NCBI GenBank assembly: GCA_003216235.1
Contig: QCJE01000009.1
Coordinates: 1-49,382 of the forward strand
DNA from: Pelagibacteraceae bacterium AG-404-P07
GTDB taxonomy: Bacteria > Pseudomonadota > Alphaproteobacteria > Pelagibacterales > Pelagibacteraceae
Direction of reading: 5' to 3'
DNA: 49,382 bases
Both the position numbers and the translations under genes were made by a program. Positions 1-49,382 of this stretch are shown here, piece by piece; the first letter of the stretch is position 1; every line of letters starts with the position of its first letter. The notes under the pieces were generated by a model. It did not search any database. It was given only the letters and a program-made list of their open reading frames with translations, and had not been told where the DNA came from.

Positions 1-444
1 TTTATCAAAACTTAATTTTTTATTTGCTAATAATAAAATGTTATCTAATTTATTTGATAAATAAAAATTTTGCATCTCAGTAATTTCATTTAAATAATTT
101 TTTTGCCACAATGTATCTGAGTTAAAAATTATAAAATTATTTTCTTTTGAATTCTTAATCATATTTAAAATTCCACCTCCAGTATCTAAGATGTTTTCTC
201 CATCTTCTATTAATTGAATATCTATTGGAAATTTTTTATTTTTAATAAATTCAAAAATTTTATCACTCAAATGAAATGTATTTATAAAGATTTTTTTTGC
301 ACCAAATTTGATAATTAAATGAATACATCTTTCTAATACAGTTATACTATTTACCTCTAGAAGTGGCTTTGGTGTTGTTAAAGTTAAAGGTTTTAATCTT
401 TCTCCTAAACCTGCACATAATATCAATGCTGTATTAATTTTCAT
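1..444 (-). CDS. murU: Sugar-1-phosphate nucleotidyltransferase, MurU-like (3' end beyond window)
   Basis: This is the first 148 codons of a protein that runs off the left edge. The N-terminus carries the nucleotidyltransferase signature CAGLGERLKPLT followed by TPKPLLEV, and further on EDGENILDTGGGI and the metal-binding NSDTLW. It belongs to the sugar-nucleotidyltransferase family (mannose-1-P guanylyltransferase, glucose-1-P thymidylyltransferase, MurU). The preceding gene is an AmgK-like kinase overlapping it by 11 bp, and amgK-murU pairs are known from peptidoglycan recycling: AmgK makes MurNAc-1-P and MurU converts it to UDP-MurNAc. That context is why I prefer MurU over a mannose or glucose enzyme; substrate specificity cannot be read from the visible part. 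Confidence 0.8.
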   Translation of the reverse strand, partial: MKINTALILCAGLGERLKPLTLTTPKPLLEVNSITVLERCIHLIIKFGAKKIFINTFHLSDKIFEFIKNKKFPIDIQLIEDGENILDTGGGILNMIKNSKENNFIIFNSDTLWQKNYLNEITEMQNFYLSNKLDNILLLANKKLSFDK

Positions 445-1381
445 TTAATTTTTTTTTAAAGTTTTGAATTAATAAATTTTTTAAATCGTTAAATATTTCA
501 TTTTCATTAATACGCAAATCAATCAATTCCCATGTGTAGGGTATTAATCTTAAATAATTCTTTTTACCATCTCTTATTGCAAGACGTGTAAATATTCCAA
601 TAATTTTAAGATTTCTTAATATTGATAATATCTCAAAATCATTCTTAAAATTTTTGATATTTATTTTTTTTTGTTTTTTTACATAAAAATCAAATATTTT
701 TTTTTTAAATGATTTTGAAGTTTTATATCTTACATCATCTATAAGTGAGGCTAAATCATAGGATCTATTTCCTATTAAAGCATCTTGACTATCGATAAGT
801 CCTATTTGATTATTTACCAACATAAGGTTGGAGACATGAAAATCTCTATGCACAAAAAAATTGTTTTTTAATTTTAATTTAGAAGATAATTTTTTTACAA
901 TTTTCATAAATTCTTTTGAAAATTTTTTAATACTTTTTTTTGAAAGATGCTTTTTAGCATACCAGTCACAAAATAATTTTGCCTCTTCTGTTAGTATTTT
1001 TTTATCGTACTTAGGGATTATGTAATTTTTATTTTTAAAATTTTTAATTTTTTTATTTTTAATAGATTGTATTTTATTTAATAAAATAATTATTTTTTTA
1101 AAGTAACTCATTTGATTAACGCTTGATTTATTTAATCTTTTAAAAATTGTTTCATTTCCAAAATCTTGAATTTCTATATAGTTGTTATTATAGTTTTCAC
1201 TACATAATGATGGTGCTAAAATTTTATTTTTATTTAGAATTTTATTTATTGCATCATATACAAGTAAATTTTTAAATTTTTCTTTTTTGGCAAAGACTAA
1301 TATAGATGAATATTCATTATTTTTTTTTCTAAAAAATTTTCTTAATGATGCATCCCCTTTTATTTGTATCAATTTTTTCAT
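434..1381 (-). CDS. amgK: Anomeric amino-sugar kinase, AmgK-like (aminoglycoside phosphotransferase fold)
   Basis: A 315-residue kinase of the APH/choline-kinase fold. The N-terminal GDASLRKFFRK (about 9-19) matches the GDASFRRYFR-type start of AmgK proteins. The catalytic loop HRDFHVSNL is at 178-186 (Asp180, Asn185), followed by the metal-binding IDSQD at 196-200. The family phosphorylates MurNAc and GlcNAc at the anomeric carbon, feeding MurU. It lies between tsaE (6 bp gap) and the nucleotidyltransferase (11 bp overlap), the usual alphaproteobacterial arrangement, so the three are probably cotranscribed. The fold is certain; the sugar substrate is inferred from the neighbour. Confidence 0.8.
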   Translation of the reverse strand: MKKLIQIKGDASLRKFFRKKNNEYSSILVFAKKEKFKNLLVYDAINKILNKNKILAPSLCSENYNNNYIEIQDFGNETIFKRLNKSSVNQMSYFKKIIILLNKIQSIKNKKIKNFKNKNYIIPKYDKKILTEEAKLFCDWYAKKHLSKKSIKKFSKEFMKIVKKLSSKLKLKNNFFVHRDFHVSNLMLVNNQIGLIDSQDALIGNRSYDLASLIDDVRYKTSKSFKKKIFDFYVKKQKKINIKNFKNDFEILSILRNLKIIGIFTRLAIRDGKKNYLRLIPYTWELIDLRINENEIFNDLKNLLIQNFKKKLNEN

Positions 1382-1387
1382 CTAGAA

Positions 1388-1843
1388 TTAAAGATTTAAA
1401 CCTTTGATTTGTACGGATCTTGTTTGATGGTCTTTTCCATATTCAAAATTCAATTCTATCAAATCTCTTGGTTTTTTTGTAATTATTTGTGGCCATTCAA
1501 TTAATGAAATTGAATTCGCAATATCATCAAATAAGTCTAAATTTTTGATCTCCTCTGGTGATTTTATTCTGAACAAATCAAAATGGTTTATTTTAAATTG
1601 ATTAATTTCATATTCATTAAGTATATTAAATGTTGGACTAGTAACCTCAGTTATTTTTAAATTATTCTGTTTTTGGAAACCATTAATCAAATATCTAATG
1701 AAAGTAGTCTTCCCTACGCCCATTTCTCCATGCAAGAAAACAGTGTTCCCTGGTTTAATCTTTTTTAAAAATTTATTAGCTAATTCTTCTGTTTTTTTTT
1801 CTGAAGATAAATCTATTTTATCACTTTTAATAGCGATAGGCAT
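1388..1843 (-). CDS. tsaE: tRNA threonylcarbamoyladenosine biosynthesis ATPase TsaE
   Basis: A 151-residue P-loop protein of normal family length. Walker A GEMGVGKT is at 39-46, with the family hallmarks [17 protein letters not shown] and IEWP in order. TsaE is the ATPase partner of TsaD and TsaB in forming t6A37 on ANN-decoding tRNAs in the cytoplasm. The start codon lies inside the end of ahcY (17 bp overlap), which implies translational coupling. The TsaE-AmgK-MurU order is typical of Alphaproteobacteria. Confidence 0.93.
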
Positions 1844-3113
1844 CAGGTTTAAAAGGACCCTCTACTCCAACACTAATGTAGTCCGCTTGTTCTTTAGATA
1901 GTTTTGTTAATTTTGCTCCAACTTTTTTAAGATGAAGGGTCGCTACTTTTTCATCTAAATGTTTTGGTAAGACATAAACTTTGTTTTGATAATTTTTATG
2001 ATTATTCCAAAGCTCTATTTGTGCAATAACTTGATTAGTAAATGAAGCGCTCATTACAAAACTAGGATGACCTGTTGCACAACCTAAGTTTACCAGTCTA
2101 CCTTCTGCTAATAAAATAATTCTTTTTTTACTAGGTAATTCAATTTCATGAACTTGTGGTTTTATCTCAGTCCATTTATAATTTTTTAAAGCCTCAACTT
2201 GAATTTCATTATCAAAATGACCAATATTACACAATATAGCTCTATCTTTCATTTCTCTCATATTATCTGCAGTGACAATATCTTTGTTACCAGTTGCCGT
2301 AACAACAATATCTGCTTTACTAATAGCTTCATCCATTAAAACTACTTCATAACCTTCCATAGCAGCTTGTAATGCGCAAATGGGGTCTGCCTCTGTAACT
2401 AAAACTCTAGCTCCACTCTGTCTTAAAGATGCAGCACTACCTTTTCCTACATCTCCAAAGCCTGCAACTATAGCTATTTTTCCAGACATCATAACATCAG
2501 TTGCTCTTCTTATTCCATCAACTAAACTTTCCCTGCATCCATATAAATTATCAAATTTTGATTTGGTCACAGAGTCATTTACGTTTATCGCAGGAACCAA
2601 AAGTGAACTATCTTTTTCCATTTTGTTAAGTGCTTTAATTCCAGTTGTTGTTTCTTCTGAAACACCTTTTACACCTTTTAATAAATCTTTATATTCGTTG
2701 TGCATTATTGCTGTAAGATCGCCACCATCGTCTAATAGCATATTTGGTTTCCAATCTTTTTTAGCTTCAATTGTTTGTTTAATACACCAAAGATATTCAT
2801 CCTCAGTTTCACCTTTCCATGCATACACAGGAATGCCTGCTTTAGCAATTGCAGCTGCAGCATGATCTTGGGTTGAAAAAATATTACAAGACGACCATCT
2901 TACCTCTGCTCCTAAAAACACTAACGTTTCAATCAAAACAGCTGTTTGGATAGTCATATGAAGACATCCGATTATTTTTGCACCCTTCAAAGGAGACTTC
3001 CCTTTATATTCGTCTCTTAATGCCATTAAACCAGGCATTTCACTCTCTGCTATAGAAATTTCTTTTCTGCCAAATTCTGCTTGTGATATATCTTTTACTT
3101 TGTAATCTGTCAT
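1827..3113 (-). CDS. ahcY: S-adenosylhomocysteine hydrolase
   Basis: A 428-residue NAD-dependent enzyme that reversibly splits S-adenosylhomocysteine into adenosine and homocysteine, removing the inhibitory product of methyltransferases. Visible family motifs include [15 protein letters not shown] near residue 50, the Rossmann loop [10 protein letters not shown], the [10 protein letters not shown] region and the conserved C-terminal KPDAYRY. The start is preceded by AGAAG about 9 bp upstream. It follows chvG by 43 bp and overlaps tsaE. The ahcY-chvG/chvI neighbourhood is shared with many Alphaproteobacteria. Functionally it connects with metX/metW elsewhere in the window through the methionine-SAM cycle. 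Confidence 0.97.
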
Positions 3114-3156
3114 GAAAAGTCTTCTAACAATAAAGAATTAATTAATCAATAGGACT

Positions 3157-4698
3157 TTATACTTTAGGAAATGTAATTTCCATGTTGGCACCCTTTTGAT
3201 CAACTCTATTAGCAGCTTTTATTGTACCATTATGTAATTCAACTAAATTTTTTACAATATTTAAACCAAGTCCAGAATGTTCACCAAATTTATCTGGTCT
3301 ATTACTGTAGAATCTTTTAAATATTTTATTTGTATCTTTTTCTTTAAAACCTTGACCTTCGTCAATAATATTTATCTTAACATCTTTATTTTCTAATTTT
3401 GAAACTCTTACAATAATATTCTTATTATCTTTGCTAAAAGAAATAGCGTTATCTAAAAGATTTGCAAGAATCTGCTCAATTCTATTCTCTATACCATTGA
3501 TAAAATATTTATCATTTCCATCATTTATATACGAAATATTAATGCCTCTTTTTAATTGATAAATATTATTAAAATCATCTACAACAGATTTTATAATTGG
3601 CTCAATATTTAATTTTTTAATTTTTTCTTTACTGAGCGCAACTTCATCTTTTAAGGTTTGTGAATAATCTGTAATTAATCTCTCTATTCTTTGAACATCA
3701 TGGGACAATATATCAATTAATTTAATTCTTTGACTAATATCGTTGGTATCATGAAGAATTTCAGACGCACTTTTAAGAGAAGCAAGTGGGTTTCTTATTT
3801 CATGTACTAAATCAGTCGAAAAATTTTCGGCATGTGAAATTCTTTTTTGTAATTCAAGTGTCATATCATCTAAAGAATTAGATAGAAGACCTAATTCATC
3901 ATTTCTTAATTTTAATCTATCTAAATTGGTGATTTTAGAATTCTTATCTTTTATATTTTTTGTATAAGTAACTAAATTTTTAATGGGTTTTAAAAAATAT
4001 CTATTTAATACAAACGAAAAAATTAAGATTACAATACCTACTGCAATTGCAGTTCTGATGATAAAAGTCTTTCTCTCATTAATTGCGGCTTTTACATCAT
4101 TAGCGTTTTCTGTAATAGCTAAATAACCAACATTTCTATCACCAATAATTACATTTTTAATTGTGGTCAATTTAAATTCATTAAAATTTTCTTGAGTAAA
4201 TGTATATGGTATGCCAAAATTTTTTGAACCAACATAATTAAATAAAACATCTTTTAAAGATACTGAATTATTATTTCCTAAATTTATATTTTTTTCTTCA
4301 ATAATCTCTTTTGTCTTTTCTTCATTTAATATCTCTAATTCAACAGTATCTAACCTTTTCGAAAATGACCTCGGGTCTAAATCTAAAGTATCTGTGTCAC
4401 CTATAAGATTGAGCTCATTATCGAAGAAAATTACTCTATCTAAACTCTGAAATAAAAATCTAGTAGAGAATAAAAACTTTCTAATATCTTCCTCAATGAA
4501 TGTAACATCTAATCTGATTATATTATCAATCGTGTTATTTATTACTTTTATGTGATTTGATGATTTTTTTTTAATTAAATTAGGCTGAACATTATTTAAA
4601 TACAAAAATGTTAATAAGCCAATAATGGTAAAAAAGATAAAATTTATGAATAAAAATTTTTTTAATATAGATAAATTTTTAAGAAAGTAGCTAAACAT
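3157..4698 (-). CDS. chvG: Sensor histidine kinase, ChvG family
   Basis: A 513-residue inner-membrane kinase. A transmembrane segment at about 14-34 is followed by a roughly 175-residue periplasmic sensor region, a second membrane segment at about 213-235 and a HAMP linker. The H-box DLVHEIRNPLAS puts the phosphorylated histidine at 299. The ATPase domain shows N-box LANLLDNA (411-418), DEGQGF (446-451) and GLGL (476-479). Its start overlaps the stop of the regulator gene by 1 bp. ChvG/ExoS kinases in other Alphaproteobacteria respond to acid or cell-envelope stress; the signal here is unknown. An EnvZ label is possible, but the partner and the ahcY neighbour favour ChvG. Confidence 0.9.
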   Translation of the reverse strand: MFSYFLKNLSILKKFLFINFIFFTIIGLLTFLYLNNVQPNLIKKKSSNHIKVINNTIDNIIRLDVTFIEEDIRKFLFSTRFLFQSLDRVIFFDNELNLIGDTDTLDLDPRSFSKRLDTVELEILNEEKTKEIIEEKNINLGNNNSVSLKDVLFNYVGSKNFGIPYTFTQENFNEFKLTTIKNVIIGDRNVGYLAITENANDVKAAINERKTFIIRTAIAVGIVILIFSFVLNRYFLKPIKNLVTYTKNIKDKNSKITNLDRLKLRNDELGLLSNSLDDMTLELQKRISHAENFSTDLVHEIRNPLASLKSASEILHDTNDISQRIKLIDILSHDVQRIERLITDYSQTLKDEVALSKEKIKKLNIEPIIKSVVDDFNNIYQLKRGINISYINDGNDKYFINGIENRIEQILANLLDNAISFSKDNKNIIVRVSKLENKDVKINIIDEGQGFKEKDTNKIFKRFYSNRPDKFGEHSGLGLNIVKNLVELHNGTIKAANRVDQKGANMEITFPKV

Positions 4699-5405
4699 TA
4701 ACTAACATTCCATCTATATCCACTGCCATATCTTGTTTCAATAGCTGAAAACTCAGGGTCTACCTTTTTAAATTTTTTTCTTATTCTTTTTACATGACTA
4801 TCAATTGTTCTGTCCTCAATATCTGTATCTTCTCTATAAGCTATATCCATTAGTTGAGCTCTTTCTTTAATAATCCCCGGTCTTTTGGCTAATTCTTTAA
4901 CTAATAAAAATTCAGTGGTTGTGAGTTTATCTGGTAATTGTTTACCATCCCACTCACATTCTAGTTGTGAAGGATCTAATTTTAACTTTCCATGAGATAT
5001 AATGCTTTTGTTTTCTTCTATAGATTCTTTAGAGTCTTTTTTTCTAAGTTGAACTCTTATTCTCTCAATTAAAACTTTAATTGAGAAGCCACCTGATTTT
5101 TTAACAAAATCATCAGCACCCAATTTCAACCCAAGCAATTCATCTATTTCATCGTCTTTAGAAGTTAAAAATATCACTGGTAAAGATGTTTTTTTTCTTA
5201 ACTTTTTTAGTAATTCTTCTCCATCCATTTTTGGCATTTTGATATCCACTATAGCTAAATCTGGAGGTGTTCTCGTTAACCCAATTAATGCACTTTCCCC
5301 ATCAATATAAGTTTGAACTTTAAAACCTTCCTTTTCTAATGCTATACTTAAACTAGTAAGTATGTTTCTATCATCATCTACTAAAGCAATAATTTGTTTA
5401 TGCAT
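4698..5405 (-). CDS. chvI: OmpR-family response regulator, ChvI type
   Basis: A 235-residue DNA-binding regulator. The receiver domain opens ALVDDDRNILTSLSIALE, which is strongly ChvI-like. The acidic pocket is at 10-12, the phospho-acceptor Asp54 lies in VDIKMPKMDG, and Thr81 is present. The C-terminal winged helix carries TTTEFLLV and DRTIDSHVKRIRKKF, also ChvI-like. Oddity: after the switch lysine at about 103 the near-universal proline is replaced, so the stretch reads KKSGGFS where relatives have TKPFS, a two-residue insertion. It lies 53 bp downstream of polA with a candidate promoter in the gap and overlaps chvG by 1 bp. Confidence 0.92.
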   Translation of the reverse strand: MHKQIIALVDDDRNILTSLSIALEKEGFKVQTYIDGESALIGLTRTPPDLAIVDIKMPKMDGEELLKKLRKKTSLPVIFLTSKDDEIDELLGLKLGADDFVKKSGGFSIKVLIERIRVQLRKKDSKESIEENKSIISHGKLKLDPSQLECEWDGKQLPDKLTTTEFLLVKELAKRPGIIKERAQLMDIAYREDTDIEDRTIDSHVKRIRKKFKKVDPEFSAIETRYGSGYRWNVS

Positions 5406-5416
5406 GTCTAACTATA

Positions 5417-5445
5417 AAAATACTAAATTGTTCTAAATTGGGCAA
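5417..5445 (-). promoter_or_regulatory. Candidate sigma-70 promoter for chvI-chvG
   Basis: In the polA-chvI gap the minus strand reads TTGCCC, 17 bases, TATTTT. Each hexamer matches the -35 or -10 consensus at 4 of 6 positions and the spacing is ideal. The -10 ends 12 bp before the chvI start codon, which would leave a very short leader. Chance matches are common in AT-rich DNA, so this is tentative. Confidence 0.3.
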
Positions 5446-5458
5446 TTCAAATATATCA

Positions 5459-8233
5459 TTAATGTAATGTTCCCCAGTTATCACCTATGTTCAAATCAAC
5501 AGTTAACGGAATTGTAAATGAATGTTGGTCACTATTTGCAACACTGGACATTTCACTAATTATTATTTTACTCAATTTTTTTACCTCGTCTCTATGTGAC
5601 TCAAATATCAATTCATCATGAATTTGTAAAAGCATTTTTGATTTGAGATATTCTTCCTCATTCATTTTTTTATTTAACCTGATCATTGCTAAACGCATAA
5701 TTTCTGAAGCTGAACCTTGTATTGGTGCATTTATTGCTGCTCTCTCCTGAAAATTTCTTACATTATAATTCTTGTCATTAATGTTTATAAAATGAGATTT
5801 TCTTCCAAATATATTATTTACATAACCACTTTTTCTACAAAATTTAATTGTTTGATCCATATATACTTTAATCTCAGGAAACTTAGCAAAATAAGAATTT
5901 AAAAATTCCTCAGCTTCAAAATTTGAAACATTTATTTGTTTAGCTAAACCATATTGTGAAATACCATAAATTATTCCAAAGTTAATTGCTTTAGCTTTTC
6001 TTCTTTGATCTTGATTAATTTTTTTTATGTCCACATTAAATATTTGGCTAGCAGTTAATGAGTGTATATCTATATTATTTTTAAATGCCCTTTTAAGTTC
6101 CTTAACATCAGCAAGATCTGCTAAAATTCTCATTTCAATTTGATTGTAATCAGCTGAAATCAAAAAATGATCTTTTTGTGCAACAAAAGCTTTTCTAATA
6201 TCTTTTCCATCTTCTGATTTGATTGGAATATTTTGTAAGTTTGGGTCACTTGATGCCAATCTTCCTGTGGTTGTTGCAGCTAATAAAAAAGAGGTATGAA
6301 CTCTATTAGTTTTTGGGTTTAAATGTTCTGGAAGAGAGTCAGAATAAGTATTTTTCAATTTTGAAACCTGTCTCCAATCTAAAACTAATTTTGGAAATTT
6401 ATGACCTTTAAATGCTAGATCTTCCAAGACTATCGCACTTGTTGCAAAACTTCCTTTTTTTGTCTTTTTCAAGTCAGCAATTTTAAGCTCATTATATAAA
6501 ATTTCACCTAACTGTTTGGGTGAACCAATATTAAATTCTTTTTTTGAAATTTTAAAAACTTCTTTTTCTATTCTTTCAATTTTTTTTTTAAATTTCGATG
6601 ATAAAGATTTGAGAAATTCTTTATCTATTTTAATACCTTCTATTTCCATAAATGCTAAAATTTTAAGCATTGGCTTTTCAAAAATTTCATAAATATTTAT
6701 CATTTTTTCAGATTTAAGACTTTTTTGAAATTTTTTATATAGTCTCAAAGTAATGTCTGCATCTTCAGCCGCGTAGTCTTTTGCTTTATCAATTTCAACT
6801 TCACTAAAATTTAATTGTTTTTTTCCACTTCCAACTAAATCTTTAAATGCAATAGGTTTATGTCCTAAATGAATTTCAGACAAAGTATCCATGTTATGTC
6901 TGTTCTTACCAGCATCTAAAACATATGACATCAGCATTGTATCTTCCATCGAAGACATGTTTATTCCATGATGAAATAAAACAATAAAATCAAATTTTAT
7001 ATTTTGTCCTATTTTTCTTATACTTGGATCTTCTAGTAAAGGTTTTAGTTTTTTGATAACTAATTTTATATCAAGACAATTTTTTGACTTATGTCCTATG
7101 GGTACATAACAAGCTTTTCCTATTTTTGTACTTAATGAAATTCCAACTAATTCTGCCTGGTGTGGATCAAGAGAATTCGTTTCTGTATCCACAGCAACTT
7201 CTCCTAATTCTTCAGCCTCTTCAATCCACTTATCAAGTTTGTTAATCTCATTAATTAAATGATAATTTTTTGAATTTATTTTTTCGTGTCTAGGGGACTC
7301 TTCTAACCCTCTCTTTATACTCTCTAAATTCGGCTCTCCATAGGTAGAAATTGCCGAACTTAAAAGTCTATTAAATTCCATTTCTCTCAAAAATTTATAA
7401 AGCTTATCTTTATCAATTTCTTTTAATCTAAAATCTTCAAGATTTTGCTTAACGGGAGAATCGTTTTTCAAGGTTACTAATTTTTTACTTATTACAGCTT
7501 TGTCTTTATTTTCAATTAAAGTTTCTCTTCTTTTATTCTGTTTAATTTCATGTGCTGATTTTAATAATTTTTCTAAATTTCCATATTTATTGATTAATTC
7601 TGCAGCTGTTTTTACTCCAATACCAGGCACTCCAGGAACATTATCACTGCTATCCCCAGCTAAAGCTTGCACATCTATTACCTTGTTAGCATCAACGCCA
7701 AATTTTTTTTTTATATCTTCCTCAGAAATAAATTTATTTTTCATTGGATCAAAGATACGCACATCTTTTTTATATAATTGCATTAAATCCTTATCTGAAG
7801 ATACAATTGTAACTTTTGAACCCTTTTCTAAAATCTGATCTACATAAGTTGCGATTAGATCATCAGCTTCATAATTAGCTAACTCTACGGAAGGTAAATT
7901 GAAAGCTAATACAGATTTTCTAATATACTCAAATTGAGGGGCTAAATCATCAGGGGGGTCTGATCGGTTTGCTTTGTACTCTTTATAAATTTCATTTCTG
8001 AAAGTTTTTCTTGCAGAGTCAAAAATAACTGCAAAGTGACTTGGTTTTTGTAAATTTTGTTTTGATTTTGAGTCTTCAAGAAGTTTAAAAAGCATAGTGC
8101 AAAATCCACTTACAGCACCAGTTGGTAATCCATCACTTTTTCTGGACAGCGGAGGTAAAGCATAATATGCCCTAAAGATATAACCCGAACCATCTATTAA
8201 ATAAAAATGATCTGAATTTTTAATTTTTGTCAT
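5459..8233 (-). CDS. polA: DNA polymerase I
   Basis: A 924-residue polymerase with all three activities. The N-terminal 5'-3' exonuclease domain has IDGSGYIFRAYYALPP and the helix-hairpin-helix-like GVPGIGVKTAAEL. The 3'-5' proofreading domain keeps its acidic residues (VDTETNSLDP, IGQNIKFDF, YAAEDADITL). The polymerase domain has motif A SADYNQIEMR, motif B KAINFGIIYG and motif C QIHDELIFE. It processes Okazaki fragments and fills repair gaps. The gene is divergent from bioY with 47 bp between start codons. Unlike some streamlined bacteria, it has not lost the proofreading residues. Confidence 0.97.
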   Translation of the reverse strand: MTKIKNSDHFYLIDGSGYIFRAYYALPPLSRKSDGLPTGAVSGFCTMLFKLLEDSKSKQNLQKPSHFAVIFDSARKTFRNEIYKEYKANRSDPPDDLAPQFEYIRKSVLAFNLPSVELANYEADDLIATYVDQILEKGSKVTIVSSDKDLMQLYKKDVRIFDPMKNKFISEEDIKKKFGVDANKVIDVQALAGDSSDNVPGVPGIGVKTAAELINKYGNLEKLLKSAHEIKQNKRRETLIENKDKAVISKKLVTLKNDSPVKQNLEDFRLKEIDKDKLYKFLREMEFNRLLSSAISTYGEPNLESIKRGLEESPRHEKINSKNYHLINEINKLDKWIEEAEELGEVAVDTETNSLDPHQAELVGISLSTKIGKACYVPIGHKSKNCLDIKLVIKKLKPLLEDPSIRKIGQNIKFDFIVLFHHGINMSSMEDTMLMSYVLDAGKNRHNMDTLSEIHLGHKPIAFKDLVGSGKKQLNFSEVEIDKAKDYAAEDADITLRLYKKFQKSLKSEKMINIYEIFEKPMLKILAFMEIEGIKIDKEFLKSLSSKFKKKIERIEKEVFKISKKEFNIGSPKQLGEILYNELKIADLKKTKKGSFATSAIVLEDLAFKGHKFPKLVLDWRQVSKLKNTYSDSLPEHLNPKTNRVHTSFLLAATTTGRLASSDPNLQNIPIKSEDGKDIRKAFVAQKDHFLISADYNQIEMRILADLADVKELKRAFKNNIDIHSLTASQIFNVDIKKINQDQRRKAKAINFGIIYGISQYGLAKQINVSNFEAEEFLNSYFAKFPEIKVYMDQTIKFCRKSGYVNNIFGRKSHFININDKNYNVRNFQERAAINAPIQGSASEIMRLAMIRLNKKMNEEEYLKSKMLLQIHDELIFESHRDEVKKLSKIIISEMSSVANSDQHSFTIPLTVDLNIGDNWGTLH

Positions 8234-8280
8234 TAAATTTTATATGTAGATTCTCAATCAAAATAAGGGTATTATTTTTT

Positions 8281-8832
8281 ATGGAACTAATAAAGCAAAA
8301 TACTCAATCGAATGTTATTAAATCAATATTAATAATTCTTATAGGCTCAATAGTCCTCACAATTTCATCAAAAATAAAAATACCTTTTTACCCAGTTCCG
8401 ATGACAATGCAAACTTTTGTGGTATTATTTTTAGGTATCAGTTTTGGATATAAAATTGGCTTAGCAACTGTTGGTTTATATTTATTAGAGGGTATCGTGG
8501 GATTGCCTGTTTTTTCAAACTCACCAGAGAGAGGAGTTGGAATTATATATTTTACAGGCCCAACAATGGGTTATTTAATAGGATTTTTTTCTGCTTGCTA
8601 TATTGCATCACTCATAAAATCAAGTGATGGTTATTTGCAAATTTTTTACAAACTTATTTTATCAGTTTCAACAATTTATATTCTAGGTATCTTATGGTTA
8701 GGATACTTAATAGGATGGGATAAACCAATAATAGAATTAGGTGTAACACCTTTTCTACTTGCAGAATTTTTTAAAATTACTTTGTTGATAATTTTATCTA
8801 AAAAAATATTGAAATTAAGAAAGTTTATCTAG
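8281..8832 (+). CDS. bioY: BioY biotin transporter (ECF substrate-binding component)
   Basis: A 183-residue membrane protein with about six hydrophobic helices and the BioY signature PFYPVPMTMQTFVV near residue 35, followed by GLPVF and the FTGPTMGYLIGF region. BioY binds and imports biotin, alone or with the BioMN energizing module. The ATG at 8281 is chosen because it matches the family N-terminus and has AAGGG 11 bp upstream; an in-frame ATG at 8227 would sit inside the polA start. No bioM, bioN or biotin-synthesis gene is nearby. The last 8 bp overlap the end of the convergent regA. Confidence 0.92.
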   Translation: MELIKQNTQSNVIKSILIILIGSIVLTISSKIKIPFYPVPMTMQTFVVLFLGISFGYKIGLATVGLYLLEGIVGLPVFSNSPERGVGIIYFTGPTMGYLIGFFSACYIASLIKSSDGYLQIFYKLILSVSTIYILGILWLGYLIGWDKPIIELGVTPFLLAEFFKITLLIILSKKILKLRKFI

Positions 8833-9388
8833 GAGATCTTTTAGATAATATTCTTTGCAAAGTTCTTCTATGCATTTTTAATCTTCTTGCAGTTTCAGAT
8901 ACGTTTCTATTACAAAGCTCAAATACTCTGTGGATATGTTCCCATTTTACTCTATCTGCCGACATGGGGTTTTCAGGTGGAGCAGCTTTTTTTGATGGAT
9001 CTGCAAGCAAAGCTTTTTCAACATCATCTGCATCAGCTGGTTTAGCTAAATAGTCAATAGCACCCTCTTTAATTGCTGCAACAGCTGTTGGGATATTTCC
9101 ATAGCCTGTTAACATAATTATCCTACTTGAAGGATTGCTCAACTGTATTTCTTTTACAACCTCTAATCCATTTCCATCACCTAATCTGAGGTCAACAACT
9201 GCAAATCCTGGATTTTTTCCTTTGACCGATTCGATACCTTTTTTCACACTTTCAGCTTGTAAAACGGTAAAACCTTTTTTTTCCATAGCTCTAGCTAATC
9301 TCTCTCTAAAAGGATTATCATCATCTACTATAAGTAGAGATTTATTATCAAAATCGCCTAAATTTTGCAGTGTTCCTTGGTTTTTCAT
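8825..9388 (-). CDS. regA: Redox response regulator RegA/ActR/PrrA
   Basis: A response regulator of about 187 residues. The receiver has LLIVDDDNPFRERLARAM and the acceptor Asp in VVDLRLGDGNG (residue 66 from this start, near the Asp63 of known RegA). A proline-containing linker and a FIS-type helix-turn-helix follow (NVSETARRLKMHRRTLQRIL), which is the RegA hallmark. RegA with the kinase RegB (not in this window) controls energy-metabolism genes by redox state in Alphaproteobacteria. An in-frame GTG at 9415 would add nine residues; I prefer the ATG at 9388 for family length and the upstream TAAGGA. Its 3' end overlaps bioY. Confidence 0.92.
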   Translation of the reverse strand: MKNQGTLQNLGDFDNKSLLIVDDDNPFRERLARAMEKKGFTVLQAESVKKGIESVKGKNPGFAVVDLRLGDGNGLEVVKEIQLSNPSSRIIMLTGYGNIPTAVAAIKEGAIDYLAKPADADDVEKALLADPSKKAAPPENPMSADRVKWEHIHRVFELCNRNVSETARRLKMHRRTLQRILSKRSPR

Positions 9389-9416
9389 AATCCTTATGTG
9401 GTAATTTTTTTCCACA

Positions 9417-9460
9417 ATTCAATAGGAAATTATTTCCTTTACATTGAATAACTATTGAAT
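9417..9460. promoter_or_regulatory. Dyad and repeated heptamers between regA and the decarboxylase gene
   Basis: The 145-bp divergent gap holds a perfect inverted repeat AGGAAAT-T-ATTTCCT at 9424-9438. The heptamer ATTGAAT occurs at 9443-9449 and 9454-9460, 11 bp apart (one helical turn), and inverted as ATTCAAT at 9417-9423. This looks like an operator region that could serve both divergent genes, possibly RegA autoregulation. The binding protein is unknown and no convincing -35/-10 pair was found for either direction. Confidence 0.4.
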
Positions 9461-9533
9461 TAATTGCTCGAAATATTAAAGTTTTTAAATAAAAAGCTTT
9501 TTTTTGTTAAATTTTTTTTAGGGGGCACTTTAG

Positions 9534-10718
9534 ATGCAAAAATTTAAGTCAGTTGAGGATTTAATAAATCAACTGAAACCAGATAAACCGGTTTATTGTA
9601 TAAGAAAGAATTCCATTCTTTCTTCGTCAAATTATTTTCAAAAGAAATTTCCTGGAAAAATCCTTTATGCTGTAAAGACAAATCCACATCCAGAAATCAT
9701 AAAAACCCTCATTAAAAGTGGGATAGATCAATTTGATGTTGCTTCAATTGAAGAAATCAAATCTGTTAGAAAATTTAGTAAGTCTGCAAAATGTTCTTTT
9801 ATGCATACTGTAAAAAGCCGAGAAAGTATTAGTGATGCTTATTTTAAATATGGCATTAAAACATTTGCATTAGATACAAAAGATGAATTAATTAAAATAA
9901 TTGAAAATACGAGTGGTGCTAAGGATCTAGAACTTTTTGTAAGAGTTGCGGTTTCAAATGAACATGCGGAAATAGATTTATCAAAAAAATTTGGTGCATT
10001 AAATTCAGAAGCTGCAGGCCTATTGAGACTAGTTAAACAATATGCACATAAAATTGGGCTAAGTTTTCATGTTGGGTCACAGTGTATGCACCCAATCTCA
10101 TATGCTAAAGGAATTAAAGAAATAGGAAATATAATAAAAAGAACAAAAATAATTCCAGATTTTATAAATGTTGGAGGTGGGTTTCCTACAATTTACCCTG
10201 ACTTAATACCACAATCTTTAGATAATTACTTTAAAGAAATAATAAAAGGATTGGAGAATTTAAAATTAGGAAATTTACCAGAAATTATATGTGAACCAGG
10301 AAGAGCATTAGTTGCTGAAAGTGGTTCAACAATTGTGAGAGTTAATTTAAGAAAAAAACAAAAACTTTATATAAATGATGGAACTTATGGCACACTTTTC
10401 GATGGAGGGACACCAAATATAGTTTATCCATCAAAAATGATTAAAGATAGTTCTAATAAAATTATCTCAAAAAAATTGACTGCTTTTGATTTTTATGGTC
10501 CTACTTGTGATAGCATGGATTATATGAAGGGCCCTTTTTTATTACCGAACAATATTAAAGAAAATGACTATATCGAACTTGGTCAGTTAGGTGCATATGG
10601 ATTAACATTTAGAACAGAATTTAACGGTTTCTTTTCTAATGCAATATATGAAGTTGAGGATAATCCAATTATGAGTCTTTATGATAAAGACATTAATAAA
10701 GCCACTCTAGTTGCTTAA
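9534..10718 (+). CDS. Ornithine/lysine decarboxylase, PLP fold type III
   Basis: A 394-residue alanine-racemase-fold decarboxylase. Lys48 in LYAVKTNPHP is the PLP Schiff-base lysine. HVGSQC, NVGGGFPTIYP and CEPGRALVAESG follow as the phosphate-binding and PLP-contacting motifs, and YGPTCDSMD contains the active-site Cys325 typical of ornithine decarboxylases. The likely reaction is ornithine to putrescine; lysine to cadaverine is possible, as bifunctional forms exist. A strong purine run AGGGGG lies 8 bp before the ATG, unusual for this genome. The stop overlaps the next start by 1 bp, so this is the first gene of a three-gene polyamine operon. Confidence 0.88.
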   Translation: MQKFKSVEDLINQLKPDKPVYCIRKNSILSSSNYFQKKFPGKILYAVKTNPHPEIIKTLIKSGIDQFDVASIEEIKSVRKFSKSAKCSFMHTVKSRESISDAYFKYGIKTFALDTKDELIKIIENTSGAKDLELFVRVAVSNEHAEIDLSKKFGALNSEAAGLLRLVKQYAHKIGLSFHVGSQCMHPISYAKGIKEIGNIIKRTKIIPDFINVGGGFPTIYPDLIPQSLDNYFKEIIKGLENLKLGNLPEIICEPGRALVAESGSTIVRVNLRKKQKLYINDGTYGTLFDGGTPNIVYPSKMIKDSSNKIISKKLTAFDFYGPTCDSMDYMKGPFLLPNNIKENDYIELGQLGAYGLTFRTEFNGFFSNAIYEVEDNPIMSLYDKDINKATLVA

Positions 10719-11761
10719 TGGCTGATAAAAAAAACCTTGGACACAACAGTAAAAAAGATTTTCTAAAAAATCCAGTCGAACATATCGATATTACATCTTT
10801 TGACTCAAGAAAGATCATATCCTCTATGGAAAAAATGTCATTTGTTTCTCGAGAAACTGCGAATGCAGCAAAAATTTATAATGAGATGCTTAAAGATAAA
10901 AATTGCACAATTTTTTTGACATTAGCAGGTTCAACTTCTGCAGCTGGATGTATGAATATTTATAAAGATTTAGTTAAATTTAATATGGTAGATGCAATTG
11001 TTGCAACTGGTGCTTCTATAATTGATATGGATTTTTTTGAAGCTCTCGGTTTCAAACATTATCAGGGTTCTCAATTTCAGAATGATACAGAACTTAGAAA
11101 AAACTATATAGATAGAATATATGATACTTATATTGATGAAGACGAATTGCAAATTTGTGATAAAAAAATTTGTGAAATAGCAGACTCTTTAGAGCCAAGA
11201 AGTTATACTTCGCGAGAATTTATTCATGAAATAGGTAAATTTTTAAAAAAAAATTCAGTAAAAAAAGACTCATTAATTGAAACTGCATTCGACAATAATG
11301 TTCCAATTTTTTGTCCAGCTTTTACTGATTCAAGTGCAGGGTTTGGTTTAGTTATTCACCAAGAAAATAACCCAAAAAAACATATGACCATAGACTCGAT
11401 TAGAGAGTTTCGTGAGTTAACTGAAATTAAAATCCAATCTAAAGGCTCTGGCCTTTTTATGATTGGTGGCGGAGTGCCAAAAAATTTTATTCAGGATACT
11501 GTCATATGCGCTGAATTATTAGGAAAAGAAGTAGAAATGCATAAGTACGCTGTTCAAATTACAGTAGCAGATTCTAGAGATGGTGCTTGTAGTAGTTCAA
11601 CCTTAAAAGAAGCTAGTTCATGGGGTAAAGTTAATGTAACAAAAGAACAAATGGTTTTTGCAGAAGCAACTAGTGTATTACCCCTTATTGCTAGCGATGC
11701 TTATCATAAAGGTGAATGGAAAAATAGAGAAAAAAAAAATTTTTCTAAAATTTTTGGATAA
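10718..11761 (+). CDS. Deoxyhypusine synthase-like protein (bacterial DHS family)
   Basis: A 347-residue NAD-dependent DHS-fold protein. The catalytic lysine of human DHS (Lys329, in SWGK) aligns with Lys304 in EASSWGKV, and Glu323, Ser317 and Asp313 are matched by Glu298, Ser292 and Asp288. The spermidine-contacting His288 (KHHI) is replaced by Phe257 in KNFI, and the GSD loop at 314-316 reads GAC here. Bacteria have no eIF5A substrate, so true hypusine synthesis is unlikely. Between a decarboxylase and a ureohydrolase, the likely role is transfer of an aminobutyl-type group in polyamine synthesis, for example homospermidine. The exact substrate is unknown. Confidence 0.85.
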   Translation: MADKKNLGHNSKKDFLKNPVEHIDITSFDSRKIISSMEKMSFVSRETANAAKIYNEMLKDKNCTIFLTLAGSTSAAGCMNIYKDLVKFNMVDAIVATGASIIDMDFFEALGFKHYQGSQFQNDTELRKNYIDRIYDTYIDEDELQICDKKICEIADSLEPRSYTSREFIHEIGKFLKKNSVKKDSLIETAFDNNVPIFCPAFTDSSAGFGLVIHQENNPKKHMTIDSIREFRELTEIKIQSKGSGLFMIGGGVPKNFIQDTVICAELLGKEVEMHKYAVQITVADSRDGACSSSTLKEASSWGKVNVTKEQMVFAEATSVLPLIASDAYHKGEWKNREKKNFSKIFG

Positions 11762-11766
11762 ATAAA

Positions 11767-12642
11767 TTGGAATATCTATCAAATAAAAATGGTTTTCTTG
11801 GAATCGATAATAAATTTAATTTTAAAGAAAAAGTTGTTATTATTCCTTTTGGTTTAGAAAAAACTGTAAGTTATGGTAGTGGAACAAAAAATGGTCCTAA
11901 AGAAATAATAAAAGCATCACACCAAGTTGAGTTATATGACGAAGAATTAAATTGTGAACCTTATAAGAAAATTGGTATCAAAACCTTAAAACCTTTTAAA
12001 ATAGAAAAAAATATTAATAAAGCTCTAAAAAAAATGAGTGATATTAATAAAAAAATTTTGGATAAGAAACTTTTTCCAATGACTTTTGGAGGAGAGCACT
12101 CAATTACACCAGGGTGTATAAATCCTTTTGTAAAAAAATATAAAAAAATTTGTCTTTTACATTTCGATGCACATGCAGATTTAAGAGAGAGTTATAATGG
12201 TGAAAAATTTTCTCATGCTTCAGCAATAAGGAGATGTTTGGACCACAAAAATGTGTCTGTTATATCTTTTGGAATAAGAAATATATCACAAAGTGAAATT
12301 CCTTTTTTGAAAAAAAACTCCTCTAGAATCAAAATTTTCTGGGCTAAGGATAAAACTAAATGGGATCTTCAAAATTTTAGAAAACTTATAAAGGATAAAA
12401 TTGTATATCTAACATTTGATGTTGATGGGTTTGACTCTAGTATCATGCCAGCAACTGGCACGCCGGAACCCGGTGGTTTATTATGGGATGAAACTTTAGA
12501 TATAATCAAAATAGCTTCTAAAAATTCAAATATTGTAGGTGCAGATATTAATGAATTATCCCCAATTAAAGGATTCAATTCTTATAATTTTTTAGTTGCA
12601 AAATTAGCCTACAAAATTCTTTCTTACAAATTTCTTTACTAA
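11767..12642 (+). CDS. speB: Agmatinase-type ureohydrolase (arginase family)
   Basis: A 291-residue binuclear-manganese hydrolase. The metal-binding motifs are GGEHSITPG, HFDAHADLRE and TFDVDGFDSSIMP, with TGTPEPGG after the third. Family members release urea from agmatine, arginine or guanidino acids; agmatine to putrescine is the best guess given the polyamine neighbours. The start is TTG at 11767, 5 bp after the previous stop, because no in-frame ATG lies before the conserved region. The stop directly abuts the convergent yhhQ stop. The gene could alternatively act on a guanidino product of the DHS-like enzyme. Confidence 0.85.
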   Translation: MEYLSNKNGFLGIDNKFNFKEKVVIIPFGLEKTVSYGSGTKNGPKEIIKASHQVELYDEELNCEPYKKIGIKTLKPFKIEKNINKALKKMSDINKKILDKKLFPMTFGGEHSITPGCINPFVKKYKKICLLHFDAHADLRESYNGEKFSHASAIRRCLDHKNVSVISFGIRNISQSEIPFLKKNSSRIKIFWAKDKTKWDLQNFRKLIKDKIVYLTFDVDGFDSSIMPATGTPEPGGLLWDETLDIIKIASKNSNIVGADINELSPIKGFNSYNFLVAKLAYKILSYKFLY

Positions 12643-13191
12643 CTATATCGGTTTAAATGTTTTTAATAACATTCTAAAGGGTATCAACATAATTAAAGCA
12701 ACAATAAATTTTACTGACAGATCACCCAATGATAATGTAACCCAAGGCACTCCTGTTCCATAAAAAGAAATCGAAAAAAATAAAAAAGTATCAATGGTAG
12801 ATCCTATTAGTGATGAAGTTAAAGGTGCAATAAACCATTTTTTTTTTCTAAGATTATCAAAAATTTGAACATCTAATAATTGAGCAACTAAAAAAGCCGT
12901 TCCTGAACCTATAGCAATTCTAATTGATATATAATCAGCAAAATTAGTTGAAAATATAAATGTAAAACTTATTCCGATGATGAAACCAATATAAACTATT
13001 TTTCTTGCAATTTTTTTTCCATATGAACGATTTGCAAGATCTGTAATTAAAAAAGCTATAGGATAGCTAAATGCTCCATAAGTTAATATTTCATTTAAAC
13101 CATAGTAATTTATAGGAAATTGAACAAGATAGTTTGATGATAAAACAACAACTCCCATCAAAAATGATAGAAGAATTAATGATTTATTCAT
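12643..13191 (-). CDS. yhhQ: Queuosine precursor transporter, YhhQ/VUT family
   Basis: A 182-residue integral membrane protein with about six helices. The family motifs FLITDLANRSYGKK near residue 50 and GSGTAFLVAQLLDVQIFDNLR near residue 95 are present, followed by the characteristic SSLIGSTIDTFLFF. YhhQ proteins import preQ0/preQ1 for queuosine modification of tRNA; no queuosine gene is visible here to confirm this. The start overlaps the rpmB stop by 1 bp, so it is translated from the rpmB transcript. The stop abuts speB from the opposite strand. Confidence 0.88.
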   Translation of the reverse strand: MNKSLILLSFLMGVVVLSSNYLVQFPINYYGLNEILTYGAFSYPIAFLITDLANRSYGKKIARKIVYIGFIIGISFTFIFSTNFADYISIRIAIGSGTAFLVAQLLDVQIFDNLRKKKWFIAPLTSSLIGSTIDTFLFFSISFYGTGVPWVTLSLGDLSVKFIVALIMLIPFRMLLKTFKPI

Positions 13192-13505
13192 TAAGCAGAT
13201 TTAGATTGAATAGATTTTTTTTGATATGGAGACTTAATTAATAAACTTTTTTTTAGTTTTTTTAATCTGGGTGATAAGTTTTTGTTCTTAACAGTTTTTA
13301 AAAACTCATCAAAACTACCTCTTTTATCTACAGATCTTACTCCAGCATTACTGACCGTTAGCTTTAAACTTCTTTTCAATAATTCACTTGTGAATTTTAC
13401 TTTCTTTAAATTTGGTAAAAATCTTCTTTTAGTCTTATTATTAGCATGACTTACGTTATGCCCTTTCATGGGAATTTTTCCAGTTAGTTCACATTTTTTT
13501 GACAT
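13191..13505 (-). CDS. rpmB: Ribosomal protein L28 (bL28)
   Basis: A 104-residue basic protein beginning with the L28 signature [20 protein letters not shown], then KRRFLPNL and [19 protein letters not shown]. The C-terminus is lysine-rich. Length is typical for alphaproteobacterial bL28. The single cysteine near the N-terminus suggests a form without the four-cysteine zinc site. It is 51 bp downstream of pyrD and probably shares its transcript with yhhQ. Confidence 0.95.
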
Positions 13506-13556
13506 AATAAGAGGACTATATAAGGTTAGATATTAACCACGTCAAGTTTAATACAA

Positions 13557-14609
13557 TTAAGTGGTTGTTTTATTTCCCACAATTTCACTAAAATTTTTAA
13601 CCCCATCTTTTATTAATAATTCTTTAAGCTCTTTTTTAATCATACTTACTATCTTTGGACCTCTGTAAACCATACCTGTATAAAGTTGAACATAATTAGC
13701 ACCAGCCAAGAATTTTTCATAAGCACTTTCTCCTGAGTCTACACCACCTACACCTATAATCTTTATTCTCCCTTTCAATAAATCATAAAATTTACTAATC
13801 AAAATTGTAGATTTTATCTTTAGTGGTTTACCAGATAAACCACCTTTCTGATGCTTTTGAATATTGGTCAAATTATCTCTTGTTGTGTCTGAAGTATTTG
13901 AAATTATGACTCCCTCAATATCATTATCCAAAAGAACATCAGAGATATTATTAATTTCTATATCATTAATATCGGGTGATACTTTAACTACAATTGGAAT
14001 TTTTGAACCTAAATTTTTTTTCTCTTTTTCAATATTTTTTAATAAATTGTTTAGTTTTGACTGATCATGAAAATTTCTTAAGTTTTCTGTATTCGGAGAT
14101 GAAATATTAATAGTTATATAATCAGCAACATCACAAAAAGTTTTTAAACATTCAATATAATCAGCTTCTCTGTTACTTGTGTCTTTATTGGGTCCTACAT
14201 TAATCCCAAGAATACCTATTTGTTGATTAGATTTAATTCTACTAACTATATTTTTTGCACCATTATTATTAAATCCAAGTCTATTTATTAAAGCCTCATC
14301 CTCTACTAACCTAAAAACTCTGGGTTTTGGATTACCATATTGTTTTAATGGTGTAATTGTTCCAACTTCAACAAAGCCAAAGCCTAATTTGAATAATGAA
14401 TTGTATACCTCTGCATTCTTATCAAAACCTGCGGCCATACCTATTGGATTCTCAATTTCTTTTCCAAATAATTCATTTTTAAACAATGGATCATTTTCAA
14501 TTTCATTAGATAAGTTCGGTACAAAATTAAATTTTAATGATTTAATTGCTAAATTATGTGCAGTTTCAGGATCTAATTTAAAAATTAATGATCTAATATT
14601 TGAAAACAT
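13557..14609 (-). CDS. pyrD: Dihydroorotate dehydrogenase (quinone), class 2
   Basis: A 350-residue FMN enzyme that oxidizes dihydroorotate to orotate and passes electrons to the quinone pool. The N-terminal amphipathic extension (IRSLIFKLDPETAHNLAIKSL) marks the membrane-associated class 2 type. FMN and substrate motifs include GMAAGFDKNAEV, NRLGFNNNGA, NISSPNTENLR with the catalytic-serine region, and GVGGVDSGESAYEK. The start overlaps the lysK stop by 1 bp. The products have no functional link, so the pairing looks like simple packing. Confidence 0.96.
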   Translation of the reverse strand: MFSNIRSLIFKLDPETAHNLAIKSLKFNFVPNLSNEIENDPLFKNELFGKEIENPIGMAAGFDKNAEVYNSLFKLGFGFVEVGTITPLKQYGNPKPRVFRLVEDEALINRLGFNNNGAKNIVSRIKSNQQIGILGINVGPNKDTSNREADYIECLKTFCDVADYITINISSPNTENLRNFHDQSKLNNLLKNIEKEKKNLGSKIPIVVKVSPDINDIEINNISDVLLDNDIEGVIISNTSDTTRDNLTNIQKHQKGGLSGKPLKIKSTILISKFYDLLKGRIKIIGVGGVDSGESAYEKFLAGANYVQLYTGMVYRGPKIVSMIKKELKELLIKDGVKNFSEIVGNKTTT

Positions 14610-16171
14610 TATTTTATTTTATTTTCTATAAGATCTTTAGTTTCTTTAACACCAAAAAAACTTATAAAAAATCCCATTCTTGGTCCATTTTCATCTCCAA
14701 ATACAACCTGGTAAATCAATTTGAACCAGTTTCTTAAATTTTCAGAATAACCATTTTCCTTGCCTGTTGAATAAATCAAAGATTGAATATCTTCTGGAGA
14801 CATTTCATCATTACATTTATCAAGTGTTTTAACCAAAGCCTCTAAAGCTATTTTTTCTTCTTTATTAGGAGTCTTGTATTTTTTTTGTGCTTTTATTACC
14901 TCGTTAAAATATTTAATTGCATAACCAACCAAATTATCAAAAATTGGATGGTTTTTTTCTGATATATTTTTTTTGTACTTTTTTACAAATTTCCACAATA
15001 GTTCTTTATTATTGGCATTGCTTGTCTCGACGAGATTTAGAAGCATTGAAAAAGACATTATCAAATTTTCTTTTGGAACATTACTGTCATGAACATGCCA
15101 TACAGGATTCATTAATATTTGAAGTTCATTTTGATTTTTTGATTTTTCAATAAAATCTAAATATTCATCAACTGTTTTTGGAACAATTTCTTTATAAAGT
15201 TTTTTTGCTCTTTTAGGATTTTGATACATATACAATGATAAACTTTCGGGCGAAGCGTAATTGAGCCATTGATCTATCGTGATACCATTACCTTTTGATT
15301 TAGAAATTTTTTCACCTTTTTCGTCTAAAAATAATTCATAAGCAAATCCAGATGGTTGTATTTTTCCAATTAATTTAATTATTTTTGTCGAAAGAATAGC
15401 ACTTTCAATTAAATCTTTTCCATACATCTCAAAGTCTACATCAAGAGCATACCATCGCATTGCCCAGTCAACCTTCCATTGTAATTTACAATTACCATCC
15501 AAAATACTTATTTCTAAATCCTTACCTTTATTGTCAAAAATTATTTTTGATTTTTCTACATTCAATTCTTTTACTGGAATCTCTAAAACATGGCCTGTCT
15601 CAGGACATATTGGTAAAAAAGGACTGTAGGTTTTTTGTCTTTCTTTACCTAATGTTGGTAATATAATATTCATTACATCAGCATAATTCTCTAAAATAAT
15701 TTGAAGAGTTGAATTAAAAAAACCTGTTTTATATAGTTCTGTTGAGCTTTTAAAAATATATTTAAATTTAAAGTTATCTAAAAATTTTTTTAACATTTCA
15801 TTGTTATGTTTTCCAAAACTATTAAATTTTTTAAAAGGGTCTGGAACTTGTGTAAGAGGTTTATGAAGATTCTTTTTTAATAATTCTTTTTCAGGCACAT
15901 TTTCTGGTACTTTTCTTAATCCATCCATATCATCTGAAAAAGTAATAATTTCAGTTGGAAGATCAGTTAAATGTTTTAGAGCATTAACAATCATTGAAGT
16001 TCTTGCAACCTCTCCAAACGTGCCAATATGAGGCAATCCACTAGGTCCATAGCCTGTTTGAAGAGTAATTTTTCCTTTTTTTTCTATATAAGTTTTTCTC
16101 TCTCTGAGCATTTTTTTTGCTTCAACAAAAGGCCAGGCAGTAGTTTTATCTAAATTTTCTTTTTTAATCAT
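14609..16171 (-). CDS. lysK: Class I lysyl-tRNA synthetase
   Basis: A 520-residue synthetase of the archaeal-type class I family, the form normal in Alphaproteobacteria in place of class II LysS. The HIGH-type motif HIGT is at 48-51 in GPSGLPHIGTFGEV and the KMSKS-type motif KISKS at 288-292. The C-terminal half is helical with the anticodon-binding cage domain. It charges tRNA-Lys, a heavily used tRNA in a genome this rich in AAA codons. The gene is divergent from trkH with 89 bp between starts. Confidence 0.95.
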   Translation of the reverse strand: MIKKENLDKTTAWPFVEAKKMLRERKTYIEKKGKITLQTGYGPSGLPHIGTFGEVARTSMIVNALKHLTDLPTEIITFSDDMDGLRKVPENVPEKELLKKNLHKPLTQVPDPFKKFNSFGKHNNEMLKKFLDNFKFKYIFKSSTELYKTGFFNSTLQIILENYADVMNIILPTLGKERQKTYSPFLPICPETGHVLEIPVKELNVEKSKIIFDNKGKDLEISILDGNCKLQWKVDWAMRWYALDVDFEMYGKDLIESAILSTKIIKLIGKIQPSGFAYELFLDEKGEKISKSKGNGITIDQWLNYASPESLSLYMYQNPKRAKKLYKEIVPKTVDEYLDFIEKSKNQNELQILMNPVWHVHDSNVPKENLIMSFSMLLNLVETSNANNKELLWKFVKKYKKNISEKNHPIFDNLVGYAIKYFNEVIKAQKKYKTPNKEEKIALEALVKTLDKCNDEMSPEDIQSLIYSTGKENGYSENLRNWFKLIYQVVFGDENGPRMGFFISFFGVKETKDLIENKIK

Positions 16172-16260
16172 GAATAATTCTATTAAAAACTTAAATTTCT
16201 GATTAAGTTAAATTCTTATAGTGTTGAAATTTATTTACCATAAAATAATGTTCTTTCAAA

Positions 16261-17700
16261 ATGTCTAATTATAAAACAGTTTTTTTTACTCTTGGAATTC
16301 TACAAATAATCCTGGGTGTTTTTATGCTCGTTCCTGTAATTGTCCAATTTATTTATGGTCAAATAGACTCATCTTTTTTTGGAGCTTCAATTGTAACGAT
16401 TGTTTTTGGCACTTTATTTTTTTTATCAAACTTAGATCATGAAAAAAAACTTAATTTACAACAGGCATTTTTATTAACTGCATTATCCTGGTTAAGTATA
16501 GCTGTTTTTGGTTCTCTTCCATTTATATTTTCTAATTTGGAGTTTTCAATTACAAATGCATTTTTTGAGAGTATGTCAGGTATTACAACTACTGGCTCAA
16601 CCATAATTTCAAATTTAGAAGATATGCCCAAAGGTATATTGTTATGGAGAGCTATACTTCAGTGGCTAGGAGGAATTGGTATAATCGTAATGGCAATTAC
16701 TTTGATGCCAATAATGAATGTTGGCGGAATGCAACTATTCAAAATTTCAAATAATGATTCCTCTGAGAAAATTCTTCCAAAATCAAAAGAAATTGCTCTC
16801 AGACTAATCTATATCTACTCTGGATTAACTGCGCTTTGTGCAATTACTTATAATATTTTTGGAATGAATACTTTTGATAGTATTACTCATTCCATGACTA
16901 CTATAGCAACTGGTGGATTCTCTAACTATAATCAATCTATTGGTTTCTTTAATAGTTTAGCGATTGAAACCTCGGCTATGATATTTATAATTTTAGGAAG
17001 TTTACCTTTTATAGTCTATATTAAATTTTTAAATGGAAATAGATCTATCTTTACTTCTGATATTCAAATCAAAACTTTTTTAAAAATTATAATATTATCT
17101 GTATTAATTCTATCGATATATTTAATTTTAGATAATTCAAAATTATTTGATCTTAGATCAATTTTTTTCAATGTAATTTCAATTTTAACTGGAACAGGAT
17201 ATGTTAATGCTCAATTTGATAGTTGGGGAAGTTTTCCTTTAGTGCTATTTTTGATTTTAATGTTTATAGGTGGTTGTGCGGGTTCAACAACATGTGGTAT
17301 AAAAATATTTCGTTTTCAAATTCTTTACTCTTTTGTAATAAATCAATTAAAAAAAATAATTTACCCAAAAGGAATTTTTGTTTTAAAATACGATAAAAAT
17401 CCAATTGATAATAAGTTTATAGCATCAATAATTTCATTTATTTACATGTATTTTATAATATTTTTTTTAATATCTGCTTTATTATCTTTATCAGGTCTTG
17501 ATTTTGTAACTGCAATTTCTGGTGCAGCAACTTCTATTTCAAATGTTGGTCCTGGTCTTGGTTCAACGATTGGACCTAATGGAAACTTTTCATCTCTACC
17601 TGATATTTCTAAGTGGATTTTATCTATGGGTATGATCTTAGGAAGGCTAGAATTGTTTGCAATACTAGTATTGTTTTTACCGTCGTTTTGGAGAAATTAA
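16261..17700 (+). CDS. trkH: Potassium uptake protein TrkH
   Basis: A 479-residue membrane protein with four pore-loop repeats. The selectivity-filter segments are recognizable in order: SGITTTGSTI, TIATGGFSNY, ILTGTGYVNA and SNVGPGLGSTIGPNG. It is the ion-conducting subunit of Trk-type K+ (or Na+/K+) uptake. The usual cytoplasmic gating partner TrkA is not in the window. No convincing promoter is visible in the 89-bp gap shared with lysK. ampG begins 2 bp after the stop. Confidence 0.93.
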   Translation: MSNYKTVFFTLGILQIILGVFMLVPVIVQFIYGQIDSSFFGASIVTIVFGTLFFLSNLDHEKKLNLQQAFLLTALSWLSIAVFGSLPFIFSNLEFSITNAFFESMSGITTTGSTIISNLEDMPKGILLWRAILQWLGGIGIIVMAITLMPIMNVGGMQLFKISNNDSSEKILPKSKEIALRLIYIYSGLTALCAITYNIFGMNTFDSITHSMTTIATGGFSNYNQSIGFFNSLAIETSAMIFIILGSLPFIVYIKFLNGNRSIFTSDIQIKTFLKIIILSVLILSIYLILDNSKLFDLRSIFFNVISILTGTGYVNAQFDSWGSFPLVLFLILMFIGGCAGSTTCGIKIFRFQILYSFVINQLKKIIYPKGIFVLKYDKNPIDNKFIASIISFIYMYFIIFFLISALLSLSGLDFVTAISGAATSISNVGPGLGSTIGPNGNFSSLPDISKWILSMGMILGRLELFAILVLFLPSFWRN

Positions 17701-17702
17701 TA

Positions 17703-19079
17703 ATGATAGAAATCAAGAAACAATCTTTATCAGAAACTTTTTCAATTTATTTTGATAAAAGAATGTTAAAAATATTATTGTTAGGTGCAATTTCTGGTTT
17801 TCCGTGGGTTTTAATTGGTAGCAGCCTAAGTTTGTGGTTAAAAGAAGATGGATTAAGTAGATCTACTGTAGGTTGGGCAGGACTTATATTTGCAGTTTAT
17901 GCCTTTAATTATTTATGGGCTCCTCTAATTGATCGAATTCAAATACCTTTTTTAACAAAAAAAATTGGCCATAGAAGAGGTTGGATTGTTCTAATGCAAT
18001 TATTAATTTTAATCTCACTTTTTTTATGGAGTTTAATAGATCCATCAGAAAATTTAGCTTTAGTTATTTCTGTTGGTCTATTGATAGCAATATCTTCTGC
18101 TACCCAGGATATAACGGTTGATGCATTAAGAATTGAACAAATTGGAGAAAATGAGAGTAGATCTATGGCAGCTGGAGCTGCAATGGCAGTTGTAGGTTGG
18201 TGGAGTGGATATAAATTAGGTGGTGTATTATCTTTATTTTCAGCCGAGTTCCTGGAAAAAGCAGGTTTTCAAAATTATTGGCAACTGACATTTTTAGTTT
18301 TAGGCATTTTAATAATTGCTATGAACATTGGTCTCATGTTCATTAAAGAAACAAATAATTTTAATAGACAAAAAATACAAAAAGAAAATGATAAACTAAT
18401 ATCTAACAAATTTAAAAATTTAAATATTTTTACTAAAATTTTCACTTGGATAAGCGGTACAATAAGTGGCCCAATAATTAGTTTTTTTAAAAAAAATGGT
18501 TTTAAAATTGCTCTTGGAATATTAAGTTTTGTATTTTTATTTAAAGTTGGAGAAGCTTTCCTTGGCCGAATGTCGATAATTTTCTACAAAGAAATAGGTT
18601 TTAGTAAATCAGATATTGCCATTTATTCTAAAACATTAGGATGGGTAACAACTGTTATATTTACACTTTTGGGAGGACTTTTTGTAATTCGATCTGGTGT
18701 TTTAAAGGCAATGTTTTTAGCAGGAATTTTAATGGCAAGTACTAATCTTTTATTTAGTCTTTTAGCATGGAGTGATAAATCTGAAGCACTATTTGCTATT
18801 GCTGTAATTTTTGATGACATTGCTGCTGCTTTTGCAACAGTAGCTTTTGTAGCATTTATATCATTATTAGTCGATAGAACATATACAGCTACACAATATG
18901 CTTTACTTGCCTCCATAGGAACTGCTGGTCGAACCACATTGGCATCTTCTTCTGGTGCTCTTGTTGACTGGTTAAATGGAGATTGGGGAATTTTTTTTGT
19001 TTTAACAGCTTTGATGGTCATTCCCTCTTTGGTTATATTATGGATCTTAAGGAATAAAATAAAAATCTATGAAAAATAA
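17703..19079 (+). CDS. ampG: Muropeptide permease AmpG-like MFS transporter
   Basis: A 458-residue major-facilitator protein with about 12 helices. AmpG-family features include GFPWVLIGSSLSLWL, the loop LWAPLIDRIQIPFL plus KKIGHRRGWI, and SSATQDITVDALRIE. AmpG imports GlcNAc-anhydroMurNAc peptides released by wall turnover. ATG 17703 is chosen because it sits 2 bp after trkH; an upstream start would give 30 residues inside trkH with no family match. The overlapping NlpC/P60 gene downstream and amgK-murU elsewhere support a recycling role. Confidence 0.88.
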   Translation: MIEIKKQSLSETFSIYFDKRMLKILLLGAISGFPWVLIGSSLSLWLKEDGLSRSTVGWAGLIFAVYAFNYLWAPLIDRIQIPFLTKKIGHRRGWIVLMQLLILISLFLWSLIDPSENLALVISVGLLIAISSATQDITVDALRIEQIGENESRSMAAGAAMAVVGWWSGYKLGGVLSLFSAEFLEKAGFQNYWQLTFLVLGILIIAMNIGLMFIKETNNFNRQKIQKENDKLISNKFKNLNIFTKIFTWISGTISGPIISFFKKNGFKIALGILSFVFLFKVGEAFLGRMSIIFYKEIGFSKSDIAIYSKTLGWVTTVIFTLLGGLFVIRSGVLKAMFLAGILMASTNLLFSLLAWSDKSEALFAIAVIFDDIAAAFATVAFVAFISLLVDRTYTATQYALLASIGTAGRTTLASSSGALVDWLNGDWGIFFVLTALMVIPSLVILWILRNKIKIYEK

Positions 19080-19821
19080 TTTTTTTAGCGCTTCTTTAGG
19101 AAATATCAATTCAAAACCATCACCAAATTCTGAGGTATTATCACAAATATTGTATGGAGAAAAATTTACAATTTTAAGCAAAACTAAGAATTGGGTAAAA
19201 ATCAAAACTAGTTACGATAATTATATTGGTTATATTAAAAAAAAAAAATTTTATCAAAAATTTAAACCCGAACGAAAAATACACAAATTAAGATCTAAAA
19301 TTTTTGTAAAAAAAAATAACAAATTTTTCTCATCAAATAAGTATTTATATTTTGGATCAGGAATACCTATTCTTAATAAAAATAAAGATTTTATTGAATT
19401 TGATAAAAATAAATGGGTAAGAAAAAAAGAGACAAAAGTTATATCTCATAAAGAAAAGAATTTTATAAAAGTTTTAAAAATATTCTTAAATTGTAAGTAC
19501 CTATGGGGAGGAAAATCTTGTGATGGTATAGATTGTTCAGCCCTTATACAAATTTATTTTTATTATAATAGAATATTTTTCCCAAGAGATTCAAAAGATC
19601 AAATTAAATTTTGTAAAAAGAAAATTAAAAAAAAATTAGATAGAGGTGATATTATTTTTTGGAAAGGTCATGTGGGTATGTGTTTAAATAAGTCTAAATT
19701 CATTCATGCTTATGGACCTAAAAAAAAAGTGATAATAATGTCTACTAAATTTACGATTAATCTAATTTATAAAACTGCAAATTTGGTTATAAAAAAAATA
19801 AGTAATATTAAAAATTATTAA
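19069..19821 (+). CDS. NlpC/P60-family peptidase with N-terminal SH3-like domain
   Basis: A 250-residue protein without a signal peptide. Residues 8-60 resemble a bacterial SH3 domain. The NlpC/P60 domain has the catalytic Cys156 in GIDCSALI, His201 in KGHVGM and a third polar residue, His213, in IHAYG. The family hydrolyses gamma-D-Glu-diamino-acid bonds in peptidoglycan peptides. Its cytoplasmic location and 11-bp overlap with ampG suggest it trims imported muropeptides. The A-rich coding strand includes an in-frame run of 12 A at 19237-19248. The stop overlaps the convergent tyrA by 4 bp. Confidence 0.87.
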   Translation: MKNNFFSASLGNINSKPSPNSEVLSQILYGEKFTILSKTKNWVKIKTSYDNYIGYIKKKKFYQKFKPERKIHKLRSKIFVKKNNKFFSSNKYLYFGSGIPILNKNKDFIEFDKNKWVRKKETKVISHKEKNFIKVLKIFLNCKYLWGGKSCDGIDCSALIQIYFYYNRIFFPRDSKDQIKFCKKKIKKKLDRGDIIFWKGHVGMCLNKSKFIHAYGPKKKVIIMSTKFTINLIYKTANLVIKKISNIKNY

Positions 19822-20714
19822 TCTCTTCCAAAATCAGGCTTATTCACATCCTGTTTTAATTTGATAATTCTAGATCTGACCTTTTTAGTTTGGATCAATT
19901 TTTTAAGAATTGATTTATTATTTTTAGAATTAATATCTTTTTTAAAAGAATTTAAATTTTTGATGAATATATCTATAGCTCTTGACACATTCTTTTTGTT
20001 GTTAAAAAAAATGTCTCTCCACATGATCTCATTAGATGCTGCTATTCTTGAAAAATCTCTTAATCCACCAGCACTATATTTAATCAAATCATATTTTTGT
20101 TTTTTTTCAAAATCTTGAGCAGATTTTACTAAATTATATGCAATTAAATGTGGTAAATGACTTGTAATTGAAAAAATTTTATCATGTTTTTCTGAGTCCA
20201 TAACTACAGTTTTAGAGCCAAGTTTTTTCCAGAAAGTATTTAAAAATTTTAAATACGTTAAATTAGTTTTTTTATCTTTAATTATAATACTCCACTTATT
20301 CTCAAACATATTTTCTTTACCATGCTCTGGACCACTCACTTCAGAGCCTGTTATTGGATGACTTGATATCCAATGAATTCTTTTCTTCAAAAATTTTCTA
20401 ATTATTTTAGATGACTCAATTTTTGAAGAACCAATGTCCGTTATCAATGTATTATTTGAGAGGAATCTATTAATCTTTAAAATAAGTTTTTTGTATTCAC
20501 TCATGGGTACACAGAAAATAATTAGATCTGAATTGATAACACCATCTTTTAATGATCTTACAATTTTTCCAGGTAACTTTAATTTCTTTATTTTAGAAAT
20601 ATTAGATTTTGATTTTTCATAAACAAATATTTGTTTTGCTATTTTTTTTTTAGAGATTTTTCTTAACAAAGAAGATCCTAATAAACCACACCCTATAATT
20701 AATATTTTTTTCAT
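19818..20714 (-). CDS. tyrA: Prephenate/arogenate dehydrogenase (TyrA/TyrC)
   Basis: A 298-residue NAD(P)-dependent dehydrogenase of tyrosine synthesis. The Rossmann motif IGCGLLGSSLLRK is at the N-terminus. The active-site segment HPITGSEVSGPEHG is in the middle, followed by SITSHLPHLIAY and the AAGGLRDFSRIA-type helix (here SAGGLRDFSRIA). No fused chorismate mutase or ACT domain is present. It overlaps hisC by 4 bp; in Alphaproteobacteria this pair usually supplies tyrosine and/or histidine-type transamination. Prephenate versus arogenate preference cannot be told from sequence. Confidence 0.92.
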   Translation of the reverse strand: MKKILIIGCGLLGSSLLRKISKKKIAKQIFVYEKSKSNISKIKKLKLPGKIVRSLKDGVINSDLIIFCVPMSEYKKLILKINRFLSNNTLITDIGSSKIESSKIIRKFLKKRIHWISSHPITGSEVSGPEHGKENMFENKWSIIIKDKKTNLTYLKFLNTFWKKLGSKTVVMDSEKHDKIFSITSHLPHLIAYNLVKSAQDFEKKQKYDLIKYSAGGLRDFSRIAASNEIMWRDIFFNNKKNVSRAIDIFIKNLNSFKKDINSKNNKSILKKLIQTKKVRSRIIKLKQDVNKPDFGRD

Positions 20715-21796
20715 TTTTTAAAAATACTTTCAGTTATCTTAATAAATCTTAAATTTTCTTTTTTTGACCCAATAGTCAATCGTAACATATTTTTAATTTT
20801 ATATCCCTCTTCAGTAGACCTTAAAATAATTCCTCTGGCCTTTAATTTTTCATAAAAATATTTAGCTTTAAATTTACATTTTGCAAAATTTAATAATAAG
20901 AAATTAGCAGAAACTTTATTTGAACTAATATCATATTTGTGTAAAAAATTTTTCAATTTTGTTGCATAAATAGTGTTATGTTTAATAGAGCGAGATATAA
21001 AATTACTATCCTTAAGAGACTCAATGGCTGCTTTTTGTGCAACTTCATTTACATTAAATGGAGGTTTAATAATATTAAGAGCATCAATAATTTTTTTTGA
21101 TCCATATCCCCATCCTATCCTCAAAGAGGACAAACCATAAATTTTTGAAAATGTTCTCAATATAAAAACGTTTTGTTTGTTCTTAAATAAATCAAGACCA
21201 GATTTATAATCCAAATTCTTCATATATTCAGCATATGCATCATCTACTACCAATAATATATTTTTTCTTAATTTTTTTCTTAATTCCAATAATTCAAACT
21301 TAGTTAAATAAGTTCCTGTTGGATTATTTGGATTAGCTAAAAAAACAATTTTTGTTTTTTTAGTAATCCCATTTATAATTTCAGGAATTGAAATCTTAAA
21401 ATTTTTTTCTTTTGCAAAAATTACTTTTGCACCAACTATTTTTGCATAAATTCTATACATCAGAAAACTATATTGTGGTACAACCACTTCATCTTTTGGT
21501 TTTAGGAATAATTGACATAACATCTGAATGACTTCATCAGATCCTGCACCACAAATAATTCTTTTTTTATCACATTTAAATTTACGTGATATTTGACTTC
21601 TTAACGCTTTAGATTTTCCATCTGGATATCTAAAAAAATTCAAATTATTTTTAGATACTACCTTTTTAACTCTTGTACTTACTCCTAAAGCAGACTCGTT
21701 AGCAGAAAGCTTTATAATATCTTTTAATCTTTTAATATTAGATTTACCCGGTTTGTAAGCCTCTATATTAAATTTTTTAAATCTTATAGTTGTCAT
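20711..21796 (-). CDS. hisC: Histidinol-phosphate/aromatic aminotransferase
   Basis: A 361-residue class II aminotransferase. ANPNNPTGTYL and the PLP-lysine segment RTFSKIYGLSSLRIGWGYG are present, with VVDDAYAEYM carrying the conserved Asp/Tyr pair and a C-terminal MLRLTIGSKKEN arginine region. It converts imidazole-acetol phosphate to histidinol phosphate, and by its link to tyrA probably also acts on prephenate or aromatic keto acids. The gene starts 198 bp from metX, in the opposite direction. Its leader contains AAAGGGGGC about 20 bp before the ATG, farther than a normal Shine-Dalgarno. Confidence 0.92.
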   Translation of the reverse strand: MTTIRFKKFNIEAYKPGKSNIKRLKDIIKLSANESALGVSTRVKKVVSKNNLNFFRYPDGKSKALRSQISRKFKCDKKRIICGAGSDEVIQMLCQLFLKPKDEVVVPQYSFLMYRIYAKIVGAKVIFAKEKNFKISIPEIINGITKKTKIVFLANPNNPTGTYLTKFELLELRKKLRKNILLVVDDAYAEYMKNLDYKSGLDLFKNKQNVFILRTFSKIYGLSSLRIGWGYGSKKIIDALNIIKPPFNVNEVAQKAAIESLKDSNFISRSIKHNTIYATKLKNFLHKYDISSNKVSANFLLLNFAKCKFKAKYFYEKLKARGIILRSTEEGYKIKNMLRLTIGSKKENLRFIKITESIFKK

Positions 21797-21872
21797 TTTT
21801 TTTAAATTTTAAGCCCCCTTTATAATTAAAATAACATTTTTTTATATAGTATAAGTAGATATATTTTAAAAA

Positions 21873-21901
21873 TTGACATACTAAATAACTTCTAGTACAA
21901 A
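21873..21901 (+). promoter_or_regulatory. Sigma-70 promoter for metX-metW-gloB
   Basis: A perfect -35 TTGACA (21873-21878), a 17-base spacer and -10 TACAAA (21896-21901, 4 of 6). Transcription would begin near 21907-21909, at the 5' edge of the SAM-II aptamer. That agreement raises confidence in both calls. Confidence 0.65.
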
Positions 21902-21905
21902 ATTT

Positions 21906-21955
21906 ATGCGCTGATTTAACTGAATTGCGAGCGCTTTAAAAAAACCGCTAAAAAA
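21906..21955 (+). ncRNA. SAM-II riboswitch upstream of metX
   Basis: The segment reads ATGCGCTGATTTAACTGAAT, then TGCGAGCGC and later CCGCTAAAAAAG. It has the SAM-II core: stem GCGCT (21908-21912) pairs with AGCGC (21930-21934), with the invariant GATTTAAC and TTGC between, and the distal GCTAAA completes the H-type pseudoknot. SAM-II senses S-adenosylmethionine and in Alphaproteobacteria commonly precedes metA, metX and metC. Here it should lower metX expression when SAM is plentiful. The aptamer ends about 38 bp before the ATG, so direct occlusion of the ribosome site is not obvious. Confidence 0.9.
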
Positions 21956-21965
21956 GTTTTTTTTT
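21938..21965 (+). terminator. Possible A/U hairpin with U-tract after the SAM-II aptamer
   Basis: AAAAAAAC (21938-21945) can pair with GTTTTTTT (21956-21963) and is followed by further U residues. The 5' arm and loop overlap the aptamer's 3' half, including GCTAAA, so aptamer folding and this hairpin would compete. It is almost all A-U and weak by textbook rules, hence a low-confidence expression platform. Confidence 0.25.
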
Positions 21966-21993
21966 CTCTCAATTCAATTTTCAGATTAAAATT

Positions 21994-23112
21994 ATGAATA
22001 TTAGAGAAAATATAAAAACTTTAATTATTAAAAAACCACTTAAATTGGATTGTGGTCAAAATATTAATAATTTTCCTATAGCATATGAAACTTATGGATC
22101 GCTAAACAAAAATAAAGACAACGCTATATTAGTTTTTCATGCTTTAACTGGAGATCAATTTGTTACAGGTATAAATCCAATAACAAAAAAAGATGGATGG
22201 TGGTCTTATGCCGTTGGACCGAATAAGTCTATTGATACAAATAAATATTTTGTACTTTGTGCTAATGTAATTGGAGGATGTATGGGATCTTTTGGCCCCA
22301 GTCACGAAAATCCAGAAACAAAAAAAATATATGGGACAGATTTTCCTGTAATTACAATTAATGACATGGTCAATGCTCAGATAAACTTATTAGATTTTTT
22401 TGGTATTAAAAAACTTTTCGCAGTTGTTGGTGGTTCGATGGGTGGAATGCAAGTACTACAATTTATTAGTAATTTTCCAGATAAAGCTAGAGCTGTAATA
22501 CCTATTGCTTGCACGTCCAATCACTCTGCTCAAAATATTGCATTTAATGAACTTGGCAGACAAGCTATAGCTGCTGATCACAATTGGTTAGATGGTAAAT
22601 ATAATCTAAAAAACACTGTGCCTGATAAGGGGTTAGCTGTAGCTAGAATGGCTGCACATATAACTTATTTGTCAAAAAAAGGTCTTCAAGAAAAATTTGG
22701 AAGAAAACTACAAGAAAGAGATGATCTTAAATTTGGTTTTGATGCTGACTTTCAAATTGAAAGTTATTTAAGATATCAAGGTTCAGTGTTTGTGGATCGA
22801 TTTGATGCTAATAGTTACTTATATATTACAAGAGCAATGGATTATTTTGATTTAGTAAAACAAAATAATGGTAATTTATCAAATGCATTTAAAAATACTA
22901 AAGCTAAATTTTTTGTTATTTCATTTACTTCTGATTGGCTTTATCCGACACAAGAAAATAAAGAAATAGTAATTGCCTTAAATGCTATTGGAGCAAATGT
23001 GGGATTTGTAGAAATAAAATCAGACAAAGGACATGATTCCTTTTTACTAGATGTACCAGATTTTTTGAAAGCACTTAAAAACTTTTTAGATAAATCATAC
23101 TTAGATAAATGA
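21994..23112 (+). CDS. metX: Homoserine O-acetyltransferase (or succinyltransferase)
   Basis: A 372-residue alpha/beta-hydrolase enzyme activating homoserine for methionine synthesis. The nucleophile Ser148 lies in VVGGSMGGMQ; Asp314 (TSDWLYP) and His347 (DKGHDSF) complete the triad. LVFHALTGDQ and NVIGGCMGS are also typical of MetX. Acetyl versus succinyl specificity is not settled by motif alone. It is preceded by a SAM-II riboswitch and overlaps metW by 4 bp (ATGA). MetW is known to be required for full MetX activity in Proteobacteria, which fits the coupling. Confidence 0.95.
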   Translation: MNIRENIKTLIIKKPLKLDCGQNINNFPIAYETYGSLNKNKDNAILVFHALTGDQFVTGINPITKKDGWWSYAVGPNKSIDTNKYFVLCANVIGGCMGSFGPSHENPETKKIYGTDFPVITINDMVNAQINLLDFFGIKKLFAVVGGSMGGMQVLQFISNFPDKARAVIPIACTSNHSAQNIAFNELGRQAIAADHNWLDGKYNLKNTVPDKGLAVARMAAHITYLSKKGLQEKFGRKLQERDDLKFGFDADFQIESYLRYQGSVFVDRFDANSYLYITRAMDYFDLVKQNNGNLSNAFKNTKAKFFVISFTSDWLYPTQENKEIVIALNAIGANVGFVEIKSDKGHDSFLLDVPDFLKALKNFLDKSYLDK

Positions 23113-23711
23113 ATATGAAACCAGAATTTAAAATTATATCTGATTTAATTAATGAGAATTCTCATGTACTAGATGTTGGTTGTGGTGATGGTATCTTAAT
23201 GGAATTTCTAGTTAAAGAAAAAAAAGTAAATATAAGAGGAATAGAGATTTCAAAAACTAAAGTTCAAAATTGTATTGCTAAAGGATTAACTATAATTGAA
23301 GGAGATGCTGAAGCAGATTTAGAACAATTTCCAGATAAATCTTTTGACTATGTTATTTTGAGTCAAACTCTTCAAGCCTTCCTTAATCCAGAAAAAGTTA
23401 TTAATGAACTCTTGAGGATTGGTAAGCAAGCGATAGTAACAATTCCTAATTTTGGTTATTGGAAAATAAGGTTACATCTTTTATTAAAAGGTACAATGCC
23501 TATCACAAGAACATTGCCTGATGAATGGTACAACACTCCAAATATTCACCTTTGTACAATTAAAGATTTTGTTTTTTTTAGTAAAAATAAGAATTTTAAG
23601 TTATCAAAATCTATTGCTCTTAGAAATAATCTGCCCTCTGATATTAAAGATTCAAACCTAAATATAAAAAATTTAAGTTCAAATCTTGGTATTTTTTTAA
23701 TAGAACGTTAA
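23109..23711 (+). CDS. metW: Methionine biosynthesis protein MetW
   Basis: A 200-residue class I methyltransferase-fold protein. SHVLDVGCGDGILMEFL is the nucleotide-binding loop, and DYVILSQTLQAF plus the C-terminal NFGYWKIRLHLLLKG and PDEWYNTPNIH are MetW-specific. It works with MetX in the first committed step of methionine synthesis. The ATG at 23109 overlaps the metX stop; a second Met two codons later is an alternative. gloB follows after 1 bp. Confidence 0.94.
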   Translation: MNMKPEFKIISDLINENSHVLDVGCGDGILMEFLVKEKKVNIRGIEISKTKVQNCIAKGLTIIEGDAEADLEQFPDKSFDYVILSQTLQAFLNPEKVINELLRIGKQAIVTIPNFGYWKIRLHLLLKGTMPITRTLPDEWYNTPNIHLCTIKDFVFFSKNKNFKLSKSIALRNNLPSDIKDSNLNIKNLSSNLGIFLIER

Positions 23712-23712
23712 A

Positions 23713-24432
23713 ATGGAAATAAAAATAATCCCTTGTTTAAATGATAACTATTCGTATTTAATATTTAATAAAAACAAAAAAATTGCGTGTGTTGTTGATC
23801 CAAGTGAAGCAAAACCTATTATTGATGTAATCGAAAAAAATAAAATAGACTTAAAATATATCTTAAATACACATCATCATTATGATCATGTGGGTGGAAA
23901 CAAAGAATTAAAAGAAAAGTACAATTCAAAGATAGTTGGATTTAAATATGATAAAGATCGAATTCCTGAAATTGATATCACAGTAGAAGATAACCAAATT
24001 TGGAAAAATGAAAATTTTGAAATAAAAATTTACCATATACCGGGCCATACATCAGGTCATATAGCTTTTCATTTTTTTAAAGAAAAAAAAATTTTTACTG
24101 GTGATACTTTATTTTCTTTAGGATGTGGTAAAATTTTTGAGGGTACATATGAACAAATGTTCAATTCACTAAACAAAATTAAAAAACTTCCAAAAGATAC
24201 TCAAATTTATTGTGGACATGAATATACCTTGCAAAATGGAAATTTTTGTTTAGCTAATGATGCTTCAAATTTGAAATTAAGAAAAAAAATTACAAAAGTT
24301 AAAAAAAAATTACAGAATAATTTGCCAAGTATCCCAACAATTCTAGCAGATGAGATAGAATGTAATATATTTCTTAAAGCCAAAAATTTAGAAAGCTTTT
24401 CAAAATTGAGAGATTTAAAGGATAATTTTTAG
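23713..24432 (+). CDS. gloB: Hydroxyacylglutathione hydrolase (glyoxalase II)
   Basis: A 239-residue metallo-beta-lactamase-fold enzyme. The metal motif THHHYDHVGG is at 53-62, with GHTSGHIAF, TGDTLFSLGCGKIFEG and YCGHEYTLQN completing the two-metal site, and the C-terminal glutathione-binding helices present. It hydrolyses S-lactoylglutathione to lactate and glutathione in methylglyoxal detoxification. It is the third gene of the metX transcript, 1 bp after metW, and therefore probably under the same SAM control despite an unrelated function. Confidence 0.92.
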   Translation: MEIKIIPCLNDNYSYLIFNKNKKIACVVDPSEAKPIIDVIEKNKIDLKYILNTHHHYDHVGGNKELKEKYNSKIVGFKYDKDRIPEIDITVEDNQIWKNENFEIKIYHIPGHTSGHIAFHFFKEKKIFTGDTLFSLGCGKIFEGTYEQMFNSLNKIKKLPKDTQIYCGHEYTLQNGNFCLANDASNLKLRKKITKVKKKLQNNLPSIPTILADEIECNIFLKAKNLESFSKLRDLKDNF

Positions 24433-24442
24433 CTTATAGACC

Positions 24443-24470
24443 TTGACTATGGTGCCTCCCAGACTATATT
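24443..24470 (+). promoter_or_regulatory. Sigma-70 promoter for the rplU-rpmA operon
   Basis: TTGACT (24443-24448), 16-base spacer, TATATT (24465-24470), both 5 of 6 to consensus. The spacer is unusually GC-rich for this genome (GGTGCCTCCCAGAC). A start near 24477 gives a roughly 20-base leader before rplU. It is one of the best-looking promoters in the window, as expected for a ribosomal operon. Confidence 0.7.
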
Positions 24471-24496
24471 GCGATAATTAAATTTACATAAATTAT

Positions 24497-24898
24497 ATGT
24501 CTTACGCAATAATACAAACGGGTGGAAAACAATACAAAGTTAAATCAGGTGAAATTTTAAAGGTTGAAAAATTACCTGTTTTAAAATCTGATACAAAAGT
24601 AGAATTTAAAGAAATATTGGCTTATGGTGATGATAAAATAATTGAAGTTGGAGCGCCAACTATTCAAGGTGCAAAAGTAGAAGCTAATTTAATAAAAAAT
24701 AGCAAAAATAGAACTGTTTTAATTTTCAAAAAAAGACGAAGACAAAATTCAAGAAGAAAAAATGGACATAGACAACAATTTTCTATGATAAAAATTAACA
24801 AAATTTTTTCAAAAGATGGTAAAGTTTTATCTGAAGCTGAAAAAATTACAAAACCTTCGAAAAAAAAAGAAGAGCCTAAAAAAGTAGCAAATAAATAA
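24497..24898 (+). CDS. rplU: Ribosomal protein L21 (bL21)
   Basis: A 133-residue protein with the L21 core: YAIIQTGGKQYKV at the start, then KRRRQNSRRKNGHRQQFSMIKI. A lysine-rich tail of about 30 residues (TKPSKKKEEPKKV) extends beyond the core, as in other Alphaproteobacteria. It sits directly downstream of a strong promoter and 13 bp before rpmA, the universal bL21-bL27 pair of the 50S subunit. Confidence 0.97.
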   Translation: MSYAIIQTGGKQYKVKSGEILKVEKLPVLKSDTKVEFKEILAYGDDKIIEVGAPTIQGAKVEANLIKNSKNRTVLIFKKRRRQNSRRKNGHRQQFSMIKINKIFSKDGKVLSEAEKITKPSKKKEEPKKVANK

Positions 24899-24911
24899 TT
24901 GGTAATAAACT

Positions 24912-25166
24912 ATGGCAACAAAAAAAGCAGGTGGATCATCTAGAAACGGACGTGACAGTGCTGGAAGAAGACTCGGAGTAAAAAAGTATGGTGGTGAAAC
25001 AGTAATACCTGGAAATATTATAGTTAGGCAAAGAGGTACTAAAATCTTTCCTGGTGAAAATGTAGGTATGGGTAAAGATCACTCAATTTTTTCAGTAATT
25101 AAAGGTAAAGTAGTTTTTAAGAAAACTAAATCAGATAGAACATTTGTTTCAGTAAAACCCAATTAA
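24912..25166 (+). CDS. rpmA: Ribosomal protein L27 (bL27)
   Basis: An 84-residue basic protein with the L27 signature. The N-terminal [21 protein letters not shown] reaches the peptidyl-transferase centre, and [25 protein letters not shown] follows. The N-terminus is the proteobacterial unprocessed form, without the cleaved Firmicutes leader. It is followed by obgE after 28 bp. Confidence 0.97.
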
Positions 25167-25185
25167 TAGTACAACTAAAAAATAG

Positions 25186-27273
<2,088 letters not shown>

Positions 27274-27274
<1 letters not shown>

Positions 27275-28524
27275 TGAAGAATTTATTATTAAAAATTGGT
27301 AAAAAATCAGTAAAAGCTTTTTCATCTCAAATACATTCAGACAAAAAAAATAAAATATTAAAAGACTACTGTTCACTTATCAAAAAAAATAAAAAGATGA
27401 TTATTAAAGAAAATCAAAAAGATATTAAAAATGCTTACAAAAAAAAATTAAAAGATAATTTAATCAATAGACTTGTTTTGTCTGATAAAAAAATATTAGA
27501 TATTATTAATTCAGTTAATAAGATTATCAAATTAAAAGATCCTACTTATGTCACCTTAGAAAAATGGAAAAGACCGAATGGTTTAAAAATTTCAAAAGTA
27601 TCAGTCCCTATAGGTGTCATTGGAGTCATTTATGAAAGTAGACCTAATGTTACATCAGATGTGGCTTCATTGTGTTTTAAATCTGGAAATTCGGTAATTT
27701 TAAAAGGTGGCTCTGAAGCATTTTATTCAAATCTTCTTCTTTCAAAATTGTTTAGAAAATCTTTAAAAAAGAATGGTGTGGATGAAAATTTTGTCCAATT
27801 CATAAATATAAAAAAAAGAAATGTGGTTGATTTCATGTTGAATAAAATGAGTAAGTTTATTGATGTTATTATACCTAGAGGAGGAAAAGAATTAGTTAAA
27901 AAAGTTCAAAGTTTATCATCAGTGCCAACAATTGGTCATTTAGAGGGTATTTGCCATTCTTATGTTGACAAAGATGCTAATCCTTTAATTGCAAAAAAAA
28001 TTGTATATAACGCAAAATTAAGAAATACTGCTATCTGTGGGGCAACAGAAACTATTCTTTTACACGAAAAAATAATAAGGAAAATAGGTATTCAAATTTT
28101 AAAAAACCTAGAAAAAAATGGATGTAAAATAATAGGAGATAAAAAAATTATTCAAAATTATAACGGAAAAATAATTAAAGCTACTAAAAAAGATTGGTCT
28201 AAGGAATATCTGTCAGCTATTGTTTCTGTAAAATCAGTAAAAGATATTAATGAGGCAATCAAACATATTAATAAATATGGCACTATGCATACAGACTCTA
28301 TCATCACTCAAAACAAAAAATCTGCAAAAAAATTTTTAAAAGAAGTAAAAAGCTCAATTGCAATGCACAATACTTCTACCCAATTTGCAGATGGTGCTGA
28401 ATTTGGTTTTGGTGGAGAAGTTGGAATTTCTACTAATACACTACCACCCAGAGGTCCTGTTGGATTAAACCAGTTAGTGTCATATAAATATCAAATAACA
28501 AGCGATGGAAAAATAAGGAAATAA
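27274..28524 (+). CDS. proA: Gamma-glutamyl phosphate reductase
   Basis: A 416-residue NADPH-dependent aldehyde-dehydrogenase-fold enzyme producing glutamate semialdehyde for proline. The catalytic Cys255 is in RNTAICGATET. IGVIYESRPNVTSDV, FKSGNSVILKGGSEA, IPRGGKELVKKV and GFGGEVGISTNTLPPRGP are the expected motifs. It directly follows proB, the enzyme with which it must channel its labile substrate. nadD starts 1 bp after the stop. Confidence 0.96.
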
Positions 28525-28525
28525 A

Positions 28526-29044
28526 TTGAATTTAAACAGGAAGATAGGAATACTTGGTGGTTCTTTTGATCCAGCTCATAAGGGTCATATAGCAATTTCT
28601 AAAGAGGCCAAAAAAATATTAAAATTAAAAAAAGTAATTTGGGCAATTACTAAAAAAAGTCCTTTAAAGAAAAAAAGTGGTACAAATATCAAAGAGAAAA
28701 TTCGAGAATGTAAAAAATTTACAAAATCTCATTCTTTTATAGAAATAAAATTTTTTGAGAAAATAATTAGATCAAACAAGACTATTGATTTAATCAATTA
28801 TCTTAAAAAGAATAGTAAATTAGAAATCTATTTTTTAATGGGTGCGGATAATTTAATTAACTTTCATAAATGGCATAAATGGAAAATTATTTCTCAAAAG
28901 TGCAAAATTATAGTTTTTGATAGGCATGGGTATAAAAAAAAGTCGTTTAATTCAATATCATTTAAAAGATTAAATGGTAAAAATTTGAATTTTATTAAGT
29001 TCAAAAAGGTTAATATTTCATCTTCTCAATTGAGAAAAATTTGA
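28526..29044 (+). CDS. nadD: Nicotinate-nucleotide adenylyltransferase (short C-terminus)
   Basis: A 172-residue nucleotidyltransferase making nicotinate adenine dinucleotide. GILGGSFDPAHKGHI contains the GxFDPxHxGH motif, FLMGADNLINFHKWHKW is the substrate-binding region, and ISSSQLRKI is the ISSTxxR motif. The protein stops right after that motif, whereas typical NadD continues 20-30 residues through an LVPxxVxxYI-like helix; no continuation is found in the other frames. The start is TTG at 28526, 1 bp after proA, since no ATG precedes the conserved motif. Confidence 0.9.
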   Translation: MNLNRKIGILGGSFDPAHKGHIAISKEAKKILKLKKVIWAITKKSPLKKKSGTNIKEKIRECKKFTKSHSFIEIKFFEKIIRSNKTIDLINYLKKNSKLEIYFLMGADNLINFHKWHKWKIISQKCKIIVFDRHGYKKKSFNSISFKRLNGKNLNFIKFKKVNISSSQLRKI

Positions 29045-29061
29045 TAAGGTTTATTTAATTA

Positions 29062-29412
29062 ATGGATAAAATTTCAGATTTAAAACAAATCGTAATAAAA
29101 ACCTTAGACATTAATAAAGCTCAAGACATCATAAGTATAGATTTAAAGGATAAAAGTTCTATGGCTGACTACATGATTATTGCTAGCGGAACATCTTCAA
29201 GACATATTCAAGCTTTATCTGAACAGGTTCTAGAAAAATTAAAAGATAATGGTATTCAAAATTCTAAAATAGAAGGAAAAGAAAGTAGTGAGTGGAAATT
29301 AGTTGATGGTATTGACCTTATTGTTCATATTTTTCACCCTGAAAAAAGAAAATTTTACGAATTAGAAAAAATGTGGTCAGAATTAATACCAAAAGAAAAA
29401 TTAATAATATGA
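29062..29412 (+). CDS. rsfS: Ribosomal silencing factor RsfS
   Basis: A 116-residue Iojap/RsfS protein. Family motifs include DKSSMADYMIIASGTSSRHIQAL, EGKESSEWKLVD and DLIVHIFHPEKRKFYELEKMW. It binds L14 of the 50S subunit and blocks subunit joining when nutrients are short. It overlaps ctpA by 4 bp (ATGA). The rlmH gene that normally follows rsfS is absent. Confidence 0.95.
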   Translation: MDKISDLKQIVIKTLDINKAQDIISIDLKDKSSMADYMIIASGTSSRHIQALSEQVLEKLKDNGIQNSKIEGKESSEWKLVDGIDLIVHIFHPEKRKFYELEKMWSELIPKEKLII

Positions 29413-30545
29413 AAAAAAATTTATTCTCTCTATTTTTTTTATCCTATTTTTTTTTTATAAATAATACTTTTTCCTCTGAAAATGAAATCTATAAAAAGAT
29501 AGACCTATTTGGTGAGGTTTTAGAAAAAATAAATAAGGAATATGTCGATGAAATAAATCAATCAGATAGTATGGACTCTGCAATCGATGGTCTTCTTCAA
29601 TCATTGGATCCATACTCCAGTTATATGTCACCAGAAGTTTTTAATGAAATGCAAACTGAAACTAGCGGGGAATTTGGTGGTTTAGGAATCGAGGTAACGA
29701 TGGAGTCTGGTGTTGTAAAAGTAATCTCTCCAATAGACGATACTCCAGCCTCTAAAGCTGGAATAAGGGCTGGTGATTACATAGTCAAAATTGATAATAC
29801 ACAAGTTCAAGGTAAATCTTTAATTGAGGCTGTTGATTTAATGAGAGGTCCAGTGGGATCAGGTATAGAATTAACTGTTAGAAGAAGGGGGGAGAAAAAA
29901 GCACTAAATTTTTATATTGTAAGAGAAATTATTGAAATTAAATCAGTTAAAGCTGATCTTTTAAAAAAAAATATTGGTTATATTAGATTAACATCATTTA
30001 ATGAAAATAGTGGAAATCAAATTGAAAAAGAAATTAAAAAATTAGAAAAAAATAGAGATTTAAAAGCTTACATTTTAGATTTAAGGAATAACCCAGGCGG
30101 ATTACTTTCACAAGCAATAAAAATTTCAGATTTTTTTTTAAATAGTGGAGAAATAGTATCTACAAAAAGTAGAAAGGCATCAGAAAATAGAAAATGGTTT
30201 GCTAAAAAAGGAGATCTTACTAATGGAAAAACTTTAATTGTTTTGATTAATTATGGTTCAGCTTCAGCTTCAGAAATTGTTGCTGGTGCTTTAAAAGATC
30301 ATAAAAGAGCAATTTTGCTTGGTGAAAATAGTTTTGGAAAAGGATCAGTTCAATCAATTATTCCTTTAAAAAACAAAGGAGCAATTAGATTAACTGTTGC
30401 TAAATATTATCTACCCTCAGGAAAATCTATTTCTGAAGTTGGTGTATCGCCAGATATTGAAATCAATGAAGACTCAAATGAATTTAGAATTAAAACGAAT
30501 ACAGATAATCAATTAAATTACGCAATCAAACTTCTTAACGGTTAA
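29409..30545 (+). CDS. ctpA: Carboxy-terminal processing protease, S41 family
   Basis: A 378-residue secreted serine protease. The first 22 residues form a signal peptide (MKKNLFSLFFLSYFFF then NNTFSSE). A PDZ domain covers about 85-165. The catalytic Ser286 lies in NYGSASASEIVAG and Lys311 in NSFGKGSVQS, the Ser-Lys dyad spaced 25 as in Tsp. CtpA cleaves C-termini of periplasmic proteins and often controls peptidoglycan hydrolases. ATG 29409 is chosen because it gives the signal peptide; a longer in-frame start at 29373 would lie inside rsfS. Confidence 0.94.
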   Translation: MKKNLFSLFFLSYFFFINNTFSSENEIYKKIDLFGEVLEKINKEYVDEINQSDSMDSAIDGLLQSLDPYSSYMSPEVFNEMQTETSGEFGGLGIEVTMESGVVKVISPIDDTPASKAGIRAGDYIVKIDNTQVQGKSLIEAVDLMRGPVGSGIELTVRRRGEKKALNFYIVREIIEIKSVKADLLKKNIGYIRLTSFNENSGNQIEKEIKKLEKNRDLKAYILDLRNNPGGLLSQAIKISDFFLNSGEIVSTKSRKASENRKWFAKKGDLTNGKTLIVLINYGSASASEIVAGALKDHKRAILLGENSFGKGSVQSIIPLKNKGAIRLTVAKYYLPSGKSISEVGVSPDIEINEDSNEFRIKTNTDNQLNYAIKLLNG

Positions 30546-30547
30546 GA

Positions 30548-31024
30548 ATGTCAGAAAAATTTAAAAATTTACCACTTAGAAGTGGTGTAGGTATTATTCT
30601 TTTAAATAAAGACAACAAAGTTTTTGTGGCAAAAAGAATTGATAATCCTAAAGACTTTTGGCAGATGCCTCAAGGCGGAGTGGATAAGGGTGAAGATTTT
30701 TTATCAGCTGCCTATAGAGAGCTAGAAGAGGAAACAAATATTAAGAATGTTAGACTAATTAAAGAGTTAGATGGAATGACTAAATACGAGCTTCCTAAAA
30801 ATTTACTTGGGATTATATGGAAAGGAAAATACAGAGGTCAAAAACAAAAATGGTTTTTAATGAAATTTTTAGGTAATGAAGATGAAATTAATTTAAAAAC
30901 AAACAAACCTGAATTTTTAGATTGGAGATGGATTGATTTAGAAATGATTACAGAGGTTGTAGTTGATTTTAAACTTCATGTTTATAAAGAAATTAAAAGT
31001 AAAGTAAAAAAAATAATTAATTAA
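30548..31024 (+). CDS. rppH: RNA pyrophosphohydrolase RppH (Nudix)
   Basis: A 158-residue Nudix hydrolase. The Nudix box runs from GGVDKGEDFLSAAYRELEEE with its Glu residues intact. LPLRSGVGIILLN at the N-terminus, DFWQMPQGG and QKWFLMKFLG are RppH/IalA-specific. It removes pyrophosphate from mRNA 5' ends to start decay, or hydrolyses dinucleoside polyphosphates. It follows ctpA by 2 bp, and its stop overlaps the convergent atpC by 8 bp. Confidence 0.93.
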   Translation: MSEKFKNLPLRSGVGIILLNKDNKVFVAKRIDNPKDFWQMPQGGVDKGEDFLSAAYRELEEETNIKNVRLIKELDGMTKYELPKNLLGIIWKGKYRGQKQKWFLMKFLGNEDEINLKTNKPEFLDWRWIDLEMITEVVVDFKLHVYKEIKSKVKKIIN

Positions 31025-31408
31025 GTGATTTTAAAGTTTCAACTTTTTGATCAGCTAAATATTTTAACTCATCACTTATATCTGTTTTATTAGCTTCTTC
31101 TTCAGCAATTTTAACTAAATCTTGTAATTTATTTTTTTCAATATCTTTCAAATTTAAGATAGAACTTGTAAGCACAGAAAGATTATTATTTTTGAACTCT
31201 ATAATACCATCCTCTACATAATATTTTTCTTCCCCGGATTTTGCTTGAATAGTAATTATTCCTGGCTTTAAAAAAGATATTATCGAAATATGATCTCTAA
31301 GTATTCCCATTTCACCCTCGAAAGCTGGGACAACTACTTCAGTTACGTCCTCTTTAGATAAAAAGGATTTATCTGGGTTTACAATTTCTATTTTAAATTC
31401 TTCACTCA

Positions 31409-31409
<1 letters not shown>
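31017..31409 (-). CDS. atpC: F1 ATP synthase epsilon subunit
   Basis: A 130-residue subunit. The beta-sandwich shows KIEIVNPDKSFLSKEDVTEVVVPAFEGEMGILRDH and a short helical C-terminus that in other species regulates rotation. It is the last gene of the atpHAGDC operon, overlapping atpD by 1 bp. The 3' end overlaps rppH, so no terminator fits between the two transcripts. Confidence 0.95.
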
Positions 31410-33702
<2,293 letters not shown>

Positions 33703-33708
33703 AATAAA

Positions 33709-35244
33709 TTAAGATTTAAAATTTTCCTTTAACTGAGTAATTGCTTCAATTAGTAATTTTTCTTTATCATCTTCAAGTTTACCTGAGCTTTGAATTGAAT
33801 CAATTATTTCAGGTTTATCAGACTTACATTTTTCAATAATTTTATTTTCGAAATCAGCAATGTCTTTTAATTCAATATCATCCAAATATCCCTTTACTCC
33901 ACAGAAGACAGAAATAACTTGTTCAGCTACTGTCATTGGTGAATATTGTTTTTGTTTAAGAAGTTCAGTTAATTTTGATCCTCTATTTAAAAGTTGCTGT
34001 GTTGATGCATCTAAATCAGAACCAAATTGTGCGAAGGCAGCCATCTCTCTGTACTGTGCTAATTCTAATTTCATTGATCCAGAAACTTTTTTCATCGCTT
34101 TTGTCTGTGCTGAAGAACCAACCCTAGAAACAGACAAACCAACGTTAATAGCTGGTCTGATCCCTTGGTTAAAAAGTTCAGTTTCTAAAAAAATTTGACC
34201 ATCTGTAATTGAAATTACGTTAGTTGGAATAAACGCTGATACGTCACCACCTTGTGTTTCAATAATTGGAAGCGCTGTTAAAGAACCTCCACCATGCTCA
34301 TCACTTAATTTCGCTGCTCTTTCTAGTAATCTACTATGTAGATAGAATACATCACCAGGGTAAGCTTCACGACCTGGAGGTCTTCTTAACAAAAGAGACA
34401 TTTGTCTATAAGCAACAGCCTGCTTAGATAAATCATCATAAATAATTAATCCATGCATTCCATTATCTCTGAAATATTCACCCATTGTACATCCTGTGTA
34501 AGGCGCTAAAAACTGAAGTGGTGCAGAGTCAGATGCTGTAGCAGCAACGATTGTTGTGTACTCCATTGCTCCAGCTTCTTCTAATGTTTTTTGAATTTGT
34601 CTTACTGTTGATCTTTTCTGGCCAATCGCAACATAAATGCAATAAAGTTTTTGTTTCTCATCACCAGACTCATTAATTTTTTTTTGGTTAATAATAGCAT
34701 CGATTGCAACTGCAGTTTTACCTGTTTGTCTATCACCAATAATTAACTCACGCTGTCCTCTTCCAACTGGAACTAAACTATCAATAGATTTTAAACCTGT
34801 TTGCATAGGTTCGCTAACTGACTGTCTTGGAATAATTCCAGGAGCCTTTACTTCTACTCTGCTTTTTTTAACTCCTTTATCTAATTGTCCTTTTCCATCT
34901 ATTGGATTTCCTAGTCCATCTACAACTCTACCTAATAATTCTTTTCCAACTGGTGTATCAACAATGCTTCCTGTTCTTTTAACAATATCACCCTCTTTTA
35001 TATTCCTATCATCTCCAAAAATTACAACTCCTACATTTTCACTTTCTAAATTTAAGGCCATACCTTTTGAGCCATCTGAAAACTCAACCATCTCACCAGC
35101 CTGGACGTTATCTAAACCATAAATTCTAGCTATTCCATCCCCAACAGATAATACTTGTCCTACCTCAGAAACTTCAGCTTTTTCACCAAAGTTTTTTATT
35201 TGTTCTTTTAAAATTTTTGTAACTTCTGAGGGATTTATTTCCAT
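33709..35244 (-). CDS. atpA: F1 ATP synthase alpha subunit
   Basis: A 511-residue non-catalytic nucleotide-binding subunit. P-loop [15 protein letters not shown], the Arg-finger region [15 protein letters not shown] (here [15 protein letters not shown]) and the [25 protein letters not shown] block are intact. It starts 1 bp after atpH. The membrane F0 genes (atpB, E, F) are not here, matching the split F1/F0 organization of Alphaproteobacteria. Confidence 0.98.
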
Positions 35245-35245
35245 A

Positions 35246-35803
35246 TTATGCCTCTATCATTCTATTTTCGATTTGTTGTAATTTATTTTTAATAGAGGTA
35301 TCAATCATTGTACTCCCAATTTGCACAACTAAACCTCCAATCAAACTTTGATCATAATTGTAGTTTAATTTTATCTTTGACTTAAAACTATTAGATAGTT
35401 CTTCTGTAATTTTATTAACTTCTTCCTGAGATAATTCTTTTGCAGATTTAATCTCTGCTTTCAACTCTCCTCTTTTTTCTGAGCAAATTTCGTTAAAACT
35501 TTTGAGTATTTTTTCTATATAAAAAAATCTTCTTTTTATGATTAAAAAATTTAAGAAATTTTTAAATAAAACTTCTAATTTAGAATTTTCAGATAGCTTA
35601 TTGATTATATTGATTAAAATATCACGGCTTATAGTAGGATCTTTTATTAAATTATTTAAATCTTTATTATTTAAGATTAAATTCAAAAAAGCATTGGAGT
35701 TTTTTTCAATCAAAACAAGTACATTGGACTCACTAGCTAACTCAAATAAAGCTAAAGAGTATCTATTAGCTGAAGTATCAGAAAATTCCTTATTTTTACT
35801 CAA
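35246..35803 (-). CDS. atpH: F1 ATP synthase delta subunit
   Basis: A stator subunit of about 185 residues from the TTG at 35803 ([23 protein letters not shown]). The C-terminal half has the conserved [27 protein letters not shown] longer in-frame ATG at 35857 would give 203 residues, but the extra 18 (MLIKARFYNNHKHFKGRK) do not look like delta and overlap a consensus TATAAT. The TTG has AAAGGTAG about 5 bp upstream and gives the usual length. It is the first gene of the F1 operon. Confidence 0.9.
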
Positions 35804-35830
35804 CTTTCTACCTTTAAAATGTTTATGATT

Positions 35831-35836
35831 ATTATA
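35831..35836 (-). promoter_or_regulatory. Candidate -10 element of the atpHAGDC operon
   Basis: The minus strand carries a perfect TATAAT 27 bp before the proposed atpH TTG start. No good -35 lies 16-18 bp upstream (best is ATATGT). Transcription from here would begin downstream of the ATG at 35857, which supports the shorter atpH. It lies in the 108-bp priA-atpH gap. Confidence 0.45.
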
Positions 35837-35911
35837 AAATCTCGCTTTAATTAACATATGACCTAATAGTCTTCAAGTAACACATTGACTAAAAACTGTT
35901 TTTTTTAGGCT

Positions 35912-37867
35912 TTAATTAAAGCTTATTGGATCGACATCAACTGAAAGTTTTATTCCTGATAAAAATTTATGTTTTGAAATTATTTTTGCTAAAGAATTCT
36001 GTAATTTTAGAGATTTTGAACCTCTAATTAACAATCTAATACGATATTTTTTTTTAAGTTTAAAAATAGGAGCACTTACTGGACCCAAAATTTTTCCATT
36101 AACTTTATTTTCTAAAAATAACTTGAATTTAATTGCTTCTTTTTCAAGACTGGTTTCATTTTCACCTGTTAAAATTAAAGAAATAAATCTTTGAAAAGGT
36201 GGAAGATTATTTTTTTTTCTTATTTCTATTTCTTTATTTAAAAAAATTTCAGGATTTTTATTTGTAATATCTAAAATCATTTTTGAATTAAAATTATAAG
36301 TTTGAAAATAAACTGTTGAAGGTTGACCAGTACGTCCAGCTCTACCAGATAATTGATGATATAATTGTAAGTTTTTTTCTGCACACCTCAAATCATGACC
36401 TTGAGAGGATAGGTCAGTATCAACTACAACAATGCAATTCAAATTTGGAAAGTGAAAACCCTTTGAAATCAACTGAGTTCCAACTAAAATTTGAATTTCA
36501 TTTTTTACTATTTTTTCCAATTTATCTTTTGAACTTTTTTTATTCATTGTATCGCTAGAAAAAATTTCAATTTTTTTTAAAGGAAAAATCTTTTTTATTT
36601 CCTCTGAAATTCTCTCCACACCTGGACCACTAAATATTAAATTACATTTACCTTCTTTTTGACAATCTCTATCTAAGGAGGTTTTGAATCCACAGTAATG
36701 ACACAGTAAATTATTCTTTTTTTTGTGATAGACTAAATTAATTGAACAATTTGGACATGAAAAACTTAAAAAACATTTCTTACACAAAGCATTAGGAGAA
36801 AATCCTCTTCTATTTAAAAAAAATAAAACCTGATCTTTTTTTTCTAAATGAAAATTAACTTTTTGAATTACTTCTTTTGAAAGCCAGGATTGTTTTTCTA
36901 ATTTAGCATTATTTAGATTAATTATTTCATAGTTAGGCAATGAAGCATTTTGATATCTTTGTTCAAGTTTTGAAAAACTATATTTATTTTTTTTCATATT
37001 TTCATATGTTTCAACTGATGGAACAGCAGTTATTAAATTTATTGGTATATTTTCAAATGATGCTCTTGATATTGCCATATCTCTCGCATTGTATGTTACT
37101 CCCTCATCTTGTTTGTATGATTGATCATGTTCCTCATCAACTATGATAAGCCCCAAATCTTTAAAGGGTAAAAATAAAGATGATCGTGCCCCAATAACTA
37201 CTTTTATTTCATCTGAAATTATTCCACTCCAAATAATCTCTTTATTCTTTTTTGTTATACCTGAATGCCAGATTGCGGGATTAAAACCAAAAAATTCATA
37301 AAATTTCTTTTCAAATTGATTTGTTAAACCAATTTCAGGCAACATAATTAAACCTTGCTTACCTTTTTTTAAAATATTCTTCAAAGCTTCAAAATATACA
37401 ATTGTTTTTCCAGAACCAGTTGTACCTTGTAAAACATGAACATTAAATTTTTTATTAAATTTATTTATTTGACTTAAAGATATTTTTTGTTCTGAGGTTA
37501 ACTTTATTTGATTATCTTTTATATCTGAAATGAAATTTTGATAATCTTTTTTTTCAAATTTTTTTACAGGCTTACCACTCAATAAAACTAGTTTTAGAGC
37601 CATCCCTTTTGGAACGATATTATATTCGGAGAACCAATTTAAAAAATTTATTGTGTTTTTTTTTAAACTAGGGATGTCTAATTTATTAATAATTTTTTTT
37701 ACTTTAAATTTTTTTAAACTATTTTTTTCAAAATCATTCCATACAACACCTATTATCTTAGATTTACCAAAAGGAACCTCGACAAAATCTCCCATATTTA
37801 ATTTTAAATCACTTTCATAGGTAAATGGGTGATTAAATATATTTGGTAAAAGAATCGGAAATCTCAT
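35912..37867 (-). CDS. priA: Replication restart helicase PriA
   Basis: A 651-residue superfamily 2 helicase, shorter than the usual 730 or so. The 3'-DNA-binding domain is at the N-terminus (GDFVEVPFGKSKIIGVVW). Walker A GTTGSGKT is at 148-155, DEEH at 244-247, and motifs V-VI at LVGTQLISKGFHFPN and QLSGRAGRTGQ. Zinc-site cysteines are 362/365, 371/374, 389/392 and 402/408; the last pair is spaced CX5C rather than CX2C. It reloads DnaB at stalled forks. The priA-atpHAGDC order is alphaproteobacterial. Confidence 0.95.
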   Translation of the reverse strand: MRFPILLPNIFNHPFTYESDLKLNMGDFVEVPFGKSKIIGVVWNDFEKNSLKKFKVKKIINKLDIPSLKKNTINFLNWFSEYNIVPKGMALKLVLLSGKPVKKFEKKDYQNFISDIKDNQIKLTSEQKISLSQINKFNKKFNVHVLQGTTGSGKTIVYFEALKNILKKGKQGLIMLPEIGLTNQFEKKFYEFFGFNPAIWHSGITKKNKEIIWSGIISDEIKVVIGARSSLFLPFKDLGLIIVDEEHDQSYKQDEGVTYNARDMAISRASFENIPINLITAVPSVETYENMKKNKYSFSKLEQRYQNASLPNYEIINLNNAKLEKQSWLSKEVIQKVNFHLEKKDQVLFFLNRRGFSPNALCKKCFLSFSCPNCSINLVYHKKKNNLLCHYCGFKTSLDRDCQKEGKCNLIFSGPGVERISEEIKKIFPLKKIEIFSSDTMNKKSSKDKLEKIVKNEIQILVGTQLISKGFHFPNLNCIVVVDTDLSSQGHDLRCAEKNLQLYHQLSGRAGRTGQPSTVYFQTYNFNSKMILDITNKNPEIFLNKEIEIRKKNNLPPFQRFISLILTGENETSLEKEAIKFKLFLENKVNGKILGPVSAPIFKLKKKYRIRLLIRGSKSLKLQNSLAKIISKHKFLSGIKLSVDVDPISFN

Positions 37868-37889
37868 ATTTGAATAATATGAAAAATTT

Positions 37890-39290
37890 TTATGAGTGTA
37901 TTGCTCTTTTATCCACAGATAATGCAGCTTCTTTTACAGCCTCAGAGAAAGTTGGATGAGCGTGGCATGTCCTTGCAATGTCCTCAGAGCTAGCACCAAA
38001 CTCCATGGCAACACCTATTTCAGCAATTAACTCACCTGCATGAGGCCCTATTAAATGTGCTCCCAAAACTTTGTCTGTTTTTTCATCTGCTAAAATTTTT
38101 ACGAATCCTTCTGCATCATCAATAGCTTTTGCTCTCGAGTTTGCCATAAATGAAAATTTACCAATTTTATACTTTATATTTTCCTCTTTTAATTGCTCTT
38201 CAGTTTTTCCTATAGATGCTACTTCTGGTGTGGTATAAACTACCCCTGGAATTGTATCATAGTTTACGTGACCTGATTGACCGGCAATATTTTCAGCTAC
38301 AGCAATTCCTTCGTCTTCTGCTTTATGAGCTAACATGGGTCCTGCTATAACATCACCAATAGCATATACATTGCTTATATTAGTTTGAAAATTTTTGTTT
38401 GTTTTAATTCTTTTTCTCTCATCTAACTCAACACCAATTTTCTCAAGATTTAAACCCCTGGTGTTTGGTTTTCTACCCACTGAAATTAAGACAACGTCAC
38501 AATCAAAGTTTTTTTTATTTCCACTTTTGTCTAATGTTGAAATTATTGCTCCTAATTTATCTTTTTTAATTTTTTCAACCTTATGCTGCATGTGAAATAT
38601 AATTCCTTGTTTTTTAAGAATTTTCATAAACTCGTTTGAAATTTCCTTATCCATACCTGGGGTAATATGATCTAAAAATTCAACTACATGAACCTCTGAA
38701 CCAAGTCTTGACCAAACTGATCCCATTTCAAGTCCTATATAACCACCTCCAACAACAACCATTTTTTTTGGTACTTGATTTAAATTTAGGGCACCCGTTG
38801 ATGAAAGAATAATTTTTTCATCAAATTCAACACTTGGTAATGATACTGGTTCTGAACCTGAAGCAATTATAATCTTATCTGATTGTATTGAACTTTCTTT
38901 ACCTTCTTTATCTTTGATTAAAATTTCATTTTTTGATTTAAAACTTCCAGTACCTTTAAAGTAAGATACTTTATTTTTCTTCAATAAAAATTCTACCCCT
39001 TTTGTCAAAATTGTTACTGCTTTATCTTTATTTTTCATCATCTTTGATAGATTTAATTTTATCTCTCCAATTTCAATTCCTTTATTAGATAAATTTTTAG
39101 CTTTATGAAATTCCTCAGATAAATTGAGCAAACTTTTTGATGGAATACAGCCTATGTTTAAACATGTTCCTCCAAGTGATCCCCTTGACTCTATGCATGC
39201 AGTTTTAAAACCTAACTGTGCAAGTCTAATTGCACATACATATCCACCTGGGCCTCCACCAATTACAGCTGCTTGAAATTTTTCTGACAT
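37890..39290 (-). CDS. lpdA: Dihydrolipoamide dehydrogenase (E3) of the 2-oxoglutarate complex
   Basis: A 466-residue flavoprotein disulfide reductase. AVIGGGPGGYVCAIRLAQLG binds FAD, and GGTCLNIGCIPSK holds the redox disulfide. MVVVGGGYIGLEMGSVW binds NAD, and HAHPTFSEAVKEAAL contains the C-terminal catalytic His-Glu. It reoxidizes lipoyl groups on SucB. It directly abuts sucB, so this copy is probably dedicated to 2-oxoglutarate dehydrogenase, though it could also serve other lipoyl complexes. Confidence 0.96.
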   Translation of the reverse strand: MSEKFQAAVIGGGPGGYVCAIRLAQLGFKTACIESRGSLGGTCLNIGCIPSKSLLNLSEEFHKAKNLSNKGIEIGEIKLNLSKMMKNKDKAVTILTKGVEFLLKKNKVSYFKGTGSFKSKNEILIKDKEGKESSIQSDKIIIASGSEPVSLPSVEFDEKIILSSTGALNLNQVPKKMVVVGGGYIGLEMGSVWSRLGSEVHVVEFLDHITPGMDKEISNEFMKILKKQGIIFHMQHKVEKIKKDKLGAIISTLDKSGNKKNFDCDVVLISVGRKPNTRGLNLEKIGVELDERKRIKTNKNFQTNISNVYAIGDVIAGPMLAHKAEDEGIAVAENIAGQSGHVNYDTIPGVVYTTPEVASIGKTEEQLKEENIKYKIGKFSFMANSRAKAIDDAEGFVKILADEKTDKVLGAHLIGPHAGELIAEIGVAMEFGASSEDIARTCHAHPTFSEAVKEAALSVDKRAIHS

Positions 39291-40598
39291 TTAAATATCT
39301 AAAAATAACCTTCTTGGATCTTCTAAATTTTCTTTAACCATCTTTAAAAAAGAAACAGACTCTTTTCCATCAACTATTCTATGGTCATAAGATAATGCTA
39401 AGTACATAATGGGTCTGATTTTAATTTCTCCATCAATTACTATAGGCCTGTCTATGATATTATGCATACCTAAAACACCTGATTGAGGTAAATTTAAAAT
39501 CGGAGTAGAGAGCATAGATCCATAAACCCCGCCATTACTAATTGTAAAAGTGCCTCCTTGAAGGTCTTCAATTGTAAGCTTTCCATCTCTTGCTTTTTCA
39601 GAAATATTTTTTATATTTTTTTCTATATCAGCAAAGGATAATTCATCAGCATTTTTTAATACAGGAACTACGAGACCTTTGTCAGTGCCAACTGCGAAAC
39701 TTATATTATAATAGTTCTTATAAACAATTGTATCTCCATCAATTTCGGCATTTATTGCTGGAAAATTTTTTAAGGCTACTATGCACGATTTTACAAAAAA
39801 TGACATTAAACCTAATTTTATTCCATATCGTTTCTGAAAATCTTCTTGATTTTCTTTTCTCATCTCAGTGATGTTTGTCATATCTACTTCATTAAAAGTT
39901 GTTAATAGTGCTGCATTTTCTTGAGCTTGTTTTAATCTTTTCGCTATAGTTTGTCTTAATCTGGTCATCTTAATTCTCTCTTCTTGACCATATTTAATTT
40001 TTCTCTCTGATGGTGGTGGATTTACACCCATCAAACCTAATAAATCACCTTTTAATACTCTTCCATCTTTTCCTGAACCTTTGATTTTCTCTAGATCAAT
40101 TTTATTTTCTGAAATAATTTTTCTTACTGCTGGAGATAACGATTGATTTTTGAATTGCTCTTCAGCTTCCAATTCTTGAGTTTCTTCTACTTCATTAATT
40201 AAAACTAAAGGCTTTTCTATGTTTTCTTTATCATCATTTTTTTCTTCAAAAATTTTAGGTTCTTCTTTTTGGGTTTCTAAATTTACCACATTATCTTTTT
40301 GTGTTTCTTTAGGAGTTACTTGAAGTTTTTCGATAATTTCATTTTTTTTATCCTTTGAACTACTTTCAGAAACAGAGCCTAATACGGCTCCTACTTCTAC
40401 AATCGAACCATCTTTTGAGTCAATTTTTTTTAATGTACCAGAAACAGGTGAGGGGACTTCTAGATTAACTTTATCAGTTTCTAACTCTACTATTGGTTCA
40501 TCTATTTCAACAGTTTCCCCCTCTTTTTTTAACCATTTAGAAACTGTTGCTTCTGTAATGCTTTCACCTAATACTGGGACAATAATTTTTTCACTCAT
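39291..40598 (-). CDS. sucB: Dihydrolipoamide succinyltransferase (E2) of 2-oxoglutarate dehydrogenase
   Basis: A 435-residue E2. The lipoyl domain comes first, with Lys43 in [12 protein letters not shown] Glu/Lys-rich linker (about 80-155) leads to the peripheral-subunit-binding domain [21 protein letters not shown]. The C-terminal catalytic domain has [12 protein letters not shown] with the active-site His. It transfers succinyl groups to CoA. The gene sits 6 bp after sucA and abuts lpdA, giving a complete E1-E2-E3 unit. Confidence 0.97.
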
Positions 40599-40604
40599 TT
40601 TAAA

Positions 40605-43481
40605 TTATTCAAAAACTTTCTTTATAATTTCTTGTTGTTGAGAAATATGCCATTTCACATATCCAGTTGCTGGAGATGCGTCCGGGCTTCTTCCTATGTA
40701 AGAAACATAATTATTATTAGCCTTTATCTTATCTAATGTCCATTGTATATAATCTCTTACTGAGAACCATGCTCCCATATTTTTAGGTTCTTCTTGACAC
40801 CAATAAAACTTCGCATTCTTAATATAAGGTCTCAATTCTTTGGCTAAAGCTTTTGCTGGAAAAGGATATAATTGTTCAATTCTAAAAAAAATAACATTAT
40901 CCCTTTTTAATTTTTCTCGAGCATCTATTAAATCAAAGTAAATCTTTCCTGAACAAAGAATCACTTTTTCAATTTTTTTTGGTTTTTTTAATTTTATAAA
41001 ACCTTTACTTTTTGGATCTATAGCATGATCCCATAAAACTCTATGAAATGAATTATTTTTACTAAAATCTTGTATATTTGATACACACTGTTTGTGTCTT
41101 AACAGTGATTTCGGGGTCATGATGATTAAAGGTTTTCTAAAATCTCTGTGCATTTGTCTTCTTAAAGCATGAAAATAATTAGCAGGAGTTGTACAATTCA
41201 TCACTTGCATGTTGTCATTAGAGCATAACTGTAAAAATCTTTCTAATCTTGCTGAAGAATGTTCAGGGCCTTGTCCTTCATATCCATGAGGTAGCAACAT
41301 AACTAAACCAGATGCTCTTGACCATTTTCTTTCTCCTGATGCAATAAATTGGTCAATTACAACTTGAGCCCCATTTGCAAAGTCTCCAAATTGGGCTTCC
41401 CACAGAGTTAATGTATTTGGTTCAACTAAGCTATAACCATATTCAAACCCAAGAACAGCTAATTCAGATAAAAAACTATCTACAACTTCAAACTGTTTTT
41501 GCTTTTTAGAGATATTATTTAGTGGGATATATCTAGAATTATCTAATTGATTTCGCAAAACTGAATGTCTTTGGCTAAATGTACCTCTTCCCGAATCTTG
41601 ACCAACTAGTCTAACTGGATAACCTTCTTCTACCAGTGATCCAAATGCCAAAGCTTCTGCTGTGGACCAGTCAATGCCTGTACCATTTTTTACAGTTAAT
41701 TTTCTATTTTCCAATATTTTTGAAATTGTTTTATGTAGATTAATTTCAACAGGAATTGTATTGATTTTATTTGATATTTCTTGCAGTTTTTTGATATCTG
41801 AACCAGTAATACCTCTTTTATCCTTTCCTTTCTCGGGCTTATATCGCGACCAAGTTCCTTCAAACCATTCTATTTTTGGTTTGTAATCTTTTGCATTTTT
41901 AAATTGTTCATTTAACAAATCTTTAAATTTTTTAATTGCTACATTTAAATAATCATTTGAAATAGATTTTTCGTTAACCAGTTTTTCTCCATATACTTTA
42001 ACTGGTGAAGGATGTGATTTTATTTTTTTATACATAAGTGGTTGAGTAAATGATGGCTCATCCCCCTCATTATGTCCAAACCTCCTATAACAAATTAAAT
42101 CAATCACTACATCTCTATTAAATTTTAATCTAAAATCAGTTGCTATTCTTGCTGCATATACTACTGCTTCAGGATCATCTCCATTAACATGTATAATTGG
42201 AGCTTCAACCATTTTTGCGATATCAGAAGGGTAAGGTGAGGATCTAGCAAACCTTGGGCTTGTAGTAAAACCTATTTGGTTATTAATTATAATATGTATT
42301 GTTCCACCAGTGTTATGACCTGGAAGACCTGACATAGCAAAGCATTCGGCAACTACTCCCTGGCCTGCAAAAGCTGCATCTCCATGTATTAATATTGGAA
42401 TTACTTTTTTTCTTTGTTTGTCTTGATGAAAATATTGTTTAGCTCTTGTTTGCCCAAGTACAACTGGATTTACTGCTTCCAAATGAGATGGATTGTCAGT
42501 GAGACTTACATGTACTGAATTTCCATTAAATTCTCTATTTGATGAAGCACCCAAATGATATTTAACATCTCCTGCACTATCTTCTTTAGTAGAGTTTATT
42601 TCACCAGCGAATTCGTTAAATATTCTTTTATAAGATTTTTGAAGTACATTAGCTAAAACATTTAATCTTCCTCTGTGAGACATTCCAATTTTGACTTCTT
42701 TTACTTGAGACTGACCACCTATCTTAATTATCTGCTCAAGAGCTGGTATTAAACTTTCACCTCCATCTAAACCAAATCTTTTTGTACCCACGTATTTTGT
42801 GTGAAGAAACTTTTCAAATCCTTCAGCTTGTATAAGTTTATTTAAAATTGCCTCTTTACCATTTTGAGTAAATTTAAAATCATCTGTCTTTTCAACTCTA
42901 TCTCTGAACCATTTTCTCTCTGTAGGATTAGAAATATGCATATATTCGTAGCCTAATGAACCACAATACTTTTCTCTCAAAAATTCAAGTATTTCCTTAA
43001 TATTAGACTCTTGTTTATTGGTCACCCCATCAAGAAATATTTTTTTATTATAATCTTCTTTTTTAAATCCATATGACTCTGGATGCAGTTCATCTAAATA
43101 ATCTGCTTTTAACAAATTTAGAGGATCTAATTTTGCAATTAAGTGACCTCTTTGTCTATAAGATCTAATCATTGCTACAGCTTTAATTGAATTAGCATTT
43201 GATCTCATAATTTCAATTTGACTTAAAGAACTATTATTTTTTAAATCTTTTTGGTTGTCTTTATTTAATGATTGCTTAGGTGTGCGGCTCCATGATGGGC
43301 CATTTATCTCTTTAATAACAACGTCAGCCTCTTCTCCAATTTCGTTGAAATATTCTTTCCAGCTATTTGGTAAATTAGGATCGTTGTTTATAAACTTCAC
43401 ATACATTTCTTCTATAAAAGAGCTATTAGATTTGCTTAAAAAAGCTGTTTTTTCATATTCAAGATTTTTAGAAGAAGACAT
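40605..43481 (-). CDS. sucA: 2-oxoglutarate dehydrogenase E1 component
   Basis: A 958-residue thiamine-diphosphate enzyme. The N-terminal SNSSFIEEMYVKFINNDPNLP segment is followed by IGMSHRGRLNVLANVL, the ThDP/Mg motif HGDAAFAGQGVVAE with downstream NNQIGFT, and the C-terminal SGRGTFSQRHSVL and LPHGYEGQGPEHSSAR. It decarboxylates 2-oxoglutarate and loads SucB. It starts 34 bp after the displaced sucD stop at 43516. In this obligately respiratory lineage it is the main carbon flow to succinyl-CoA. Confidence 0.97.
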   Translation of the reverse strand: MSSSKNLEYEKTAFLSKSNSSFIEEMYVKFINNDPNLPNSWKEYFNEIGEEADVVIKEINGPSWSRTPKQSLNKDNQKDLKNNSSLSQIEIMRSNANSIKAVAMIRSYRQRGHLIAKLDPLNLLKADYLDELHPESYGFKKEDYNKKIFLDGVTNKQESNIKEILEFLREKYCGSLGYEYMHISNPTERKWFRDRVEKTDDFKFTQNGKEAILNKLIQAEGFEKFLHTKYVGTKRFGLDGGESLIPALEQIIKIGGQSQVKEVKIGMSHRGRLNVLANVLQKSYKRIFNEFAGEINSTKEDSAGDVKYHLGASSNREFNGNSVHVSLTDNPSHLEAVNPVVLGQTRAKQYFHQDKQRKKVIPILIHGDAAFAGQGVVAECFAMSGLPGHNTGGTIHIIINNQIGFTTSPRFARSSPYPSDIAKMVEAPIIHVNGDDPEAVVYAARIATDFRLKFNRDVVIDLICYRRFGHNEGDEPSFTQPLMYKKIKSHPSPVKVYGEKLVNEKSISNDYLNVAIKKFKDLLNEQFKNAKDYKPKIEWFEGTWSRYKPEKGKDKRGITGSDIKKLQEISNKINTIPVEINLHKTISKILENRKLTVKNGTGIDWSTAEALAFGSLVEEGYPVRLVGQDSGRGTFSQRHSVLRNQLDNSRYIPLNNISKKQKQFEVVDSFLSELAVLGFEYGYSLVEPNTLTLWEAQFGDFANGAQVVIDQFIASGERKWSRASGLVMLLPHGYEGQGPEHSSARLERFLQLCSNDNMQVMNCTTPANYFHALRRQMHRDFRKPLIIMTPKSLLRHKQCVSNIQDFSKNNSFHRVLWDHAIDPKSKGFIKLKKPKKIEKVILCSGKIYFDLIDAREKLKRDNVIFFRIEQLYPFPAKALAKELRPYIKNAKFYWCQEEPKNMGAWFSVRDYIQWTLDKIKANNNYVSYIGRSPDASPATGYVKWHISQQQEIIKKVFE

Positions 43482-43515
43482 TATCTATTTCAATATAAGC
43501 CTAGAAAAAAAATTT

Positions 43516-43601
43516 TCAATTAGACAATTTATTGAACAATGTTTTTCCAATTTTTGATGGAGAGTTAGCCATTGTTATTCCACAGTTTTCCATTTTTTTT
43601 T
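43516..43601 (-). other. sucD: Frameshift site (A9) and displaced sucD C-terminal codons
   Basis: The coding strand reads GATAAAAT, nine A, TGGAAAAC. With eight A the frame continues as [20 protein letters not shown] and on to NKLSN-stop at 43516-43518, which aligns with the end of ordinary SucD proteins. Conservation of 25 sensible codons beyond the shift argues the break is recent, artefactual, or compensated by slippage on the A run. Confidence 0.85.
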
Positions 43602-44392
43602 ATTTTATCCTCAGCTCCCCCTTTTCCGCCAGATATTATGGCCCCTGCATGCCCCATTCTTCTCCCTGGTGGGGCAGTGATTCCAGCAATAAATCCTACT
43701 ATTGGTTTTTTAATTTTGTGATTTTTTATAAATTCTGCAGCTTCTTCCTCTGCAGTACCACCAATTTCTCCAATCATTAAAATTGATTGTGTTTCTTCAT
43801 CATTTAAAAATAAATCTAAACAATCAATAAAATTTGTACCATTTATGGGGTCTCCTCCAATGCCAATACAAGTTGATTGACCAAGGCCATTTTCTGTAGT
43901 TTGCGCAACAGCTTCATAAGTTAAAGTTCCAGATCTAGACACTATTCCAACTGAGCCACGCTTATGAATATTTCCTGGCATTATACCAATTTTACATTCA
44001 TCAGGAGTTATTATTCCTGGACAGTTAGGTCCTATTAATCTACTTTTTGACCCTTTTAATTTTTCCTTAACTTTAAGCATATCCTGAATGGGTATACCTT
44101 CTGTGATACAAACAATTAATTCTACACACGCATCAATTGCTTCTATAATGGCAGCTGCTGCAAATTTAGCTGGCACATAAATCATTGTTGCATCTGCACC
44201 GACCTGATTTTTAGCTTCTTCAACAGTATTAAAAACTGGTCTATCTAAATGTTTTTGACCCCCTTTTTTTGGTGTAACCCCACCAACTAAATTTGTACCA
44301 TATTTAATTGCTTGATCTGAATGAAAAGTGCCATGAGCTCCTGTAAAACCCTGGCAAATTATTTTTGTATTTCTATTTACTAATACAGACAT
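43565..44392 (-). CDS. sucD: Succinyl-CoA synthetase alpha subunit, C-terminus frameshifted
   Basis: As read, 275 residues. The CoA-binding domain ([23 protein letters not shown]) and the ligase domain are intact, with [10 protein letters not shown] and the phosphohistidine His248 in GHAGAII. After Lys266 the reading frame changes: the last nine residues (NGKLWNNNG) are non-native. Removing one A from the A9 run at 43593-43601 restores a normal end ([20 protein letters not shown]...) with a stop at 43516 and a 291-residue protein of family length. Either a sequence error or a slippage-corrected gene. It pairs with sucC (1 bp gap) to make ATP or GTP from succinyl-CoA. Confidence 0.93.
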
Positions 44393-44393
44393 T

Positions 44394-45554
44394 TTATTTA
44401 ATTGCCTCTACAATTTTTTTAGCAGCATCATCTAAGTTTTCAGCAGAAATCAATTTTAATCCTGAGTTATCTAATATCTTTCTTCCTTCTTTAAAGTTTG
44501 TACCTGCAAGTCTGACAACCAAAGGAACACTGATATCTATTTCTTTTGCTGCATCTACTACTCCTTGAGCAAGGACATCACATCTCATAATGCCTCCAAA
44601 AATATTAATTAAGATTCCTTTAACATTCTTATCTAGTAAAATAATTTTTAAAGCTGCAGAAACCTTTTCTTTTGAGGCACCTCCTCCTACGTCTAAAAAG
44701 TTAGCTGGTTCTTTACCATATAACTTTATTATATCCATTGTTGCCATAGCTAAACCTGCACCATTAACCATACATCCAATGCTTCCATCTAATTTGATAT
44801 AAGCTAAATCATGTTTACTAGCTTCTATTTCAGTCGGATCTTCTTCATTTAAATCTCTAAACTCAACAATTTCTGGATGTCTAAATAAAGCATTAGAGTC
44901 AAAATTTACTTTTGCATCTAAACAAATTATTTTTTCTTCTTTTGTTAAAATTAATGGATTAACCTCAATCATATTTGCATCTGTATTTATAAACATTTGG
45001 TAAATAGATTTTATTAATGATATAGCTTGTTTTTTTACACTATCATTTAAATTAAAAATCTTAATTATTTCTTCACAATCTTTTTTTGAGATTTCGCTAT
45101 TTATATTAATTTTTGTTGTAATAATTTTTTCTGGATTATTTTTTGCCACTTCCTCAATATCCATTCCGCCTTGATCACTGGATATAAAAGCAATTTTTGA
45201 ACTTGCTCTATCCACTAAACAAGAAAGATAAAATTCTTTTTCTATGTTTGAAGACTCTTCAACATATAATCTTTTTACCTCTCTTCCATCTGGACCTGTT
45301 TGATGAGTTATTAAGATTTTTCCCATTAATTCTTTCGCAGCTATAGCTAATTCCTCAATAGTATTTAAAATTTTTACACCACCTGCTTTACCTCTTCCTC
45401 CAGCATGAATTTGAGCTTTTAAAACATATTTTTTTGTATTTAATGATTTTGCTTTCTCCACTAACTCATCAACTGAGAGAGCAAACACACCTTTTGGAAC
45501 AGTCGCACCATATTTTTTTAAAATTTGTTTAGCTTGATGTTCGTGAATGTTCAT
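44394..45554 (-). CDS. sucC: Succinyl-CoA synthetase beta subunit
   Basis: A 386-residue ATP-grasp subunit. [16 protein letters not shown] opens the protein, the ATP-binding loop is [15 protein letters not shown], and the C-terminal domain has [17 protein letters not shown] and [25 protein letters not shown] carries metal-binding residues. Length is typical. It precedes sucD by 1 bp and follows mdh by 2 bp, as in other Alphaproteobacteria. Confidence 0.97.
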
Positions 45555-45556
45555 TT

Positions 45557-46531
<975 letters not shown>

Positions 46532-48025
46532 TTATTTCATTGTAGGCATTACGAATTCAGCATTTGATCTAATTCCAGAAGGCCATCTTGAGGTTATTGT
46601 TTTAAGTTTTGTATAAAATTTTATGCCTTCCATACCATGCATTGCACTGTCTCCAAATAAAGATCGTTTCCAGCCACCAAAGCTATGAAAAGCCATCGGA
46701 ACTGGTATAGGAACATTTATTCCAACCATTCCAACTTGTATTTTACTTGCAAAAGTTCTCCCAGCGTCACCATCTCTAGTGTAAATACTTACACCATTTC
46801 CGTATTCGTGATCATTAATAAGTTTTGCAGCTTCTTCAAAGGTTCTTACTCTCACTACAGATAAAACTGGTCCAAATATTTCTTCTTTATATATTCTCAT
46901 TTCTTTTTTCACATGATCAAATAAACAGCCTCCGATATAGAAACCATTCTCGTAACCTTGTAATTTTAAATTCCTACCATCAACAATTAGCTTTGCACCC
47001 TCTTTTATTCCCAAATCAACATATCCTTTTACTTTTTCAAGATGTTCTTTGGTAACCAAAGGTCCCATCTCAGAATTTTTATCCATTCCGGGACCAACTT
47101 TTAGAGCTTCTGCTTTTTTTGATAATCTTGATACTAATTCATCACCTATATCTCCAACAGCTACTGCAACTGATTGAGCCATACATCTCTCACCTGCAGA
47201 ACCATAAGCAGCTCCCATCAAACCATTTACTGCACCATCTAAATCACAATCTGGCATAACTACTAAATGATTTTTTGCACCTCCAAGTGCCTGAACTCTT
47301 TTTTCATTTTTTGCAGAATTCTCATAAATATATTTTGCTATAGGTGTTGAGCCTACAAAACTTACTGCCTTGATATCTTTATTTGTTAAGATTGCATCTA
47401 CAACTTCTTTGTCTCCATTTACAACATTAAAAACTCCATCTGGAAGACCAGCTTCTTTCAATAGTTCAGCTAACTTGATTGCACACGATGGATCTTTTTC
47501 AGAAGGCTTCAATATGAAAGCGTTTCCACATGCAATTGCTATAGGGAACATCCACATTGGTACCATTGCAGGAAAATTAAAAGGTGTAACTCCTGCTACG
47601 ACTCCTAAGGGTTGACGCATAGACCAACTATCAACATTGGTACCAACATTTTCTGAAAATTCACCTTTAAGTAAGTGAGGTATACCACAAGCAAATTCAA
47701 CAACTTCCAAGCCTCTTGTTAGAGACCCTTTGGCATCCTCATAAACTTTTCCATGCTCTGAAACAATTAATTTAGTAAGTTCATCTGAATTTTTTTCAAT
47801 TAATTCTTTGAACTTAAACATAATTCTTGCCCTTTGAAGAGATGGTTTAAGTGACCAGTTTTCAAAAGCCTTTTTAGCAACAATAACAGCTTGATCTAAG
47901 TCAGATTTAGAGGCTAATCTTACTTCTTTTTCTTGTTCTCCAGTTGCAGGATTAAACACTTTACCTTTTTTATCAGAAGTTCCAGGAATTATATTTCCAC
48001 CTACAAAATGTTCAATTAATTTCAT
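46532..48025 (-). CDS. mmsA: Methylmalonate-semialdehyde dehydrogenase (CoA-acylating)
   Basis: A 497-residue aldehyde dehydrogenase. GVTPFNFPAMVPMWMFPIAIACGN is the MmsA-specific cofactor region, and the nucleophile Cys281 is in GSAGERCMAQS. FHSFGGWKRSLFGD and IKFYTKLKTITSRWP close the protein as in MmsA. It converts methylmalonate or malonate semialdehyde to propionyl- or acetyl-CoA, in valine, beta-alanine, uracil or inositol breakdown. Its place between sdhB and mdh is unusual; its product would feed carbon into the cycle. Confidence 0.93.
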   Translation of the reverse strand: MKLIEHFVGGNIIPGTSDKKGKVFNPATGEQEKEVRLASKSDLDQAVIVAKKAFENWSLKPSLQRARIMFKFKELIEKNSDELTKLIVSEHGKVYEDAKGSLTRGLEVVEFACGIPHLLKGEFSENVGTNVDSWSMRQPLGVVAGVTPFNFPAMVPMWMFPIAIACGNAFILKPSEKDPSCAIKLAELLKEAGLPDGVFNVVNGDKEVVDAILTNKDIKAVSFVGSTPIAKYIYENSAKNEKRVQALGGAKNHLVVMPDCDLDGAVNGLMGAAYGSAGERCMAQSVAVAVGDIGDELVSRLSKKAEALKVGPGMDKNSEMGPLVTKEHLEKVKGYVDLGIKEGAKLIVDGRNLKLQGYENGFYIGGCLFDHVKKEMRIYKEEIFGPVLSVVRVRTFEEAAKLINDHEYGNGVSIYTRDGDAGRTFASKIQVGMVGINVPIPVPMAFHSFGGWKRSLFGDSAMHGMEGIKFYTKLKTITSRWPSGIRSNAEFVMPTMK

Positions 48026-48067
48026 GAATACGATCTTTTAGAGTAAAAATTCTTATTAGTCTATTGT

Positions 48068-48847
48068 TTAAATATTGGCAGTTGCTAACATTTTTTTTAT
48101 TTCAGCTATAGCTTTTGCAGGATTTAAACCTTTTGGACATGCGCTTGTACAGTTAAGAATTGTATGACAACGATAAAGTTTAAGTTCATCAGCAACTTTT
48201 TTTAGTCTTGATTGTCTCTCTTCATCTCTACTGTCTACAATCCACCTATACGCTTGTAATAAAACTGCTGGACCTAAATACTTGTCTCCATTCCACCAAT
48301 AACTAGGGCATGATGTTGAACAACAAGCACACATTATACACTCGTATGCACCATCTAATTTTGCTCTATCTTTCTTTGATTGAATGATTTCTTTTGTTTC
48401 TGAATTAGAATTAGATTTTAACCACGGTTCTATTGATTGATATTGTTTATACAAACCATCTAAATCACCAATTAAATCTTTTTTTACTTTTAAATGAGGT
48501 AATGGATAAATATCTATATCTCCATTAATTTCAGCATGTGGTGTTGTGCAAGCTAAACCATTTTTTCCATCCATATTCATTGCACACGAGCCACAAACTC
48601 CATGAGCGCAAGATCTTCTATAAGTTAACGTTGGATCTATTTCATTTTTAATTTTATTCAGAACATCTAATACTTTGGAAGGACAATTATCCATATCAAC
48701 TTCATATGTATCAATTCTAGGATTTTCACCAGAGGATGGATCCCACCTATAAACGTTTACTTTCCTTAAATTTTTCGAGCCAGTCTTATCTTTAAAATAT
48801 TTACCTTTTTTTACTTTAGAGTTTTCAGGTAAACTAATTTGTGCCAT
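48068..48847 (-). CDS. sdhB: Succinate dehydrogenase iron-sulfur subunit
   Basis: A 259-residue subunit. The plant-type [2Fe-2S] ligands are Cys80, 85, 88 and 100 ([12 protein letters not shown]). The [4Fe-4S] set is Cys170, 173, 176 with the [3Fe-4S] Cys180 ([16 protein letters not shown]), and [17 protein letters not shown] provides Cys227, 233 and 237. It passes electrons from SdhA to the membrane quinone site. The start overlaps the sdhA stop by 1 bp. Confidence 0.97.
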
Positions 48848-49382
48848 TAATAAACTCTTTCTTGAGGTGGAAAATATTGAACTTCATTTGTTAAAGTAGA
48901 TTTGTGAACCTCTCTATAGCTTATTTTTGTGCTTTTACCATCACACCAAGCAAGTGTGTGCTGCATGAATTTTTCATCATTTCTTTTAGGAAAATCCTCC
49001 CTTGCATGTGCTCCTCGACTTTCTTTTCTATTATATGCAGAGTCAACTGTAACAACCGCTTGTCTAATTAAATTATCAAATTCTAAAGTTTCAACTAAAT
49101 CAGTATTAAATATTAATGATTTATCTTTAACAGATAAGCTATCTAAACCATCAAAAGTTTTTTTAATTTCCTCAACACCTTCTTTCAAAGTTTTTTCTGT
49201 TCTGAAAACTGCACACTTAGATTGCATTGTCTTCTGCATTGAGAGTCTTAATTCTGCTGTTCCAATATCACCATTGGCATTTCTTATTTTATCAAAACGA
49301 TCTAAGCATTTTTGAGTTTCTGTTTCGCTTATTTCTTCATGTGGTGCTCCTGGTTTAATAAGTTCTGCGGCTCTTTTTGCTG
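48847..49382 (-). CDS. sdhA: Succinate dehydrogenase flavoprotein subunit (C-terminal part, start beyond window)
   Basis: The last 178 codons of SdhA; the frame is open to the right edge, so the Met at 49239 is internal and not a start. [53 protein letters not shown] with the substrate-site HAREDFP, and the terminal [24 protein letters not shown] are diagnostic of SdhA. It oxidizes succinate to fumarate with covalent FAD (attachment site outside the window). The C-terminal Tyr end matches the family. Confidence 0.96.

Follow-up and report, generated by a model that had tools for sequence, protein, structure and literature searches.

A SAR11 operon built around a caldomycin-synthase family enzyme that probably leads from arginine to homospermidine

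Three genes stand close together within the window, the 49,382-nucleotide stretch of contig QCJE01000009.1 from Pelagibacteraceae bacterium AG-404-P07 that was analysed here:

9534-10718, forward strand: decarboxylase gene (394 aa; open reading frame with Pfam match Orn_Arg_deC)
10716-10720, forward strand: TAATG stop/start overlap of the decarboxylase and DHS-like genes (conserved in 29 of 31 Pelagibacteraceae loci)
10718-11761, forward strand: gene of the deoxyhypusine synthase (DHS)-like coupling enzyme (347 aa; open reading frame with Pfam match DS)
11767-12642, forward strand: ureohydrolase gene (291 aa, TTG start; open reading frame with Pfam match Arginase)

The open reading frames were re-found on one strand where the first-pass annotation had placed three linked genes, with the 1-bp overlap it described (a single base that belongs both to the gene 1 stop codon and to the gene 2 start codon), its 5 bp between genes 2 and 3, and the TTG with which gene 3 begins. 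All three Pfam matches are above cut-off. Since the TAATG junction is absent only from L134 and L007 among the loci compared, the coupling of genes 1 and 2 is not chance. No Rfam RNA or riboswitch matched positions 7000-16000 of the window at E values up to 1.

The decarboxylase is a PLP enzyme of the alanine-racemase (AR) fold (Pfam PF02784/PF00278) for which no NCBIfam model scored above cut-off; its closest solved chains are lysine/ornithine decarboxylases, followed by the viral arginine decarboxylase 2nv9. We predict from its sequence that it is an ODC-derived arginine decarboxylase. Two Pelagibacterales enzymes of this kind from such clusters, one from Pelagibacter and one from Fonsibacter (WP_075506504 and WP_099339815), have been assayed, and in the portions of that report available arginine was the only substrate decarboxylated (PMC9992855). 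The Pelagibacter enzyme shares its 394 aa length and its gene cluster with the window decarboxylase, which is 85% identical to a same-genus copy and 62% identical to two copies from deiminase-type SAR11 operons.

By its sequence, the DHS-like enzyme belongs to the caldomycin-synthase (CdmS) family, NF002699. It scores 576.1 bits against this equivalog (cut-off 500), and two Thermus proteins that are 55-56% identical to it, from relatives T. arciformis and T. brockianus standing in for TTHA1570, score 541.2 and 545.1. Against the SpeY model NF001980 it reaches 182.7 bits, below the cut-off of 450 (Nostoc SpeY, 591.8), and all the DHS equivalogs listed (TIGR00321 and the PRK DHS models) fall under their cut-offs. 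Membership of the DHS fold superfamily is clear from PF01916 (325.5 bits, cut-off 27), its sole Pfam match, and it had no match to the carboxyspermidine-dehydrogenase-related bacterial homospermidine synthase, which has a non-DHS fold. In an AlphaFold2 model (pLDDT 91.5), each of the top 50 Foldseek matches in the PDB is a DHS, with TM scores of 0.71-0.79 by query length and an rmsd of 2.5 to the archaeal 8put versus 6-7 or more to most human chains. Of about 194 genomes sampled from the window's family, 185 contain the coupling enzyme.

Six of the seven pocket residues named in the CdmS paper (PMC10981699) are identical in the window protein at a constant shift of 5 (S72, E141, D148, F209, E298 and K304). 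At the seventh it has C291 for L286 of CdmS, which counts against a caldomycin reading; Cys occupies this position in 26 of 98 family rows. The two Thermus relatives have all seven residues, also with a constant shift of 5, and two SpeY sequences differ at three, with Ala, Tyr and Met at the Ser72, Glu141 and Phe209 sites. The first-pass annotation had drawn its substrate argument from other positions. Its catalytic Lys304 does align with human DHS Lys329, and its GSD-to-GAC change holds (human GSD314-316 against GAC289-291), but its pairing of His288 with Phe257 was off by one: human K287-H288-H289 aligns with K255-N256-F257, so that His288 corresponds to Asn256 and His289 to Phe257, and it did not mention the larger change of human Asp243 to Phe209. 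The KNF motif and the loss of Asp316 are common to two Nostoc-type SpeY sequences, and the latter also to a Haloferax DHS; alone they are therefore no mark of a new substrate, do not separate agmatine-type from putrescine-type enzymes, and were ruled out as a substrate switch. Ser72, Glu141 and Phe209 appear to be the better discriminating positions. The search patterns used to collect the 80 cross-phylum sequences stop a few residues short of Glu141, so conservation right there is partly by construction.

The third protein scores 205.1 bits against the agmatinase model TIGR01230 (cut-off 174.3), a broad model that also accepts the Thermus ureohydrolase candidate, and 119 bits against the agmatinase model PRK02190, below its cut-off of 302. 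Its metal-ligand motifs GGEHS, DAHAD and DVDGFD are intact, and its best solved relatives are the putative agmatinase 3lhl and the guanidinobutyrase 3nio. It is predicted to be an agmatinase/arginase family enzyme removing two guanidino groups as urea.

Taken together, these genes are probably an operon that takes arginine to homospermidine by the Thermus caldomycin route. The decarboxylase would convert arginine to agmatine, as shown by others for the two SAR11 homologues. The DHS-like enzyme with NAD would then oxidize one agmatine and hold it as an imine on Lys304, transfer this group to another agmatine held with its guanidinium end near Glu141/Asp148, and reduce the product to 1,9-bis(guanidino)-5-azanonane (caldomycin), a step that we infer from the family, the pocket residues and the model in the CdmS paper (PMC10981699). 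The ureohydrolase would finally strip both guanidino groups as urea to give sym-homospermidine, and putrescine would not be required as an intermediate. In the available text on Thermus thermophilus, CdmS couples two agmatines to caldomycin, accepting agmatine and neither putrescine nor spermidine, and in vitro this caldomycin is cut back to homospermidine by a ureohydrolase (PMC10981699). CdmS is the only member of its family for which we found an assay, with none among those from SAR11 in the literature covered. The window shares with TTHA1570 and TtSpeBap the NF002699 family, six of seven pocket residues, a TIGR01230 partner and an agmatine source, and differs, beyond position 291, in having one coupled operon with an ODC-derived AR-fold decarboxylase (PMC10981699). 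The native homospermidine reported in SAR11 strain HTCC1062 speaks for this reading; the report of spermidine alone in HTCC7211 weighs on the other side (both PMC8437039, as far as its available text goes), as does the low identity, only 28.7%, between the ureohydrolase of the operon and that proposed for Thermus. The first-pass annotation, whose observations held in part, had guessed at a guanidino donor that the ureohydrolase then trims. Its residue argument fails, but the guess itself is well supported because it is where CdmS-family membership, the pocket residues and a decarboxylase predicted to be specific for arginine lead (PMC9992855, PMC10981699), and it is essentially a known pathway.

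The genes neighbouring the coupling enzyme bear on which molecule is coupled. In 31 SAR11-family loci, 30 of them the best-scoring ones, a ureohydrolase lies 3' of the DHS-like gene in 28, directly after it in 27 and after about 0.8 kb in L154, which favours the caldomycin-type reading. Agmatine deiminase is the partner in 3 of the 31 and in 6 of 16 alphaproteobacterial genomes (a set without G220, which has both partners and a DHS cut by a contig end, and G219, with a divergent DHS), with the seven CdmS positions unchanged. An amidase accompanies it in all three loci checked (G390, G522 and G115), and in SAR11 this pair takes the ureohydrolase's operon slot. Genus g226 has both operon kinds, and its coupling enzymes are 87.6% identical, agreeing at 53 of the 54 positions compared that are conserved or belong to the pocket (sole change Leu69 to Ile). 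Partner type changed at least six times on the tree, counting starred branches alone. The ureohydrolase route and the deiminase plus amidase route are both textbook ways from agmatine to putrescine, and the swap, with the seven positions unchanged, is more simply read as meaning that putrescine is the coupled molecule.

The exchange thus keeps alive a putrescine-first order, in which the ureohydrolase is a plain agmatinase and the DHS-like enzyme joins two putrescines as SpeY does. This order was drawn for Pelagibacter and Fonsibacter (PMC9992855, in its available portions) and proposed for Zymomonas (PMC8594446), but we regard it as unlikely here. Cyanobacterial SpeY (NF001980; Anabaena homospermidine synthase) is a homospermidine-making DHS homologue that shares KNF and the Asp316 loss; it nevertheless lies outside the CdmS family on the tree, has 26% identity with the window protein and, in the two sequences compared, lacks Ser72 and Glu141, while Thermus CdmS rejects putrescine (PMC10981699). 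A further ureohydrolase in G207, a genome of the same genus, scores above the PRK02190 cut-off (313.7 versus 302) and may make the operon copy dispensable as a plain agmatinase. A deiminase and amidase that trim caldomycin may also account for the exchange.

Also in favour of the caldomycin-type reading, 40 of 50 named genomes with the coupling enzyme have an agmatinase-family enzyme above cut-off or a strong agmatine deiminase and 10 have neither, the search covering 50 of the 80 cross-phylum genomes and leaving uncounted ureohydrolases under the TIGR01230 cut-off (e.g. G291, 173.4 versus 174.3) and deiminases not exceeding 250 bits to PF04371 (e.g. G322, 186). Spermidine synthase as an explanation of partner choice amounted to a trend (p = 0.15; alphaproteobacterial genomes): six of the ten ureohydrolase-type genomes matched PF01564, against one of the six deiminase-type ones and that one weakly (41.8 bits), and deiminase-type G522 has one such match. 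A special subfamily of linked deiminases was no more than weakly hinted at, the six linked genomes scoring lower for aguA among 83 (p = 0.025, kinship not corrected; values entered by hand with fragments summed, and G052, G091 and G103 of the 86 with a match omitted as weak). Nor did a residue switch emerge at the seven CdmS positions between ureohydrolase- and deiminase-linked coupling enzymes; the best-separating column was 270, where Lys contrasts with His or, mostly, aromatic residues. The residue and tree sets exclude L018, with a cut DHS, and L019, with a divergent DHS, and the counts exclude L001 and L009, copies of the window. Smaller differences occur in g224, whose two deiminase-type SAR11 coupling enzymes carry Gln143, with Tyr257 in one of the pair.

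Spermidine as the substrate, in the manner of plant homospermidine synthase or eukaryotic DHS, is very improbable. This activity was considered for SAR11 dys2 (PMC8437039); the fold, NAD-linked chemistry and catalytic lysine are retained, plant DHS-like homospermidine synthase uses spermidine and putrescine (PMC10981699), and HTCC7211 fed norspermidine had more spermidine and homospermidine, an effect that the authors thought Dys2 might explain (PMC8437039). However, human Asp243, His288 and Asp316 are Phe, Asn and Cys in the window protein, spermidine feeding gave no significant homospermidine increase in either SAR11 strain in the available text (PMC8437039), and among the 18 and the 60 genomes searched, nearly all with the coupling enzyme, 7 and 31 respectively gave no PF01564 spermidine synthase match. 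Least probable of all is protein modification, in which a guanidinobutyl or aminobutyl group is placed on a lysine of EF-P or another protein and trimmed by the ureohydrolase: the statement that bacteria lack the eIF5A substrate held in 18 genomes including the window's own (79% complete), with none above cut-off and two weak matches of 20-21 bits, and cdmS deletion in Thermus abolished homospermidine and homospermine (PMC10981699). The archaeal parallel and the precedent for such modification, Haloferax, where a DHS-type enzyme is proposed to act on agmatine with trimming by the linked agmatinase-like HVO_2299 (PMC5178350, as far as available), is only a cousin; its substrate is the protein aIF5A, and the one DHS compared, plasmid-encoded, is 27% identical, outside the family, retains two His (human H288-H289) and lacks Ser72, Glu141 and Phe209. 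The close relative, which the first-pass annotation did not name, is Thermus CdmS.

The SAR11 cluster itself is already in print: the available text on ODC/ADC-DHS/SpeY clusters of Ca. Pelagibacter and Ca. Fonsibacter reports both partner types (arginase/agmatinase versus AIH+NCPAH) and names the DHS-like gene as the homospermidine synthase SpeY (PMC9992855), whereas we place it in the CdmS family. This analysis adds that placement, the breadth of occurrence across the window's family, and the repeated replacement of the ureohydrolase by a deiminase and an amidase with the seven CdmS positions unchanged.

SAR11 bacteria, whose cells rank among the most abundant in the ocean, import polyamines and turn them over. 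We tentatively suggest, as a possibility still somewhat doubtful, that agmatine is the SAR11 polyamine hub, that coupling always yields caldomycin, and that ureohydrolase (releasing urea) or deiminase plus carbamoyl amidase strip it interchangeably; spermidine may branch off likewise via aminopropylagmatine. We know of no report of deiminase and carbamoyl amidase acting on caldomycin. If this is true, caldomycin deimination would be expected in SAR11 operons of the deiminase type, in those Chlorobi and Verrucomicrobia that have the coupling enzyme, and probably in Zymomonas. In the available text, SAR11 feeding studies followed seven target amines, caldomycin and aminobutylagmatine not among them, and left dys2 unexplained (PMC8437039). 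If agmatine is the molecule coupled, these data would need re-reading, the labels 'deoxyhypusine synthase' and 'SpeY' would be misleading for the CdmS family across many phyla, and the exchange of ureohydrolase and deiminase would offer a direct test of the trimming enzymes' reach.

The polyamine operon consists of three genes:

9534-10718, + strand, decarboxylase (Pfam Orn/Arg decarboxylase), 394 aa
10718-11761, + strand, DHS-like enzyme (Pfam DS, deoxyhypusine synthase), 347 aa
11767-12642, + strand, ureohydrolase (Pfam Arginase), 291 aa, TTG start

The linkage described in the first-pass annotation holds, with a TAATG overlap between the first two genes and a 5-bp gap between the last two. 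The operon is an isolated unit in a 937-kb genome (42 contigs, 78.9% complete), for which matching published clusters, together with the first-pass annotation, point to a SAR11 (Pelagibacteraceae) source. Upstream lie first a divergently oriented response-regulator gene and beyond it BioY; the operon meets a Vut_1 transporter gene tail to tail. The decarboxylase, DHS and ureohydrolase set was found in 28 of 31 Pelagibacteraceae loci (the 30 best-scoring and one more), the ureohydrolase lying directly after the DHS gene in 27 and about 0.8 kb later in locus L154. The operon is real, conserved and interpretable.

The DHS-like protein passes NF002699, the NCBIfam model of the caldomycin synthase (CdmS) family (576 bits, cut-off 500), but is below the cut-offs of the deoxyhypusine synthase models listed in the same profile search and of the SpeY-type homospermidine synthase model NF001980 (182.7 bits, cut-off 450). 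The product named by NF002699, caldomycin, is that of Thermus thermophilus CdmS, which in the reported assays joins two agmatine molecules, accepts neither putrescine nor spermidine, and yields homospermidine together with the ureohydrolase TtSpeBap (PMC10981699). Two Thermus relatives (L068, L072) also pass NF002699 (541 and 545 bits) and are 55-56% identical to the DHS-like protein, in contrast to 26% for Nostoc-type SpeY, 27% for a Haloferax DHS and 31% for the aligned part of human DHS. An AlphaFold2 monomer model built from a 40-row alignment had a mean pLDDT of 91.5 and a pTM of 0.91, with pLDDT below 50 in the loop containing C291 (residues 288-291); its best 50 PDB matches were all deoxyhypusine synthases, archaeal 8put superposing at rmsd 2.5 and most human chains at 6-7 or more. 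Since an automatic NCBI model already bears the name, the annotation itself is not new. The enzyme adds a very widespread member to a class described only recently, without founding a class of its own.

Alignment with human DHS (H288=N256, H289=F257, D243=F209, D316=C291, E323=E298, W327=W302, K329=K304) confirmed that Lys304 matches the catalytic lysine, but the proposed match of H288 to F257 was off by one. The residues named for CdmS, S67, E136, D143, F204, L286, E293 and K299 (PMC10981699), correspond to S62, E131, D138, F199, L281, E288 and K294 in T. arciformis and T. brockianus, a constant shift which indicates that the mapping is sound, and to S72, E141, D148, F209, C291, E298 and K304 here. 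Among 98 family rows (100 minus two Haloferax rows), S72, E141, D148, N256, E298 and K304 are present in all, F209 in 96 and F257 in 97. The 80 cross-phylum rows were recruited with a pair of short patterns, one of which stops a few residues short of E141, so conservation of E141 should be read with caution. Position 291 is Leu in 72 rows and Cys in 26. In two SpeY sequences, positions 72, 141 and 209 are Ala, Tyr and Met, but N256, F257, Leu at 291, Asp at 148 and Glu at 298 are shared with the family; positions 257 and 291, stressed in the first-pass annotation, are therefore not diagnostic, and 72, 141 and 209 are better markers.

The ureohydrolase passes TIGR01230 (205 bits, cut-off 174) with its metal-site motifs intact, fails PRK02190 (119 against 302 bits) and shares 28.7% identity with the candidate ureohydrolase from Thermus. 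A same-genus genome (G207) has a second ureohydrolase (C1:407743-408570, L164), 25% identical to the operon copy, which passes PRK02190 at 313.7 bits; the window genome, 79% complete, has one TIGR01230 match only. As for the decarboxylase, those assayed from such clusters in Ca. Pelagibacter (394 aa) and Ca. Fonsibacter acted on arginine only, with no activity reported on ornithine or lysine (PMC9992855). Against the window copy, one from the same genus shows 85% identity and two from deiminase-kind operons show 62%. Its GPTCDS motif lies at 10497-10514, and GPTCD, the ODC-type specificity-helix motif, is unchanged although the homologues are arginine-specific, so the residue setting arginine preference may lie elsewhere.

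NF002699 matched 185 of 247 genomes of the order (182 over cut-off), all from the window's family: 185 of 194 inside it, nine listed family genomes lacking a match, and none of the 53 sampled outside it, 42 of these misses being counted as non-family by list order. Across 289 alphaproteobacterial genomes the model matched 18, of which 16 passed the cut-off, and among 14 named control genomes it matched 7, with 3 passing. Two f159 genomes outside the family had no spermidine synthase match. A different alphaproteobacterial operon (G219, L171:2305-6438) combines an AAT-fold decarboxylase, spermidine synthase (213.9 bits), agmatinase (276 bits) and a divergent DHS-like protein reaching no NCBIfam DHS cut-off (best NF001980, 113 against 450). 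Plasmid-borne NF002699 copies adjoin rocD on Trichormus variabilis plasmid A (L020:4998-6041) and in a Nostoc genome (L023) that additionally has SpeY (NF001980, 592 bits); their 5-kb flanks contain no annotated ureohydrolase or decarboxylase.

The ureohydrolase accompanies the DHS-like gene in most of the SAR11-family loci read, and in some other loci and genomes a deiminase takes its place. Full-length family members occur in 16 alphaproteobacterial genomes. Ten of these had an adjacent ureohydrolase over the TIGR01230 cut-off and no deiminase; in the other six a deiminase was present and no ureohydrolase reached the cut-off, two of these genomes having a weak one (Fisher p = 1.2e-4, kinship not corrected). 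Only one of the six deiminases (G115) adjoins the DHS-like gene; those of G063 and G278 are no more than about 4 kb away, and the remaining three are encoded elsewhere. Among 50 named genomes from many phyla, drawn from a set of 80, a ureohydrolase passed the cut-off in 23, a strong deiminase (>250 bits to PF04371) occurred in 20, both were present in 3 and neither in 10 (p = 4e-4). Three of the 31 Pelagibacteraceae loci, two in genus g224 and one in g226, carry the deiminase; in the two scanned, an N-carbamoylputrescine amidase-like gene (311 and 313 bits, cut-off 410) lies between the DHS gene and an agmatine deiminase-like gene (253 against 382), both below curated cut-offs.

A 101-row tree sets the family apart, by a branch at 98/96, from three very long-branched outgroup rows, and the Cys291 group forms a single clade of 26 (100/100), whose members were checked to be the 26 rows with Cys. 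Partner labels are more clustered than in any shuffle and change 12 times in all; for either main label, well-supported branches force at least six changes. Genus g226 has a ureohydrolase in one genome and the deiminase set in another, with DHS-like proteins 87.6% identical that show a single difference, Leu69 to Ile, across the 54 conserved and pocket positions examined; the deiminase-type enzymes of g224 show two differences from one of the ureohydrolase type. No CdmS-named position separates the two groups. The best splitting column is residue 270 (11525-11527), Lys in 17 of 30 ureohydrolase-linked and mostly aromatic or His in 23 deiminase-linked enzymes, a split that may reflect kinship only. 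The coupling enzyme goes together with agmatine chemistry and stays almost unaltered when its guanidine-removing partner is exchanged.

This pattern fits an enzyme that always couples agmatine, the deiminase and amidase being able to trim caldomycin too, a reading favoured by family membership, the contrast with SpeY and the CdmS assay. It also fits an enzyme that couples putrescine, with both partner types simply making putrescine, as favoured by plain parsimony and by the specificity that textbooks give for agmatine deiminase. A mixed outcome may also hold, with one branch coupling agmatine and another putrescine. For the ureohydrolase-type operon of the window, we consider agmatine coupling fairly probable.

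Both versions of the SAR11-type cluster have been published, with the DHS-like gene named SpeY (PMC9992855), and for SAR11 dys2 roles in homospermidine synthesis or spermidine cleavage have been weighed, the first being judged not its main one; in that report, norspermidine feeding raised homospermidine in one SAR11 strain and spermidine feeding in neither (PMC8437039). Zymomonas is described with the same gene pair and with homospermidine as its main polyamine, the deiminase and amidase genes lying elsewhere (PMC8594446). No link between SAR11 and caldomycin was found in the open-licence literature searched. The testable point is whether coupling comes before or after trimming, and whether a deiminase can trim caldomycin.
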